From Lactobacillus huangpiensis (GTDB lineage: Bacteria; Bacillota; Bacilli; Lactobacillales; Lactobacillaceae), in the NCBI RefSeq assembly GCF_019972815.1, contig NZ_BPPA01000002.1:62001-126000 (forward strand): DNA of 64,000 nucleotides. The letters run 5' to 3'. Position numbers and translations under genes: made by a program. Below, piece after piece: positions 1-64,000 of the stretch (position 1 is the stretch's first letter; the number at the start of each line of letters is the position of its first letter). The notes under the pieces were generated by a model. That model ran no database searches, had not been told where the DNA came from, and worked only from the letters and a program-made list of their open reading frames with translations.

Positions 1-75
1 ACTAAGATTCAGGGCTTGAATGTCGTTCGTTAAAGTTGAATAATAATATCAGAAGTAACTTTTTCAGACAACTTT

Positions 76-84
76 TGGTAAAAT
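76..84 (+). promoter_or_regulatory. Extended -10 promoter of prs
   Basis: TG-G-TAAAAT forms an extended -10 element about 35 bases before the prs start. No good -35 is visible. A strong ribosome site (GGAGGA, 111-116) follows before ATG 120. Confidence 0.45.
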
Positions 85-119
85 AATAAGTTGTTAACAA
101 TTTTAATACGGAGGAAATT

Positions 120-1091
120 ATGTCTTATAAAGACAATATGATGTTGTTTGCCCTCAATTCCAATGTTCCGCTGGCGGAAAAAATTGCACAGCGGGTGGGA
201 GTGCCACTGAGTAAGTCCAGTGTGCAACGCTTTAGCGATGGTGAAATTCAAATTAACATTGATGAATCTGTTCGGGGTAAGGATGTATATTTGATTCAGT
301 CAACCAGTGTACCGGTTAATGATAACCTAATGGAATTGTTGATCATGATTGATGCTGTGCGCCGTGCAAGTGCACAAACAATTAATATCGTGATTCCTTA
401 CTATGGTTATGCTCGGCAAGATCGTAAGACTAGACCACGTGAACCAATTACTGCTAAGTTAGTAGCTGACATGCTGCAAGAAGCTGGAGCAACCAGAGTC
501 TTGTCACTGGATTTGCATGCACCACAAATTCAAGGATTTTTCGATATTCCTGTTGATAATTTAATGGGTGCACCATTACTTGCTGATTACTTTTTGAGAA
601 ACAAACTACAAGAAGATGCTGTTGTCGTTTCGCCTGATCATGGTGGAGTAACCCGTGCTCGCAAACTGGCTGAGTTTTTGAAGACACCTATTGCGATTGT
701 AGATAAGCGTCGTCCTCGCGCAAATGTTTCTGAAGTAATGAATATCATTGGCAATGTCAAGGGTAAACGTGCAATCATTATTGATGACATGATTGATACA
801 GCAGGCACTATTACACTAGCTGCTCAAGCTTTAATAGATGCTGGAGCTACTGAAGTTTATGCCAGTGCTACTCACGCAGTTTTATCAGGTCCAGCTATCC
901 AAAGATTGAATGATTCTCCGATTAAAAATTTGGTATTGACAGATTCTATTAATCAGCCAGTAGAAAAGAAGTTGGAAAAAACTCTTCTGGTTTCAGTAGG
1001 TCCGCTTATTGGGGATGCAATCAAATGCATTCAAAAACATGAACCACTCAGTCCTTTATTTAACACTAGATACGAAAAAGATAAACATTAA
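120..1091 (+). CDS. prs: Ribose-phosphate pyrophosphokinase (PRPP synthetase)
   Basis: This cytoplasmic enzyme transfers pyrophosphate from ATP to ribose 5-phosphate, making PRPP for purine, pyrimidine, NAD, His and Trp synthesis. The 323-residue length is normal for class I enzymes. Visible hallmarks are the N-terminal RFSDGEI segment, the [12 protein letters not shown] catalytic-His region near residue 130, the flexible KRRPRANVS loop, and the PRPP-binding [12 protein letters not shown] motif near residue 225. ATG 120 follows a good GGAGG site. It is monocistronic, ending at a hairpin terminator. Lactobacilli often carry two prs copies, and only this one is in view. Confidence 0.97.
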
Positions 1092-1110
1092 TAAATTATA
1101 AAATTTACTA

Positions 1111-1138
1111 AGATCTGCTTAACTTAAGCAGATCTTTT
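1111..1138 (+). terminator. Rho-independent terminator after prs
   Basis: A perfect 11-bp stem (1111-1121 with 1125-1135) with a 3-nt loop is followed by a short T run. Confidence 0.85.
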
Positions 1139-1255
1139 AGTTTGGCAGAATTACCACTTAGTCTGCTTTATTGACCCCTTAGTGAAATCCTATTGCATTT
1201 AAAATAAAATTAAAGTTTAATAAAAACATACAAAAGATGAAAGGATAAAAGAGCA

Positions 1256-2857
1256 ATGTCACTTAAAAATCTTTTTAAAACCAATATTTTTCGGGGTATT
1301 TTCATTCTAATTATTTTCTTATGTTATGCCATTTGTGGAACATTGGCAACATACCTTTTTAAATATGCAATCAATGATTTAACAAAAGGCAACTGGGACA
1401 GATTTGTATTTTGGTTAGTCATTGATTTTATTGTATCAATCCTTACTGTTTTGACCTTACCATTAGGAACATTTTTGTTTAATAAGCAAGTTCAAGAATG
1501 CTTACATAATATTCGTTCCCAAATAATGCGGCGGTATTACAACTCTGGCGGTTATAAGGTATCAGAAATACAAAATGAGTTAGGCAATAATCTCAAGATT
1601 TTAACAGACGATTATGCTACGCCTTGGATTCAAATTTGGACCAACTTGTTAAGTCTTATCTTCGCAATTGGTACATTGATAACTCTTCACTGGTCATTAA
1701 TTTTATTTGTTGCTGTAGCGGCAATTATTGTGTTGACTCTACCTAAAATTATGACAAAAAAGTTATCTAATTCCACAGCCGCAGCAGCCAAGAAAAACGC
1801 GCAGCTTTTAAATACAATTGAAAATTGGTTTTCTGGTTTAAGTGAATTGCGCAGATACAGTGCAAGTGGCAGATTAGATAGAGCACTTGGTCAAGATAGT
1901 CGGAAACTGGCAGAAGCCAATGTTTATAGAAAAAAAGTACAAGGGATCTCGATTAGTATTAACGGCTTAGGTAATGCTATTGGTCAAATTGGGTCAAGTT
2001 TATTCAGTGGACTACTATTTTTTAATCATATAATCACTTTGGGTGATTGGTTTATAGCAGGTAGCTTTGCTTCGACCATTTTTAATGGTCTCTGGGAAGT
2101 TATCAACGCAATGACGCAAATGAGATCAACCAAAAAGTTACGTCAGGAAATTGCTGATTTAACAAAATCAATACCTGAAAAGAAGCCTGGAACGGTTGTT
2201 TATGGTGTTGAATGTCACAATTTGAAAGTGCAATATCAAAATGGAGAAAGTATATCTTATCCTGATTTTACTATTAATAAAGGCGATAAGGTCTTACTTT
2301 CAGGAGATTCAGGCACAGGTAAGTCAACTCTATTCAAGGTCCTACTGGGACAACTTAAGCCCAAAACTGGTGAGGTCTACTTTACTGCTCAAGATGGGAC
2401 TAAAATATCGCCTCAGCAAGCTCGACTAGGTTACATAGCACAAGATGCAACGCTCTTTCCTGATACTATTGCAAATAATATTACGATGTTTAACAGTAAA
2501 TTGGTTAGCAAACTAAAAGAAGCTGTCCAAAAAGTTCAGTTGGTACCAGATTTAGCAAAGTTTCCAAATCAAATTAATACAACGGTTGATTTAGATCAAG
2601 GCAATTTATCAGGTGGACAAAGACAAAAAGTAGTTTTAGCCAGGGCTGAAATTCATGATGAACCATTTTTGTTACTTGATGAAGCAACTAGTGCAGTTGA
2701 TAGTAAGTCTACCAGTGAAATTATTGGCAATTTGCTCGATACCGATAAAACACTTTTAATGATTGCACATAACTTCAGTCCGGAACTAAAAGACAAGTTT
2801 GATTATCAAATCAATTTAAAATCAAATAGAAAATCAGGTAATCAAAATGACAATTAA
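1256..2857 (+). CDS. ABC half-exporter, type A (TMD-NBD fusion)
   Basis: An ABC exporter half-transporter of 533 residues: about five or six membrane helices in residues 1-300, then a nucleotide-binding domain. Walker A (GDSGTGKST) starts near residue 350, the canonical LSGGQ signature near 451, then Walker B with catalytic Glu (LLLDEATSAVD) and the H-loop (MIAHN). It resembles the gene at 39225-40826 in length and motifs. Its stop overlaps the next ABC gene by 11 bases, implying translational coupling and a heterodimer. The substrate is unknown; peptide, bacteriocin or drug export are all possible from the family. The upstream ribosome site is modest. Confidence 0.85.
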   Translation: MSLKNLFKTNIFRGIFILIIFLCYAICGTLATYLFKYAINDLTKGNWDRFVFWLVIDFIVSILTVLTLPLGTFLFNKQVQECLHNIRSQIMRRYYNSGGYKVSEIQNELGNNLKILTDDYATPWIQIWTNLLSLIFAIGTLITLHWSLILFVAVAAIIVLTLPKIMTKKLSNSTAAAAKKNAQLLNTIENWFSGLSELRRYSASGRLDRALGQDSRKLAEANVYRKKVQGISISINGLGNAIGQIGSSLFSGLLFFNHIITLGDWFIAGSFASTIFNGLWEVINAMTQMRSTKKLRQEIADLTKSIPEKKPGTVVYGVECHNLKVQYQNGESISYPDFTINKGDKVLLSGDSGTGKSTLFKVLLGQLKPKTGEVYFTAQDGTKISPQQARLGYIAQDATLFPDTIANNITMFNSKLVSKLKEAVQKVQLVPDLAKFPNQINTTVDLDQGNLSGGQRQKVVLARAEIHDEPFLLLDEATSAVDSKSTSEIIGNLLDTDKTLLMIAHNFSPELKDKFDYQINLKSNRKSGNQNDN

Positions 2858-4430
2858 AGAATTTTATAGGATAAATCCTTTACGCTTTATTGTTTTACTT
2901 TTAATCAATATTGGTTTCTATTGTCTTTTAATAATTACTACTTTAATCAGCATGCTTTTAACAACGGCAATTCAGATGGGAAACTTTAAAAACTTTTTAA
3001 TTGCTATTTTATATTCCTTTCTATGCGTAATATCAGATTATTTAATGCAAGGGCTGTCAAACTATCTTTTGTCGCGACAAGAAGAACAATATAACATTGC
3101 AATCAGAGCAAAAACTGTTAGTCATTTTTATGCAGATCAAAAAGACCATGCAGTAGCACAAGTTCAAAACCGGTTAACCAATGATATAGTTCAAAGTCAG
3201 CAAAATTATATTACTCCTTTTTTTAGCTTAATTGGAGGAGTAGTCATTATAGTTTCTACCATTATATTATTGGTTTCATTACATTGGAGTTTGCTTGTTA
3301 CCATATCAATAATGGTACTAATTTCCTTAATTTTGCCAAAGCTGTTGGAGAAGCCCTTACAAAATTCAATGATTCAAGTTTCTAAGACCAACCAAAAATA
3401 TCTAGATTGCCTGGAGAAATGGCTTAATGGACTTGCAGAAATACAACGCTATTTTAGTGGTGCAAAATTATTTAAGGTAACGAGTAAAGCTGCTAAAAAT
3501 TTAGAAGATGCTAATGTTAAACAGAATGGTGTTATGCAACTACTAACCGTAATAAATGGTCTAGTATCGGCTATTTTCTCTTTGATTTTATTTTCATTAG
3601 TTGGTTATTTGTTTCAACAAAAACTAGTTGTGTTTGGTGCCATTACCGGAGTAGGTAACTGCCAATCATATTTGAGACAGGGAATTCAGTTTATAGTAAC
3701 CTCTTATGGGAAAATGAAGGGGTCCGAAACTCTAAATAAAGAAATTGCTAAAACAGCGACACCAGTAGAAAAGGTGCAAACTACAAAAAAGGTAAGACCA
3801 GTTGCGATTAGCACTCACAATCTGAATTTACAATTTCCCAATGGTGAAAGGTTGCAGTTTCCTGATATTAATATTGAACAAGGTGAAAAAATATTGTTGA
3901 CTGGAGATTCAGGAGCTGGCAAATCAACATTGTTTAAACTTATTTTAGGACAAATCAAGCCAAGTTCTGGACAAATCATATTTAAAGATAAAGATGGTTC
4001 AAGGATTAATCCAGATATGAGTAAAATTGGCTATATTCCGCAAGACCCTGTGCTTTTTCCGGTAACCATTGCTGATAACATGACTATGTTTTCCGATAAA
4101 TTAAAAAGTGCACTGCCACAATTAGTTGAAAAAGTTCAACTTGCTGGCGATATTGCCAAGTTTGATGATGGTTTAGAACAAAAAATCGATTTAAACAAAT
4201 TGAATATTTCTGGTGGTCAAAGACAAAAGATTGTTCTAGTACGAGCTTTAGTCCATCAAAGTGAAATTTTTTTGATTGATGAAGGAACCAGTGCTATTGA
4301 CCAGCAAGCGACAATGCAAATTTTGCGGGAAATCACATCGAGTTCTGCTACAGTAATCTTTATTGCACACAACTTTAATGACCAGATGAAAGAAATGTTT
4401 GACAGAGAAATTCACTTAACGAAAACATAA
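2847..4430 (+). CDS. ABC half-exporter, type B, copy 1
   Basis: A second half-exporter of 527 residues with an N-terminal membrane domain and C-terminal ATPase. Walker A (GDSGAGKST) lies near residue 353, Walker B reads FLIDEGTSAID and the signature is ISGGQ rather than LSGGQ. The type A partner has LSGGQ, so the two probably pair as a heterodimer. The start codon lies inside the end of the preceding gene. It is clearly a tandem duplicate of the next gene, sharing long identical blocks in the NBD and the segment preceding it. The substrate cannot be read from the sequence. Confidence 0.85.
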   Translation: MTIKEFYRINPLRFIVLLLINIGFYCLLIITTLISMLLTTAIQMGNFKNFLIAILYSFLCVISDYLMQGLSNYLLSRQEEQYNIAIRAKTVSHFYADQKDHAVAQVQNRLTNDIVQSQQNYITPFFSLIGGVVIIVSTIILLVSLHWSLLVTISIMVLISLILPKLLEKPLQNSMIQVSKTNQKYLDCLEKWLNGLAEIQRYFSGAKLFKVTSKAAKNLEDANVKQNGVMQLLTVINGLVSAIFSLILFSLVGYLFQQKLVVFGAITGVGNCQSYLRQGIQFIVTSYGKMKGSETLNKEIAKTATPVEKVQTTKKVRPVAISTHNLNLQFPNGERLQFPDINIEQGEKILLTGDSGAGKSTLFKLILGQIKPSSGQIIFKDKDGSRINPDMSKIGYIPQDPVLFPVTIADNMTMFSDKLKSALPQLVEKVQLAGDIAKFDDGLEQKIDLNKLNISGGQRQKIVLVRALVHQSEIFLIDEGTSAIDQQATMQILREITSSSATVIFIAHNFNDQMKEMFDREIHLTKT

Positions 4431-4455
4431 AGCAATAAAAAGGAGGTAAGATATT

Positions 4456-6048
4456 ATGACAATTAAGGACTTTTATAAGCAAAACCCTTTACGCTTCATG
4501 ATACTAATTTTGATTACCGTTTTAGAGTGGACTTTACCAATTGTAACTACACAATTAATTATGCTTTTAACCACAGCAATTCAGCAACAGAAATTCCAAC
4601 AGTTTTTAATTATAAATGTCATTTCATTTATACCTTTCTTATTTCAATATTTAATACAAGGACTGCATGCGTTCTTTCTATCAAAACAACAAGAGGAATT
4701 TAATTTTCATATCAGAAAAAGATCTGTATCTCACTTTTATGCGGATCAAAAAGAGCATTCTGTTGCCCAGATTCAAAATCGATTAACAAATGACCTGAAT
4801 CAAAGCCAAGAAAATTATTTTGCACCATTTTTTGGTCTAATTGGTGGTGTTATTAATTTAGTATCTGTAATTGTTCTGCTTATTTCATTACACTGGAGTT
4901 TACTTCTCACAATTATTTTGATGGTGGCTATTTCATTATTGTTACCAAAATTATTAGAAAAGCCACTACAAAATTCAATGACCAAGATTTCAAAGAGTAA
5001 TAATCAATATCTCGATTGCTTAGAAAAGTGGCTTAATGGTCTTGAAGAACTACAACGTTATTTTGCCGGAGGAAAACTATTTAAAGTAACTAATGATGCA
5101 GCTAAAGAGCTAGAAGATGCTTATGTCAAGCAAAATGGGATTACGCAATTACTAAGTATAATTAATGGATTGGTATCAGTTTCTTTTTCATTAATTTTAT
5201 TCTTACTAACGGGTTATTTGTTCCAAGCTAAAATAGTAGCATTTGGTGCAATCACTGGAGTAGGCAATTGTAATCTCTACTTAAGGCAAAGTATTCAAAT
5301 CATAGTTAGTCGTTATGGACAAATAAAGGGCTCCAAAACTTTAAATCAGGAGATTGCCCAAACGGCTGCGCCAGTTAAAAAAGAGCAAGCTGAAGAAGTA
5401 GCAACTCCAGCATCACTTAGTACGCATGATCTTAGTTTGCAATTTCCTAATGGTGAAAGTCTAATTTTTCCAGACATTAATATTAAGTCAGGTGAAAAAG
5501 TGCTTCTGACTGGTGATTCTGGAGCTGGGAAATCAACTTTGTTTAAACTCATTCTCGGACAAATCAAACCAACTTCAGGGCAGATTGTTTTTAAAGACAA
5601 GGTTGGTGCTGTAATTAACCCAGATATGAGTAAAATTGGCTATATTCCCCAAGATCCAGTGCTTTTTCCGGTAAGTGTTGCTGACAACATGACGATGTTT
5701 GTAGACAAATTAAAGAGCGCTTTACCGTCACTGGTTGAAAAAGTACAATTGGCAGGTGATATTGCCAAATTTGATGAAGGATTAAATCAAAAAATCGATT
5801 TGAACAAGTTAAATATCTCGGGAGGACAAAGACAAAAAATTGTTCTGGTGCGGGCTTTAGTTCATCAAAGTGAAATAATTTTGATTGATGAAGGAACTAG
5901 TGCAATCGATCAGCAAGCTACTATGCAAATCTTGCATGAAGTGACGTCTACTCCTGCTACGGTTATTTTTATCGCTCACAGTTTTAATGAACAAATGAAA
6001 CAGCTTTTCGACAGAGAAATTCATTTGGTCAAAAAAGTTAAAGATTGA
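4456..6048 (+). CDS. ABC half-exporter, type B, copy 2
   Basis: A half-exporter of 530 residues, closely related to the gene immediately upstream (same start MTIK-FY--NPLRF, same NBD). It has its own strong ribosome site, AAGGAGG at 4440-4446, before ATG 4456. Walker A GDSGAGKST, ISGGQ signature, Walker B LIDEGTSAID and H-loop IAHSF are all present, so both B copies look functional. With one A gene and two B genes, alternative A-B1 and A-B2 pumps could form; that is inference. Confidence 0.85.
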   Translation: MTIKDFYKQNPLRFMILILITVLEWTLPIVTTQLIMLLTTAIQQQKFQQFLIINVISFIPFLFQYLIQGLHAFFLSKQQEEFNFHIRKRSVSHFYADQKEHSVAQIQNRLTNDLNQSQENYFAPFFGLIGGVINLVSVIVLLISLHWSLLLTIILMVAISLLLPKLLEKPLQNSMTKISKSNNQYLDCLEKWLNGLEELQRYFAGGKLFKVTNDAAKELEDAYVKQNGITQLLSIINGLVSVSFSLILFLLTGYLFQAKIVAFGAITGVGNCNLYLRQSIQIIVSRYGQIKGSKTLNQEIAQTAAPVKKEQAEEVATPASLSTHDLSLQFPNGESLIFPDINIKSGEKVLLTGDSGAGKSTLFKLILGQIKPTSGQIVFKDKVGAVINPDMSKIGYIPQDPVLFPVSVADNMTMFVDKLKSALPSLVEKVQLAGDIAKFDEGLNQKIDLNKLNISGGQRQKIVLVRALVHQSEIILIDEGTSAIDQQATMQILHEVTSTPATVIFIAHSFNEQMKQLFDREIHLVKKVKD

Positions 6049-6093
6049 AAAGAATTATACTTTTAACTTAAATCATAACAAAAGTAGTAAAAG

Positions 6094-6124
6094 CAGCTGA
6101 ATCAGCGATTCAGCTGTTTATTTA
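6094..6124. terminator. Bidirectional terminator between ABC cluster and HD gene
   Basis: A perfect 10-bp stem (6094-6103 with 6107-6116), T-rich on the right for the + strand ABC genes and A-rich on the left. It abuts the stop of the minus-strand HD gene. Confidence 0.75.
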
Positions 6125-7479
6125 TTTTTTGGTTTTCTCAAGTATCGCAAAGTACCATTTTTAACGTAGCGCTGAAATTTTTGATATAACGGATCAAAAA
6201 TTTGGGGTTCATCGCTATTTGACATCATGATTTTAGGGAAGAAAAAGCGTTCATCGCCTTGCAATGTACCATTCAAGGAACGTACGAGAGGGCTTAAATG
6301 TGATAATTCGATTAATTGTCCATCGTCTTGCATGATTTCAATTTGACTGTTAGCATTTTTACCAGTTGGTTTATATGCATCATAAGGTTCATCAAAAGCT
6401 GAATTAGTATCGGTGTAATAATTTGGATCAAAACCAGCCTGTTTGATTAAATCTTTTAATTTTGGCAACAGATTTTTGGTTTCTGGGTTGATACATACAC
6501 TGGCCAAAGGTTTTCTGAAAAGATAGCGCCTAGTTAAATCAGATAGAATCGGATCGCTGGCCTTTGTCCACATTAAAAAATTAGTTTCCATTACGCCATC
6601 ATCTAGCTCCAAGTAATCATCAAGCGTCCAGTCATTGGCCAGAAATTTTGCTAAACTAGGAGTAACTGGCAAATTCCCTTGTTTGTAAATGATTTTGGCT
6701 CTTTCAAGCAAATGCTGTAAAATAACTTCCATCGAACGACCGACTCTGTGGAAATAAACCTGTTGATACATTTGATAACGAGAAACAATATAATCTTCAA
6801 CAGCATGCATTCCCGCCATTGTAAAGCAAATTCCCTCACTATATGGGCGAATTTCTTGCAAAATTCTAGATAAATCGAACCTTCCATAAGTAACTCCAGT
6901 GAAGTAAGCATCGCGTTGCAAGTAGTCCATTCTATCGGCATCTGCTTGACTAGAAATCATTTTGACTACTTGTGGGTTAGGGTAAGTTTTAGCAATAACG
7001 CTGGCTACAAGACCTGGAAAATTTGGTGAAACTGTCCGCAGGACTTGATTAATTTCTGTATTTGAGTCAGTGATAATCTTTTGACCAATTTTTTCGTGGT
7101 TTGTATCAAAAAGATGTTCGAAAGTATGTGAATACGGTCCATGTCCAATATCATGGAGAAGTGCAGCACATTCGACTAATAATCTGTTATTATCGTCCCA
7201 TAGACCATCACCAGGCCTGTGTGATGGATATTTTTTTGCAAAAATATTGCAAATTCTACGAGTTAATTCATAAACGCCCAGATTATGTTCAAAACGTGTG
7301 TGTGTTGCACCAGGGAAAACATATGCAATGGGACCAAGTTGCTTAATTCTGCGCATTCTTTGAAATTCCTGGGTTTTCAAGATATCAAGTATAACTTTGT
7401 CTTCAATGTGGATGTACTCGTGAACTGGATCTCTTAAAACTACTTCTTTTTTAAGTTTACTGTTATGAAAATTTGGCAT
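6118..7479 (-). CDS. HD-domain phosphohydrolase (dNTPase-like)
   Basis: A 453-residue HD superfamily hydrolase. The metal-binding residues are visible as THTRFEH near residue 60, HDIGHGPYSHTFEH near 110, and ADADRMDYLQRDAYFTG near 180. The layout matches the Firmicutes YwfO/EF1143 group, related to dGTP triphosphohydrolases, so a role in dNTP hydrolysis and pool control is likely; the exact substrate is inferred from the family. It is transcribed alone from the minus strand and ends at the shared terminator. Confidence 0.85.
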   Translation of the reverse strand: MPNFHNSKLKKEVVLRDPVHEYIHIEDKVILDILKTQEFQRMRRIKQLGPIAYVFPGATHTRFEHNLGVYELTRRICNIFAKKYPSHRPGDGLWDDNNRLLVECAALLHDIGHGPYSHTFEHLFDTNHEKIGQKIITDSNTEINQVLRTVSPNFPGLVASVIAKTYPNPQVVKMISSQADADRMDYLQRDAYFTGVTYGRFDLSRILQEIRPYSEGICFTMAGMHAVEDYIVSRYQMYQQVYFHRVGRSMEVILQHLLERAKIIYKQGNLPVTPSLAKFLANDWTLDDYLELDDGVMETNFLMWTKASDPILSDLTRRYLFRKPLASVCINPETKNLLPKLKDLIKQAGFDPNYYTDTNSAFDEPYDAYKPTGKNANSQIEIMQDDGQLIELSHLSPLVRSLNGTLQGDERFFFPKIMMSNSDEPQIFDPLYQKFQRYVKNGTLRYLRKPKNK

Positions 7480-7630
7480 ATGAAACCTTCTAAGATAGCT
7501 GAATTAATTTGATATTACTTACTTAATTATAGCAAACTTAAGAGTTTTAGTTTAATATCATTGTTCTTTTGCTTTTTTTTATTAAAATTAAATAATAAGT
7601 TTTGCCAGTTTTGGTAAATGTGCTCATAAT

Positions 7631-7636
7631 TATAAT
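7631..7636 (+). promoter_or_regulatory. -10 element of the rgg-like gene
   Basis: TATAAT is 34 bases before ATG 7670, with no convincing -35. A weak -35 would fit a gene that depends on an activator. Confidence 0.4.
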
Positions 7637-7669
7637 GGCATAAATAACAATAAAGAGATAGGTGATTAA

Positions 7670-8494
7670 ATGAACTATATAGGCAAAAAACTAAAAAGTT
7701 TACGCCAAGAGTTAGGATTGACGCAAACAGAAATGGCAGCTGACGTCATTTCTGTTTCATTTTATTCTAAAGTAGAACGAGGCCTAAATGATATCGGGAC
7801 AAATGACTTTCTAAAAATTTTGCAAAAACATGATGTTGATCCGAAAGATTTTTTCAATGACTATGAAAATAAAAAAGAAAGTAAGAAAAAGTTGATTATT
7901 CTGATAAACAAATTCATGAAAGTAGCTTACACAGAAAATAATTATGAAATGACAAAAATTATTAAAGATTTTGAAAAAATTAACCCACAAACTCCGTTTG
8001 TTAAATTTTCGATTATGCTTGCTAAGCTAATTGTCAAAACTCAGGATAAATCAGGTTTAAAAAAATTAACTAGTGACCAAAAAAATAGTATTAGAAATTT
8101 AATTTTTAAAGAAAGCTATAGTGATGAAGAATATTATAGAATTATACTTATTGCCAACTTAATGCAGGTATACAGCGTAGATGAAGCTACTTTTTTTGTT
8201 AAAAATATTATAAGACGTTATCAAAATATAAATAAACTAGATAAAAAAATTGAAGTTGCTTTAAGTGTTTTACTTATTAATTATGTAGATTGGTGCTTTA
8301 AGAAAAATAAATTTGATTTATGTAAAGAGCCTCTAAATTATATAAAACAGATGCCTAACAATATAGAGCTGGCCTTTTCTAAAATTTTGGGACTTTATTT
8401 TGCAGAGTTAATTGGTGGAAATAAGGAAAAAGGTGAAAATATCAAAGAAGTTTTATATGAATCTGGCTATAAATCAATAGTCAAAAGAATGTAA
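7670..8494 (+). CDS. Rgg/GadR/MutR-family transcriptional regulator
   Basis: A 274-residue regulator with an N-terminal Cro/C1-type helix-turn-helix (residues 5-60, with the Rgg-typical SFYSKVERG segment) and a C-terminal all-helical region of repeat-like helices, as in RRNPP peptide receptors. Rgg proteins bind short hydrophobic peptides imported by oligopeptide permease and then regulate nearby promoters. A 14-codon hydrophobic peptide gene starts 99 bases downstream on the same strand, and a fumarate-reductase-like pseudogene follows. The coding sequence is very A/T- and Lys/Asn-rich compared with its neighbours, suggesting transfer. Confidence 0.85.
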   Translation: MNYIGKKLKSLRQELGLTQTEMAADVISVSFYSKVERGLNDIGTNDFLKILQKHDVDPKDFFNDYENKKESKKKLIILINKFMKVAYTENNYEMTKIIKDFEKINPQTPFVKFSIMLAKLIVKTQDKSGLKKLTSDQKNSIRNLIFKESYSDEEYYRIILIANLMQVYSVDEATFFVKNIIRRYQNINKLDKKIEVALSVLLINYVDWCFKKNKFDLCKEPLNYIKQMPNNIELAFSKILGLYFAELIGGNKEKGENIKEVLYESGYKSIVKRM

Positions 8495-8500
8495 AAAATA

Positions 8501-8514
8501 TTTCAAATATGAAA
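8501..8514. promoter_or_regulatory. Dyad TTTCA-N4-TGAAA, possible Rgg operator
   Basis: A 5-bp perfect inverted repeat with a 4-base spacer lies about 25 bases upstream of the extended -10 element of the short peptide gene. Its position suits an activator site. Assignment to the Rgg protein is inference. Confidence 0.35.
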
Positions 8515-8537
8515 ACTTAAATACTTGCAGATGCATA

Positions 8538-8546
8538 TGTTATAAA
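8538..8546 (+). promoter_or_regulatory. Extended -10 promoter of the short peptide gene
   Basis: TG-T-TATAAA (8538-8546) is an extended -10 element. TTGCAG at 8525-8530 is too close to be a normal -35, as in activator-dependent promoters. It places a transcript start about 40 bases before the peptide start. Confidence 0.5.
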
Positions 8547-8593
8547 ATGGATTTAAAAATAAATTAGTGAGAAATTTGAAGGGAGGGAAGATC

Positions 8594-8638
8594 ATGAATC
8601 TTTTAAGAGGATTAATTATAATAATGCCGGATCCGTAA
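8594..8638 (+). CDS. Short hydrophobic peptide, candidate Rgg pheromone
   Basis: A 14-codon open frame reads MNLLRGLIIIMPDP. It is preceded by a very strong ribosome site (GGGAGGG, 8581-8587) at correct spacing, an extended -10 promoter and a dyad, and is followed by a terminator, so it forms a complete tiny transcription unit. Its hydrophobic core LIII recalls mature SHP pheromones of streptococcal Rgg systems, but it has no long leader and ends in an unusual MPDP tail. It sits just downstream of an Rgg-type receptor gene. Pheromone function is inference; the frame and signals are seen directly. Confidence 0.6.
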   Translation: MNLLRGLIIIMPDP

Positions 8639-8660
8639 CGGATAAAAATAAATAATTTTG

Positions 8661-8702
8661 AAAGCTAATTTTGCTACAGTTTGGGTGAGATTAGCTTTTT
8701 TG
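8661..8702 (+). terminator. Terminator after the short peptide gene
   Basis: A 9-bp perfect stem (8661-8669 with 8690-8698) is followed by T-rich sequence. It closes the peptide transcription unit before the flavoprotein promoter. Confidence 0.8.
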
Positions 8703-8769
8703 TGTACACTATTTTGTGAAATAAAATTAAGTACGATTAATAACTTTTCTTAATTATTTAGTTACCTTA

Positions 8770-8798
8770 TTCACAATATCTGAATTTAGAATTATAAA
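8770..8798 (+). promoter_or_regulatory. Promoter of the flavoprotein gene
   Basis: TTCACA (8770-8775) and TATAAA (8793-8798) are separated by 17 bases. A GGAGG ribosome site at about 8828 precedes ATG 8840. Confidence 0.55.
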
Positions 8799-8839
8799 TA
8801 AGTTGTCTATATCAGAGGTTTTTATATGGAGGCTTAATA

Positions 8840-10668
8840 ATGAATAATGAACACAGTTTTAAATGGGATGTTGTTTATGATGTAATAGTTTTAGGATTTG
8901 GTGGTGCTGGTGCTACAGCAGCCAGGTTTGCGGCAGACAGTGGTGCTAAAGTTTTATAGTTTTATTGGTAGATAGTGCGCCAGAAGGTCATGAGGGTGGT
9001 AATACACGCTATGCTGGTCAAATGGTAGGAGCTGGTACGGATTATGAAGCTTTAAAAAAGTACCATGAAAATTTGGCGGCACCTTTGAAGCCAGACAAAG
9101 AAACATTCAACAATTTAATTGAAGGAATGGCTAATATGAGTGAATATTTTGAAAAATATTTGGGTGTTAAACCAGTTAGCATGAAGAAATTGCTGGCTGG
9201 CACTCCTTCAACCAAATATGTGACCGAATATCCTGAATTGCCTTATGATGATTACTTAGTTCATAATGGCACAAGTGATGCTGCTTTGTGGAAACTTTTA
9301 CGCCAAAAAGTACTAGATCGTTCAGAAAAAATTACTGTTTGGTACAGTAGTCCAGCTAAACATTTGATCCAAGATGGTGGCTCAAAAATTGTTTTAGGCG
9401 CTCAAATTGAACGAGATCATGTCTTACGCAACATTAAAGCAAATAACGGTGTAGTTTTGGCTGTCGGTGGTTTTGAAAATAATAAGGAAATGATCCAGAC
9501 GTTTTTACAGTCTTCTTATTTGTCACCAATTGGTTCTCTGTACAATAAGGGTGATGGCATTAAAATGTTGGAAGAAGTAAATGCGCAGTTGTGGAATATG
9601 CGGTCATTTGAATCACTTGGTCAATTTCATGGCCTTTCACCAAGGCAAAAAGAAGGCATTCGTTCGACATATGCTCTAAATGTTTTTTGGTCAGAAATAG
9701 CAAAAGGTAGTGCAATCGTTGTTGGTGAAGATGGTAGTCGTTACTTCAATGAAGCAGAACTAAATCGACATGGTCATATTTATAATCATGGTGATTGGGT
9801 AGTGCCGTTGAATCAAAACCATCCTTATATGATTTTTGACCAGGAAAAATATGAAGAACTTCTTAATGAACCAGATGATGGTCTTAAAGTGCCTCATTTC
9901 TTGGATAATATTATTAAGGCTGATTCAATTGCTGATTTGGCTTCAGCAATTGATAAAGATCCCGAAATTTTGTCTCAAACAATTTCAGAGTTCAATTTTA
10001 TGGCACAACAAGGAAAAGATTATGCTTATCACCGCGATCCTGCAACTTTGCGTGCGTTTAGTCAGAATGGACCGTTTTATGCAATTGCCCTGAGACAAAA
10101 TATGCTTAATACTCAAGGTGGCGGCCGGCGTGACGGTCATGCTCAAGTACTAGATCCTAATGGGACTCCAATCCCGCATTTGTTTGAAGCAGGAGAATTA
10201 GGTTCACCATTTGTTAATAAATATACTACCGGTGGTAATATTACCGATTGTTTAATTTCTGGTAAAATTGCTGGAGAAAATGCTGCTGCTACTAAACAGG
10301 ATATATCTAGAATCGGTACAACGAATTTAACTAGTGCGCCAATTAATGATAATTTTGTTGCCTCAAGTGATGAAGGCGCTCAAAAATTTAAAGTAGGTCC
10401 TAATCAATATTTAGGATACAGTAATCAAGGTATGGGTGATGGTGTGATTGTCAGAACTACCTTGGATGAATCAGGCAAGATTGTGGATGTCGAAATTTTA
10501 AAGCAAACTGAAAGTGATGACTACGGCTCAAAAGCTGTTAAAGAGTTGCCTCAAAAAATGGTTGAGCAAAACACCTACGATGTCGATGCTGTTTCTGGAG
10601 CATCAGAAACCAGCAGAGCAATAAAAGAAGCTGTCAAAGATTCGTTAAATAAGGCAGAGAGAAAGTAA
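8840..10668 (+). pseudogene. Fumarate reductase-like flavoprotein, frameshifted
   Basis: It resembles the soluble fumarate/urocanate reductase flavoproteins of anaerobes and lactic acid bacteria. The first 39 codons from ATG 8840 encode the FAD dinucleotide motif (GFGGAGATAARFAA) and end at TAG 8957. The remaining frame (from 8965, no ribosome site) carries the rest of the FAD/substrate domain and a C-terminal FMN-binding domain with the SGASET flavinylation-type motif. The break is an exact tandem duplication of AGTTTTAT (8950-8957 and 8958-8965). Removing one copy restores KVLLVDSAPEG and one intact protein. As written it should lack FAD binding and be inactive. No signal peptide is seen. 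Confidence 0.85.
8950..8965 (+). repeat. 8-bp tandem duplication breaking the flavoprotein gene
   Basis: AGTTTTAT occurs twice back to back. Eight bases shift the frame by two and create an immediate TAG. Loss of one copy would exactly restore the gene, so the lesion is potentially reversible by slippage. Confidence 0.9.
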
Positions 10669-10683
10669 TAGATTTTTCAAACG

Positions 10684-10718
10684 CACCTGTAAAATGCATT
10701 ATTTGCAGGTGTGTTTGT
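10684..10718 (+). terminator. Hairpin after the flavoprotein gene
   Basis: A 10-bp stem with one wobble pair (10684-10693 with 10702-10711) is followed by a weak T-rich tail. Confidence 0.55.
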
Positions 10719-10759
10719 TATATTAAAAGCTATAACTGTTTAAGATAATATACATTTTT

Positions 10760-10786
10760 AAAAGACGAAGTAGTTTCGTCTTTTTT
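10760..10786. terminator. Bidirectional terminator, flavoprotein and biotin ligase
   Basis: AAAAGACGAA / TTCGTCTTTT form a 10-bp stem with a 5-nt loop and A and T runs on either side. It sits just beyond the stop of the minus-strand biotin ligase gene. Confidence 0.8.
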
Positions 10787-10791
10787 GTTTG

Positions 10792-11556
10792 CTAAAAATC
10801 TCTCACTTTTGTTACCTCGCCTGCATTAAAATTTTTCAATCCCTCTTCAGTTTCTAAAACTAAATTTGCCTGTTGCGTTAAGTCTGTCACTTTTCCCTGT
10901 ATTCTTTGTTTGCCTAAAGTCAGGACAACGTCATGATTCATTAGTGCAAGGTTTTTTTTGTATTCAGGCAAAAAATTGATTTGATCAAAATGAGGAATAA
11001 ATTCTAATAAATTTTCTGTAATTTGAGCTATAAATTGACAAATTTGCTTTCCACTTGCGATTTTTGTTAGTAAGTTTCCAGCAGTCTTTAATTCATTATT
11101 CAAATGATCTTGATAAAGATTGCAGCCAATCCCAATAATGGCAACTTGGGGTTGTGGTACTTCAACCAAAATACCAGCTATTTTTTTACCTTTAAAAAGC
11201 AGATCATTCACCCACTTGAAATGAGTATCTAGATGAAATATCTCTTTAATAGCCAAATGCAGTTGCCATGCAATACCGGTAGTTAATAATCCTTGATTCT
11301 GCCAGTTCAATTGCGGCACCTTAATTACTAGTGATAGATAGATGCCACCTTTTTGTGAAATAAAGTGACGACTTTGTTTACCGTAGCCAGAGGTTTGCTC
11401 ATCACTTCCGTATAGCACGGGACCTAAATATCCCTTAGAAGCTAGTTTTTGTTTTGCATACAAATTTGTGGAATTAATACTTCTCCACCAATTAATTTCT
11501 AGTTGAAATTTGCTTAACAATATTTTGAGATTTTCTTCTCTTTTTATACTGTTCAT
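10792..11556 (-). CDS. birA: Biotin-[acetyl-CoA carboxylase] ligase
   Basis: It activates biotin with ATP and attaches it to Lys of the biotin carrier protein AccB, encoded nearby at 17453. The 254 residues begin directly with the catalytic domain (WWRSINSTNLYAK); there is no DNA-binding domain, so this is a monofunctional ligase rather than a BirA repressor. The biotin-binding loop is the TSGYGKQSR stretch near residue 55, and KWVNDLLFKGKKIAGILVE near 110 matches the conserved KWPND/KIAGIL region. It diverges from the fab operon, and a FabT-like site lies 40 bases upstream of its start. Confidence 0.92.
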   Translation of the reverse strand: MNSIKREENLKILLSKFQLEINWWRSINSTNLYAKQKLASKGYLGPVLYGSDEQTSGYGKQSRHFISQKGGIYLSLVIKVPQLNWQNQGLLTTGIAWQLHLAIKEIFHLDTHFKWVNDLLFKGKKIAGILVEVPQPQVAIIGIGCNLYQDHLNNELKTAGNLLTKIASGKQICQFIAQITENLLEFIPHFDQINFLPEYKKNLALMNHDVVLTLGKQRIQGKVTDLTQQANLVLETEEGLKNFNAGEVTKVRDF

Positions 11557-11595
11557 TAATAATCTATCCTTATACCTAATTGAATTTGCAAAAAT

Positions 11596-11612
11596 ACTTT
11601 GATATTCAAACT
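11596..11612. promoter_or_regulatory. FabT-like operator upstream of birA
   Basis: The core TTTGA-TAT-TCAAA matches the published FabT box (ANTTTGATTATCAAATT) at 14 of 17 positions. It lies 40 bases upstream of the biotin ligase start, so FabT may co-regulate biotinylation with fatty acid synthesis. Confidence 0.55.
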
Positions 11613-11682
11613 ATTTATTTTTAGAGTTTTTTAAGAAATACTTGCTTTGCTACCGCAAATAAATTAATATTGCAAAAAGAGT

Positions 11683-11711
11683 TTGACATTTAATAAATAA
11701 TACCATATCAT
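11683..11711 (+). promoter_or_regulatory. Promoter of the fab operon
   Basis: Consensus TTGACA (11683-11688) and TATCAT (11706-11711) with exact 17-base spacing. Transcription should begin near 11718, within or just before the FabT-like site. Confidence 0.8.
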
Positions 11712-11724
11712 ACTCTAATAATTT

Positions 11725-11741
11725 ATTTTGAATATAAAAGT
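11725..11741. promoter_or_regulatory. FabT-like operator of the fab operon
   Basis: ATTTTGAATATAAAAGT matches the FabT box at 14 of 17 positions. It starts 14 bases after the -10 hexamer, covering the transcription start: a classical repressor position, implying autoregulation. Confidence 0.55.
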
Positions 11742-11765
11742 ATTTAAAGGAGATGCTAGTCATTG

Positions 11766-11814
11766 ATATAAAGCGAAATTATTTGAATTAAAAAGTTTAA
11801 TTATGGCTTTATAT
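11766..11814 (+). other. Nested stem-loop in the fabT leader
   Basis: An outer 9-bp arm pair (11766-11774 with 11806-11814) encloses an inner 7-bp hairpin (11786-11792 with 11796-11802). It lies in the 5' untranslated leader, 45 bases before the fabT start. No T-run follows, so it is not a terminator. Confidence 0.45.
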
Positions 11815-11859
11815 ATGTTTATCCTTATGGATTATATAGTTGAGTAAGAGGTGATGCTA

Positions 11860-12327
11860 TTGGAGACAAGTTTAAAACGCATCAATAATCTTTTGTCCAC
11901 AGTTTATTCAGATATTATGAAAGTTGAAGAACGCGAATTACGTAAAAGCGAATTTAAAGACATTTCACTAAGAGAATTGCACGCAATCGACGCGATTACC
12001 ATGTATGAACACAAGACCAGTTCCCAAGTAGCAAGTGAATTGATGGTAACAGCAGGTTCGCTGTCAACTATGGTAAATAACTTGGTACGTAAGGGATATG
12101 TAATACGAATAAATGGTGAAGATGATCGCAGGATAATCCGACTGGGTTTAACTAGTCGGGGTCGCTTAATTTATAGGGCGCACGATTCATTTCACCGCCA
12201 TATGGTGAAAAAGTTTATTGCAGGCTTTGATAATGAACAGGTGGCAATTATCGAACGTGCGCTATTGAACCTGCGTGCTTTTCTTGAATTTCCGCCACGA
12301 ATTGATAATAAAAGGAGCGTTAATTGA
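11860..12327 (+). CDS. fabT: FabT, MarR-family repressor of fatty acid synthesis
   Basis: A 155-residue winged-helix regulator heading the FASII operon. The MarR core is visible: helix-turn-helix TSSQVASELMVTAGSLSTMVNNLVRKGYV followed by the wing with the conserved DDRR. In streptococci FabT represses fab genes using long-chain acyl-ACP as corepressor. I place the start at TTG 11860 because AAGAGGTGA (11846-11854) is a strong ribosome site ending five bases before it; GTG 11851 and ATG 11854 overlap that site. Its stop overlaps the fabH start. FabT-like boxes flank its promoter. Confidence 0.9.
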   Translation: METSLKRINNLLSTVYSDIMKVEERELRKSEFKDISLRELHAIDAITMYEHKTSSQVASELMVTAGSLSTMVNNLVRKGYVIRINGEDDRRIIRLGLTSRGRLIYRAHDSFHRHMVKKFIAGFDNEQVAIIERALLNLRAFLEFPPRIDNKRSVN

Positions 12328-13298
12328 TGGGCTTAAGAATTAGTCAGACTGCTCATTATGTTCCTCCTAAGGTAATTACCAATGATGATTTAGCAGAGAT
12401 AATGACTACCTCAGATGAATGGATCTCTTCAAGGACAGGAATTAAAGAAAGACATGTAGTTCAAGGTGAACAGACTTCGGATTTGGCTTTAACTGTTGCT
12501 CAACAGCTTTTACAAAAAGCTGATCTCAAGCCTGAACAATTAGATTTTATTATTGTGGCAACTATGTCACCTGATTATCTGACACCTTCAACTGCAGCAA
12601 TTGTGCAGGGGAAACTGCACGCTGGTCATGCATTGGCATTTGATATTAATGCAGCCTGTTCTGGTTTTATTTATGCTTTGGCAATTGCGAATAAACTTTT
12701 AGCTGGACCCTATCAACGAGGATTAGTTATCGGAGCAGAAGTTTTGTCAAAGTTGATAGATTGGCAAGAGCGTTCAACAGCTGTTCTCTTTGGGGATGGC
12801 AGTGGGGGAGTGTTAGTTGAAAAAAGTTCTCAAGCAGAAGGAATAGTTGCTGAAGATTTGGCAGCTTTTGGAGAATTGGGAGCAAAATTAACCGCAGGGT
12901 ACCAACCTTTATGTTCACCGTATAGTTCGGATAAGATTGCAAAACACAAGAAATACTTTGAGATGGATGGTAGAGCTGTTTATGACTTTGCTACTCATGA
13001 AGTACCTAATTCCATTAGGCGAGTTTTAACAAAAGCAAACTGGAAAAAGGATAATGTGCAGTGGCTTTTGCTCCATCAGGCAAATGGACGCATTATCTCC
13101 GCAATAGCAAAGCATCTAAATATTCCTGCAGAAAAATTTTTGGAAAATATTGCAAAATATGGCAATACTTCTGCTGCCAGTGTACCAATACTGTTGGATG
13201 AAGCAGTTAATTCTGGCATCATTAAACGAAATCAAAAATTAATATTAAGTGGCTTTGGTGGTGGCCTGACGGTTGCCAGCATTGCCCTAAGCTTTTAA
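12327..13298 (+). CDS. fabH: 3-oxoacyl-ACP synthase III
   Basis: It condenses acetyl-CoA with malonyl-ACP, the first elongation step of FASII. The 323-residue length is normal. The Cys-His-Asn triad is complete: Cys111 (NAACSGF), His250 (LLHQANGRI) and Asn280 (YGNTSAAS); the GFGGGLT C-terminus is typical. Start ATG 12327 is ten bases after AAAGGAG and overlaps the fabT stop (TGATG), so the two are translationally coupled. Confidence 0.97.
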   Translation: MGLRISQTAHYVPPKVITNDDLAEIMTTSDEWISSRTGIKERHVVQGEQTSDLALTVAQQLLQKADLKPEQLDFIIVATMSPDYLTPSTAAIVQGKLHAGHALAFDINAACSGFIYALAIANKLLAGPYQRGLVIGAEVLSKLIDWQERSTAVLFGDGSGGVLVEKSSQAEGIVAEDLAAFGELGAKLTAGYQPLCSPYSSDKIAKHKKYFEMDGRAVYDFATHEVPNSIRRVLTKANWKKDNVQWLLLHQANGRIISAIAKHLNIPAEKFLENIAKYGNTSAASVPILLDEAVNSGIIKRNQKLILSGFGGGLTVASIALSF

Positions 13299-13335
13299 AA
13301 ACGATAAAGATAATTTTTTAAGAAAGAGAAATCAA

Positions 13336-13584
13336 ATGACTGAAGAAGAAATTTTTAACAAAGTAAAAGAAATTATTGTTGCACAAACTGGAGAAGATGA
13401 AAGTGCCGTCACAGCTCAATCCAATATAAAAAACGATTTAAATGCTGACAGTCTGGACGTGTTTGAAGTGATTAATGAATTAGAAGATGAATTTGATATC
13501 AAGATTGAAAGTGAAGAAGGTATTGAAACAGTTCAGGATTTAGTTGATTTTGTTAAAAAGCAACTAGCAGCGAAAGAAGGTTAA
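13336..13584 (+). CDS. acpP: Acyl carrier protein
   Basis: A small acidic 82-residue carrier that holds growing acyl chains on phosphopantetheine. The attachment Ser39 lies in the invariant DSL motif (LNADSLDVFEVI). AcpS, which loads it, is encoded at 61906. The ribosome site AAGAGA is modest. It lies between fabH and fabK, the usual place in Lactobacillales; a separate constitutive ACP for phospholipid synthesis may exist elsewhere. Confidence 0.97.
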   Translation: MTEEEIFNKVKEIIVAQTGEDESAVTAQSNIKNDLNADSLDVFEVINELEDEFDIKIESEEGIETVQDLVDFVKKQLAAKEG

Positions 13585-13587
13585 CAA

Positions 13588-14541
13588 ATGGAATTAAGTC
13601 CATTTATGAAAGAACTGGGCCTTAAATACCCCATTTTTCAAGGAGGTATGGCCTGGGTAGCAGATGGCAAGCTGGCAGCTGCTGTTTCAAATGCTGGTGG
13701 CTTAGGTATCATTGGGTCAGGCAATGCACCCGGAAATGTAGTGGCTGACGAGATTGAATCAGCTAAATCTCTAACAAAAAAGCCTTTTGGTGTAAATGTG
13801 ATGTTGCTTTCACCTTATGCAGATGAAGTTGTTAAGGTTATTTTGGCAAATAAAGACAGTGTTGCAGTTGTGACTACTGGAGCGGGTAATCCGGCAAAAT
13901 ACATAGAAAAGTTAAAAGATGCTGGTATTAAAGTAATCCCAGTTGTTGGTTCTGTTGCTTTGGCCAGAATGATGGAACGTGTAGGTGTTGACGCTGTTGT
14001 GGCCGAAGGGATGGAATCAGGGGGTCATATTGGAAAATTAACAACGATGGCCCTTGTACCACAAGTTGTAGATGCAGTTAAAATTCCCGTAATTGCAGCT
14101 GGAGGAATAGGCGATGGTCGCGGCATGGCTGCTGCATTCATGTTGGGTGCTGAAGGCGTGCAAATGGGCACTCGCTTTTTAGTAGCAACTGAATCAAAGA
14201 TACATCCCAATTATAAAAAAGCTGTTTTACGTGCCAAAGATGCCAGTACTTTAGTCACTGGTGAATATGCGGGCCATCCTTCACGGGTGTTAAAAAATAA
14301 GATGGCTAAAACATATATTGGACTTGAAAAAGAAGAGGCATTAAAGCCACATCCTGATTACGACAAGTTGGAAGAACTGGGAACTGGTAGTCTGCGAAGA
14401 GCAGTAATTGAAGGCGATGCGGAAACCGGTTCATTTATGGCCGGAGAAATTGCAGGTATGGTAAAAAAGGAACAACCTGCTGCTGAAATTCTGACTGAGG
14501 TTTATAGTCAAGCAGACAAATTGCTGAATGGAGAAAGATAA
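13588..14541 (+). CDS. fabK: Enoyl-ACP reductase II (FMN-dependent)
   Basis: It reduces trans-2-enoyl-ACP with NAD(P)H and FMN, replacing FabI. The 317-residue TIM-barrel protein is of the nitronate monooxygenase/FabK family: FQGGMAWVADGKLAAAVSNAGGLG at the N-terminus, EGMESGGHIG near residue 140 and the phosphate-binding AAGGIGDGRGMAAAFMLGAEGVQMGTRF near 170-195. No fabI was seen here. FabK organisms tolerate triclosan; that is family knowledge. It starts three bases after acpP. Confidence 0.96.
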   Translation: MELSPFMKELGLKYPIFQGGMAWVADGKLAAAVSNAGGLGIIGSGNAPGNVVADEIESAKSLTKKPFGVNVMLLSPYADEVVKVILANKDSVAVVTTGAGNPAKYIEKLKDAGIKVIPVVGSVALARMMERVGVDAVVAEGMESGGHIGKLTTMALVPQVVDAVKIPVIAAGGIGDGRGMAAAFMLGAEGVQMGTRFLVATESKIHPNYKKAVLRAKDASTLVTGEYAGHPSRVLKNKMAKTYIGLEKEEALKPHPDYDKLEELGTGSLRRAVIEGDAETGSFMAGEIAGMVKKEQPAAEILTEVYSQADKLLNGER

Positions 14542-14545
14542 GCAA

Positions 14546-15478
14546 ATGATTTGTTTACTATTTAGTGGTCAAGGTGCTCAAAAAACTGGTATGACATATG
14601 ATTTATATCAAACCGAACCGCACTACCGTAAAATCATTGCTAAAGCAAGTGATATATTGCATGTTGATTTAGCAGAATTGCTGTTTGATTCCGATAAAGC
14701 ACATGAGCTGGCCGAAACGCGTTATTCCCAACCTGCTATTTTGACAATAAGTTATGGCTTGTACCAAATTCTTAGCGAAAATGCAGATTTTAAAAAATTA
14801 GGTATCGGACTCAGCCTGGGTGAATATAGTGGTCTTGCTTGTGCCAATTACTTAGAATTTGAGACAGCACTTCACCTGATAAAAAAGCGTGGTGAACTAA
14901 TGCAACAAGCAAGCAGTCAAAATCCGGGAGTTATGGTGGCTGTCATGAAGAGTTCTCTAACACGTGTTGAATCAGTTGTAAAAGATGCTCGAAAAACAGG
15001 CGCGATTGGAATAGCAAATGTTAATACTCCTAACCAAATTGTTATTGGTGGTGAAAAAGATGCAGTTCAAAATTTGCGTGAACAACTTGAAAAAGATGGT
15101 GCGCGTGTAGTTCCACTAAAAGTAAGCGGTGCTTTTCACACACCATTAATGAAATCAATTCAAGGAGCTTTGAAAACTGAATTGAACAAAGTTGATTGGC
15201 ATAATGGCACTTTTCCAATTTATAGCACTACGACCCAAAAAGAGTTTGCACCTGACAATCTTGTTCCGACTTTAACGGAGCAGCTGGTTTCTACTACCTA
15301 TTTTGCAAAGACTTTGGCTCAGCATAGTCAAGATATAACTGCGGTTATTGAATTAGGACCAGGTAAAACTTTGCTTTCTTTTGCACGAAAAATTCTTAAA
15401 GGAGTTCCAACCTATCAAACAGATAGCGTGACAAATATGCAAGAAACGATTTCTGCTTTAAAGGAGTTTAATTCATGA
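14546..15478 (+). CDS. fabD: Malonyl-CoA:ACP transacylase
   Basis: It moves malonyl from CoA to ACP. The 310-residue enzyme has the N-terminal FSGQGAQ motif, catalytic Ser90 in GLSLGEYSG and catalytic His in SGAFHTPLM near 198. I use ATG 14546 rather than the in-frame ATG 14528 inside fabK, because the protein then begins at the family-typical MICLLFSGQGAQ and GGAG at 14530-14533 acts as ribosome site. Its stop overlaps the fabG start. Confidence 0.95.
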   Translation: MICLLFSGQGAQKTGMTYDLYQTEPHYRKIIAKASDILHVDLAELLFDSDKAHELAETRYSQPAILTISYGLYQILSENADFKKLGIGLSLGEYSGLACANYLEFETALHLIKKRGELMQQASSQNPGVMVAVMKSSLTRVESVVKDARKTGAIGIANVNTPNQIVIGGEKDAVQNLREQLEKDGARVVPLKVSGAFHTPLMKSIQGALKTELNKVDWHNGTFPIYSTTTQKEFAPDNLVPTLTEQLVSTTYFAKTLAQHSQDITAVIELGPGKTLLSFARKILKGVPTYQTDSVTNMQETISALKEFNS

Positions 15479-16209
15479 AGTTAAAAGATGGTGTGGTCTT
15501 GGTCACTGGTAGTTCACGCGGTATTGGCCTGGCAATTGCTCAAGCTTTTGCCAAACAGGGAGCAAAAATAGTTTTAAATGCCCGCCAACCAATTAGTTCT
15601 GAAGTGATAGGCCAGTTTGAAAAAGATCATGTTGAAGTAATGGATATTAGCGCAGATGTAACTAAAGAAGAAGATGTTAAAGAAATGATTGCCAAAATCA
15701 TCAATCATTTTGAACATCTAGATGTTGTGGTCAATAATGCAGGTATTGTCAAAGACGGACTGCTCAATAGAATGTCTAAAGCAGACTTTCAAAGTGTAGT
15801 TAACACCAATTTGATTGGCACCTTTAATGTCATTAAACAGTCACTGAGACCGATGTATAAGCAAAGAAAAGGCTGTTTTATTAACTTATCGAGTGTAGTT
15901 GGTTTAACAGGTAACATTGGTCAGGCTAATTATGCCGCTAGTAAAGCAGGAATTATTGGCTTAACTAAATCTGTTGCTAAAGAAGCTGCATTACGCAATT
16001 TGCGCTGTAACGCCATTGCCCCAGGGATGATTGACACACAAATGACCAGAAATCTCAGTGAAAAGATCCAGCAACAAATAGTTAAGGAAATTCCGCTGAA
16101 ACGATTAGGCCAAATTGAAGAAGTAGCACAAACCGCAGTTTTTTTAGCTCAAAATGACTATATTACTGGTCAAACAATAACGGTAGACGGCGGATTGACA
16201 ATGCAGTAA
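15475..16209 (+). CDS. fabG: 3-oxoacyl-ACP reductase
   Basis: A short-chain dehydrogenase that reduces 3-ketoacyl-ACP with NADPH. The 244-residue length is standard. The nucleotide motif TGSSRGIGLAIA (residues 12-23), NNAG (about 90), the catalytic Ser in LSSVVG and the YAASKAG Tyr/Lys pair near 152 are all present. It overlaps fabD by four bases (ATGA), a sign of translational coupling. Confidence 0.96.
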   Translation: MKLKDGVVLVTGSSRGIGLAIAQAFAKQGAKIVLNARQPISSEVIGQFEKDHVEVMDISADVTKEEDVKEMIAKIINHFEHLDVVVNNAGIVKDGLLNRMSKADFQSVVNTNLIGTFNVIKQSLRPMYKQRKGCFINLSSVVGLTGNIGQANYAASKAGIIGLTKSVAKEAALRNLRCNAIAPGMIDTQMTRNLSEKIQQQIVKEIPLKRLGQIEEVAQTAVFLAQNDYITGQTITVDGGLTMQ

Positions 16210-16219
16210 GGAGTAAGTA

Positions 16220-17452
16220 ATGTCAAGAGTAGTAGTTACAGGTTTGGGTGCCTTAACACCTATTGGTAATGACGTTACCAGTTTTGAAGCTGGACTCAAT
16301 AGTCAAAAAGTTGGTTTTGAGCCAATTACTTATTTTGATGCTGATTCAAGTGGGGTCACTCTGGCAGGGCAACTGGACAATTTTGACCCATTGCTTTTTT
16401 TAACTAAAAAAGATACTAAACGCATGGATGCATTCACACTATACGCTATGTATTCAACGGCACAAGCAATGGAACAAGCAGGAATTGATGAAAAAAATAC
16501 CAATAGTGAACGTTTTGGCGTAATTTGGGGCACAGGAATTGGCGGACTAACTACCATCCAGGAACAAGTTATTAAATGGCACGAAAAAGGTCTGGATCGA
16601 GTTTCGCCAATGTTTATTCCAACTTCAATTGCTAACATGGCAGCAGGCAATATTTCTATTCGCTATCATGCTCAAGGAATCAGTACCACAATTGTGACTG
16701 CCTGTGCTTCGAGTACAAATGCAATTGGTGAAGCTTTCAGACAAATAAAAGATGGCTATGCTGATGTCATGATTGCCGGTGGCTCAGAAGCTGCAATCAA
16801 TGAAAGTGGAATAGCCGGTTTTGCTGCAATTTCAACATTGTCGACGTCAAGGGATCCTGAAAAAGCAAGTATTCCCTTTGATCAAAATCGTAACGGTTTT
16901 GTGATGGGAGAAGGTTCAGGCTCTCTTGTTTTAGAATCGCTAGAACATGCTCAAAGTCGTGGCGCACAAATTTTAGGTGAAATTGTTGGTTATGGGACTA
17001 GTTCAGATGCATACCATATTACGTCTCCTGATCCTAGTGGCAGCCAGGCTGCAAGAGCTATGGAACTGGCGCTTGGTGAAGCGCAGGTCACTCCTGAGCA
17101 AGTGGGCTATATCAATGCTCACGGGACAAGTACCAAAGCAAATGATTGGGCTGAGTCTAAAGCAATTAATCAGGTTTTTGGTCTAAATAGCAATGTGCTA
17201 GTTTCAAGTACTAAAAGCATGACGGGTCATTTACTAGGAGCAGCAGGAGCTGTTGAAGCCATTGCCACAATTTTGGCACTTAATTCAGAATTATTGCCAA
17301 TAAACGCAGGAATAACCCAACAAGATCCTGACTGTAAAGTTAATTTGGTCAATAAACAAAATTATAAGCAAAAAATAGATTATGCCATTAGCAATTCATT
17401 TGGCTTTGGCGGACATAATGCAGTGATTGCACTAAAAAGGTGGGATGATTAA
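16220..17452 (+). CDS. fabF: 3-oxoacyl-ACP synthase II
   Basis: The elongating condensing enzyme of FASII, 410 residues. The catalytic triad is visible: Cys162 in TACASSTNAIG, the first His in NAHGTSTKAND, the second His in STKSMTGHLLGAAG. The GFGGHNA C-terminal turn is typical. It has a clear ribosome site, AAGGAG, and ends directly at the accB start. Confidence 0.97.
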   Translation: MSRVVVTGLGALTPIGNDVTSFEAGLNSQKVGFEPITYFDADSSGVTLAGQLDNFDPLLFLTKKDTKRMDAFTLYAMYSTAQAMEQAGIDEKNTNSERFGVIWGTGIGGLTTIQEQVIKWHEKGLDRVSPMFIPTSIANMAAGNISIRYHAQGISTTIVTACASSTNAIGEAFRQIKDGYADVMIAGGSEAAINESGIAGFAAISTLSTSRDPEKASIPFDQNRNGFVMGEGSGSLVLESLEHAQSRGAQILGEIVGYGTSSDAYHITSPDPSGSQAARAMELALGEAQVTPEQVGYINAHGTSTKANDWAESKAINQVFGLNSNVLVSSTKSMTGHLLGAAGAVEAIATILALNSELLPINAGITQQDPDCKVNLVNKQNYKQKIDYAISNSFGFGGHNAVIALKRWDD

Positions 17453-17911
17453 ATGACTTTTGAAGAAATTCAAAAATTAATCGCAGAAATTAATCAAAGT
17501 GATATAACCAAACTGGATTTAGACTTTAACGGTGGTCATATTAAGATTGATAAAAGTCAAGCTACACCAGTAGAAATTAGGGAAGAAAGGCCTGTGGGCC
17601 AATCGTCTGCTAAAACACTGCAGGAAACTAATCATCAAGAACTTAGCAATTTAGATACACCTAAGCAGAAAACTTTAAAAATTAAGGCACCACTTGTTGG
17701 CATAGTTTATTTACAAGCAAGTCCAGAAAAACCTCAATATAAAAAGCCGGGTGATCATGTAAATAAAGGTGATGTGGTTTGCGTTATTGAAGCAATGAAA
17801 ATGATGACTGAAATTAAAAGCGACTTTACAGGAACTATCGATAAAATTTTAGTTACAAATGAACAAGTGGTTGAATATGATCAACCACTGATAACGGTTA
17901 TTCCAGAGTGA
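17453..17911 (+). CDS. accB: Biotin carboxyl carrier protein of acetyl-CoA carboxylase
   Basis: It carries carboxybiotin between the AccC and AccA/AccD sites. The 152 residues have a charged N-terminus, a flexible Gln/Glu/Thr-rich linker (about 40-75) and a C-terminal biotinyl domain, with biotinylated Lys116 in EAMKMMTEI. The partner ligase is birA at 10792, sharing FabT-like control. It starts immediately after fabF. Confidence 0.96.
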   Translation: MTFEEIQKLIAEINQSDITKLDLDFNGGHIKIDKSQATPVEIREERPVGQSSAKTLQETNHQELSNLDTPKQKTLKIKAPLVGIVYLQASPEKPQYKKPGDHVNKGDVVCVIEAMKMMTEIKSDFTGTIDKILVTNEQVVEYDQPLITVIPE

Positions 17912-17922
17912 AGGTAGCAAAT

Positions 17923-18369
17923 ATGAGTGAACCAAAAAAGTTACATACTTTAGATAGTGTGCAGATTCAGGCTATTTTGCCTCACCGATTTCCAATGCTG
18001 TTAATTGATCAGGTATTGGATTATGAACCCGGAAAATATGCTGTTGCTCAAAAAAACACCACAATTAATGAAAGCTATTTTCAGGGACATTTTCCGGGTA
18101 ATCCAGTAATGCCGGGTGTTTTGATAACTGAGGCTTTGGCGCAAACTGGTGCAGTTGCGTTGTTGACGATGCCAGACTTTAAAGGGAAAACTGTTTATTT
18201 TGGTGGTATCAAAAATGCTCGCTTTAGAACAATGGTTAAGCCGGGAGATACTTTAAATTTAGAAGTTAAGCTGGATAAGCTACGTGGAAATGCCGGGATT
18301 GGTGAAGCCAAAGCAACTGTTAAAGATAAAGTTGCCTGTACTGCTCAGTTAATATTTGCAATTCAGTAA
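17923..18369 (+). CDS. fabZ: 3-hydroxyacyl-ACP dehydratase
   Basis: It dehydrates 3-hydroxyacyl-ACP to trans-2-enoyl-ACP. This is a 148-residue hot-dog-fold protein with ILPHRFPMLLIDQV, catalytic His in GHFPGNPVMPGV and catalytic Glu in LITEALAQ. ATG 17923 is chosen over GTG 17908, which lies within accB, because GAAGG directly precedes it at normal spacing. No fabM/fabA is seen, so how unsaturated chains form is not shown here. Confidence 0.95.
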   Translation: MSEPKKLHTLDSVQIQAILPHRFPMLLIDQVLDYEPGKYAVAQKNTTINESYFQGHFPGNPVMPGVLITEALAQTGAVALLTMPDFKGKTVYFGGIKNARFRTMVKPGDTLNLEVKLDKLRGNAGIGEAKATVKDKVACTAQLIFAIQ

Positions 18370-18380
18370 AGTGTGACATT

Positions 18381-19778
18381 ATGTTTAAAAAAATTTTGAT
18401 AGCGAATCGTGGAGAAATTGCTATAAGGATAATTCGAGCTTTACGCGAAATGGGAATTAAGTCAGTTGCTGTTTATTCAACGGCCGATAAACATGCCCAA
18501 CATGTTAAAGAAGCTGATGAGGCAATATGTATTGGTTCTCCCCAACCGGCCGATTCGTATTTAAATATGCAAAATATTGTCAGTGCGGCTGTGTTAACTG
18601 GAGCAGATGCAATTCATCCAGGATACGGTTTTTTATCGGAGAGTCCTGAATTTGCTCAAATGTGTGAAGAATGCCACCTGGTTTTTATTGGTCCCAAGTC
18701 AAAAACCATTTCTTTAATGGGAAATAAAGCTAATGCCCGGGAAATGATGCGCAAGAATAATATACCTGTTATTCCTGGAAGTGATGGGATTGTTAAAAAT
18801 GCTACAGCTGCAATAAAAATTGCAAATAAAGTGGGCTACCCCGTAATGCTCAAAGCCGTTGCCGGTGGTGGCGGAAAAGGAATAAGACGTGTGACTCAAG
18901 CTGCTGACTTAACTGAAGCATTTAACCAGGCACAAGAAGAAGCCAGAATCTCTTTTGGAGACGACAGAATGTATCTGGAAAAAATTATTTCCCCGGCAAA
19001 ACACGTTGAAGTACAGATTATGGCAGATAAAACAGGACATGTGGTGGCACTTCCGGAAAGAGACTGTTCAATGCAACGCAATCAGCAAAAAGTGATTGAA
19101 GAAACACCTTGTTCACAAATCAGTGCAAAAGAAAGAGACTATTTGCAACAGATAACTGTTAAAGCAATAAAGGCAATAAATTATGAAAATGTCGGTACTA
19201 TCGAATTTTTAATGGATCCTGACCATCATTTCTATTTTATGGAGATGAATACCAGGATTCAGGTTGAACATTCAATTACTGAAGAAGTTGCTCATGTTGA
19301 TCTAGTTAAAGAACAGGTTAATATTGCTACGGGAAGAGATTTGAGCATATCTCAAGAAGATGTGCATGTCCATGGCGTTGCAATTGAAGCCCGCATTAAT
19401 GCAGAGGATCCTAGTAAAAATTTTTGCCCCCAAGCTGGTAAGATCGCAAAAATGGTATTGCCTAGTGGACTGGGTATTAGGATTGAAAGTGGAGTTAACA
19501 GTGGTGATACCGTTTCACCATTTTACGATTCGATGATTGTCAAAATTATTGCACATGCAGCTAACAGGCAAATGGCAATTAAGCGTTTGCTTGATGCACT
19601 AACAGAATTTGAAATTAAAGGTTTAGTTACTAACCGCGATTTTTTGATTGCTTTGCTTAATGATGATAAATTTCAGACCGGTACATATTTAACAACGTAT
19701 ATAGATCAAGAATTTTTACCCGATTATCTTCAGCAACTAAGACATAATGAAAAGGAAGCGCAGGTTAATGGCAATTAG
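18381..19778 (+). CDS. accC: Biotin carboxylase of acetyl-CoA carboxylase
   Basis: It carboxylates AccB-biotin using ATP and bicarbonate. The 465 residues contain the N-terminal ILIANRGEIAIRIIRA, the ATP-grasp glycine loop AVAGGGGKGIRRV near 160, EVQIMAD, and the catalytic MNTRIQVEHSITEEV segment near 290. It forms the ACC complex with accB, accD and accA in this operon. The 3' end overlaps accD slightly. Confidence 0.96.
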   Translation: MFKKILIANRGEIAIRIIRALREMGIKSVAVYSTADKHAQHVKEADEAICIGSPQPADSYLNMQNIVSAAVLTGADAIHPGYGFLSESPEFAQMCEECHLVFIGPKSKTISLMGNKANAREMMRKNNIPVIPGSDGIVKNATAAIKIANKVGYPVMLKAVAGGGGKGIRRVTQAADLTEAFNQAQEEARISFGDDRMYLEKIISPAKHVEVQIMADKTGHVVALPERDCSMQRNQQKVIEETPCSQISAKERDYLQQITVKAIKAINYENVGTIEFLMDPDHHFYFMEMNTRIQVEHSITEEVAHVDLVKEQVNIATGRDLSISQEDVHVHGVAIEARINAEDPSKNFCPQAGKIAKMVLPSGLGIRIESGVNSGDTVSPFYDSMIVKIIAHAANRQMAIKRLLDALTEFEIKGLVTNRDFLIALLNDDKFQTGTYLTTYIDQEFLPDYLQQLRHNEKEAQVNGN

Positions 19779-20622
19779 ATTCGCAAGTCATCCCCACAGT
19801 GCATTAAAAAAGTATCAGGAAAATGTTCCTAAAGGCATTTTTAGAATTTGTCCTAAATGTGGCAATAAATTTTATTTTCATCGGGCTGGTAAATATCAGC
19901 TGTGCCCTAATTGTGGCTACGGTTTTCGAGTAACTGCCAGAGCACGTTTAAAGATGCTAACAAAGGACTTTACGGAATGGGATGCAGATTTAGCGACTAC
20001 TGATCCGCTCAATTTTCCTGATTATCAAGCCACAATTAAAAAAATGCAGTCCAAAACTAAACTTAAGGATGCGGTTTTAACCGGCCAAGCAAATATTGCC
20101 GGTTACGAAACTGCTTTAGGAATTATGGATCCGGTGTTTATAATGGGCAGTCTAGGAACAGCAACTGGTGAGCGAATAACACGCTTGTTTGAAAAAGCAA
20201 CCACAAAGAAATTACCCGTTGTTTTGTTTGCTGCTTCAGGTGGTGCCAGAATGCAAGAGGGAATTCATTCACTAATGCAAATGGCTAAAATCTCACAGGC
20301 AGTTAATGACCATCGCGCAGCACATTTACTTTATGTCAGCGTAATTATGGATCCAACAACTGGTGGTGTCACTGCCAGTTTTGCTTCCCAGGCAGACATT
20401 ATTTTAGCTGAGCCTAAAGCATTGTTAGGTTTTGCCGGACGGAGAGTTATTGAACAGACTATTAATAAAAAACTGCCACCAGATTTTCAGACAGTTGAGA
20501 ATGCTTACCAAAACGGCTTTATTGATAGTATTGTACCCCGAGATGAGCAAGTAGCAAAACTAGGTCAGATACTTAAAATTTTTGCCGCAGAAAAATGGGA
20601 GGCTCAAGTTCATGGCGAATGA
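19768..20622 (+). CDS. accD: Acetyl-CoA carboxylase carboxyltransferase, beta subunit
   Basis: With AccA it transfers carboxyl from biotin to acetyl-CoA. The 284-residue protein has a four-Cys zinc ribbon (Cys28, 31, 46, 49) followed by the crotonase-fold domain with FAASGGARMQEG and MDPTTGGVTASFA. ATG 19768, nine bases after AAAAGGAAG, is preferred over ATG 19747, which would add a basic MKRKRRL extension. It overlaps accC by 11 bases and accA by 11. Confidence 0.95.
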   Translation: MAIRFASHPHSALKKYQENVPKGIFRICPKCGNKFYFHRAGKYQLCPNCGYGFRVTARARLKMLTKDFTEWDADLATTDPLNFPDYQATIKKMQSKTKLKDAVLTGQANIAGYETALGIMDPVFIMGSLGTATGERITRLFEKATTKKLPVVLFAASGGARMQEGIHSLMQMAKISQAVNDHRAAHLLYVSVIMDPTTGGVTASFASQADIILAEPKALLGFAGRRVIEQTINKKLPPDFQTVENAYQNGFIDSIVPRDEQVAKLGQILKIFAAEKWEAQVHGE

Positions 20623-21382
20623 TGAAATTTTAGCCATTATGGATGGAGCAAGAAGTGACTATAAAAGTAACATGCATCGTCTGGTAATTCAATTGTTTCC
20701 AGATTTTTTTGAAATGCACGGAGACCGCACAAGTAGTGATGATGCAGCAATAATAGCGGGTTTTGCAACTATAAATGATATGAGTATCTGTGTCATTGCA
20801 ACTAATAAGGGACAAGAATTAAAAGAGCGCATGGCAACTAATTTTGGCAGTCCCTTACCCCAAGGTTATCGCAAAGCACTGCGGGTAATGAAAACAGCTG
20901 CCAAAATGAGTACTCCCATTGTCACTCTTATCAATACGCCTGGTGCATATCCAGGAGCAGAAGCTGAAAAGAACGGCCAGGGGCAGATTATTGCTGCTAA
21001 TATTAGTGAAATGCTGCAATTAAAAGTACCAATTCTGACTATTATTATTGGTGAAGCTGGGTCAGGTGGAGCCTTGGCCCTTGCTTGCAGTGATGAAGTT
21101 TGGATGCTGGAACATAGTATGTATACAGTTTTGTCACCGGAGGGTTTTGCTTCAATTATGTGGAAGGATGCTAAACTTGCCTCAAAGGCGGCAGAAATAA
21201 TGCACATTGAACCGGAATGGTTAAAGAAACAGGGCATAGTAGAAAGGGTTTTGCCTGAACAAGTTCTGGAAAATCAAGCTCAAGGATTAAAAGAATTAAT
21301 TGAGCAAAGTCTAAAAAAATTTCAAACTGAAAATTTGGCAGATTTATTAGATAAAAGACATGCCAGATACCGCAAGTTCTAA
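20612..21382 (+). CDS. accA: Acetyl-CoA carboxylase carboxyltransferase, alpha subunit
   Basis: The partner of AccD. At 256 residues it is shorter at the N-terminus than the roughly 319-residue E. coli protein, as usual in lactobacilli. It has HGDRTSSDD, INTPGAYPGAEAEKNGQG and the oxyanion-type GEAGSGGALALA. ATG 20612 follows GGGAGG at 20597-20602 and is preferred to the upstream in-frame ATG 20582. It is the last gene of the fab operon. No convincing hairpin terminator was seen after it. Confidence 0.95.
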   Translation: MANDEILAIMDGARSDYKSNMHRLVIQLFPDFFEMHGDRTSSDDAAIIAGFATINDMSICVIATNKGQELKERMATNFGSPLPQGYRKALRVMKTAAKMSTPIVTLINTPGAYPGAEAEKNGQGQIIAANISEMLQLKVPILTIIIGEAGSGGALALACSDEVWMLEHSMYTVLSPEGFASIMWKDAKLASKAAEIMHIEPEWLKKQGIVERVLPEQVLENQAQGLKELIEQSLKKFQTENLADLLDKRHARYRKF

Positions 21383-21484
21383 AAGAATTAATACTAATTA
21401 ATAAAAAACATATTGCTTTAAATGTTTAATTAGTTTTTAATTAAAATAGAATTTTAGCAGACCTAGCACGAAACGAGAAAAATT

Positions 21485-22681
21485 ATGTTAGAGAAAAAAC
21501 CATACTTATTATCACGCTTAGTTAGTGGCTTGGGTAATTCGCTTTATGGCATGGTTTTTATTTGGTGGATCCAGATTCAAACTAAAAGTTCAACTGTGGT
21601 TGGCATTACTAATGCTATTTTCACAATAACTGCTGCTCTTTCTATTTTTTACGGTCCTTTTATTGACAGTCACTCTTTCAAGAAAACCAGCATCTATTCT
21701 ATGGTGATTCAAGTAATCTTACTGTTTATGCTTACAGCTGTGATTATTTATTTTAGCCAAAGTTATATTTTAGCCATTATTATTGCTGGATTACTATCAA
21801 TTTGTGATGAGTTTTTTAACCCGGCTGATCGCGCTATTTTAAAAGAATCTATTCTAGATGAAACAGAAATGACCAGTATTGTTTCCAAGATTAATATCGT
21901 GGATCAACTGGTAAATGTTGGTGGTACTGCACTTTCTGGTGCTTTACTGGCTTTTATGGCAAGCGGAGACATTATTTTAGCTTGTGCCTGCTTGAGTTTA
22001 CTAGGGCTGTTATTGTTAATTGCAGCTCTGAGAAAAATACCTGTTCATAATGCAGTTAAAGAAAAAGAAAGTCAGACTGAAGGCTTAACTAAATATTGGC
22101 AAAAAATTTTCAGCGGCTACAGTTACATTAAGAAAAACGTCTTTTTATTGCACTATCTTTGGTCTGGCTTGCTTTATTCGTTTGCACAACCTGCAATGAT
22201 TTTAATTTTACCCCGTATAGCCGCAAAAGCGGGACAGCCGGCACTTTATAGCACTTTCTACATATGCATACTGGCGGGAATAATACTGGGAGCCTTAATA
22301 GCCGGCAAAATGAAAGCAAAAATTATAACAGTTGGCTGGGCTTGGACTATTAGCGCCATACCGCTTATTTTGATGTTGTTTTCTTTAAAAAACATGGTAC
22401 TTTTTGGTATTTTGCTTTTTCTTTTTGGTCCTGCTACCAGTATTCATAACGTTCTTGCTGAATCTGTCATTCAGACTTCCACAGCAAATAATTATTTGGG
22501 GCGGGTTTTAACCACAATCAGAACTTTTGCCAATATTGGTGGACCCGTTTCTTCAGTTGTTTCTGGCATAATTCTTGATCATGTTGGTGAAAAATTTATT
22601 ATTGTTCTTTGTGCGAGCTTAATTATAATAGGTGGTATAAATATTTTGCTGATAGTACCCAAAAAAAACTATTTAAAGTAA
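21485..22681 (+). CDS. MFS transporter
   Basis: A 398-residue, very hydrophobic protein with about 12 predicted membrane helices, in the MFS group that includes macrolide-efflux-like proteins. A central charged loop (around residues 190-215) separates two halves. The cytoplasmic loop DSHSFKKTS between helices 2 and 3 resembles the MFS motif A position, though it is degenerate. The substrate is unknown. It follows accA by about 100 bases with no clear terminator, so some readthrough from the fab operon is possible. Confidence 0.8.
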   Translation: MLEKKPYLLSRLVSGLGNSLYGMVFIWWIQIQTKSSTVVGITNAIFTITAALSIFYGPFIDSHSFKKTSIYSMVIQVILLFMLTAVIIYFSQSYILAIIIAGLLSICDEFFNPADRAILKESILDETEMTSIVSKINIVDQLVNVGGTALSGALLAFMASGDIILACACLSLLGLLLLIAALRKIPVHNAVKEKESQTEGLTKYWQKIFSGYSYIKKNVFLLHYLWSGLLYSFAQPAMILILPRIAAKAGQPALYSTFYICILAGIILGALIAGKMKAKIITVGWAWTISAIPLILMLFSLKNMVLFGILLFLFGPATSIHNVLAESVIQTSTANNYLGRVLTTIRTFANIGGPVSSVVSGIILDHVGEKFIIVLCASLIIIGGINILLIVPKKNYLK

Positions 22682-22684
22682 TTG

Positions 22685-22714
22685 TTGGCATTAAAAAATA
22701 ATTTGTTTTATAAT
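22685..22714 (+). promoter_or_regulatory. Promoter upstream of the DUF1934 gene
   Basis: TTGGCA (22685-22690) and TATAAT (22709-22714) are separated by 18 bases. Confidence 0.5.
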
Positions 22715-22797
22715 ATTTTTTGCTAAAATTAAGAAGGACATTACGACATATTTGCTAATCTGGAAGGTTGGCTTTTTTATTTCAAAGAATCAAATAT

Positions 22798-23202
22798 ATG
22801 ACTAAAGTAAAAATTGATTTTACTAGCAAAATAATCCAAGGTAAAGATAGTGAAACTTTCAAGAAAACAGCTGATGGCGAATTAGTTGAGTCTGCCGGCA
22901 ATACCAGAGTTTCATATTTGGAAGATGGCAAAGTTCCCGTTAAGATATTAATTAGAGAAGGTAATGTGATTATTAGGCGGGGAACTGACAGAAATAACTA
23001 CTCACAACTCCATTTTGTCGTTGGTGAGCGGAAAGATTGTCGCTATGTTGCTCAAGGTTATCAAATGGATCTCCAAAGTACAACTGAATTTATTAAATTT
23101 TTCCCTAAAAATAATGGTTCAAGCGAACTTCAGATTGAATATAACCTTTATAGTGGTCTATACTTAATAGGTAATTATACCGTCACATTGATTTTTACTT
23201 GA
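22798..23202 (+). CDS. DUF1934 (YwiB-like) small beta-barrel protein
   Basis: A 134-residue protein with alternating hydrophobic and polar strands, matching the DUF1934/YwiB family of lipocalin-like beta-barrels. No function is established. I prefer ATG 22798 (MTKVKIDF); TTG 22768 would add ten residues but lies directly against GGAAGG with no spacing. It precedes rpoE by 46 bases and may be cotranscribed with it. Confidence 0.75.
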   Translation: MTKVKIDFTSKIIQGKDSETFKKTADGELVESAGNTRVSYLEDGKVPVKILIREGNVIIRRGTDRNNYSQLHFVVGERKDCRYVAQGYQMDLQSTTEFIKFFPKNNGSSELQIEYNLYSGLYLIGNYTVTLIFT

Positions 23203-23248
23203 ACGCCTAGTAAAATAAGAAAGACTGTTTAAGAGAGAGGAATACATT

Positions 23249-23803
23249 GTGGGATTAAACGACTTTAAAGACAAAAATCGCAATGAATTATCAATGATTG
23301 AAGTTGCTCGCGCAATTTTAGAAGATAACAATAAAAGAATGGCTTTTGCTGATATTGTTAACGCAGTGCAAAAGTACTTAGGCGTGAGTGATGAAGAAAT
23401 AAGGGACCGTTTGCCCCAATTCTATACTGACATGAATACCGATGGTGAATTCATTTCGATGGGTGAAAATGTGTGGGCTCTTCGTTCTTGGTTTCCATAT
23501 GAATCAGTTGATGAAGAAGTTAATCACCCAGAAGATGAGGATGAAGAAGATACTCGGACGCACCATAAGAAAGTTAATGCCTTTTTAGCGAGTGCTACAG
23601 GTAGCGATGATATCATTGATTATGATAATGATGATCCAGAAGACGAAGACTTGGATGCCACTGCTGATGATGAGCCGGATGATTTTGACGATGACGATGA
23701 ATATGTCAACACCGATGACGACGATGATGAAGACTTGCCAGATGGCATTGAAGGTCAGTTGTCTGAATTGAACGATGATGAAGACGACGATGATGATGAA
23801 TAA
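23249..23803 (+). CDS. rpoE: RNA polymerase delta subunit
   Basis: A Firmicutes-specific RNA polymerase subunit that speeds enzyme recycling and lowers non-specific binding. The 184 residues split into an N-terminal HARE-HTH domain (about 1-90, with SMIEVARAILEDN and ENVWALRSWFPYE) and an intrinsically disordered, extremely acidic C-terminal tail of Asp and Glu. The start is GTG 23249 after AAGAGAGG. It is followed directly by the pyrG promoter, the classic rpoE-pyrG arrangement. Confidence 0.95.
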   Translation: MGLNDFKDKNRNELSMIEVARAILEDNNKRMAFADIVNAVQKYLGVSDEEIRDRLPQFYTDMNTDGEFISMGENVWALRSWFPYESVDEEVNHPEDEDEEDTRTHHKKVNAFLASATGSDDIIDYDNDDPEDEDLDATADDEPDDFDDDDEYVNTDDDDDEDLPDGIEGQLSELNDDEDDDDDE

Positions 23804-23808
23804 TTTTC

Positions 23809-23847
23809 TTGACTTTGTCTCATAAAATAGATAGTATTTTATTTGGG
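23809..23847 (+). promoter_or_regulatory. pyrG promoter with GGG initiation site
   Basis: TTGACT (23809-23814) and TAGTAT (23832-23837) are spaced by 17 bases. Seven bases further is GGGC (23845-23848), the expected initiation site. Transcripts starting with GGGC allow reiterative G addition when CTP is low, as known for pyrG in B. subtilis and lactococci. Confidence 0.75.
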
Positions 23848-23893
23848 CACGTTATGTGCGTTTAAGCTCCCGTATGGGAGCTTTTTTATTTTT
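23845..23893 (+). terminator. pyrG leader attenuator
   Basis: A short 5' hairpin (GCAC/GTGC, 23847-23859) is followed by an 8-bp terminator stem (23864-23871 with 23876-23883) and a T run. The upstream arm contains CTCCC, which can pair with a poly-G 5' end made by slippage at the GGG start and so prevent termination: the pyrG CTP-sensing mechanism. Confidence 0.8.
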
Positions 23894-23895
23894 GA

Positions 23896-25548
<1,653 letters not shown>

Positions 25549-25677
25549 TTGGAATATTTAGATAATACAAAAACTAGTTTTTTGGGCTGGGGAAGGCGAA
25601 GGTCTTCTCTTGTTTTTTCTGTTAAATTCCTATAACATTATTATGACTAAACGAAATAGAAAAGGATTTTTTCGCCA

Positions 25678-26952
25678 ATGAAGCAAATGATAATTCATGG
25701 TGGAAAGCCCCTGCAGGGTGATGTCTGGATTGGTGGTGCCAAAAACTCGACTGTTGCATTGATTCCAGCATCAATTTTGTCGCGTACACCTGTAACTTTG
25801 GAAGGCGTTCCAAGGATTGCAGATGTTGACAACTTAATGGATCTGCTAAGTGAAATGAGTGTCGCAAGTGATTTTCAAAATACGACATTGCGTATCAATC
25901 CAGAACACATTAAGATGAGCCCATTGCCAAGTGGTAAAATCAAGAGTTTGCGCGCATCTTATTATTTTATGGGTGCTCTTCTTGGTCGTTTTGGTAAGGC
26001 TGTTGTGGGCTTCCCTGGTGGAGATGATATTGGTCCCCGCCCCATTGATCAGCATATTAAAGGATTTGAGGCCCTAGGTGCATGTGTAAAAAATGAGAAT
26101 GATCAAATAAAAATTACTTCACCTGCAGATGGTCTGCATGGTGCTAAAATTCATTTGGCAATGCCTTCAGTAGGTGCCACAATGAATATAATTATGGCAT
26201 CTGTAACTGCTAAAGGACAAACTATTATTGATAATGCTGCTAAAGAACCTGAAATAATTGATTTAGCTACATTTTTAAATAATATGGGTGCGGTTATCAG
26301 AGGTGCCGGAACTGATTCTATTAGGATTGAGGGTGTTGAGCGTCTTGAAGCTAAGACTCCCCATACTATTATTCCTGATCGAATCGAAGCAGGCACTTAT
26401 ATTTCTCTTGCTGGTTGTATTGGCAACGGTATCTGCATTCATAATATTATTGAAGAACATCTTGATTCTTACTTAGCTAAAGTAGAAGAAATGGGTGTGG
26501 TAATTGATGCAACAGAGGATTCGCTTTATGTTTATCCTGCTGGGGATTTAAAAATGACCCAAATTCGTACTTCTTCTTATCCCGGATTTGCGACAGATTT
26601 GCAACAGCCGGTAACACCGCTTTTGCTTTCTGCTAAGTCTGGTGAAGGTGTCATCATTGACCAAATTTATCCAAAAAGAATTGGACACATTGAGCAATTA
26701 CGCAAAATGGGTGCGGATATTAAGGTTGAAGACAATATTATTTTGGTTCATCCTACTGCTAAACTTCATGGTACTACGGTTTCAGCTGGCGAAATTCGTG
26801 CAGGAGCCTGTTTAATGATAGCCGGTTTAATGGCCGATGGTACAACTGTTATCAACAATGCTGGCAATATTTTACGGGGCTATGATCGCGTCCAAGAAAA
26901 ATTACGTCTGCTCGGAGCCAATGTGAAAATTCAGGATGTGCCGAGTAAATAA
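25678..26952 (+). CDS. murA: UDP-N-acetylglucosamine 1-carboxyvinyltransferase
   Basis: It transfers enolpyruvate from PEP to UDP-GlcNAc, the first committed step of peptidoglycan synthesis. The 424-residue length fits. GGAKNSTVALIPA carries the conserved Lys-Asn, and the RPIDQHIKGFEALGA segment is intact. Most notably the active-site loop reads PGGDDIGPRP: Asp116 occupies the place of the E. coli catalytic Cys115, the residue alkylated by fosfomycin. Cys-to-Asp enzymes are active and fosfomycin-resistant in other bacteria. Low-GC Gram-positives usually have two murA paralogs; this is one of them. Confidence 0.93.
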   Translation: MKQMIIHGGKPLQGDVWIGGAKNSTVALIPASILSRTPVTLEGVPRIADVDNLMDLLSEMSVASDFQNTTLRINPEHIKMSPLPSGKIKSLRASYYFMGALLGRFGKAVVGFPGGDDIGPRPIDQHIKGFEALGACVKNENDQIKITSPADGLHGAKIHLAMPSVGATMNIIMASVTAKGQTIIDNAAKEPEIIDLATFLNNMGAVIRGAGTDSIRIEGVERLEAKTPHTIIPDRIEAGTYISLAGCIGNGICIHNIIEEHLDSYLAKVEEMGVVIDATEDSLYVYPAGDLKMTQIRTSSYPGFATDLQQPVTPLLLSAKSGEGVIIDQIYPKRIGHIEQLRKMGADIKVEDNIILVHPTAKLHGTTVSAGEIRAGACLMIAGLMADGTTVINNAGNILRGYDRVQEKLRLLGANVKIQDVPSK

Positions 26953-26981
26953 TTTAATAGTAACTGAATAATAGTTGAGTG

Positions 26982-27019
26982 GGCTAATCATAATGATTAG
27001 CCTGTTTGTTTATATTTTT
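26982..27019 (+). terminator. Terminator after murA
   Basis: A perfect 9-bp stem GGCTAATCA / TGATTAGCC (26982-26990 with 26994-27002) precedes a T-rich tail. Confidence 0.75.
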
Positions 27020-27112
27020 AAATTATAAAAAATACTTTATTGTTTTTTTTGTAATAAAAACGTAATATAATTACATCATTATTAATAATAGATGAAATAA
27101 TGAGGTATAAAA

Positions 27113-27739
27113 ATGAAAAAGGACTTTCATAAATTTTTTAAAACTATCATAGCTGCTGCTTTGCTAAGCGTTCCTGTCGGAGCAGTTTTTTCTGTCAACA
27201 ATGTTGAAGCAAAAACTGTTACAAGCGCAGAAACGGTCTTTCACTATTCTCAAAAGACTTTGTCCAAAAAGTTTGCTCAGGCCGGTTATGTTTTTAAACT
27301 AACTGATGCCACAAAGGGAGCCTTATATAAGTCTACTGGTAAACCCTATAGTACCAAAGTCATTAAAAAGATCGTCAAGAACAATACACTTTTTAAAGTT
27401 AAAAAAGTTTGGTCAATTCATAATGGCATGTTTGTTGATTTAGTTTCAAAAGATGGTAAATATAAGGGTTCTACTACATATCTAACTGGTATATATAACA
27501 AAAATACAGAAGATGAAAAGCTGCAACCTTTGGTGCAAGCAGAGCTTGATGTTACGACGGCTAGAGATAATAATAAGCCAACTGCAGAACTATTAGCTAA
27601 AGCTGAAACGTTGGCCAATGAATTGACAGGATACGAAAAGAAAATCGCACTGACATCTATCAAAGAACTAAAAGAATTCGTTAAGTATGGGACTATGGGA
27701 GAAATACCAGTGCTATTAATTGGAAAGTATCCTGATTAA
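27113..27739 (+). CDS. Secreted protein of unknown function
   Basis: A 208-residue protein with a clear Sec signal peptide: basic start (MKKDFHKFFK), hydrophobic core (IIAAALLSVPVGAVF) and probable cleavage after VEA near residue 33. The mature part is Lys-rich with no transmembrane helix, LPxTG anchor or recognised domain; the middle (FKVKKVWSIHNGMFVDLVS) is beta-like and the C-terminal 70 residues helical. I do not recognise the family. It is a single-gene unit between two terminators. Confidence 0.65.
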   Translation: MKKDFHKFFKTIIAAALLSVPVGAVFSVNNVEAKTVTSAETVFHYSQKTLSKKFAQAGYVFKLTDATKGALYKSTGKPYSTKVIKKIVKNNTLFKVKKVWSIHNGMFVDLVSKDGKYKGSTTYLTGIYNKNTEDEKLQPLVQAELDVTTARDNNKPTAELLAKAETLANELTGYEKKIALTSIKELKEFVKYGTMGEIPVLLIGKYPD

Positions 27740-27850
27740 TTAAAGGAATAGATCAAGTATAAGATTATGTGGTAATATTGCTACTACTGATTGAAAATTG
27801 TTCAAAAACTTAATATAGATAAGATAAATAATATAGATTAAGTAAAATAT

Positions 27851-27884
27851 AAAGCCTGAAGTATGATTGCTTCGGGCTTTTTTA
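27851..27884 (+). terminator. Terminator after the secreted protein
   Basis: An 11-bp stem (27851-27861 with 27870-27880) with one wobble pair and an 8-base loop, followed by a T run. Confidence 0.85.
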
Positions 27885-28010
27885 ATAAGTAATTATTTTA
27901 TATGGCTTGCAAGAAGGTGCACCTTTTATTTGAGAAAAAATTTTTTAGATTCTGATTGAGAGTTATAATAAAAAAGTAATTAAAATGAAAGGTCAATTAA
28001 GGAGATATAA

Positions 28011-28883
28011 ATGATACTAGGATCAATTGAGGCCGGTGGTACAAAATTTGTATGTGCGGTCGGCAATGAGAATTATCAAATTAAGGATCAAACAACTTTT
28101 CCCACTACGACACCAGAGGAAACCTTACAAAAAACGGTAGATTACTTTAAGCAGTTTAAAGTTGATGCAATTGGAATTGCGTCTTTTGGACCAATTGAGG
28201 TGCGAAAAACGGCACCTAATTATGGCTTTATAACTGATACTCCTAAAAAGGGTTGGAGTAATACTGACTTTGTCGGATTTTTGACAAAAGCAATTAAAGT
28301 GCCAATATTTTTTACTACTGATGTTAATGGTTCAGCTTGTGGCGAATACGTGATGTCACAGTTATCAAATGAAGATGTTGACTCTCTTGTTTACTACACA
28401 ATCGGCACCGGAGTAGGTGGCGGAGCTATTATTAACGGCAAGTTGGTAGGTTCTTTAGGTCATCCCGAAATGGGACACGTTAAAGTTAAGCGCCATCCAG
28501 ATGACTTGGATTTTGCTGGTGTTTGTCCTTTTCATAAAGATTGCTTAGAAGGTTTGGTTTCAGGTCCCACCTTTGAAGCACGCCTAAATAAATCGGGTAA
28601 AGATGTGCCGCTTGCGGATCCTGTGTGGGATATTATGAGCTACTATGTAGCACAGGCTGCCTTGCAAGTTACTTTGATTTTACGTCCGGACAAAATTGTC
28701 TTTGGCGGTGGCGTTACCAGTGAAGAGTTTCTAGAAAAAGTGCGACGTGATTTTGCAAAATTACTAAACGATTATGTTCATGTACCTCCATTAGAGCAAT
28801 ATATTACTATGCCCGAGATTGTGAATAATGGTTCTGCCACTGTTGGTGACTTTGCTTTAGCAAAAAGATTATTAAGAGAATAA
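28011..28883 (+). CDS. scrK: ROK-family fructokinase
   Basis: It phosphorylates fructose to fructose 6-phosphate with ATP. The 290-residue ROK protein has the N-terminal phosphate loop EAGGTKFVCAVG, the GTGVGGG motif near 140 and the zinc-binding His/Cys3 segment (GHVKVKRHPDD...GVCPFHKDCLEG) near 160. The length and N-terminus match B. subtilis YdhR-type fructokinases. No sucrose or fructose transporter is adjacent. ATG 28011 follows AAGGAGA. Confidence 0.88.
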   Translation: MILGSIEAGGTKFVCAVGNENYQIKDQTTFPTTTPEETLQKTVDYFKQFKVDAIGIASFGPIEVRKTAPNYGFITDTPKKGWSNTDFVGFLTKAIKVPIFFTTDVNGSACGEYVMSQLSNEDVDSLVYYTIGTGVGGGAIINGKLVGSLGHPEMGHVKVKRHPDDLDFAGVCPFHKDCLEGLVSGPTFEARLNKSGKDVPLADPVWDIMSYYVAQAALQVTLILRPDKIVFGGGVTSEEFLEKVRRDFAKLLNDYVHVPPLEQYITMPEIVNNGSATVGDFALAKRLLRE

Positions 28884-28940
28884 TCCGTAAAATCTTTAAG
28901 ACATTATTTTGAAAGAAATATAGCATTAAAAATTGATTAA

Positions 28941-28974
28941 AAAAGCGTTGAGTTTGTTCTCAACGCTTTTTTAT
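28941..28974. terminator. Bidirectional terminator, scrK and pepD
   Basis: A perfect 12-bp stem (28941-28952 with 28959-28970) with A and T runs on either side, between convergent genes. Confidence 0.85.
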
Positions 28975-29047
28975 TAATAACTATGAATGTTCTATGAAAT
29001 TTTAAAATTGAGCCTTTTTAAGTCTCCTTTAGAGATTGAATATTAGA

Positions 29048-30462
29048 TTAATCTAACAAGTCAAACTTAAGTGTTGCCAGGTTATGGCCTTCAGTGACCA
29101 TGTTACCCAGCAGTTCAATAGTATTGTTATATACTTGGTCAGCCATCTTTTGATTGGCTGCAGTTAATAGGTCTTCAGCTTTTTTGCCTGACAGACCTGC
29201 AACTTTTTTATCAGTTTCGTGTTGAATGAAGTGACACTGTGCTAATGATTTTTGTTCAAAGTCATTTTCAAGTTCACCGTAGACTTTAAAATTAGTGTCA
29301 CCCAATTGTGCTGTTAATTTGTTTAACCAGAAAATCTTGTTCAAATCAAATTTAGGACCAGTTTGGAAGCTGGCTGGCGTGTCGTTGACATTCGTGTAGA
29401 AAGGGACGAAGCTGTTAAAGGTATTTGGGCCAAAGCAAAGCCATTGCACACCTGCAATCTCTTCGGGGACATCATTTCTAACTTGCAAAATATGGGTTTC
29501 GAAGTTACGGTTTAGTGCAATTGGACGGTAGGTTTTCTTTTGCTCAGGGTACCCTGATCACCATATGGATCAAATGGGGTATCTTGATAGTGTGAACTTT
29601 CAACAAAACATATATCTTCAATACTAATCTTGCGGTTTGCGTGGCAAATAAAAGGTTGATCCTGATCAGTTGGCTTGCCGCCGAATTCTGGATCAAAGTA
29701 ATTGTGAACAAACCAAGCACGAGGATTGTTGTAGTGGGCATCCTTAATAGTTGAACTACCAAAGATATGACGCATGTTGTAACCTTCACGGTCAGGATTT
29801 AAATGGTATTCCTTGATTAAGTCTTCTAAGGTATCATCTGCCAAGAAACCATCTTTACCAAAGTGGAATTCATCAATGTTTAAACGGTTAGGAGCAACAA
29901 CGTAGGCGTCATCAGGAATACGGCGTGCAATCCAGTGGTGACCACCAATAGTTTCCAGGTACCAAACTTCATCGTGGTCGGCAAAAGCCATACCGTTCAT
30001 TTCATAAGTGCCATATTTTTCCAGTAAATAACCAATGCGCTTAACGCCATCAAGGGCGCTGTGAATATAAGGCAATGTTAGAGTAACAAAGTCTTCTTCA
30101 CCAAGACCTCCTTTTGCAAGAAGGGGATCAATGCCTTGTATACGTGCATTTGTTGTAATAGTTTCAGTAGCAGTCATTGCTACGTTTTCTGAGTTAATTC
30201 CGGCTGCACCCCAGATGCCGCTTTCACCGGAGACATCAGGTGCACTAGTATAACGTAAAGGCTTTTCTGCTAAGTCTTCATCATCAATCTTTTGGTGACT
30301 AATGACACTTTCATAATGCTTAGGTTGCTTTTCAGGTGTAATAAGTTCAAACCCTTCAGGAATTATTTCACGGCCACCGTCTTCACTTCTGGCAATCATA
30401 GCTGAGCCGTCAATGGTGGCATTTTTACCGACAAGAATAGTCGTACATTCTGCTTTTTTCAT
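29048..30462 (-). pseudogene. pepD: C69-family dipeptidase (PepD-like), frameshifted
   Basis: An N-terminal-nucleophile dipeptidase broken in two frames. The upstream part (30462 to 29512) starts MKKAEC with nucleophile Cys6 and [14 protein letters not shown] as in Lactobacillus PepD, then ends at a false stop. The downstream part (to 29048) continues with [14 protein letters not shown] and the C-terminus. The frames join if one base is added at the GGG of the + strand (29547-29549), giving [13 protein letters not shown]. This is a single-base homopolymer-type deletion, either a true pseudogene or a sequencing error. Complete length would be about 470 residues, normal for the family. Confidence 0.88.
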
Positions 30463-30612
30463 CTTATCTGTCCTTTCAAAATTACTTAATCTATATTGTA
30501 TTAAAAAAAACGGGTTGTTTGCAAAAAAATGAGTAAACTTAAGCCTAAATTATTATTACTTTTTCGATTTAAAGATTTTAACTAAAATATATTTTTGGTG
30601 TTGGCTTAAAAT

Positions 30613-30628
30613 GTAAAAGATGTTTTAC
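30613..30628. promoter_or_regulatory. Dyad GTAAAA-N4-TTTTAC, possible operator
   Basis: A perfect 6-bp inverted repeat lies 38 bases upstream of the XRE regulator start, a place suited to autoregulation. Assignment is inference. Confidence 0.3.
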
Positions 30629-30665
30629 TAAAAATGTCCAATATGTTTGACAGGAGAGTGAACTA

Positions 30666-30872
30666 GTGAAAAATAGAATTGCTCAATTGCGTAAAAAGCA
30701 GAGATACTCACAGTCTCAATTAGCTGAAGCTGCCCATGTTACTCGGCAAACGATCAACGCCATTGAAAATGATAAGTATGACCCATCTTTAGGACTCTTT
30801 TTTCGCTTGGCTCAAATATTAGGGGTAACGGCTGACAAGTTATTCTTATATGAGGTTGAAAAAAATGATTAA
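30666..30872 (+). CDS. Small XRE-family HTH regulator
   Basis: A 68-residue Cro/C1-type protein consisting almost entirely of one helix-turn-helix domain (SQSQLAEAAHVTRQTINAIENDKYDPSL). It starts at GTG 30666 after GGAGAG. Such one-domain regulators usually pair with a short membrane protein gene, and a decayed one follows with a small overlap or close spacing. The target is unknown. Confidence 0.85.
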   Translation: MKNRIAQLRKKQRYSQSQLAEAAHVTRQTINAIENDKYDPSLGLFFRLAQILGVTADKLFLYEVEKND

Positions 30873-31354
30873 AACAAAGAAAAACATTGTTTATGTTACG
30901 TTGTTAACTACTTTCATGTTTGTATTATTAAATGTATTTTCCATCTACGAAAACAATTCGATCTTTTTCTTGTTGATTATCATATTATTGGAACTAGGAT
31001 ATATAGCTTTAGTAAGCATAAGAGTAAAACAGTTAGGTATAAACATGTCCGAACAATAGATGGAATACTGATAGCTATTCAGCCAATATGTCACATAATG
31101 ATAAACGTGAATGGAAATTAATGCTGTGAACAAACTATATTAGTGGTATAGTAACCTTATTTTGCTCCGTTGGTTTACTTCTTATTTTAATAGTTATTGA
31201 AAAATTGCCATCACAATCAATCGTGATACCTATTTCAGTTTCTGCTATGAGCATTATAGTGATTAGCAGGCTAATCACTATAAGTCAATGGGCTTTTGCC
31301 TTTGCTTACTGCTACCTCGATTGGCAAGAAAATCGAGTGAATTATGAATTATAG
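30865..31354 (+). pseudogene. XRE-linked membrane protein, decayed
   Basis: The first 64 codons (30865-31059) encode two hydrophobic helices (VTLLTTFMFVLLNVF and IFFLLIIILLELGYIALV) and end at TAG 31057. In a shifted frame the coding continues as WNTDSYSANMSHNDKREWK, meets TGA at 31127, and resumes as two more helices ending with YLDWQENRVNYEL at 31354. An intact gene would be about 160 codons with four helices, like small membrane partners of XRE regulators. Two independent lesions (a frameshift near 31055 and a probable CGA-to-TGA change) make it a real pseudogene rather than a single sequencing error. Confidence 0.65.
31254..31283. repeat. 13-bp perfect inverted repeat
   Basis: TTATAGTGATTAG and its exact complement are separated by CAGG, inside the decayed membrane protein. 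No T run follows, so it is not a standard terminator. Confidence 0.7.
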
Positions 31355-31383
31355 AAAGCCTAAAGACTAAAAGAGATATAGAT

Positions 31384-32268
31384 ATGGAAACTAAGGAAAT
31401 TTTACAGAAAAAATTAAAAGCGAACTTAACCCAAATAACGCATCAGTCATTAAACAGCACCTTTTTTGGTTATAGTGAAATTTATAAACAAGTGATTTTT
31501 ATTAAAGTTTTTTCTCAAGAAGGTAAATTTTTAACCGAAAAAGCTGTTAATGAGCAACTAAATACTCGTGTATTAGACACTTTTGTTATCAAACAGATTC
31601 AACAATTTGTTTTAGTCATGAAAGATTTGGCGCCAATTGATATTAAAGAAGGAATCACTCCTGATATGGCATTTGACATGGGAATAGAATTGTCACAGTT
31701 TCATCAAAAAGTGAAACCTTTTTCTGGCATATACCTAAATAACCAACTTTTCGAGAAAGCGAAATTTGACATTAGTAGTTTGCAGAATGAAGAAATAAAA
31801 AGCAGACTGCTGCAGGCGTTAATTTTATTTACAGAGCAAAAAGCAGATATTGCAGAAGACCTAAAGGCTCATGCCACTACTGTTTTACATGGGGATGTAG
31901 GCTTACGTAATTATAAAATTGTTAAGGGTCAACTGAGTTTAATTGATTTTGAACGCGCTCGCATGGGGGTAAATTATCAGGACTTCATTAAACTCTTTTA
32001 CCAAGATTTCAGGTTAAATCAAAAACTAATTGCTTCCTTTATAAATGGGTATAGAAAATGTGGTGAAGAAGTAGCAGTTACTCCCTTGACGCAATCCTTT
32101 CTCATTTTTATAACTGCGATTGGAATTATGAAATATACTGAAAAAATTGCTGACAAGCCATTTAAGCAAATTGGTGAACAAATGCTGGCAACTTGTTTTT
32201 CATTTTTAGGCATCAGAAAGAAAAATAGCGACAAGGCAAACATGAATGCTTTGATATTTACAAATTAA
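31384..32268 (+). CDS. Aminoglycoside/choline-kinase-fold phosphotransferase
   Basis: A 294-residue protein with the catalytic Brenner-type motif HGDVGLRN near residue 178 and the metal-binding DFE (SLIDFERAR) about 20 residues later, the marks of the APH/choline kinase superfamily. The N-lobe is poorly conserved. It may phosphorylate a small metabolite; aminoglycoside resistance cannot be assumed. It is a single-gene unit with its own terminator, on the same strand as the preceding pseudogene. Confidence 0.72.
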   Translation: METKEILQKKLKANLTQITHQSLNSTFFGYSEIYKQVIFIKVFSQEGKFLTEKAVNEQLNTRVLDTFVIKQIQQFVLVMKDLAPIDIKEGITPDMAFDMGIELSQFHQKVKPFSGIYLNNQLFEKAKFDISSLQNEEIKSRLLQALILFTEQKADIAEDLKAHATTVLHGDVGLRNYKIVKGQLSLIDFERARMGVNYQDFIKLFYQDFRLNQKLIASFINGYRKCGEEVAVTPLTQSFLIFITAIGIMKYTEKIADKPFKQIGEQMLATCFSFLGIRKKNSDKANMNALIFTN

Positions 32269-32302
32269 AAAAGTATCTTCTTAACAGAGAAGATACTTTT
32301 TT
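32267..32302. terminator. Bidirectional terminator, kinase and xpt-pbuX
   Basis: A perfect 14-bp stem (32267-32280 with 32289-32302) with an 8-base loop, between convergent genes. Confidence 0.88.
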
Positions 32303-32342
32303 GGTGCAAACAAAATTGTCTCAAGGGTAAAAACAATTTTAT

Positions 32343-33656
32343 TTACATGATATTTGCAGTTTGAGTTTTTTGTTTTGCCTTTCTGTCACCTCCTTTAAGT
32401 AAGAAATTCAGAATAGTAGCTGACAAGCTGGTAATTACGATCCCATTACTTAGAAATAATTGGACAGTAGCCGGCAGGTTTTTGAAAAATTGGGGATAAA
32501 TAGTAACGCCGAGTCCAAGTCCAACTGAGATGGCAATAATTAGCACATTATTGTTATCACTGAGGTCAACTTTGGCTAAAGTCTTAATGCCTTGAACAGC
32601 AATCATGGTAAACATGACCAGCATGGCACCACCTAAAACTGGGGTAGGAATGATTGTTACCATAGCACCAATTTTAGGCAACAATCCCATAGCCATGAGT
32701 AATCCGCCAGCCCAATAAATCGGACGCTTGGTTTTAATACCGGATAATTGCAAAAGACCAACATTTTGAGAGAAAGTAGTGTAAGGAAACGCATTGAATA
32801 AACCGCCAAAAATTTGGGCGATACCTTCTGCACGATAACCTTTTTTCAAGTCTTCTTCGGTTACGTCATGGTGCAAAAGATCACCAATGGCAAAGAATAC
32901 TCCGGTAGACTCAACCATTGACACTAAAGCAATAATGATCATTGTCAGGCTGGAAGACCATTCAAATTTCGGCACTCCAAAATAGAATAGTTGAGGTAAG
33001 TGGAACCAGGATGCTTCCATGACGGGAGTGAATGAAACTAGGCCCATACAGGCTGCGATCACTGTCCCAGAAACTAAGCCGATTAAAACTGAGATTGACC
33101 TGATGAATCCTTTAGTCCAAATTTCCAGTGCCAAGATAATGAACATGGTACAAAAAGCCAGAAGGAGATTTTGACCACTGCCAAAACTTTTAGCAGCAGA
33201 ATTGCCACCACCCATATTTTGAATTGCCACTGGAACAAGTGTTAAACCGATAGTGGTGATTAAAGTCCCTGTTACGACGGGAGGAAAGAATTTTTTTATT
33301 TTAGCAAAAACACCTGAGATTAAAACTACAAAAATGCCGGCAACAATGATGGCACCGTACATGTCGTTGATTGAGAATTTTTGACCAATCATTTGCAATG
33401 GGGCAACTGCTTGAATGGCGCAGCCCAAAATGACTGGAAAACCAATGCCGAAATACCTGTTGCGCATTAATTGCAAAAGTGTCGCAAGGCCGCACATGAA
33501 AATGTCAATTGAAACAAGATAGGTCATTTGTGCAGGAGAAAATTTTAGTGCATTACCAATTAGAAGGGGTACAGCGACAGCTCCGGAATACATCGCTAAT
33601 AAGTGCTGTAAACCTAAAACCGCTGCTTTTTGCTGGCTAACTTCTTTTTCTGCCAT
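32343..33656 (-). CDS. pbuX: Xanthine/uric acid permease (NCS2)
   Basis: A proton-coupled xanthine importer of the nucleobase-ascorbate/NCS2 family, 437 residues with about 12-14 membrane segments. The start QHLLAMYSGAVAVPLLIG and the mid-protein VSMVESTGVFFAIGD and FPYTTFSQNVGLLQLSGIKTKRP are family signatures. The start codon overlaps the xpt stop by one base (TAATG), so the two are coupled, and both are under the guanine riboswitch. Confidence 0.94.
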   Translation of the reverse strand: MAEKEVSQQKAAVLGLQHLLAMYSGAVAVPLLIGNALKFSPAQMTYLVSIDIFMCGLATLLQLMRNRYFGIGFPVILGCAIQAVAPLQMIGQKFSINDMYGAIIVAGIFVVLISGVFAKIKKFFPPVVTGTLITTIGLTLVPVAIQNMGGGNSAAKSFGSGQNLLLAFCTMFIILALEIWTKGFIRSISVLIGLVSGTVIAACMGLVSFTPVMEASWFHLPQLFYFGVPKFEWSSSLTMIIIALVSMVESTGVFFAIGDLLHHDVTEEDLKKGYRAEGIAQIFGGLFNAFPYTTFSQNVGLLQLSGIKTKRPIYWAGGLLMAMGLLPKIGAMVTIIPTPVLGGAMLVMFTMIAVQGIKTLAKVDLSDNNNVLIIAISVGLGLGVTIYPQFFKNLPATVQLFLSNGIVITSLSATILNFLLKGGDRKAKQKTQTANIM

Positions 33657-34234
33657 TATTTTTCCCCCACAAAATGTACTTGATTATTGGCCAAACTATC
33701 GATTTCTGCCAATGCTTCGAGGTGATACCCGTGATCTTTAATCCACTCGCTGCCATCTTGAAATGTTTTAGCAACTACGATACCGACACCGGCAACCTGA
33801 GCACCAGCTTGGTTAGCAATATTAATCATGCCTTTAACAGCTTCTCCATTAGCTAAAAAATCATCAATAATTAGCAGGCAATCATCTTGGTCCAAAAATT
33901 TTTGTTCAACACAAATCTGGTTGGTGACTTTTTTAGTGTAAGAATAAACATCTGCCCAATATACCGCGTCATTTAATGTTGCAGTTTTTTTCTTGCGGGC
34001 AAACACCAGAGGCACATGCAATTCGTAGGCTGTCATTACTCCGGGAGCGATTCCAGAAGCCTCACAAGTCAAAACTTTTGTGATACCACTGTCTTTAAAT
34101 AAACGGCTAAATTCTTCTCCGACTTTCTTCATTAGTTCGGGATCTACCTGATGATTTAAAAACGAGTTGATTTTTAAAACGTTACCGGGTAAAACTTCTC
34201 CGTCACTACGAATCCGGTCTTCTAATAATTTCAC
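33656..34234 (-). CDS. xpt: Xanthine phosphoribosyltransferase
   Basis: It converts xanthine and PRPP to XMP, which GuaA (divergent neighbour) then turns into GMP. The 192 residues match the usual 190-194. SFLNHQVDP near the N-terminus, CEASGIAPG, and the PRPP-binding LIIDDFLANGEA are present. I choose GTG 34234 (MKLLEDRIRSDGEVLPGN), preceded by AAGGAGG, over longer in-frame starts that overlap that ribosome site and the riboswitch terminator. Confidence 0.94.
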   Translation of the reverse strand: MKLLEDRIRSDGEVLPGNVLKINSFLNHQVDPELMKKVGEEFSRLFKDSGITKVLTCEASGIAPGVMTAYELHVPLVFARKKKTATLNDAVYWADVYSYTKKVTNQICVEQKFLDQDDCLLIIDDFLANGEAVKGMINIANQAGAQVAGVGIVVAKTFQDGSEWIKDHGYHLEALAEIDSLANNQVHFVGEK

Positions 34235-34252
34235 TTTTTCCTCCTTCATCAC

Positions 34253-34297
34253 AAAAAGGGCTTTTTCTACCAAAACTATGGTAAAAAAAGCCCTTTA
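34253..34297 (-). terminator. Riboswitch expression-platform terminator
   Basis: On the minus strand AAAGGGCTTTTT pairs with the complementary GAAAAAGCCCTTT arm, with inner TACCA/TGGTA pairing, followed by a T run just before the xpt ribosome site. Confidence 0.85.
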
Positions 34298-34329
34298 AAG
34301 CAGCAAATAGCCACACAAAATGCCAAATT

Positions 34330-34394
34330 ATCCATAGTTCAGAATTTACGGTTCTGAGTAGAAACTGCCGACCTCATTACGGCAATATATAGAT
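34330..34394 (-). promoter_or_regulatory. Guanine (purine) riboswitch aptamer
   Basis: Read on the minus strand, the element has P1 (ATCTATA / TATGGAT), the conserved GTTTCTAC core, and CCGTAAA followed by ACTATGG. The C of ACTATG is the position-74 discriminator of guanine rather than adenine riboswitches. Binding of guanine or hypoxanthine should favour the downstream terminator and shut off xpt-pbuX. Confidence 0.9.
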
Positions 34395-34415
34395 ATTTAT
34401 TTTCCTGTTGCAAGC

Positions 34416-34444
34416 ATTGTAACAGAGTCGCATAATATGTGCAA
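34416..34444 (-). promoter_or_regulatory. Promoter of xpt-pbuX
   Basis: On the minus strand, TTGCAC (34444-34439) and TACAAT (34421-34416) are spaced by exactly 17 bases, directly upstream of the riboswitch. Confidence 0.75.
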
Positions 34445-34596
34445 GACCAATTTTAAAAGTAAATCTCGAATTATTTATATAATTGTTTTTAAAAATATTC
34501 GTGAACTAATAGTATAACGCTAAAAAATTGTTGACCACTGAACTATTTCTTAGTAAAGTTGATATTGTATTGAAGAAGGTTAGTAAAGGAGCTTGG

Positions 34597-36153
34597 ATGT
34601 CGGTGAAAAAGAATATTAGTGATTTTGATGAGATTATTGTGCTCGATTTTGGCAGTCAATATAATCAATTAATTACACGGCGGTTGCGGGATTTTGGTAT
34701 TTATTCTGAACTTTTGCCCCATGATATTAGTATGGACCAAATAAGGCAGATTAACCCCAAGGGCATTATTTTTTCGGGAGGTCCTAACAGTATTTATGAC
34801 CAAAATGCTTTGAAAGTTGACCCTGAAATTTTTAAGTTGGGCATACCCATTCTTGGCATTTGTTACGGGATGCAACTAATGGCTTCTTATTTAAACGGCA
34901 AGGTTGAAAAAGCAGCTAATTCTGAATATGGTCGTGCCGACATCGAAGTTGAAGATACTAACTCCGTTTTATTTGCCGGTTTGCCCAAAGATGAATACGT
35001 GTGGATGAGTCATGGTGATTTGGTTACTGGTGCGCCTGCTGGCTTTGAAACGGTCGCTTCAAGTAAGAATTGCCCGATTGCCGCTATTGCTAACGATCAA
35101 GCTAAAATGTATGGTATTCAGTTCCACGCGGAAGTGCGCAATACGCAGTATGGTCTTGATATTTTGCGTAATTTTGCCTTTAAAGTCTGCGGTGCTAAGG
35201 CTGATTGGTCAATGTCTGATTTTATTGACCTGCAAATTGCTGAAATTAGAAAAACTGTAGGTAATAAAAAAGTAATTCTGGGTTTATCTGGTGGGGTAGA
35301 CTCCAGCGTTACCGCCACCCTTTTGCACAAAGCGATTGGCAACCAGCTGACGGCTATTTTTGTGGATCACGGTATGTTGCGCAAAAATGAAGGCGATGAA
35401 GTAATGGCTGCCTTGAACCGTGATTTAGGCGTTAACATTATTCGGGTAAATGCCCAAGAGCGCTTTTTAAATAAACTGAAAGGTGTCACCGATCCAGAGC
35501 AAAAGCGTAAAATCATTGGCAAAGAGTTTATTGAGGTGTTTGCGGACGAAGCAAAGAAAATTAAGGATGTGGACTTTTTAGCCCAAGGCACCCTTTACAC
35601 TGATGTGATTGAGAGCGGCACAAATACCGCCCAGACAATCAAGTCGCATCATAACGTTGGTGGGTTACCTAAGGATTTACACTTTAAACTAATTGAACCT
35701 TTGCGCAAGTTATTTAAAGATGAAGTACGTGAACTGGGTGAAAAATTAGGAATTCCGCATGATTTAGTTTGGCGGCAGCCATTCCCGGGACCTGGCCTTG
35801 GCATTCGCGTTATTGGCGAAGTAACTGAGGATAAACTCAAACTGGTGCGTGACAGTGATGCAATTTTGCGGGATGAAATTAAAAAGGCCGGTTTACAGGA
35901 AAAAGTATGGCAATACTTCACCGTTTTACCCGGTATCAAATCCGTGGGCGTGATGGGTGACGGTCGCACTTACGACTATACTATTGGTATTCGTGCAGTT
36001 ACATCAATTGATGGGATGACCGCTGATTTTGCCCGCTTGCCGTGGGATGTTTTGCAAAAGATTTCAACGCGTATTGTTGATGAAGTGCCCAACATTAACC
36101 GTGTAGTCTACGATGTTACCAGTAAGCCACCATCAACGATTGAGTGGGAATAA
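34597..36153 (+). CDS. guaA: GMP synthase (glutamine-hydrolysing)
   Basis: It aminates XMP to GMP. The 518 residues have an N-terminal class I glutaminase (nucleophile Cys89 in GICYGMQL; His/Glu in FHAEV), the ATP-pyrophosphatase domain with [10 protein letters not shown]-loop, and the C-terminal dimerisation domain ending [13 protein letters not shown] 34597 after AAAGGAG is preferred to a longer frame from 34528. The glutaminase His/Glu motif reads FHAEVRNT where HPEV is usual; the catalytic residues are intact. Confidence 0.96.
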
Positions 36154-36165
36154 TATGATGAATTA

Positions 36166-36200
36166 GCTTTGCTAGCTACTAGGCTTTCAAAGCTTTTTAT
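36166..36200 (+). terminator. Terminator after guaA
   Basis: GCTTTG/CAAAGC outer stem with an inner CTAG/CTAG pairing, followed by TTTTTATTTT. Confidence 0.7.
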
Positions 36201-36383
36201 TTTCACTCATAATTTTTATGAGCGAGCGTGTTTAATATTTTTAATTTATAAAAAATGTTAAAATTGTTCCTTTAGTTGTTTAAAACAAATTTAATATCAT
36301 AAAATAATTTTAAAGATTGCATTAATGTGAATTTTTGAGGAAAATAAAAGTATAAATGCGTATTAATAAGGGAGGTGTTTTTA

Positions 36384-37496
36384 ATGGTAACTAGATTAGG
36401 CATAAATCCACATACTTTGTCTTATTATATTGATAATTCTGGTGTTTCCAAAGATTATTTACAAATGAAAGTTCAGAACATTGATGCTTTTTTAGATGGC
36501 AGTAAAAACCCTACTTTTAATCAACTTTCAAAAATTGCTAAACTTATTGATGTGCCGACTGGTTTGCTGCTTCTTTCAGATCCAGTTGAGACCAATAAGA
36601 ATACACTTAAATTTAGAACGATTAATTCAAATCGTATTGAAAAGATTAGTAATGAACTTAGAGATACGATTATTGAAATGCAAACAAAGCAGGAATTTCT
36701 CCGAAATGAAATAGATTATGAACTTGATTTTATTGGAAAATATTCAGTTAAAAGTGAGTATCAGCAAGTTGTAGATGATATTCGCAAGTATCTCAATATT
36801 CCGATTAACTATCAGAAAAATGTGGAAAAGAATGCGTTGAAATATTTTAGAGATAAAATGAGTCAAATAGGCATTTTTATCTTCTTTAATGGATCGGTAA
36901 AAAGCAACACGCATCGAAGTTTGTCGCTAGATGAGTTCAGGGGTTTTGTCTTAAGTGACAAAAAAGCACCTGTTATTTTCGTTAATTCTAAGGATAGCGA
37001 AGCAGGTCGATTATTTACACTTGTTCATGAATTAGTTCATCTTTTTCTTGATCAGGAAGAAATACTCAGTTTAGTTGATGCAGGATCATACAAGTTTGAT
37101 CGCACAGAAGCTTTTGTTAATAAAGTTACAGCCGAAATATTGCTGCCAGATAAAGAAATTAGAAAACTAAATAACTACGATATTGAATTTTTAGCTCACA
37201 AATTTCCTGTTAGTAAATTTGTCATTGTACGTAGATTATATGATATGAACATTTTGACAAAAAAAGAATATGATGAAAAGGTTTCACAGTTAGAAAAAGA
37301 ATTTGCAAAAATTCCGCCAAGCAAAAAATCTAAGGGCGGAAATTATGATAATAATATCAGGTTTCACTTTGATCAGACTTTTGTGCATTATATTGAAAAT
37401 GCCATAAAACAAAATAAGATTACTTATACGGATGCTTTTAATATTGTTGGTGTTAGTTATAAGTCGTTTAAGATTCTGACGGGGGGCAGAATGTAA
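36384..37496 (+). CDS. ImmA/IrrE-type metallopeptidase with HTH domain
   Basis: A 370-residue fusion. Residues 1-70 form an XRE-like DNA-binding domain (VQNIDAFLDGSKNPTFNQLSKIAKLIDVPTG) and residues 150-290 a gluzincin with the HELVH zinc motif (His215, His219) plus the EAFVNKVTAEILLP follow-on typical of ImmA/IrrE. ImmA proteins cleave repressors in mobile elements and stress modules. ATG 36384 follows GGGAGGTG. Its stop overlaps the next gene's start (TAATG), so the two form a tightly coupled pair, in layout like a type II toxin-antitoxin. Confidence 0.85.
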   Translation: MVTRLGINPHTLSYYIDNSGVSKDYLQMKVQNIDAFLDGSKNPTFNQLSKIAKLIDVPTGLLLLSDPVETNKNTLKFRTINSNRIEKISNELRDTIIEMQTKQEFLRNEIDYELDFIGKYSVKSEYQQVVDDIRKYLNIPINYQKNVEKNALKYFRDKMSQIGIFIFFNGSVKSNTHRSLSLDEFRGFVLSDKKAPVIFVNSKDSEAGRLFTLVHELVHLFLDQEEILSLVDAGSYKFDRTEAFVNKVTAEILLPDKEIRKLNNYDIEFLAHKFPVSKFVIVRRLYDMNILTKKEYDEKVSQLEKEFAKIPPSKKSKGGNYDNNIRFHFDQTFVHYIENAIKQNKITYTDAFNIVGVSYKSFKILTGGRM

Positions 37497-38002
37497 TGGA
37501 AAAATATTTGCTGGATACTAATATCTATATAAATTTTTATGAACGGTATTATCGGGTAAAGTATTTTCCAAGCTTTTGGGCTAAGCTACCCGCCATTTTA
37601 AATAAATATGTTGTCATTCCCGAAATTGTGGTTGATGAAAACTACCAAGACCCTAAATTTAGAAAATGGTTGGACAAAAATTATTTAAAAGAAATAATAA
37701 ACCATAAAAACTATGCAATGCAATGGGCACAAGTACTACAATATATTGATGACTGTGAATATTATAAAGAAGAAGCTTTATCAGCTGACAGAGGATGGGC
37801 ACATGAGAAAATTGCAGATCCTTGGCTTATTGCTATTGCAAAAGAAGAAAATTTAACAATTGTAACAAGCGAAATTCGTAATCCTAATTTGCATAATCCA
37901 AATGGTAATAAGGCTGCAAAAATACCTGATGTGTGCGATGATTTAGAAGTTGGTTGCATTGACATGAATGATTTCTTTGAAAAAATCAATTTGTGCATTT
38001 GA
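37496..38002 (+). CDS. DUF4411/PIN-domain protein, probable RNase toxin
   Basis: A 168-residue PIN-like protein. The first acidic residue lies in YLLDTNIYI (Asp7), others in DENYQDP and IADPWLIAIAKEENLTIVTSE, which matches the three-to-four acidic residue PIN nuclease site. DUF4411 members usually occur next to ImmA/IrrE-type genes, as here. Toxin activity is inferred from this context and the fold. The protein is intact. Confidence 0.78.
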   Translation: MEKYLLDTNIYINFYERYYRVKYFPSFWAKLPAILNKYVVIPEIVVDENYQDPKFRKWLDKNYLKEIINHKNYAMQWAQVLQYIDDCEYYKEEALSADRGWAHEKIADPWLIAIAKEENLTIVTSEIRNPNLHNPNGNKAAKIPDVCDDLEVGCIDMNDFFEKINLCI

Positions 38003-38165
38003 ATTTTTAGACCGAGCTAATTATTCACTAAACTAAAAATATCAAGAGTTGAAAAACAATCAGACATAATAATTTGAAAACAAATTGGTGCTAAACTAAT
38101 TTGTAAAAACTAATCTTGTTCTGGTTGTTTTTATATATAAGTTTTTGAAAAAAGGAGCAGCAAAT

Positions 38166-38876
38166 ATGACGAAAAACACATTATTTCAACACGGAACTAT
38201 GCAAATGTTGGTTGAAGGTCTATTGGAAGGCACTTTACCGCTGTCAGAATTGTTAAAACATGGTAATATTGGCATCGGAACCGGTGATGGCGTTGATGGT
38301 GAATTAGTGATATTAGACGGTGTCGGTTACAAAATAGATGTTAGTGGTCCAGCTGTGAAACTGCCAGATGACTTTAAAGTGACTTATGCTGACGTTAGTT
38401 TTGCCGATTATCACAAATTTAAAAGCTACCAAAATATTGGATTGGCGGAAATGCTAAAAGATGTTTTGACCAAAAATACTGCCCAAAATCAATTTTTCGC
38501 AATATTGACTAAAGGTGTTTTCCAAAAAATTCGTACAAGGTCTTCTAAAAAATCTCATAAGCCTTATCCGTCTCTGGGGAAAATAGCTGAAAATCAAGTC
38601 GAATTTGAAACTGAAAATATCAGTGGAACAATGATTACTTATTACACCCCAACTGTTTTTCAAGGTGTTGGAGTTTCAGGATTTCACAATCATTTTTTGG
38701 CCGACGATTTAAGCTTTGGCGGTCATGTTTTGGCAGCTACAATGAAAGATGTAACAGTCAGCGTTCAGTCAATAGAAAACTTTGAATTGCATTTGCCAGT
38801 TGATAATCAGGAATTTTTAAATGCCAATTTAAGTGATACCAGCAAGTTGGACAATGTTATTTCGAAGTCAGAATAA
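38166..38876 (+). CDS. aldB: Alpha-acetolactate decarboxylase
   Basis: It converts 2-acetolactate to acetoin, removing excess pyruvate and limiting diacetyl. The 236-residue protein has the family start (LFQHGTMQMLVEGLLEGT), GIGTGDGVDGELVILDG and the zinc-binding HxH...H in GFHNHFLADDLSFGGHV. ATG 38166 follows AAAGGAG and is preferred over the in-frame 38145. No acetolactate synthase gene is adjacent. Confidence 0.93.
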   Translation: MTKNTLFQHGTMQMLVEGLLEGTLPLSELLKHGNIGIGTGDGVDGELVILDGVGYKIDVSGPAVKLPDDFKVTYADVSFADYHKFKSYQNIGLAEMLKDVLTKNTAQNQFFAILTKGVFQKIRTRSSKKSHKPYPSLGKIAENQVEFETENISGTMITYYTPTVFQGVGVSGFHNHFLADDLSFGGHVLAATMKDVTVSVQSIENFELHLPVDNQEFLNANLSDTSKLDNVISKSE

Positions 38877-38901
38877 ATTTATTAGTAAGATGAAAATAAA
38901 G

Positions 38902-38942
38902 AGTGTTCAACTAAAGTTGAAACTATAATTGAGCATTTTTTA
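38902..38942 (+). terminator. Terminator after aldB
   Basis: A 9-bp outer stem with two wobble pairs (38902-38910 with 38929-38937) and TTTTT. An internal TTCAACT/AGTTGAA hairpin can form alternatively. Confidence 0.6.
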
Positions 38943-39145
38943 ATGACTCAAATTTTTAAAAAAGTAGAGTGGCTAATAATTTTGGCAATACACTTCGGAA
39001 AGTAAGAATTTGCCAAAGAAATAAAAAACCTTTTAATTACCGTCATTATCGTAAACCGCCAATGTAAAATTTTAATCACTTTCACACTAATTCTTTTTTA
39101 AAGAATTAGTTTTTTATAACCAGCCATTATATTTTGACTGCTAAT
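38943..39145. other. Gene-free spacer with a second terminator
   Basis: About 200 bases between aldB and the ABC promoter with no plausible coding frame or ribosome site. It contains a strong isolated terminator hairpin (see 39086-39116) but I see no convincing promoter upstream of it. Confidence 0.4.
39086..39116 (+). terminator. Isolated strong terminator hairpin
   Basis: ACTAATTCTTT / AAAGAATTAGT form an 11-bp perfect stem with a 3-base loop, followed by TTTTT. It lies 210 bases beyond aldB, after that gene already has a terminator. Confidence 0.75.
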
Positions 39146-39174
39146 TTGACACCCTTGCTCATTCATTTTATTAT
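39146..39174 (+). promoter_or_regulatory. Promoter of the second ABC exporter pair
   Basis: Consensus TTGACA (39146-39151) and TATTAT (39169-39174) with 17-base spacing, 50 bases before ATG 39225. Confidence 0.75.
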
Positions 39175-39224
39175 TAGATAAATTTAATAAAATTGATTTA
39201 GCATAGAATGAAAGACGCAAGCAC

Positions 39225-40826
39225 ATGACATTAAAGGGACTGATTGGCTCTAATAAACAACGAGCAATTTTTATTATCTTACTTTATTTTATTTTTGCTG
39301 TTACAGGATCACTTGACCAATATTTTTTTCAATTTGCAGTTAACGGACTAAGCGTTGGCAATTTGCCCGTTTACATTCGCTGGCAATTAATTGAATTTAT
39401 CCCGGTAGTTTGTGGTGTATTTATTTTGCCTTTAGCGACTTACCTTTTTAACGCACAGATTCAGGAATATCTTGATCAATTAAGAGGGCAAATGGTAGAC
39501 CATTTTTATAATGAAAACGATGCGACAGTCGCGCAAATGCAGAATTATCTGCAAAGCAATCTCGATACTTTAACCAGCGATTTTGCTCTGCCCTGGGTTA
39601 ATGTTCTTAGCAATTTGTTCATCATTTTGCTTTCTGCCGGTGTCCTTTTTAGCTTAAATTGGTCTTTCGTTTTACTAACTGCATTTTTTGTTTTAATTGA
39701 TTTAAGCTTACCCAAAATAATGGCGCGCATGACTTCAGAGGCAAGTAGAAAAGTGATGCAAAATACCAGCGCATTTTTAACTGATATCGGTGAATGGATC
39801 AATGGCTTAAATGAACTGCGAAGGTATCATGCATGGACGATCCTAAATAAAGAATTGAGCAGTTACGCTGAGAAGTTAGAAAAATCTAAAGTCAATCAAA
39901 CCAATAAAAACTGTGCTTCCAATACAATTAATGGAATTGGCAATACCTTAGGGCAAATGTCGATCGCCTTTTTAGCGGGCATCCTGTTTTTAACTGGGCA
40001 AATAAAAATTGGGGAGGCATTAGCTTCGACTTCTTTTGCTTTCGGTATTTTTTCAGCTGTGTCCTCTATTACAAGTGCTGCGGTCAAGATTAAATCCACT
40101 AAAAATATCAATCAAACTACTGCTAGTCTGATTTCTAACACTAAAACCAAACCGAATAGGTCATCTGCTCAAATTGCCCAAATTGAAATTAAAAGTTTGG
40201 CGCTTAAATATCCTAATGGTCCAATAATTAAATATCCCGATTTTGTGGTCAATAAGGGTGAAAAAGTTTTGCTTGCAGGCGATAGCGGAACTGGCAAGTC
40301 AACACTCTTTCAAGCTCTTTTGGGTAAGATCAAGCCCTATCAAGGGCAAATTATTTTTAGAAATAAAGCAGGGCAAGCTTTTCAACCAAATTTAAACCAT
40401 ATCAGTTACATTGCTCAAGATCCGCAATTATTTCCAGGAACAATTGCGGAAAATATCGTGATGTTTCATCGACAATTTTTGGATCAAGTGCCTAATTTAA
40501 TTAATAAAGTACAATTGCAGAGCGATATTGCAAGGTTTCCCCAAGGAACTGATACCCAAGTTAATTTGGATAAAAACAATTTATCTGGTGGTCAAAGGCA
40601 AAAGATTATCCTGGCCAGATCAGAAGTTTTCGCTGATGAAATTATTTTGCTGGATGAAGCGACAAGTGCCATTGATAGTAAAGCAACTATGCAAATTATT
40701 GCTGACCTGACTCACACTAACAAGACCGTGATTATGATTGCTCATAATCTTAATTCTGAGGTTAAAAATATGTTTGATAAAACGATTCGGTTAGCAAGCC
40801 AGAAGGAGAGAAACGATGACTTTTAA
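39225..40826 (+). CDS. ABC half-exporter, type A (second locus)
   Basis: 533 residues, the same length and domain layout as the type A gene at 1256. Membrane domain about 1-300; NBD with Walker A (GDSGTGKST), LSGGQRQK, Walker B LLDEATSAID and H-loop IAHN. It overlaps the next ABC gene by 11 bases, exactly as in the first locus, so the two loci are duplicates of one A-B module. The ribosome site is weak (GAAAG). Its B partner is broken, so this gene may be orphaned unless it pairs with a B subunit from 2847 or 4456. Confidence 0.83.
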   Translation: MTLKGLIGSNKQRAIFIILLYFIFAVTGSLDQYFFQFAVNGLSVGNLPVYIRWQLIEFIPVVCGVFILPLATYLFNAQIQEYLDQLRGQMVDHFYNENDATVAQMQNYLQSNLDTLTSDFALPWVNVLSNLFIILLSAGVLFSLNWSFVLLTAFFVLIDLSLPKIMARMTSEASRKVMQNTSAFLTDIGEWINGLNELRRYHAWTILNKELSSYAEKLEKSKVNQTNKNCASNTINGIGNTLGQMSIAFLAGILFLTGQIKIGEALASTSFAFGIFSAVSSITSAAVKIKSTKNINQTTASLISNTKTKPNRSSAQIAQIEIKSLALKYPNGPIIKYPDFVVNKGEKVLLAGDSGTGKSTLFQALLGKIKPYQGQIIFRNKAGQAFQPNLNHISYIAQDPQLFPGTIAENIVMFHRQFLDQVPNLINKVQLQSDIARFPQGTDTQVNLDKNNLSGGQRQKIILARSEVFADEIILLDEATSAIDSKATMQIIADLTHTNKTVIMIAHNLNSEVKNMFDKTIRLASQKERNDDF

Positions 40827-42393
40827 AAACTTTTTTCATTCCAATCGAATTCGTTTCATATTCATTGTGCTTTTTAGTTTCTTACAACCCTTTGTTTTAA
40901 TCGGGGCATCTTACTTAAATATGTGGGAATTTACCGCCTTGCGCCAGCATGACGGTCAAGCGTGGCTGTTAATCATCATTTTTACTACATTAGCTTATCT
41001 CTCATCGTATGCTTTTGACTGGGGTTCCGAATATTTACTGACACGACAAGTTCAAGAATTTAATCACAACTTAAGAAGCAAAATAGTGAGTCACATCTAT
41101 TATGATCGTAAGAATCATCAAACTTCGCAAGTTAAAAACCGCCTGACCAATGATCTTAATACGGTTAATGATCAGTCTTTTAACTTAATTCCGGTCATTT
41201 GCAATTTTCTGGGCTATGTTATTTTCTCCGTAATTGCCCTGCTAACGATGCACTGGAGTTTGTTGCTGCTCATCTTAATTTCGGTAGCAGTTTCCATTGT
41301 TTTACCTAAAATAATTGAAAAGCCGTTGCAAAGAGCAACGGAAAAGGTTTCTCATCAAAATAGACAGTATTTGGATCTGATTGAAAATTGGTTGAGCGGT
41401 ATTGCTGAATTAGAGCGTTATCTTGCCGGTGATAAATTATCTAGTGTGATGCATAAGGGCGCGCGGGATTTAGAAAAGGCCAACCTCAAACAGACACAAG
41501 AACAACAAGTTTTGTCCATTATTACTAACGGTGTTGCCCAAATTATGATCCTAATATTGTTCGTCTGAACGGGTATTTTAATTAAAAGCGGTCTGGTCAC
41601 GTTTGGTGCGATTGCAGTTATCGGTAATTTTAGTCATTATATTTCGCTGGCAATCGAATACTTGCCATTCTATTTTGGTTTAATTAAGGGTAGTAAAACT
41701 TTAAGAAATAAAGTTACAGCAGCGACTTTACCAGTAAAAACTGATGAGGAAAACTTAGCGGCACCTTTTGCTTTTAGTACAAAAGATTTGGCAATTAGTT
41801 TTCCTAATGGTGAGACTCTAAAGTTCCCTGATATCACTGTCAATTTTGGTGAAAAAATTTTGCTATCAGGTGACAGCGGTGCAGGCAAGTCAACTTTATT
41901 TAAGCTGCTTTTAGGGATTTTGCTACCGAGTTCGGGAAAAATAGCGTTTAAGGATCAAGAGGGAAAAGTGATTAAACCTGATTTAGCTAAAATTGGCTAT
42001 ATTGCCCAAGATCCTGTTTTATTTCCCAGCACCATTAAAAACAATATCACTATGTTTGATTCCAAGTTAAATCAGCTAGCTGAACCCGCTGCAGTTGCCG
42101 TCGGGTTAAAACCAGATCTGGCTCAATTTGCTCAAGGTATAGAAACCAAACTAAATTTGCAAAAACTGAATGTTTCAGGTGGCCAAAGGCAAAAAATTAT
42201 TTTAGCGCGTACGCAGATACATGACAGTAAAATTCTGTTAATAGATGAAGGCACAAGTGCAATTGATCAGGAAGGAACCAGAGTAATCTTGCAAGAACTC
42301 CTTAAAATGCCGAGTACTGTAATTTTTATCGCGCATAATTTCGATGAAAAACTGCAAAGTTTATTTGACCGCGAGATTCATTTAAGTAAATAA
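40816..42393 (+). pseudogene. ABC half-exporter, type B, with internal stop
   Basis: Full-length B-type exporter sequence of 525 codons interrupted by TGA at 41566-41568 after codon 250. The same frame continues without shift (TGILIKSGLVTFGAI) through Walker A GDSGAGKST, VSGGQRQK and LIDEGTSAID to 42393. In the paralogs at 2847 and 4456 the stop aligns with Leu, so one TTA/TTG-to-TGA change explains it. The truncated product would lack the ATPase; internal reinitiation at TTG 41662 could not restore the membrane domain. Confidence 0.85.
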
Positions 42394-42410
42394 GTTAATT
42401 TTGAACATTA

Positions 42411-42448
42411 AAGGCGTTGATCAAAAATTTGATCAACACCTTTTTTAT
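42411..42448 (+). terminator. Terminator after second ABC pair
   Basis: A 14-bp stem with one mismatch (42411-42424 with 42428-42441) and a long T run. Confidence 0.82.
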
Positions 42449-42499
42449 TTTTGTGTCTTAATTTTATCTTTTTGTGATTACTATTTTGTCTCTTATTAT
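42448..42499 (+). promoter_or_regulatory. Promoter and direct repeats, candidate LytTR site
   Basis: TTTTTGTG occurs at 42448-42455 and 42469-42476, exactly 21 bases (two helical turns) apart, and the second copy ends 17 bases before TATTAT (42494-42499), i.e. at the -35 position. LytTR regulators bind direct repeats with about this period. The operon encodes a LytTR protein. Confidence 0.4.
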
Positions 42500-42563
42500 A
42501 AAATGCGCTACAAAATTTATTTGAACTAGTATGCTTAATTCAAATTAAGGAAGAGGTGTCGCT

Positions 42564-43418
42564 ATGTTAATTGAAACACAAGGATTAACTAAAGAATTTG
42601 GGAATAAAATTGCCGTTAATAAAGCTGATATCCAAATAAAGCAAGGACAATTAGTGGCGTATTTAGGTACTAATGGTGCAGGAAAGTCCACCACAATAAA
42701 TATGTTAACAGGACTATTAAAACCAACCTCAGGTATCATTTCAAAAGCCTCAAATCTTAAAATTGGAGTAGTTTTTCAAAATAGCGTTTTAGATAATGTT
42801 TTAACAGTCAAGGATAACCTTTATTTAAGGGCACAGATGTATCGTAAATTTTCTAATGAGTGGCTTGAACACCTAATTGATTTGATCGGCATCAAAGAAT
42901 TTTTAAATCAAAAATTTAGCACTTTATCAGGTGGTCAAAAAAGAAAGGTAGACATAGCTCGAGCATTGATTTGTAATCCGGATTTGCTTTTTTTAGATGA
43001 ACCAACTACAGGACTTGATATCCAAACAAGAAATGCTATTTGGAAATTATTGACTAAACTGCAGCAGCAACAAAACCTTACTATTTTTTTGACAACTCAT
43101 TATTTAGAGGAGGCAGAAAATGCTGACCAAATGTATATTTTGGAAAATGGTAAAATTCTTGCCAGTGGCTCTGCAGCTGAAATTAAGACCGAATTTGCTC
43201 CTAATAAATTGATTCTTACTGTTAAGGAAACCAAAATTTTACAGATTAAACAAAAAGTTATTCAACTCAGTCAAGATCAGGTTGCGATTGACTTGTTATC
43301 CCCACGAGAAGCAATTGAAATTTTAAAAAACAATCAAGAAAACATTATCGATTTTTCATATCGTAAAGGAACAATCAATGATGCCTTCCTTCAGATTACC
43401 GGAAAGGAGATACATTAA
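42564..43418 (+). CDS. ABC transporter ATP-binding protein
   Basis: A 284-residue stand-alone ATPase: Walker A GTNGAGKST near residue 38, LSGGQKRK near 130, Walker B LLFLDEPTTGLD and H-loop TTHYLEEAE, the DRI/ABC-2 multidrug export type. The C-terminal 70 residues form the usual accessory domain. GGAAGAGG precedes ATG 42564. It forms an operon with the permease, a LytTR regulator and a DUF3021 protein. The substrate is unknown; toxic peptide or drug export fits the context. Confidence 0.88.
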   Translation: MLIETQGLTKEFGNKIAVNKADIQIKQGQLVAYLGTNGAGKSTTINMLTGLLKPTSGIISKASNLKIGVVFQNSVLDNVLTVKDNLYLRAQMYRKFSNEWLEHLIDLIGIKEFLNQKFSTLSGGQKRKVDIARALICNPDLLFLDEPTTGLDIQTRNAIWKLLTKLQQQQNLTIFLTTHYLEEAENADQMYILENGKILASGSAAEIKTEFAPNKLILTVKETKILQIKQKVIQLSQDQVAIDLLSPREAIEILKNNQENIIDFSYRKGTINDAFLQITGKEIH

Positions 43419-44264
43419 ATGTTTGCATTATTTCGCAGAAATTTAAAAATTTATTTCTCTAACATTCCTGCTGTATTCATGTCATGCCTGGGTGCACTGA
43501 TTTCTTTCTTTATCTATATTGGCTTTTTGCAAAATAATTTAAGAAGTAATTGGCAGCAATTGCCTCATGTGACTAAGATATTGGATTTATGGATGATAGC
43601 GGGTATAGTTGCGGTTTCTGGTATTACTACGGCTTTTCAGGCCTTAGGTCAACAAGTAAGTGACCGCGAAAGTCGCGCTGACGCTGATTTTGAATTAACG
43701 GGCATATCACGCTTTGCAGAAAATTTTGCTTACATTTTATCAGGAACAACAGTCAGCTTTTTTATGCAAATCATCACCTTTATCGTAATGGCAATATACT
43801 TTTCATTAGTTGATCATATTACGATTCCTCAATCAGCTTATTTACCTGGACTTTTATATATCTTGGTAGGCGCGATTGCAGCTACATTATTAGATGAAAT
43901 AATCGTGCTTTTCATGCATTCCAGCACTACTTTCAGCAGACTTTCCGCTGTTTTAGGAGCTGCTGCTGGTTTTGCTGTAGCGACCTATTTGCCATATGGT
44001 ATATTAGTCTCCCAAGCACAAAGTTTGGTAAAATTAGTACCAAGTAGTTATGAAGCAGCTGCTTTAAGATATTTTTTACTTAAGCAGACACTGGCCACTT
44101 TTCCTGCTAATGTAAAACGGCATTTAACAAATTATTTAGGAATACAATTTAAGATGAATAATTGGCGGCTAAATAATATGCTCGTTTTACTATTAATGAT
44201 TGCAATACTAATTTTAGTAATTGGTTTGCTTTCTTTTATCACTGATAGGAGGAGCAATAAGTAA
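43419..44264 (+). CDS. ABC-2 type permease
   Basis: A 281-residue integral membrane protein with about six helices, beginning MFALFRRNLKIYFSN as in ABC-2 permeases (NodJ/DrrB-like). It starts on the base after the ATPase stop, so the two are cotranslated. It ends two bases before the LytTR start. Confidence 0.83.
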   Translation: MFALFRRNLKIYFSNIPAVFMSCLGALISFFIYIGFLQNNLRSNWQQLPHVTKILDLWMIAGIVAVSGITTAFQALGQQVSDRESRADADFELTGISRFAENFAYILSGTTVSFFMQIITFIVMAIYFSLVDHITIPQSAYLPGLLYILVGAIAATLLDEIIVLFMHSSTTFSRLSAVLGAAAGFAVATYLPYGILVSQAQSLVKLVPSSYEAAALRYFLLKQTLATFPANVKRHLTNYLGIQFKMNNWRLNNMLVLLLMIAILILVIGLLSFITDRRSNK

Positions 44265-44265
44265 A

Positions 44266-44718
44266 GTGAAAATTGAATTTAAAACGGATTCTGATTTAAA
44301 TGAACAGGAAATTGAAGTTGAAATTAAAGCAGCTCAAAAAAGTGAAGCAGTTAATAATTTAATTAATTATTTGCACAAATTTGGTGAAAAAAGATACGAT
44401 CTTTTACCAGTTAAAGTGGAAGACAGAATAGTGACCATTAAGCGAACAGAAATTATCAAAGTAGAAATCCAGACAACAGATATTACCTTTTATACTACCA
44501 AAAACATGATAAAAACAACTGGTAGATTATATCAGGTATTAGAAAAACTGGGTGATGGGTTTATCCAGGTTTCAAAACATGGCATTATCAATATTAATTT
44601 TCTGGAATCGATAGAAGTAGGTTTTGCAGGAAATATGATCGCACTTTTAAAAAATAATCTAAAAGCTGATGTTTCCAGATTGTATTTACCAGCATTAAAA
44701 AGAGAGTTGGGTCTTTAA
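44266..44718 (+). CDS. LytTR-domain transcriptional regulator
   Basis: A 150-residue regulator whose C-terminal 100 residues are a LytTR DNA-binding domain (TIKRTEIIKVEIQTTDITFYT ... GFIQVSKHGIININFLESIE). No receiver domain is present. Start GTG 44266 follows AGGAGGAG. With the next gene it forms a LytTR regulatory system, in which a membrane protein restrains a LytTR activator, as in streptococcal HdrRM and BrsRM. Here it sits behind an ABC transporter it probably controls. Confidence 0.88.
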   Translation: MKIEFKTDSDLNEQEIEVEIKAAQKSEAVNNLINYLHKFGEKRYDLLPVKVEDRIVTIKRTEIIKVEIQTTDITFYTTKNMIKTTGRLYQVLEKLGDGFIQVSKHGIININFLESIEVGFAGNMIALLKNNLKADVSRLYLPALKRELGL

Positions 44719-44719
44719 A

Positions 44720-45109
44720 ATGAGAAAATTAAGTAATTTCATTAACTATTTCTTTACCGGTGTGGGCTTTGGTGCAGCTACTTATTTGATAATATTGACT
44801 TTTGCTTTTCCTGATGTTCCTACCCGTTTAGGTGTTATTTCCGTTTTTATTATTTCTGGATTAATAGGAATTTTATCAATGATTTTTGCAATGGATGTGC
44901 CGCCAGCTATTGCTTTTAGCGTTCATATTATAGGAACATTTTTATTGGTGTTGTTAATGTCCTGGATAAATAAGTGGCCGATTAATTTTTGGCTTATTGG
45001 CGTATTTATATTAGCTTATATTGTTATTTGGCTGATCGTTATTTTGTCACAGGTGCAGACTGTAAAAGAAATAAATTCTAGTATTAAAAAAAGAAATGCG
45101 AAAAAATAA
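44720..45109 (+). CDS. DUF3021 membrane protein
   Basis: 129 residues with four hydrophobic helices and a positively charged tail (SSIKKRNAKK). It starts one base after the LytTR stop. DUF3021 proteins are regular partners of stand-alone LytTR regulators and are thought to sequester or sense for them. There are no recognisable catalytic residues. Confidence 0.8.
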   Translation: MRKLSNFINYFFTGVGFGAATYLIILTFAFPDVPTRLGVISVFIISGLIGILSMIFAMDVPPAIAFSVHIIGTFLLVLLMSWINKWPINFWLIGVFILAYIVIWLIVILSQVQTVKEINSSIKKRNAKK

Positions 45110-45223
45110 ATAATTTTTAAATATAGTTCTATGTTTGTAAATTGCTTTTACCAATCAGCACGTAGATAACCAGTTTGAAATTAACTTAATGCATTAATTG
45201 TCAAGTTGACACTATCACTTTTT

Positions 45224-46768
45224 CTACGTCAAAAACTTATTTTCTTCCTTTTTTAATTCTTCAAGTTCTTGATAATATCTGTCTATCACATCATTCATTT
45301 TAATTTCTAAGTCTTTAAATGGAGATTTTTCAAAATCGTAACTATTAAAAATTAAAGTGAAGTCATCAATTGTTGCTGCTAAACACTTACATGCGATATA
45401 CCAATTATTTAGTTTTTTAGGTGGTAGTGGCAGGTCCCCATCTTTAAAATATAGTTCATTAATTTTCAGACCGATCTGATTTATATGTTTGATTAAATCT
45501 TGTTTAGTAATGTTTTTATTTAAAAATTCGTTATAAGTTGAAATAAAATTTTGCGCTTGATCAATTAATTTATATGTTATTGTCCTTTGCTTTTTCAATA
45601 GTAAATTTTCTTTTTCAGTATTTTTATTTTGAAAATCCTTCAAAATAAGGTAATTCTCATTAAAAGCAAAACCAATATTATTAATTTCTTTTTCAATACC
45701 AAAGTTTATTTTTTTAAGCTTCTTGTTCTCAGGTTTATCTGTCCAAACCGTGCGACAAAAGAAATTTGGAAACATCATGTCTTGTTCATCTCTGCCAAAA
45801 AAGCAGAAGACCACATTTGCCTTTTTGTTTTTCCACTTAACTTCAGAACTGCTACTATTAAATATATCTAGGTATTTAACTTTATCGACGATTTGATTAG
45901 TTAGATTTGCAATTTGTGTAAAGGAGGGAAAGTTTTTAACTATTATTTGAACTTTAAGCCTTTTTAAAGAACCTGTACTACTAGGCTTAACAGAATAGAT
46001 AATGTAGTCTTTTGTTTCTGCGCTATATTTTTTTGGATGGTAAGGAATGTAACTACTTACAGGAAATGTAATAGTACCTTTAATATTTGAATGAAATGAA
46101 GGGTTTTGGATTTTGGCTCTTTTAACTTGTTTGTTCCACCAACTAAAATAAAAACGTACTAAATTCGTTATATCATTTAAAGATTTTTCCCCTTTTTTAA
46201 TTATTGCTTTATCTTCTATTGCTTCGCAAAAGAACTTTGTAAATGCACTGATATTAGAATCATCATAGGCGTATGAACTTTGAGTTGAGCTTGAAGAAGA
46301 AATAATAGCATAACCTTTACCTAGGAAGTCACTTATACTTTCACTAATTTTAAGAGGACCTACTTCTTTAACTTTTACATTACCAGAGTAGCAGGTATCA
46401 AGAATTATTAACTTGTTTTTAGAAGGAATAAAATCTAAATCTTTAAGAACCTCTTCTGTTTTTATTTCTTTATCAGTTAATAAAAGATAGTGATTTTTTC
46501 CGTCTATATTTCCTCCATGACCGGAAAAATAAAGAATAAAAGTGTCATTATAATCAACGCAATTAGCAGTTTTAAAAAGTTTACCAACAAAAGATGATCT
46601 TGTAACTATCCCATTGTTTCCCAATATAAATATATTTTCTTTGTTTACTGCAAGTCCCTTTATTAATGATTTAGAGATGGCCTTAATGTCATTTTTACAA
46701 AATGGAAGATTTGAATTATCGTTGTAATGATATTCACTGACACCAACTATTAGTGCTTTTATGCTCAT
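45224..46768 (-). CDS. Caspase-like (C14/metacaspase) protease with unknown C-terminal domain
   Basis: A 514-residue protein. Residues 1-215 form a caspase-hemoglobinase fold: KALIVGVSEY start, catalytic His84 in LYFSGHGG, catalytic Cys126 in LIILDTCYSG and the downstream SSSSSTQSSYAY region. The C-terminal 290 residues match nothing I recognise; they are mixed beta then helical, ending in a charged coiled-coil-like stretch (YYQELEELKKEENK). There is no signal peptide or membrane segment. It is a lone gene with a weak ribosome site, and more A/T- and Lys/Asn-rich than its neighbours, suggesting acquisition. Prokaryotic caspases often act in anti-phage or cell-death systems; that role is inference here. 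Confidence 0.8.
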   Translation of the reverse strand: MSIKALIVGVSEYHYNDNSNLPFCKNDIKAISKSLIKGLAVNKENIFILGNNGIVTRSSFVGKLFKTANCVDYNDTFILYFSGHGGNIDGKNHYLLLTDKEIKTEEVLKDLDFIPSKNKLIILDTCYSGNVKVKEVGPLKISESISDFLGKGYAIISSSSSTQSSYAYDDSNISAFTKFFCEAIEDKAIIKKGEKSLNDITNLVRFYFSWWNKQVKRAKIQNPSFHSNIKGTITFPVSSYIPYHPKKYSAETKDYIIYSVKPSSTGSLKRLKVQIIVKNFPSFTQIANLTNQIVDKVKYLDIFNSSSSEVKWKNKKANVVFCFFGRDEQDMMFPNFFCRTVWTDKPENKKLKKINFGIEKEINNIGFAFNENYLILKDFQNKNTEKENLLLKKQRTITYKLIDQAQNFISTYNEFLNKNITKQDLIKHINQIGLKINELYFKDGDLPLPPKKLNNWYIACKCLAATIDDFTLIFNSYDFEKSPFKDLEIKMNDVIDRYYQELEELKKEENKFLT

Positions 46769-46882
46769 AAATTTTGTACCGTATAAAATTTAATTTTTAT
46801 CTTTAACTAGACTTATTTTAAATCAATATTCGGTAATGTTACAGTCAATTTTATTGATAATATAACTAATATTGATTTAGCA

Positions 46883-46917
46883 TTAAAAAGCCTTGGAATA
46901 GAAAATACTCCAAGGCT
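46883..46917 (-). terminator. Terminator of the amino-acid permease gene
   Basis: AGCCTTGGA / TCCAAGGCT, 9-bp stem (46889-46897 with 46909-46917), with the T run on the minus strand. Confidence 0.75.
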
Positions 46918-46965
46918 ATATTTTTTGTTCTATAAAAGTCTTTAATATAGATTTTTATACTTTAA

Positions 46966-48273
46966 TTAAGTTTGATTTCTCTTTTGCACATAAACATAAA
47001 CAGGCCAGCCGCTAAGAGTCAATAAAATACCTGTAAGTGACAAAAGTGGCTGGGTTAGCGTAGTGGTAACAACAATAAATAAAGCACCACAGATCCCAAG
47101 AATAGGTGGAAGAGGATACCAAGGAGTTTTGTACGGTCGTAAAAGATCTGGTTGCCTTTTGCGTAGGATAAGGACACCTAAAAATAATAAAATCGAAAAA
47201 ATCCAGGAAACATAAACAAGCATGTTTGTTAATGAATCAAATGTACCAGAAAAAATCATAATGGTAGCAATTACGCATTCAAAAATCATGCTGTTGGTAG
47301 GCACAATTGTTTTAGAATTTAATTTGCTGAAAAAGCTTGCAGCTGGCAATTTCTTTTCTTTGCCTAAAACGTAAGGCATTCTGGATCCTAAAAGAAGGTG
47401 GCCATTAATGGCACCAAACACTGAAACTAAAATTCCTGTAGCAACCAAAGTACCACCCACGCTGCCGAATAATTTTTTGGCGGTAAGTAGAGCAGTTGTC
47501 TGGTTACCTACAACTTTTGACCAAGGAATGACTCTAACATAACTCCAGTTAAGAAGAGTGTAAATAATCGTTACTCCTAAAAGTCCCCAAATAATAGCTT
47601 TGGCTAAAGTTTTTGCGGGATTTTTTATTTCACTGGCTAAATTACCGATACTTAACCAGCCATCATAAGCAAAAAGCACAGCTAAAAGAGCCTGTCCGAA
47701 GGCCATTGCTCCTGAAGCAGATGTTATTTTAGGCGCTGGGGCACCTGTCAGCTGATTGGGTCCACTATAAAACAAAGCAAAGATTATAATTGCAGCAATC
47801 GGCAATAGCTTAATAACCAAAGTTATTTTTTGTACCTGACCACTCAATTTTGACCCGATCCAATTGATTAAAAGTATCGCCAGCATCACGATTAGAGCAA
47901 TCACTGTAGTGGATAAATCTTTGAAATGTGGTATTTCTTTTAGTTGGGTCGCAAATACGATTGAAAGTGCGGCGATATTTGCTGGATAATAGACAATTAT
48001 TAATGACCAGCCAAACAGAAAGGCAACTTTGGGACCGTATATTTCTTCCAGATATCTGACAGGTCCACCATCTTTGGGATATATTGATGCCAATTCAGCT
48101 ATACTTAATCCTGCCATTAGAGTAATTAAGCCGGCAAAGGGCCACACTATGATACTTAGCCAGGCATTATGAGTTAAAGCCGAAATGTTAGCAATTTTGA
48201 AAAAAGCCCCGCCACCAATCATGGTACCCATGACAGTTGCTAAAGCAGCGAAAAAGTTAAGTTGTCTCTTCAT
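46966..48273 (-). CDS. Amino-acid permease (APC superfamily)
   Basis: 435 residues with about 12 membrane helices. The N-terminal TVMGTMIGGGAFFK is the APC substrate-binding helix 1 with unwound glycines; SIAELASIYPKDGGPVRYLEEIYG follows. It resembles the LAT/SteT branch that exchanges amino acids such as Ser and Thr, but the substrate is not certain. It is transcribed alone and diverges from the PTS operon. Confidence 0.85.
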   Translation of the reverse strand: MKRQLNFFAALATVMGTMIGGGAFFKIANISALTHNAWLSIIVWPFAGLITLMAGLSIAELASIYPKDGGPVRYLEEIYGPKVAFLFGWSLIIVYYPANIAALSIVFATQLKEIPHFKDLSTTVIALIVMLAILLINWIGSKLSGQVQKITLVIKLLPIAAIIIFALFYSGPNQLTGAPAPKITSASGAMAFGQALLAVLFAYDGWLSIGNLASEIKNPAKTLAKAIIWGLLGVTIIYTLLNWSYVRVIPWSKVVGNQTTALLTAKKLFGSVGGTLVATGILVSVFGAINGHLLLGSRMPYVLGKEKKLPAASFFSKLNSKTIVPTNSMIFECVIATIMIFSGTFDSLTNMLVYVSWIFSILLFLGVLILRKRQPDLLRPYKTPWYPLPPILGICGALFIVVTTTLTQPLLSLTGILLTLSGWPVYVYVQKRNQT

Positions 48274-48399
48274 ATTTTTACCTTACTTAAATTGAATGAT
48301 AAAAATAATTATATGCTTTGGTAGACAAAATTAAAAGATGATGATTTGAAAATTAAAAAATCTTTTCTGAAAGCGTTACGCAATATTTGCTATTTTGTA

Positions 48400-48428
48400 T
48401 TTACATACCTTTTTTGATCGGGTAAAAT
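48400..48428 (+). promoter_or_regulatory. Promoter of the bglG-PTS operon
   Basis: TTTACA (48400-48405) and TAAAAT (48423-48428) with 17-base spacing, upstream of the RAT-like element. Confidence 0.65.
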
Positions 48429-48441
48429 AAACATGACTATC

Positions 48442-48480
48442 GGATAGTTATTACTAATGATTATTAAGTAAGCTAAACCT
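48442..48480 (+). promoter_or_regulatory. RAT-like ribonucleic antiterminator site
   Basis: GGATAGTTATTACT ... AGTAAGC-AAACCT matches the GGATTGTTACT ... AGGCAAAACCT layout of BglG/LicT targets, with a longer loop. Its 3' end is the 5' arm of the terminator, so RNA folding is mutually exclusive, as in bgl operons. Confidence 0.6.
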
Positions 48481-48540
48481 GTTTGTCACACAATTTAAAT
48501 CATCAATTTGGTTCTTGTGTGCAAGCAGGTTTTTATTTTT
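48475..48540 (+). terminator. Leader terminator of the bglG operon
   Basis: An 18-bp stem with one bulge (48475-48493 with 48515-48532) followed by a long T run. It overlaps the RAT-like element, so it is conditional. Confidence 0.85.
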
Positions 48541-48561
48541 TATTGAAGGGAGGAGAATTGA

Positions 48562-49425
48562 GTGTTTATTAAGCGTGGGATTAACAATAACGTCTCTTTT
48601 GTAGTCGACGACAAAGGAAAAGAATTAATTGTTACAGGACGAGGTATAGCTTTCGGAAAACATGTTGGCGATGAAGTTGATGAAAGCAAAATAGAATATT
48701 ATTTTCCAGTATTGCCTCAAGAGATCTCCTCAGCTATGGCAAAGTTGTTGGTTAATATACCAATTGAATATTATGCAATTGCTAATGACATAGTTGACAA
48801 AGCAAAATCAAGATTAAAGCAGGAGTTGAATCAAAGCCTGATAGTAGCTTTAACTGATCATATTTACAGAGCAGTTGAGCAGGCTAAAAAAGGAATTAAA
48901 ATTTCAAATCCTTTAATTTTAGATATAAAAAGAATTTATCCTCAAGAATTTGAAGTTGGTATTTTTGGTATCAAATTAATTCGTAATATGACTGGTTGCA
49001 ATTTGGCTGAAGATGAAGCAGCCACAATTGCTTTACATGTAGTGAACAGTGAGTTGGAAAATAAGGGAGATTTTAACGGTTATCGTGTAGTTGAGATAGT
49101 TCATTGGGTTACGAATTACGTTTTTAATTATTTTAAAATTGATTTTGCTGAGAAAGCAGATCCACTGTATTATCAGCGCTTTGATACTCATGTTCGCTTT
49201 TTTGCCCAACGAATTTTAGATAATGATTATAAAGAAAATGACGTTAATTCTTCTCTGTTAGTTGTTTTGTCTGATAAACAATATCAAAGGGAAAAAGATT
49301 GTGTGAACGGTCTTAGTGATGACTTTGCCCAAAAATTTGGCATCACCATTTATCAGGAAGAACGCGCCTATTTAGTACTTCATATTCACAATATGTTGAA
49401 AAACATAATCTCAAAGGAGAAATAA
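48562..49425 (+). CDS. BglG/LicT-family transcription antiterminator
   Basis: 287 residues: an N-terminal RNA-binding CAT domain (1-60, with GRGIAFGKHVGDEV) and two PTS regulation domains carrying the phosphorylatable His residues (LTDHIYRA, ALHVVNSE; RFDTHVRFF, HIHNML). It should bind the RAT-like site at 48442 and permit readthrough when its PTS sugar is available. Start GTG 48562 follows GGGAGGAG. Confidence 0.93.
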   Translation: MFIKRGINNNVSFVVDDKGKELIVTGRGIAFGKHVGDEVDESKIEYYFPVLPQEISSAMAKLLVNIPIEYYAIANDIVDKAKSRLKQELNQSLIVALTDHIYRAVEQAKKGIKISNPLILDIKRIYPQEFEVGIFGIKLIRNMTGCNLAEDEAATIALHVVNSELENKGDFNGYRVVEIVHWVTNYVFNYFKIDFAEKADPLYYQRFDTHVRFFAQRILDNDYKENDVNSSLLVVLSDKQYQREKDCVNGLSDDFAQKFGITIYQEERAYLVLHIHNMLKNIISKEK

Positions 49426-49426
49426 A

Positions 49427-50872
49427 ATGGGAAAGTATACCTCATTGAGTAAATTTATAGTAAAAAATATTGGTGGAAAGGACAATGTGGTCTCTTTAAT
49501 ACACTGTTTTACCCGCTTACGCTTTGTTTTAAAAGATGAAAACAAGGCAAATACAGAGGCCCTTAAAGGAAACGAAGAAATAGTTGACGTGATCCAGGCT
49601 AACGGACAATATCAAATAGTGATTGGCATGCACGTAGAATCAGTTTTTGATGAGATTAATAGCCTTTATCACTTTAGCGGAGGAGAAAATTTAGCAGACG
49701 AAGAGACACTGAAGGAAGATACAAAGTTAATTGATAAAAAACAATCATTATGGGATAAAGCAGTTGACCTTTTATCTGGTATCTTTGTGCCAATCTTGGG
49801 AGTTTTATGTGCAAGCGGTATGGTTAAGGGACTACTGGCAATTTTGACTACAGCGGGTGTCTTAAAGAATACAGATGGCACATATATTATTTTGTACGCT
49901 ATTGGAGATGCATTATTTTACTTCTTCCCAGTATTTTTAGCGGTTACTGCTGGTAAAAAATTTCATGTTGATCAAATGACATCGCTTGTTATTGGTACGG
50001 CAATTATTTATCCAACTTTGATACAAGCAATGTCAGGAAAAGCTGCAGCAACAGTTTTGTCGGGTACAATTTTTGAAACTAAGGCATATTTAACATTTTT
50101 ACATATACCTGTTTTGTTAAATAACTATACTTCAACTGTCATTCCTATTATCCTAGCAGTTTGGGCAGCTTCTTATGTTCAACGTTTTGCGAAAAAAATC
50201 AGTCCGGCATCCGTTGCGAATTTTCTGGTACCATTAATAACCATATTGGTAATTGTGCCACTGACTTTATTAATAGTTGGTCCAGTATCAATTTGGTTGT
50301 CAGATATTATTGCTTGGATTGTAAAAGAGTTATATAAACTTAGTCCAATTTTATTAGGTGCCTTTATCGGAGGAACGTGGCAAATATTGGTAATCTTTGG
50401 TGTACACAATGCCATTATCCCAATAGTACTGAATAATTTAGCAACACAAAAATTTGATGTTATTTTTGCCGCCAATATAGCCTGTCCTTTTACTCAGCTT
50501 GCAGCACTTTGTGCACTGGCTTTGATCCTTAAGGACACTAAGCAAAAGCGCAATACTATTGCTTCAATTTTCCCAGCAATTTTTGGGATTACTGAGCCTG
50601 CAATATACGGTGTGACACTGCCACTGAAGAAGCCATTTTTCATTAGTTGTATTTCTTCAGCCATAGGTGGCATTTTAGCAATGCTAATGGGAGTTAAATT
50701 TTATCAAATGGGTGGACAAGGTATATTTGCTTTTCCTTGCTTCCTTTCTCCTAATGCTACTAATTTTTCCGGTATTATTAGCGCAGTGATAGTAGTATTA
50801 ATTTCCATGGCAATTTCATTTTGCTTAACCCTCATTTTTTGCAAACCAAAAAAGCAAACAAATAATATTTAA
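49427..50872 (+). CDS. PTS beta-glucoside-type EIIBC
   Basis: 481 residues. The EIIB domain (1-80) carries the phosphocysteine Cys27 in LIHCFTRLRF. The EIIC domain has about ten membrane segments and GVTLPLKKPF / GITEPAIYG signatures of the glucose-glucoside family. There is no fused EIIA; a separate EIIA is encoded at 52614. It lies next to the antiterminator it presumably phosphorylates. The sugar is unknown; the neighbouring GH3 enzyme hints at an N-acetylglucosamine-containing or aryl-beta-glucoside disaccharide. Confidence 0.92.
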   Translation: MGKYTSLSKFIVKNIGGKDNVVSLIHCFTRLRFVLKDENKANTEALKGNEEIVDVIQANGQYQIVIGMHVESVFDEINSLYHFSGGENLADEETLKEDTKLIDKKQSLWDKAVDLLSGIFVPILGVLCASGMVKGLLAILTTAGVLKNTDGTYIILYAIGDALFYFFPVFLAVTAGKKFHVDQMTSLVIGTAIIYPTLIQAMSGKAAATVLSGTIFETKAYLTFLHIPVLLNNYTSTVIPIILAVWAASYVQRFAKKISPASVANFLVPLITILVIVPLTLLIVGPVSIWLSDIIAWIVKELYKLSPILLGAFIGGTWQILVIFGVHNAIIPIVLNNLATQKFDVIFAANIACPFTQLAALCALALILKDTKQKRNTIASIFPAIFGITEPAIYGVTLPLKKPFFISCISSAIGGILAMLMGVKFYQMGGQGIFAFPCFLSPNATNFSGIISAVIVVLISMAISFCLTLIFCKPKKQTNNI

Positions 50873-50889
50873 GAAAAGGAGCATTGCAA

Positions 50890-52602
50890 ATGACCGAAAT
50901 AAATTTAAAGGGCAATCCATTCTACTTGAAAGATGAACAGATAGATAATATTAAATTGATCATGTCTAAGATGACAGTCAGAGAAAAAGTAGGTCAATTA
51001 TTTTGCTTATTGGGCAATTATTCAACCGAACAAGAAATAAAAGAGGTTATTGAGAACTATCGGCCTGGTGGCATGATGTTTCGGCCACAAAAGAGTTCCA
51101 GCATTCAGGCTTTGCAACGTTATATTCAGGAAGTTTCTCCAATACCGCTACTGCTTGGAGCCAATCTTGAATCTGGTGGAGACGGTATAGGTACTGACGG
51201 GACATTTTACGGCAGACAAATTGAAGTAGCGGCTTCTAATGATAAAAAGAACGCATACCGCTTAGGACTAATTTCTGCTCGTGAAGGCGGCGCTGTGGGA
51301 TGTAATTGGTCATTTGCTCCAGTTGTAGATTTTAATAAAAATTTTGCTAACCCGATCATAAATGTTAGAACATACGGTGATAATCCTGATACTGTCATAT
51401 CAATGGCCCAGGAATATATGAAAGCATGCCAAAGTTCGGGTATGGCAGTCGCAATTAAGCATTTCCCAGGAGACGGCGTTGATGACCGCGACCAGCATCT
51501 TCTGACATCAGTTAACTCACTAAGCGTTTCTGATTGGGACAAAACCTATGGCAAGATCTACCAGGCTATGATTGATAATGGAGCACTGACTTTAATGGCC
51601 GGTCACATTTATCAACCTGCTTATACCAGATACTTTAATCCAGATGTGAAAGATGAAGATATTTATCCTGGTTCTCTATCATATGAATTGCTTCAAAAAT
51701 TGCTAAGAGAAAAGCTGGGGTTCAATGGCTTGATTTCAAGTGATGCTACTAATATGGCAGGTTTTAGTTCACAAGGAAAAAGAGCAGAGCTTTTGCCTCA
51801 AGCAATTAATGCTGGTTGCGACATGCTTTTATTTACCAGAGATTTGGATGAAGATTTTAATTTTGTGCTGGATGCAGTGAATAATGGCGTAATATCAACA
51901 GACAGATTAAATGATGCTGTTACTAGAGTATTAGCTACTAAAGAAGCATTACACTTGTTTTTAAAGCAAAGAAATAATACTTTGGTTCCTGAAAAAGAGG
52001 CTTTAAAAGTTTTAAAATGTCCAGAACATGTTAAATGGGCTAAAGAATTAGCAGATGAATCAATTACTTTAGTTAAAGACAAGCAGGATGTTCTACCTTT
52101 AACATTGCAGAAAAACAAAAAAATTCTTGTTTTCGTTATAGGTGATGTTGTTAGTGCCAGTGGCAAACCGCCTGTTTCAAGTATTTTTATATCAAGATTG
52201 AAAGAAGAAGGGTTTAATGTAACTGTATTTGATCCTGAAAATGAAAATTTAAAGGATTTAATGGTTAATGGATCCGTCAAAGAGCTAAAAGCCAAGTTTG
52301 ACACTGTAATATATTTTGCCAATGTTAAAACAGCCAGCAATCAAACAACTGTCAGGTTAAATTGGCTTAAGCCAATGGGGTATAACGTTCCTTGGTTTGT
52401 ACACGAAATCCCTACTATTTTTATTTCAATCGCTAATCCATACCATTTGCAAGATGTTCCAATGGTAAAAACATATATCAATGCTTATACAGCAAATGAA
52501 TATGTTCCAGCAATTTTAGTAGATAAGTTATTAGGTAAATCTCCATTTAAAGGTAAGAGTCCAGTTAATGCATTCTGCACTTATTGGGATACACATATAT
52601 AG
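50890..52602 (+). CDS. GH3 glycoside hydrolase, NagZ-like beta-N-acetylhexosaminidase
   Basis: 570 residues of GH3 layout. The NagZ-type dyad segment KHFPGDGVDDRDQHL (about residue 195) contains the conserved KHFPG and Asp-x-His of acetylhexosaminidases; the nucleophile Asp is in GLISSDATNMAGF near 280. Residues 400-570 form the second GH3 domain. No signal peptide, so it acts in the cytoplasm on PTS-imported, probably phosphorylated, substrate. ATG 50890 follows AAGGAGC. The substrate is inferred. Confidence 0.83.
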   Translation: MTEINLKGNPFYLKDEQIDNIKLIMSKMTVREKVGQLFCLLGNYSTEQEIKEVIENYRPGGMMFRPQKSSSIQALQRYIQEVSPIPLLLGANLESGGDGIGTDGTFYGRQIEVAASNDKKNAYRLGLISAREGGAVGCNWSFAPVVDFNKNFANPIINVRTYGDNPDTVISMAQEYMKACQSSGMAVAIKHFPGDGVDDRDQHLLTSVNSLSVSDWDKTYGKIYQAMIDNGALTLMAGHIYQPAYTRYFNPDVKDEDIYPGSLSYELLQKLLREKLGFNGLISSDATNMAGFSSQGKRAELLPQAINAGCDMLLFTRDLDEDFNFVLDAVNNGVISTDRLNDAVTRVLATKEALHLFLKQRNNTLVPEKEALKVLKCPEHVKWAKELADESITLVKDKQDVLPLTLQKNKKILVFVIGDVVSASGKPPVSSIFISRLKEEGFNVTVFDPENENLKDLMVNGSVKELKAKFDTVIYFANVKTASNQTTVRLNWLKPMGYNVPWFVHEIPTIFISIANPYHLQDVPMVKTYINAYTANEYVPAILVDKLLGKSPFKGKSPVNAFCTYWDTHI

Positions 52603-52613
52603 GAAGGAAAAAT

Positions 52614-53084
52614 ATGCTTAATTTTTTTAAGAGAAACGAAACTATTTATTCCCCATGTTCAGGTCTTTTTAAAACAATTGATGAAGTTAATGATGAATTG
52701 TTTGCTTCTAAAAAAATGGGTGATGGTTTTGCGGTAGTTCCTGCAGATACGGAGATTTATTCTCCAATTACGGGGGTTATAACCATGTTGGCTCCAAGCA
52801 AACATGCTATTGGCGTTGAAAGTAAAAATGGAACAGAAATAATGATTCACATGGGTATTGACACCGTTGAGCTTAACGGAAGCCCTTTTAACATTAAAAT
52901 AAAGAAGGGTGATAAGGTCAAAAGAGGTCAGTTACTTGCCAATTTCGACTTTAAGCAAGCAAAAGAAGCGGGCAAGGAAACAGATGTAATTGTGATCTTT
53001 TTAAATAATAAGAATATTGATTTTGATCAAACTAGTATGAGTCAGGTTAATTCACAAACAGAGATTGGATCTTTACCTAAATAA
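52614..53084 (+). CDS. PTS glucose-type EIIA
   Basis: A 156-residue soluble EIIA of the glucose (Crr-like) family, with active His79 in IMIHMGIDTVELNG and supporting His64 in PSKHAIGVE. The EIIBC gene upstream lacks this domain, so the two complement each other. ATG 52614 follows AGGAAGG and is preferred over a longer frame from 52584. It is the last gene of the operon. Confidence 0.93.
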   Translation: MLNFFKRNETIYSPCSGLFKTIDEVNDELFASKKMGDGFAVVPADTEIYSPITGVITMLAPSKHAIGVESKNGTEIMIHMGIDTVELNGSPFNIKIKKGDKVKRGQLLANFDFKQAKEAGKETDVIVIFLNNKNIDFDQTSMSQVNSQTEIGSLPK

Positions 53085-53114
53085 ATATTTTAGGGGATAT
53101 ACATAAATAAAATT

Positions 53115-53156
53115 AATAACACATTTGAGGGTAATTTCAAATGTGTTATTATTTTT
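53115..53156 (+). terminator. Terminator of the PTS operon
   Basis: A perfect 14-bp stem (53115-53128 with 53137-53150) and T-rich tail. Confidence 0.88.
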
Positions 53157-53209
53157 GGTAGAAATAAATTATTTGAAAATTATGCTAATTAAGAGGTTTT
53201 AGAGTTTAA

Positions 53210-54124
53210 ATGAATAAAGTTACAGTTATTGGCAGTATTAATTTAGATACTAATTTGCGCGTAAAACAGATGCCTAGACCAGGTGAAACTGTACATGCTT
53301 CCGGACACTATTCAGCTGCAGGCGGTAAAGGTGCAAATCAGGCGGTTGCTGCGGCAAGGTCAGGATGTGAAGTTAGCTTTATTGGTGGTGTAGGTGACGA
53401 TGCACCAGGAAAAGAGATGCTGGGCTTACTTAAGAGTGAAGGCATTAATACCCAAGGTATTATCACAGCTAAAAAAGAATCAACTGGACAAGCGTTTATC
53501 ACAGTAGATGATAGTGGTCAGAATTCAATTACTATATATGCAGGTGCAAATTATGCTTTTGGCCCGGCTGAAGTTGAGCAGAATCAAGCTTTGATTAAAA
53601 GTTCTGACTTTCTTATTGCACAATTCGAGACACCACTTGCTGCAACAATTAAAGGTTTCGAAATTGCTCATGAGGCGGGGGTAAAAACAATTTTAAACCC
53701 AGCTCCTGGAATGGATAAAATCCCTGCTGATTTGTTGAAGCTTACTGATATCATTACACCAAACGAAACAGAAGCTGAAACCATCACTGGGATTAAGGTG
53801 ACTGATGAAAGAACTGCGCAAATGGCTGCTGCCAATCTACATGATCAGGGCGTAAAAACAGTTATTATCACAATCGGTGCTAAAGGTGCCTTCTATGACT
53901 ATCAGGATAAAAGAGAACTGATTCCAGCTTTTAAAGTCAAGGCTGTTGATACTACAGCTGCTGGCGACACTTTTATTGGTGCAATGACCAGTATATTGCA
54001 GCCAGATTTGTCTAACTTAAAAGATGCAGTTCTTTTTGCTAATAAAGCTTCATCAATTACTGTGCAAAAATATGGTGCTCAGCCCTCAATTCCTTATGCA
54101 AAAGATATTAAAGTTGGTAAATGA
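53210..54124 (+). CDS. rbsK: Ribokinase
   Basis: It phosphorylates ribose with ATP to ribose 5-phosphate, the substrate of Prs. The 304-residue PfkB-family protein has GSINLDTNL, GGKGANQAVAAARSG and the catalytic anion-hole DTTAAGDTFIGA with base Asp. No rbsD or ribose transporter is adjacent. ATG 53210 follows a weak ribosome site (GAGGTT). Confidence 0.93.
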   Translation: MNKVTVIGSINLDTNLRVKQMPRPGETVHASGHYSAAGGKGANQAVAAARSGCEVSFIGGVGDDAPGKEMLGLLKSEGINTQGIITAKKESTGQAFITVDDSGQNSITIYAGANYAFGPAEVEQNQALIKSSDFLIAQFETPLAATIKGFEIAHEAGVKTILNPAPGMDKIPADLLKLTDIITPNETEAETITGIKVTDERTAQMAAANLHDQGVKTVIITIGAKGAFYDYQDKRELIPAFKVKAVDTTAAGDTFIGAMTSILQPDLSNLKDAVLFANKASSITVQKYGAQPSIPYAKDIKVGK

Positions 54125-54276
54125 CGACTTAATTTTGAATTTAAGTTTCAGAAATTAAGATTACTTTATTTAGTATAGCGAAAACGCCTTTTTAAACTCT
54201 ATCTTTAGTATAATAAAAGAGTAATTGAGAGTTTGCTGAGATATTTCAACAGTTTTAAAAAGAAAGGCAATTAATT

Positions 54277-55185
54277 ATGACAACAAAAATAGGTATTATT
54301 GGAGACGGTCATGTTGGTTGTACCGTCGCTCATGAATTGATTATTTCAGGTTTAGTCGATGATTTAGTAATGATCGATGTTAATGAGGGCAAAGTTAACG
54401 CTGATGCAATTGACTTTGAAGATGCAATGGCCAACCTGCCATATCATACCAACATCATTGTTAATGATTATAATGCACTAAAAGACGCTGACATTGTGAT
54501 TAGTACTTTAGGAAAAATATCATTAGAAACAAAGGGTGACCGGTTCCAAGAACTTGAATATAATAAAAAACAGTTAAGCCCGATAACTGAATCTATCAAA
54601 AATAGTGGCTTCAACGGTATTCTGATTGTTATTTCTAATCCTGTAGACGCAATAACCAGTCTTTACCAACAGCTAACTGGTTTGCCAAAGGAACATGTTT
54701 TGGGCACTGGTACTTTACTTGATACGGCAAGAATGAAAAAAGTTGTTGCTAAAAAGTTTAATGTTGATCCTCGTTCTGTAAGTGGTTTTGCATTGGGTGA
54801 ACATGGTGATACTCAGTTTACAGCCTGGTCAACAGTAAAAGTATTTGAACAGTCATTAACTGAATTGGCTAAAAATGAATCATGGCAGCCAAGTGACTTA
54901 GAAGATGAAATCAGATTTGGTGGTCAAAATGTCTTTATGGGCAAGCATTACACTAATTATGGTGTTTCGGCTGCTGCGGTGAGAATTGTGCGAGCCGTTT
55001 TAACAGATTCACGTACAGAGTTGCCTGTATCAAGTTATCAGGAAAAGTATGGTACTTACATGTCTTATCCTGCAATTGTGGGTCGAAAAGGCATAGTTCA
55101 CAAAATTAATTTACAGCTAACTCCAGCTGAAGAAAATTTGTTGGAAAAATCTGCTGAGGCAATTAAAGAAAAATCACAGGCATAA
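54277..55185 (+). CDS. L-2-hydroxyisocaproate/L-lactate-type dehydrogenase
   Basis: 302 residues of the LDH/MDH family: NAD motif IGDGHVGCTVAHEL, VISNPVDAITSL, GTGTLLDTARM and catalytic His in GEHGDTQFTAWSTVKV. The PRSVSGFALGEHG segment and overall sequence resemble L-2-hydroxyisocaproate dehydrogenases of lactobacilli more than housekeeping L-LDH, so it may reduce branched 2-oxoacids from amino-acid catabolism. AGAAAGG precedes ATG 54277. Confidence 0.85.
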   Translation: MTTKIGIIGDGHVGCTVAHELIISGLVDDLVMIDVNEGKVNADAIDFEDAMANLPYHTNIIVNDYNALKDADIVISTLGKISLETKGDRFQELEYNKKQLSPITESIKNSGFNGILIVISNPVDAITSLYQQLTGLPKEHVLGTGTLLDTARMKKVVAKKFNVDPRSVSGFALGEHGDTQFTAWSTVKVFEQSLTELAKNESWQPSDLEDEIRFGGQNVFMGKHYTNYGVSAAAVRIVRAVLTDSRTELPVSSYQEKYGTYMSYPAIVGRKGIVHKINLQLTPAEENLLEKSAEAIKEKSQA

Positions 55186-55205
55186 GAAGATAAAATAAAT
55201 AGACC

Positions 55206-55232
55206 AAACGCGCTAAACAAGCGCGTTTTTTA
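55206..55232 (+). terminator. Terminator after the hydroxyacid dehydrogenase
   Basis: AAACGCGCT / AGCGCGTTT, 9-bp stem with 5-base loop, followed by TTT. Confidence 0.85.
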
Positions 55233-55275
55233 TTAGCCAAAAAATAGAAAATGAAAGTAATATTAAGCAAAGTCA

Positions 55276-55304
55276 TTGACAAAAAGTAAGTAAAAGCATA
55301 GCAT
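55276..55304 (+). promoter_or_regulatory. Promoter of the amino-acid ABC operon
   Basis: Consensus TTGACA (55276-55281) and TAGCAT (55299-55304) with 17-base spacing. A leader of about 240 bases follows before the first gene. Confidence 0.7.
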
Positions 55305-55309
55305 AAGAA

Positions 55310-55552
55310 ACACTGATAGTTGTTTTAGAAAGAAGTGCACTTAATGAGACAAATGCAAAGAATTGAAAAGAAATGTATTTCATTAGATCATTTGCAAAAT
55401 AATTGTTTCTGTTAGTATTCGCGCCCCATTTTAAAACAATAAGTATTTAGGACCGGCGAATAAAGTATCCGCAGGCCTTTTGTTTTGTTAGAACTACTGT
55501 GACAAATAAGTAGACTTATGAGTCCTTTTAAGTACTGCAGGGGAGGTTAAAA
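55310..55552 (+). promoter_or_regulatory. Long structured leader with alternative hairpins
   Basis: An imperfect terminator-like hairpin (55449-55462 with 55466-55479, T-rich tail) can be displaced by TATTCGC (55416-55422) pairing with GCGAATA (55456-55462). CAAATG/CATTTG and other pairings are possible upstream. No T-box TGGNACCGCG or lysine-riboswitch core was found, so the class is unassigned. Confidence 0.5.
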
Positions 55553-56212
55553 ATGAGCTGGCAAATTATTAATCAAAGTTTGCCTATTTTTGCAAAAGCT
55601 TTTCAACTGACTATCTGGTTGTCTGCTGTTGGAATAATTCTTTCTATTATGGTGGGAGTTTTCTGCAGTTTAATCCAATATTTTAAAGTACCAATCTTGA
55701 GTCAACTAATAACAGCTTATGTAGAGTTAGCAAGAAATACACCTTTATTAATTCAATTGTTCTTCCTATACTATGCTTTTCCAGTTATTGGGCTAAAAAT
55801 GTCAGCTCAAACATGCGGAATTGTTGGTCTGGTATTTCTTGGTGGAGCATATATGGCTGAAGGTTTTACTGGTGGATTTGCCGGTGTCAGTGCAACACAG
55901 ATTGATGACGGTAAGGCTTTAGGGATGAACAATTTGCAATTAGCTCGTTATGTAGTCTTTCCGCAAGGCTTTGCGCTAAGTATGCCTGCCTTAACAGCAA
56001 ATATTATATTCCTGATTAAAGAGACTTCTATTTTTTCAGTAATTGCTATTCCTGAATTAACCAATACAGCTCTGGACTTAATTGGAATGTACTACCGGAC
56101 AAATGAGTATTTGTTAATTTTGGTGATTTCCTACGCAATTATTTTAATTCCAATTATTTTACTTTTAAATTATTTAGAAAGGAAGGTACGCTATGGCACA
56201 TTCGGCGATTAA
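55553..56212 (+). CDS. Amino-acid ABC transporter permease 1
   Basis: 219 residues of the HisM/GlnP family with about five helices. ELARNTPLLIQLFFLYYAFP and the EAA-type loop (IDDGKALGMNNLQLARYVVFPQGF) contacting the ATPase are visible. GGGGAGG precedes ATG 55553. It overlaps the next permease gene by 20 bases. Probably for glutamine, glutamate or a related polar amino acid. Confidence 0.9.
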   Translation: MSWQIINQSLPIFAKAFQLTIWLSAVGIILSIMVGVFCSLIQYFKVPILSQLITAYVELARNTPLLIQLFFLYYAFPVIGLKMSAQTCGIVGLVFLGGAYMAEGFTGGFAGVSATQIDDGKALGMNNLQLARYVVFPQGFALSMPALTANIIFLIKETSIFSVIAIPELTNTALDLIGMYYRTNEYLLILVISYAIILIPIILLLNYLERKVRYGTFGD

Positions 56213-56870
56213 TGTTTTCTTTGCAGGCAATAACTTTAGCAGAATTTTGCAAGGCTTGTGGACTTCCGTTTGGATTGCAGGTGTTAGTCTGGTTATTGGT
56301 CTTGTTTTAGGTACATTACTTGGTGTATTGCGCACTTTACCCAATAAAATAATTCGGTTTATTTTGCGGCTATATCTGGAATTCTTCAGGATAGTTCCCA
56401 CCATCGTACTATTATTTTTGTTCTACTATATTTTACCGCGCAGCTTTCACATCAATTGGCCTGCCAGTTGGATGGCAGTTTTAGCATTTGCCCTATGGGT
56501 TGCTGCTGAGTTTAGTGATATCGTTCGTGGAGCAATAGAATCAGTTCCTATCGCTCAAAAAGAATCAGGTTTAGCTTTGGGCTTGAGCAAAGTGCAACTT
56601 TTTCGCTACGTTTTATTACCCCAAGCCGTGCAGCTTGAGTTACCGGCAACTATTAATCTGGCTACAAGAGTAATTAAAACTACCTCTTTATTAATGATGA
56701 TCAGTATTATGGATGTCATCGCGATTGGACAACAGATTATTGAAGCTAATAACCAAAAATATCCGACAGCTGTTTTTTGGATTTACGGTCTGATTTTCTT
56801 TTTATATTTCATAATAGATTATCCATTATCAGTATGGTCTAAACGGCTAGCAGCAAAGCAGGACAGGTGA
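56193..56870 (+). CDS. Amino-acid ABC transporter permease 2
   Basis: 225 residues of the same HisM/GlnP family, with the EFFRIVPTIVLLFLFYYILP helix and the EAA-type loop (AQKESGLALGLSKVQLFRYVLLPQA). It pairs with the preceding permease as a heterodimer. ATG 56193 lies inside the preceding gene, after AAAGGAAGG. Confidence 0.9.
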   Translation: MAHSAINVFFAGNNFSRILQGLWTSVWIAGVSLVIGLVLGTLLGVLRTLPNKIIRFILRLYLEFFRIVPTIVLLFLFYYILPRSFHINWPASWMAVLAFALWVAAEFSDIVRGAIESVPIAQKESGLALGLSKVQLFRYVLLPQAVQLELPATINLATRVIKTTSLLMMISIMDVIAIGQQIIEANNQKYPTAVFWIYGLIFFLYFIIDYPLSVWSKRLAAKQDR

Positions 56871-56875
56871 GATAA

Positions 56876-57616
56876 ATGACAAAAGAAGTTTTACGTGTTG
56901 AACATCTAAACAAGTTTTATGGTGATTGGCAAGCTTTACATGATATTAGTTTTACGCTTCATCAAGGTGAAGTGCTGACATTATTAGGTCCTTCCGGTTC
57001 TGGTAAAAGTACTTTAATTAGATGCTTAAACGGCTTGGAAGATTTTAAAAGTGGCTCACTTTACTTTAAAGGAAAAAAGATTGAGACTGATGCTAAAAAT
57101 TGGCAGGCTTTACGCCAAAAAATCGGCATGGTTTTTCAAAGTTATGATTTGTTTCCTAACTTTACGGTTCTCGAAAATGTTTTGCTGGCACCAGTAAAAG
57201 TACAAAAAAGATCTGAAGAAGAAGTCAAAAAAGAGGCTCTGCAGCTGTTAAAACGAGTAGGATTGGAAAAATACGTTGATTCTTATCCTCGTGAATTGTC
57301 TGGTGGACAAAAACAAAGAATTGCTATCGTCAGAGCATTGGCAATGCACCCCGAAGTAATGCTTTTTGATGAGGTTACCGCTTCTCTTGATCCAGAAATG
57401 GTTCGGGGAGTTTTACAAATTATGACTGATTTATCCCGTGTTGATCATATGACAATGATTATCGTTACCCACGAAATGAACTTTGCACGCCAAATAGCAG
57501 ATCAGGTTTTATTTCTAGAAGAAGGAAAAATTTTAGAAAATACACCTGGTAAAGAATTTTTTGAACATCCCCAAACAGATCGTGCTCGTGATTTCTTGAC
57601 TAGTATGGACTTTTAA
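56876..57616 (+). CDS. Amino-acid ABC transporter ATPase
   Basis: 246 residues with Walker A GPSGSGKST, Q-loop GMVFQSYDLFPN, signature LSGGQKQR and Walker B VMLFDEVTASLDPEMV. The typical polar amino acid transporter Walker B is FDEPTSALD; here Pro is replaced by Val (FDEVTASLD), a mild deviation. It follows the permeases by five bases. Confidence 0.92.
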   Translation: MTKEVLRVEHLNKFYGDWQALHDISFTLHQGEVLTLLGPSGSGKSTLIRCLNGLEDFKSGSLYFKGKKIETDAKNWQALRQKIGMVFQSYDLFPNFTVLENVLLAPVKVQKRSEEEVKKEALQLLKRVGLEKYVDSYPRELSGGQKQRIAIVRALAMHPEVMLFDEVTASLDPEMVRGVLQIMTDLSRVDHMTMIIVTHEMNFARQIADQVLFLEEGKILENTPGKEFFEHPQTDRARDFLTSMDF

Positions 57617-57626
57617 GGAGTAAATA

Positions 57627-58472
57627 ATGAAGAAAAATAAAAGCAGAAATATTATTATTGGTGTTTTAGTAGTTTTAATTATTGCAGTTGCCGCATTTTT
57701 TGGTATCAAGTCATCAAAAAATAATAGCAGTAATGCCAATGAAAGCAGCGTGACTATGATTAAAAAGCGGGGAGTTTTACGAGTTGCCGTATTTGGTGAT
57801 TTGCCTCCTTATGGTTGGGTTGATGATCATGGCAACCGTGTTGGTTATGATGTGCGTCTTGCACGTCAAATGGCTAAGGATTTGGGTGTTAAAGTGAAAT
57901 TTACCCAGGTTAATGCGAATAATCGCGTAGATACTCTTAATTCAAATAAAGCTGATATCGTTTTAGCTAACTTTACACAAACACCTGAGCGTAAACAAGT
58001 TGTTGACTTTGCTAAGCCATATATGAAGGTATCAGTTGGAGTTATTTCTCCTAAGAATGCACCGATTACAAACGCTTCTCAGCTAAAGGGTAAAAACTTG
58101 ATTGTCAACAAGGGCACAACAGCAGAAAATTACTTTACCAAAAAGGGCGGTGTAGACTTGTTGAAATTTGACTCTAAAACGCAGCAATTCAACGCTTTTA
58201 AAAACAAACGTGCTGCGGCTTTAGCAGATGATAATTCATATCTTTATGCTTGGGTAAAGAAGAATCCTAATTACACTGTTGGAATTAAAAACATCGGACC
58301 TAATCAATTCATTTCTCCTGCGGTCAAAAAGGGTAATAAGTCTCTTTTAAATTGGACGAATAAAGAAATTACTAAATTAGCAAATAAAAAATTCTTTACT
58401 GATGATTATAATAAGGAACTCAAACCATACTTTGGTAAAGAAGTTAAGCCGAGCGACATTGTTTTAAATTGA
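57627..58472 (+). CDS. Amino-acid ABC transporter substrate-binding protein
   Basis: 281 residues of the SBP_bac_3 family (KKRGVLRVAVFGDLPPYGWVDDHGNRVGYDVRLARQMAKDLG). The N-terminus is a single hydrophobic helix (IIIGVLVVLIIAVAAFFGI) after a basic MKKNKSRN, with no lipobox Cys. It is therefore probably anchored by an uncleaved transmembrane helix, unlike the usual lipoprotein form. It is the last gene of the operon. Confidence 0.9.
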   Translation: MKKNKSRNIIIGVLVVLIIAVAAFFGIKSSKNNSSNANESSVTMIKKRGVLRVAVFGDLPPYGWVDDHGNRVGYDVRLARQMAKDLGVKVKFTQVNANNRVDTLNSNKADIVLANFTQTPERKQVVDFAKPYMKVSVGVISPKNAPITNASQLKGKNLIVNKGTTAENYFTKKGGVDLLKFDSKTQQFNAFKNKRAAALADDNSYLYAWVKKNPNYTVGIKNIGPNQFISPAVKKGNKSLLNWTNKEITKLANKKFFTDDYNKELKPYFGKEVKPSDIVLN

Positions 58473-58587
58473 TGCAGCTGCTATAATAAATAAGTCTTGA
58501 ATTTTATTATCAAAAATGATAAGGTATTAAACGTTAATCGATTAATCTATGACTTGAAATAGGAGTCATGGCAAAGGAGTAATAATT

Positions 58588-58836
58588 ATGAAACAAGATA
58601 TTCATCCAGATTACCAACAAGTAGTCTTTATGGATTCAGCAACTGGTGCTAAATTTGTTGCTGGTTCAACATTAAAGCCAAAGGAAACAGTGGATTATGA
58701 AGGTAAAACTTACCCACTAGTTCGTGTTGAAATCACTTCAGATTCTCACCCATTTTACACTGGCAAGCAAAAGTTTGCTCAGGCCGATGGTCGAATCGAA
58801 AAGTTCAACAAGAAGTATGGCATGAACAACAAGTAA
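58588..58836 (+). CDS. rpmE2: 50S ribosomal protein L31 type B
   Basis: 82 residues: [29 protein letters not shown] and a basic tail. It contains no Cys, so it is the zinc-independent type B form that replaces zinc-binding L31 under zinc limitation in many bacteria. AAAGGAG precedes ATG 58588. No Zur-type palindrome was recognised upstream. Confidence 0.95.
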
Positions 58837-58854
58837 TATCTTCAATCTGGTGGA

Positions 58855-58883
58855 AGGCAGTCCCATTGGGGCTGCTTTTTTAT
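58855..58883 (+). terminator. Terminator after rpmE2
   Basis: GGCAG-t-CCC / GGGG-CTGC stem with loop ATT and a long T run. Confidence 0.8.
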
Positions 58884-58967
58884 GTAAAGCATAATTGTTA
58901 TACTACCTAAATAAGGAGTATAATTATTACTTTAGCAAAAAACTCTTTTCGGCTAGGAGATAAAAAG

Positions 58968-60335
58968 ATGAAAATGCAACTGGCAGAAATAGCCAAAGCA
59001 ATAAATTCAAAGTGTGAAGGCAATGATCAGACCGTTATTACTTCTATTGCCTTCGATTCTAGAAAAATCGCTGCTGGCGGTTTATTTGTACCGCTAAAAG
59101 GCGATAGAGACGGTCATGATTTTATCAATAGTGCAATTAGCAACGGAGCAAGTGCTACATTGTGGCAAAAGGATCATCCTAATAAACCTGATAGTATTGC
59201 AGTTTTAGAAGTTGATGATCCGTTAACTAGCATGCAGGAACTAGCACAGTATTATTTAAATAAAGTTAACCCTACTGTTGTGGGTATTACCGGATCAAAT
59301 GGCAAAACCACTACTAAAGATATGACGGCAGCTGTTTTAGCAAAGAGATTTAATGTTCATAAAACTGATGCCAACTTCAATAATGAAATTGGCGTACCCA
59401 TGACTATTTTAGACATGAAGCCAAATACAGAAATCTTGGTTTTAGAAATGGGCATGGATCATGCGGGACAATTGCATAAACTAAGTGAATTGACCCATCC
59501 TGACGTTACAGTTATCACCATGATTGGCGAAGCACACATTGAATTTTTAGGTTCGCGTGCAGGAATTGCCGATGCTAAAATGGAAATTACCGATTTTTTA
59601 CGTGAAGATGGCGAACTAATATATAATGGTGATGAACCACTTCTGCGTGAAAGAGCTGATAAAATAACACAGGCAAAAGTTACCTTTGGTTTTGCAAAAA
59701 ATGATACAGTTTATGCAACAGGCTATCGCAGCTACAAACATCATGCTACATTTACGATTAATAACTCTGATCATAAATTTACTATACCTATGATTGGTAA
59801 ACACAATGTTTCTAATGCACTTTCTGCTCTTTGTGTCGGCAGGCACTTTGGTGAAAGTGATGAAGAAATAGCTACTGCTTTGGAAAAATTTACTCCGACG
59901 GCTGACAGAATGGAATGGGAAAAAGGTGACGTTGGAGAAGACATCATGAGCGATGTTTATAACTCTAATCCTACTGCCGTCCGTGCTGTGATAACCAGTT
60001 TTGGTCAGATTCAGGTTCCAGCAGGTAGTCGGCGAATCGCTGTTCTGGGTGATATGTTAGAATTAGGAAACCGGTCGGCTGCACTTCATGCTGGTCTGGC
60101 AGATTGTCTCGACCCCCAGGTAATTAATGAAGTTTATTTATTTGGTACAGAGATGAAAAATTTAGCAGCTGTACTTAAAGAGAGTTATAAACCGGAAAAC
60201 TTGCATTATTATACCCAAGATCAAATGCAACATATGATTACTGACTTGAAAAATGATATAAAGCCGAACGATATTGTGGTTTTGAAGGGTTCGCATGGGA
60301 TGCACCTGGAAAAAGTAGTAGAACGGCTTAGATAA
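58968..60335 (+). CDS. murF: UDP-N-acetylmuramoyl-tripeptide--D-Ala-D-Ala ligase
   Basis: It adds D-Ala-D-Ala to UDP-MurNAc-tripeptide. 455 residues with the Mur-ligase order: N-terminal UDP domain (AFDSRKIAAGGLFVPLKGDRDGHDF), ATP-binding GITGSNGKTTTKDM near 103, central EMGMDHAGQL and C-terminal domain with DVYNSNPTAV. D-Ala comes from alr at 62261 in the same region. ATG 58968 follows AGGAGAT. Confidence 0.95.
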   Translation: MKMQLAEIAKAINSKCEGNDQTVITSIAFDSRKIAAGGLFVPLKGDRDGHDFINSAISNGASATLWQKDHPNKPDSIAVLEVDDPLTSMQELAQYYLNKVNPTVVGITGSNGKTTTKDMTAAVLAKRFNVHKTDANFNNEIGVPMTILDMKPNTEILVLEMGMDHAGQLHKLSELTHPDVTVITMIGEAHIEFLGSRAGIADAKMEITDFLREDGELIYNGDEPLLRERADKITQAKVTFGFAKNDTVYATGYRSYKHHATFTINNSDHKFTIPMIGKHNVSNALSALCVGRHFGESDEEIATALEKFTPTADRMEWEKGDVGEDIMSDVYNSNPTAVRAVITSFGQIQVPAGSRRIAVLGDMLELGNRSAALHAGLADCLDPQVINEVYLFGTEMKNLAAVLKESYKPENLHYYTQDQMQHMITDLKNDIKPNDIVVLKGSHGMHLEKVVERLR

Positions 60336-60345
60336 GGAGAATTTT

Positions 60346-61827
60346 GTGAAATTTTCAGAATTAGGATTAAAAGATGAGCTGTTAAAGGCAATTAAGCGTT
60401 CAGGCTTTGAGGAAGCTACGCCAATTCAGGAACAAACTATTCCTTTAGCTTTAGCTGGCAAAGATGTAATTGGACAGGCTCAAACAGGTACAGGTAAAAC
60501 TGCAGCTTTTGCTTTACCTATCTTGCAAAATTTAGATAAGCACAATAAAGTAATTCAGGCATTAATTATTGAACCGACTCGTGAACTAGCTATTCAAACA
60601 CAAGAAGAGCTTTTCAGACTTGGTCGTGACGAGAATGCGCGAGTTCAGGTTGTCTATGGTGGTGCCGATATTGGTCGTCAAATTCGTTCTCTTAAAAATC
60701 ATGTACCAGCAATTTTGGTAGGTACACCGGGACGTTTACTTGATCATTTAAAACGTAAAACGATTGATTTGGAAAATGTTAATACCATTGTTTTAGATGA
60801 AGCTGATGAAATGTTAGACATGGGTTTCATCCAAGACATTGAAAGTATTTTGAGTTACGTTAAGAACCGTAAACAGACCTTATTATTTAGTGCCACAATG
60901 CCAAAACCAATTTTGAACATTAGTGAAAAATTCATGAACAATCCTGAAATTGTGCGCATTAAGACTAAAGAATTGACTGCTGACTTAATTGACCAGTATT
61001 TTGTGCGTGCTAAAGATTCAGAAAAATTTGACATCATGTGCCGCTTGATTGATGTTGAAAGTCCTGATTTGGCAGTGGTTTTTGTCAGAACCAAACGGCG
61101 CGTTGACGAGGTTACCAGAGGCTTACAGGCACGTGGTTATAATGCCGCAGGGATTCATGGCGATTTATCACAGGCACGTAGAATTACTGTGTTAAAAAGA
61201 TTCCGTGCCGGAAAATTGGATATTTTAGTGGCGACTGATGTAGCTGCACGTGGTCTGGATATTTCCGGTGTAACACATGTATACAATTACGATATACCAC
61301 AAGATCCAGATTCTTATGTTCACCGTATTGGTCGTACAGGCCGTGCTGGTCAAAATGGCAGTTCCATAACTTTTGTTACGCCAAATGAAATTGGCTATAT
61401 GAGGACAATTGAGCAGTTAACTAAGAAAAAGATGACGCCATTACGTCCGCCATCTGATGATCAGGCTTTGCGTGGTCAACTTAAGGTTGCTAAGTCTAAG
61501 ATTGAAGATCTAATGAAAGAGGATTTAACAAAGTATACTGATGACGCAAATGAATTGTTGGAAAATTATTCAGCTGTCGATTTGGTGTCCGCCTTTTTGA
61601 AGAACTTGTCTAAGGACTCTTCGAATGTAGAGGTTAAAATTAGCTCTGAAAAACCTCTTCCTTATAAAGGTAGCGGTCGCAGTGGTCGTGGCCGTTATAG
61701 TCGCGGTAAAAGCAGTCGTGGTGGCTATCGCGGCGACCGCAGTCGCGGGCGTGGCAATTACCGTGGAGGGCATTCACGCCGTTCTGGTAATGGCAAAAAC
61801 TTCGTTATTAAAAATAAAAAAGGTTAA
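60346..61827 (+). CDS. cshA: DEAD-box ATP-dependent RNA helicase
   Basis: 493 residues with the full helicase set: Q motif (GFEEATPIQEQTIP), Walker A AQTGTGKT, motif II DEAD in VLDEADEMLDMGF, SAT, and HRIGRTGRAG. The C-terminus (about 440-485) is an Arg/Gly/Ser-rich tail (SGRSGRGRYSRG), a flexible RNA-binding extension as in CshA-type helicases for RNA decay and cold adaptation. Start GTG 60346 follows AAGGAGA, 11 bases after murF. Confidence 0.94.
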   Translation: MKFSELGLKDELLKAIKRSGFEEATPIQEQTIPLALAGKDVIGQAQTGTGKTAAFALPILQNLDKHNKVIQALIIEPTRELAIQTQEELFRLGRDENARVQVVYGGADIGRQIRSLKNHVPAILVGTPGRLLDHLKRKTIDLENVNTIVLDEADEMLDMGFIQDIESILSYVKNRKQTLLFSATMPKPILNISEKFMNNPEIVRIKTKELTADLIDQYFVRAKDSEKFDIMCRLIDVESPDLAVVFVRTKRRVDEVTRGLQARGYNAAGIHGDLSQARRITVLKRFRAGKLDILVATDVAARGLDISGVTHVYNYDIPQDPDSYVHRIGRTGRAGQNGSSITFVTPNEIGYMRTIEQLTKKKMTPLRPPSDDQALRGQLKVAKSKIEDLMKEDLTKYTDDANELLENYSAVDLVSAFLKNLSKDSSNVEVKISSEKPLPYKGSGRSGRGRYSRGKSSRGGYRGDRSRGRGNYRGGHSRRSGNGKNFVIKNKKG

Positions 61828-61835
61828 CGTTTTTA

Positions 61836-61873
61836 CTAAAAAAGAGTTGTGGCAATTTACAACTCTTTTTTAG
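61836..61873 (+). terminator. Terminator after cshA
   Basis: A perfect 15-bp stem (61836-61850 with 61859-61873) with T run inside the 3' arm. Confidence 0.85.
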
Positions 61874-61905
61874 TATTATATTTTTGATATTAAGAGGAAA
61901 ACAAA

Positions 61906-62259
61906 ATGATCGTTGGAGTCGGTATTGATGCTGTTGAAGTTGGACGTGTAGAAAAAATTATTGCTAAAGGAGATAATTTTGCTCGTAAAGTATTAACTCC
62001 TAAGGAGTTTGAGCAGTACCAAAAACTCTCAGGCAGACGTAAAGCCGAATATTTGGGAGGTCGCTTTTCTATCAAGGAATCCTTTGTCAAAGCTATTGGA
62101 ACAGGATTTGGCAAAGGTATAGGCTTGCAAGATATAGAAACATTGTGGGATGAATTAGGGCACCCCATAACAACATCGACTAAGTTTAACGGCAAGATTT
62201 TCCCCAGTATTACTCATGATAGACATGAAATAGTTACATTAATTGTTTTGGAGAAATAA
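61906..62259 (+). CDS. acpS: Holo-acyl carrier protein synthase
   Basis: It transfers phosphopantetheine from CoA to Ser39 of AcpP. The 117-residue protein has the metal-binding [15 protein letters not shown] and the catalytic [16 protein letters not shown]. The placement just before alr is common in Firmicutes. Its stop is one base before the alr start. Confidence 0.95.
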
Positions 62260-62260
62260 A

Positions 62261-63388
62261 ATGGTTCCTGGAATTCATAGACCTGCAGCGGTATATGTTG
62301 ATTTAGCTGCAATCAGACAGAATATCAAAGAAGAAATTAAGCATTTAAGACCTGAACAAAAGTTGTTTGCTGTAGTTAAAGCAAATGCCTATGGTCATGG
62401 GGCAGTACGGATAGCTCGAGAAGCAGTCAAAGTCGGCGCCAGCGGGTTTTGCGTTGCTATTTTGGATGAAGCCATAGAACTAAGACAAGCTGGAATAGTC
62501 CAGCCAATTTTAGTTTTGGGCGTGACTCCTGAAAAGTACGCTTCGCTAGCAGCTGTCAATGGTATTTCTTTGACAGTTCCGAATTTAAAATGGCTGCAAG
62601 GAGCTGAACCAGAACTAAGTCAGAACCATCTGCAATTAAAAATTCACTTAGCGGTGGATTCTGGCATGGGACGCATTGGCTTTAGCGAGGATGAAGAATT
62701 TATTGCTGCAAACGATTTTTTATTGAATAATCCAAATTTTAACGTTGAAGGGATGTTCACACATTTTGCTTCTGCAGACAGCAGCGATGATTCATACTTT
62801 CAGAGCCAAGTTGACCGATTTGATCATTTTAAAAGTTTGTTGAAATTAAAGCCAAGATGGATTCACGTTGATAACACTGCAGCCAGTGTATTTGATAAGA
62901 AAGTTCACAGTGATTTGGTGCGTTTTGGTATTGGTATTTATGGTTTAAATCCTTCATCAAATCCAGTAAGTCCTGATTTAAAGACCGTAATTAAATTAAA
63001 GCCGGCATTGTCCTTTGTTAGTGAGCTGGTGCAGGTTCATACCATTCATAAGGGACAGGGTGTGGGTTATGGATCTACATACATTGCTGATAAAGATCAA
63101 ATTATTGGTACAGTACCAGTTGGATATGCTGATGGCTTTATTCGTAAATTTCAGGGCTTCAAAATTAAGGTGGGTTCTGAGTATTGTCCCATAGTTGGTC
63201 GAGTGTGCATGGATCAATTGATGGTGCAATTGCCTTATGAAATGCCTGTGGGAACAAAAGTAGTTTTGATTTCAAATGATCCAGATGCACCAAACAGTAT
63301 CAAAAAAGCAGCAGATTATGTTGACACTATTCATTATGAAGTTGCCTGTTTACTGGATGATCGTTTGCCGCGAAAATACTATAATTAA
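62261..63388 (+). CDS. alr: Alanine racemase
   Basis: A PLP enzyme that makes D-alanine for peptidoglycan and teichoic acids. 375 residues: PLP Lys in [15 protein letters not shown] near 42, substrate-loop [10 protein letters not shown], and the catalytic Tyr in [14 protein letters not shown] 62261 follows GGAG at 62250 and is preferred over 62243, inside acpS. It is coupled with acpS. Confidence 0.95.
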
Positions 63389-63400
63389 TAATAGGCAAGC

Positions 63401-63429
63401 AAAAAGCACATCAAGCTGATGTGCTTTTT
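63401..63429. terminator. Bidirectional terminator, alr and CBS/ACT gene
   Basis: A perfect 13-bp stem (63401-63413 with 63417-63429), A and T runs on the two sides, between convergent genes. Confidence 0.88.
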
Positions 63430-63442
63430 ATAATGATGATAT

Positions 63443-64000
63443 TTAATTGTTATCTTCTTGATTGATATAAACACCAGGATTTTCATCGCTCATCAGTGTC
63501 ATTCCAGCTTGAAGATCCTCAATTTCAGCAACTACATAACTTTTACGTTCAAGCCGCCTAACAATTTCTTTTAAGGTATCTTCAGTAAGTCCTGCCGGTA
63601 ATGTAAACAAGATACGTCTCACAGCATTGTTTGTTTCACCGGCTGTAGATGCGTCAAGACTCATTACACCAGCTATGGCACAAAACTTACTGATGATTTT
63701 AGTCATCTTTGCCAAATTTCCTTGTGAATCATCAGTTAAAACAGTAAGTACGTAGGACCCTGTTTTTATATTCCAAGCCTCTGATAACATACCAAGTAAT
63801 TTCGAGTGAGTTAGAATGCCATAAAATTTATTTTCTTCATCTAAAACCGAAATGTAAGGTAAATCCTTAATTGTGAAGAAAACTTTAAAAAATGGTGAAT
63901 TAACCTTGATAGTTTTCGTAGCATTTTTTAATAAATACGTAACTGGCAGGCTCATGTCCTTACCTTGAGATTTATGGCGGTAAATGTGCATTTTATAAAT
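63443..64000 (-). CDS. CBS/ACT-domain protein, N-terminus outside window
   Basis: The minus-strand frame is open to the window edge (IYKMHIYRHKSQ continues left), so the gene is cut. The visible 185 residues contain a CBS motif (ISVLDEENKFYGILTHSKLLGMLSEAW) and a C-terminal ACT-like domain (VLTVLTDDSQGNLAKMTKIISKFCAIAGVMS). A CBS pair plus ACT is the layout of CbpA-type c-di-AMP-binding proteins; ligand identity is inference. The internal ATG 63991 is not necessarily the true start. Confidence 0.75.
   Translation of the reverse strand: MYKMHIYRHKSQGKDMSLPVTYLLKNATKTIKVNSPFFKVFFTIKDLPYISVLDEENKFYGILTHSKLLGMLSEAWNIKTGSYVLTVLTDDSQGNLAKMTKIISKFCAIAGVMSLDASTAGETNNAVRRILFTLPAGLTEDTLKEIVRRLERKSYVVAEIEDLQAGMTLMSDENPGVYINQEDNN

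Follow-up and report, generated by a model that had tools for sequence, protein, structure and literature searches.

The ComRS system of streptococcal competence is built from a receptor gene, an inverted-repeat box and a codirectional small gene for a peptide. Leaderless peptides that act with Rgg/RopB-type receptors have also been published (SIP/RopB and the LCP class), one of them validated in Limosilactobacillus reuteri according to the sections of PMC10518010 drawn on here. Pneumococcal Rgg144/939 is induced by mannose, and, in the parts of PMC5913232 used here, no directly mannose-catabolic gene was found in the putative Rgg144/939 regulons.

The locus considered here lies in a 64,000-nucleotide stretch of DNA of the gut bacterium Lactobacillus huangpiensis (the window), where an Rgg gene is followed by a tiny peptide gene, and the pair looks like a cell-to-cell signalling system of this known general kind. 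The initial annotation had called it a new type, which is too strong in view of the leaderless peptides just cited. What we add to that annotation is a box, a second box site at manA, a tandem peptide array and a mosaic receptor. Judging from sequence, the conserved leaderless peptide/Rgg pair is real, and it comes with a predicted operator and a predicted metabolic target. Clade, box and manA site are not described in the portions consulted of PMC10518010, PMC12186490, PMC13361665, PMC10075063, PMC12700828 and PMC5913232, though an earlier listing in supplementary tables is possible.

A conserved, leaderless peptide gene beside Rgg

The tiny gene that the initial annotation had pointed out after the Rgg gene is real, and its 14 codons, GGGAGGG ribosome site, extended -10 element and terminator-like hairpin were all confirmed (Table 1). 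The frame begins 99 bases beyond the end of rgg. A promoter scan listed no two-hexamer promoter between 8494 and 8594, so that the extended -10 element stands without a recognisable -35. Folding of the hairpin at about 8660-8699 gives -16.6 kcal/mol with a z of -3.0, a value equalled by 2 of 200 shuffles; the hairpin is absent from a consensus terminator scan, whose single terminator-like site lies elsewhere. On inspection the 14-residue peptide has neither a leader nor any other export feature. The next gene downstream, on the same strand as the peptide gene, is flavocytochrome c-like.

Table 1. Features of the rgg-peptide locus, in window positions
Feature	Position	Strand	Remarks
Rgg-type receptor/regulator gene	7670..8494	+	274 aa; N-terminal helix-turn-helix at about 1-65, C-terminal Rgg_C ligand domain
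Candidate operator box ATTTCAAATATGAAAA	8500..8515	+	15/16 to TTTTCAAATATGAAAA
Extended -10 element TGtTATAAA	8538..8546	+	no -35 hexamer found
Ribosome site GGGAGGG	8581..8587	+	
Peptide gene, 14 codons, MNLLRGLIIIMPDP	8594..8638	+	kept in 11/11 close orthologous loci
Terminator-like hairpin, then T run	8660..8703	+	by folding energy

Within the window, a short duplication near the 5' end splits the flavocytochrome c-like gene (8841-10668); at that place the genes of G024, G027 and G030 have no duplication.

The Rgg has a match at E <= 1e-20 in 45 of 75 Lactobacillus genomes, and a full-length close ortholog (46-100% identity) in 11 of them, the window's included; in a twelfth, G037, the Rgg piece is cut by a contig end, and this genome stands outside the 11. 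The named close-ortholog loci are those of L. kimbladii Dan47, Lactobacillus sp. W8174, L. laiwuensis and L. kullabergensis; the named species inhabit bees. Every one of the 11 genomes has, downstream of rgg and codirectional with it, a frame of the same type of 13-17 codons with its ribosome site, and in none has the frame been lost while rgg was kept; because of this regularity we take the frame to be more than chance. The proposed pairing of this Rgg with a leaderless peptide gene is thus borne out. The expectation that the ribosome site and a LIII-MPDP core would be conserved held in part: the ribosome site is present in 11/11 and the core is usually M-[DN]-L-L-R-x-[VL]-I-I-I, but the MPDP end is no feature of the type, as other members end in ADE, PQR, AED, TDL, TD, RSNKF, PA or TEP. 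In all members the peptides (Table 2) have 13-17 residues; they contain Arg, Asp, Glu and Pro, and charged residues near both ends are conserved in most. G032 has a single rgg followed by four units, each with a box, a ribosome site and a peptide, and after this tandem array comes an arginine deiminase gene (PF02274 above cut-off over the 300 residues scanned).

Table 2. Peptides encoded after rgg
Peptide	Genome
MNLLRGLIIIMPDP	G000 (the window's genome), G027
MDLLRNVIIILPEP	G024, G030
MDLVRGLIIIVADE	G029
MDLLRDVIVVMPQR	G017
MDFLRRVIIIIAED	G064
MDLLRNVIIIITDL	G065
MDLLKTVVIILPDP	G062
MSLALFKPVIIIVTD	G006
MDLLRDLIVVVLRSNKF, MSFLRTVAIIITD, MDLLRDMVVVFPA, MDFLRTLVVIVTEP (four in tandem)	G032

Over codons 2-10 of 12 peptide genes, mismatch fractions at codon positions 1, 2 and 3 are 0.375, 0.131 and 0.455, with G006 (not alignable) and G027 (identical) left out and no neutral stretch as a control. 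A degenerate peptide pattern finds 14 places in the 75 Lactobacillus genomes, 12 of which, in 10 genomes, adjoin this rgg; the other two (G008, G025) mark the start of longer frames and lack a ribosome site. Reversing the pattern gives 8 matches in 4 genomes. Of 397 genomes drawn from the family, 18 reach E <= 1e-35 with the Rgg profile (15 within the genus), and the peptide pattern occurs outside the genus at 8 places: the 7 inspected lack a ribosome site at the usual spacing, and the eighth has a stop inside the match. This draw holds few close-ortholog genomes and so says little on the limits of the clade. Plasmid relatives of the Rgg number 27 records, all below 60% identity. We conclude that the peptide gene beside Rgg is real, conserved and leaderless.

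Other Rgg genes in Lactobacillus also have tiny frames beside them. The Rgg of L027 and L028 is more distant (about 32% identity); 82 bases beyond its stop codon lies MVIVPEPYGLIPEIKLYK, which has a weaker ribosome site and is flanked by the box-like repeats TTTTCAAATTTGATAA and TTATCAAATTTGAAAA. At L027 a Cys-rich small frame comes next that, in our interpretation, resembles a peptide precursor. Downstream of other Rgg genes, at L031, L150, L157, L029 and L035, stand tiny frames that have ribosome sites and look like leaderless peptides; they read MFIPWYPL (L031, L150), MYPWFPL, MIVVV and MVVTAIICYGSS. L030 has the box-like TTGTCAAATATGGCAAA after a distant Rgg, then a frame that is Cys-rich at its end (GVSVNCCC).

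The 16-base box and manA

A 16-base box, TTTTCAAATATGAAAA, lies upstream of the peptide gene in 10 of the 11 genomes. It matches at 14-16 of 16 positions before 13 of the 14 peptide genes, starting 80-96 bases ahead of the start codon. For comparison, 391 of 20,000 random 130-mers with a similar composition reach 13/16. Two details speak against the circuit proposed below: in G062 the best box at the peptide gene reaches only 10/16, and the spacing between box centre and -10 element is 36-38 bases in no more than 8 of the 14 units.

The second place of the box is just before manA, whose product is a class I mannose-6-phosphate isomerase (TIGR00218 above cut-off); box and gene have opposite orientations. 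All 11 rgg genomes have it 53-54 bases before the manA start codon, the window's genome at C14:28335. A ManA match was found in 71 genomes, and 30 manA loci were inspected: 14 have a box of at least 15/16 at this distance of 53-54 bases (the 11 rgg genomes, G037, G063 and G066) and the remaining 16 reach 10-12/16 in that orientation. G063 and G066 count against the circuit, since they have the manA box, yet no close rgg was found in these 66% and 54% complete genomes. So does G074: it and G026, without a close rgg, reach 13/16 in the opposite orientation before manA, the box-like stretch of G074 lying 59 bases before the gene.

The sequence TTTCAAATATGAMAA is present in 16 of the 75 genomes, and box matches in G044 and G061, with one in G062, lie elsewhere than at the peptide gene or manA. 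With a looser box pattern, every zero-mismatch match in the 11 rgg genomes falls at a peptide gene or at manA, apart from one intragenic match in G062. In a search of these 11 genomes for a third conserved target, one-mismatch matches, a minority of which were inspected, are no commoner than those of the reversed pattern; certain ones are shared by several close genomes, such as TTTCAAATATTAAAA, whose copy in the window's genome is intragenic.

A mosaic receptor

HTH_3 and Rgg_C are above their Pfam cut-offs in the window's Rgg, and TIGR01716 just so (37.2 against 36.9 bits), which gives the combination of helix-turn-helix and Rgg-type C-terminal domain that marks Rgg/RRNPP receptors. The best solved chains by profile are Listeria Lmo0325 (E 2e-11) and then the chain group 4yv6/5w4m; 5W4M is Rgg2 and 5DL2 is RopB (PMC12186490, as far as the part consulted goes). 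RopB (5DL2) is neither among the chains listed at E <= 1 nor among those in the profile search, in which Rgg2 does appear; among the chains listed, the window's Rgg thus seems nearer in sequence to Rgg2 than to RopB. An AlphaFold2 model is all-helical (mean pLDDT 75.5, pTM 0.71) and weak in the DNA-binding part, with low pLDDT in the first 40 residues.

By alignment the receptor is a mosaic of a conserved DNA-binding part and a variable ligand part. Pairwise identity over the 11 Rgg sequences averages 77.7% for residues 1-65 and 48.6% for the rest, and over the ligand domain the nine non-identical close orthologs share only 40-53% identity with the window's Rgg. The neighbouring HD-domain gene, by comparison, is 84-98% identical to the window's in 11/11 other loci (G037 included). 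G029 and G030 show an abrupt change: across the 1.15 kb upstream of rgg they agree at 94-100%, with a dip to 88% near -250, and this level continues into the first 100-200 bases of rgg, after which identity drops to about 60%. A faster-evolving ligand domain is also described for the RopB clan in the sections consulted of PMC10518010. Between the window and G027, rgg and the peptide gene are 100% identical; the 1.1 kb upstream agree at 98-100%, against 88-97% beyond, and this difference suggests a recent exchange.

Distances between peptides and between ligand domains are not significantly correlated (r 0.30, Mantel p 0.063, partial p 0.057) in the 8 of 11 genomes used, with the first G032 peptide only, a result that speaks against the proposed circuit. 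The window's genome has five further Rgg-like genes (L002-L006, 22-28% identity), and by the criteria used there is no tiny frame of this type beside any of the five, which also counts against the circuit.

A proposed circuit, its rivals and known systems

The order receptor, box, -10 element without a -35, peptide gene is consistent with an activator governing the production of its own signal, manA being the second site that has the box. We consider it probable that the locus is an autoregulated peptide/receptor circuit of the RRNPP (Rgg) kind that also controls manA. Rgg would bind the 16-base box that separates rgg from the tiny gene as well as its counterpart upstream of manA. The product of the tiny gene would be a leaderless hydrophobic peptide of 13-17 residues, and we infer that this peptide is a pheromone, exported and sensed: it or its C-terminal part would exit the cell, be re-imported by an oligopeptide permease and bind the C-terminal domain of Rgg, re-imported peptides being the ligands of RRNPP receptors. 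Uptake is possible in terms of gene content, as the genome has seven oligopeptide-binding proteins as candidates; an EcsB-family transporter gene is present too. Peptide-bound Rgg would then turn on the peptide gene, a presumed positive feedback, and alter expression of manA and with it the step from mannose-6-phosphate to fructose-6-phosphate, possibly in dependence on cell density. Related species, with the same box and DNA-binding part and other ligand domains and peptides, would use different peptide codes.

The step out of the cell is where another reading enters. The peptide could bind its Rgg within the cell that makes it, serving as an internal modulator without ever acting between cells, as 14 residues without a leader or export feature would allow; the export route of leaderless peptides is unexplained in published systems too (PMC10518010 and PMC12700828, in the parts consulted). 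We nevertheless regard a purely intracellular role as unlikely, since close species have different ligand domains and peptides beside a conserved neighbouring gene, the pattern that signalling codes should give, and since the leaderless peptides published for this family of receptors are signals between cells (PMC10518010, in the sections consulted).

The peptide is also short and hydrophobic, which would suit a small membrane-active toxin or antimicrobial peptide under Rgg control, and Rgg-type regulators often adjoin peptide products. Such a product is very improbable here, given a length of 13-17 residues, the charged residues that most members conserve towards both ends, the presence of the box at manA as well, and no maturation or immunity gene noted in passing among the frames listed at the locus. 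The hairpin after the tiny frame, followed by a same-strand gene, might instead point to a leader peptide whose translation governs read-through into the flavocytochrome-like gene. We see hardly any likelihood of such attenuation, because that gene is found in only 3 of 11 other loci (G024, G027, G030), the tiny frame is kept after rgg wherever the stretch is present (it is cut off in G037), and each of the four units in G032 has a box to itself. That the frame arose by chance and has no function, as its very small length might suggest, is of negligible probability against conservation in 11/11 loci, the codon-position pattern and the tandem copies. Synteny, tandem copies and codon positions are the grounds on which the attenuator, toxin and chance readings were set low.

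Returning to the signalling circuit, a bolder version of it is more doubtful, and we rate it as less likely than not: the locus may belong to a species-coded leaderless family of one Lactobacillus clade, in which one receptor can read up to four self-encoded peptides, the ligand-domain/peptide cassette is exchanged between species, and the switch acts directly on mannose-6-phosphate isomerase. If true, sensing of neighbours and mannose flux would be set together. The predicted operator and the proposed metabolic target, manA, are directly testable, and the natural peptide variants, the four-peptide array and the abrupt change of ligand domain at one point are material for the evolution of signal specificity. 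The manA site may also be relevant to the mannose response of streptococcal Rgg systems.

Among known systems, the LCP class of the RopB clan resembles this locus in having, beside an Rgg-family receptor, a tiny gene that has a ribosome site and encodes no leader, and also in a ligand domain that evolves faster than the DNA-binding part, and it includes lactobacilli. LCPs are mostly 8-10 residues long and aliphatic or aromatic, with exceptions, whereas the peptides here have 13-17 residues with Arg, Asp, Glu and Pro; LCP genes are preferably divergent from the receptor, whereas here the peptide genes are codirectional and downstream in 11/11. Rgg2/Rgg3-SHP of streptococci likewise has an Rgg_C-family receptor, Rgg2 being the nearest among the named streptococcal structures, and the I/V-rich core of the peptides resembles SHP cores; SHPs, however, are longer propeptides with a leader, unlike the leaderless 13-17 residues here, and the codirectional layout differs as well. 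A further trait of Rgg/SHP systems is export through PptAB; in this respect an EcsB-family gene is present in the window's genome. With pneumococcal Rgg144/939 the link to mannose is shared, but here a box stands at manA itself and there no directly mannose-catabolic gene was found. ComRS has the same order of receptor, box and codirectional peptide gene, and differs in the tryptophan motif of XIP (no peptide here contains Trp) and in its second box target, comX, where the conserved second site found here is manA. The locus would extend leaderless Rgg signalling to longer peptides in a codirectional layout, an arrangement undescribed in the consulted portions of the literature cited.
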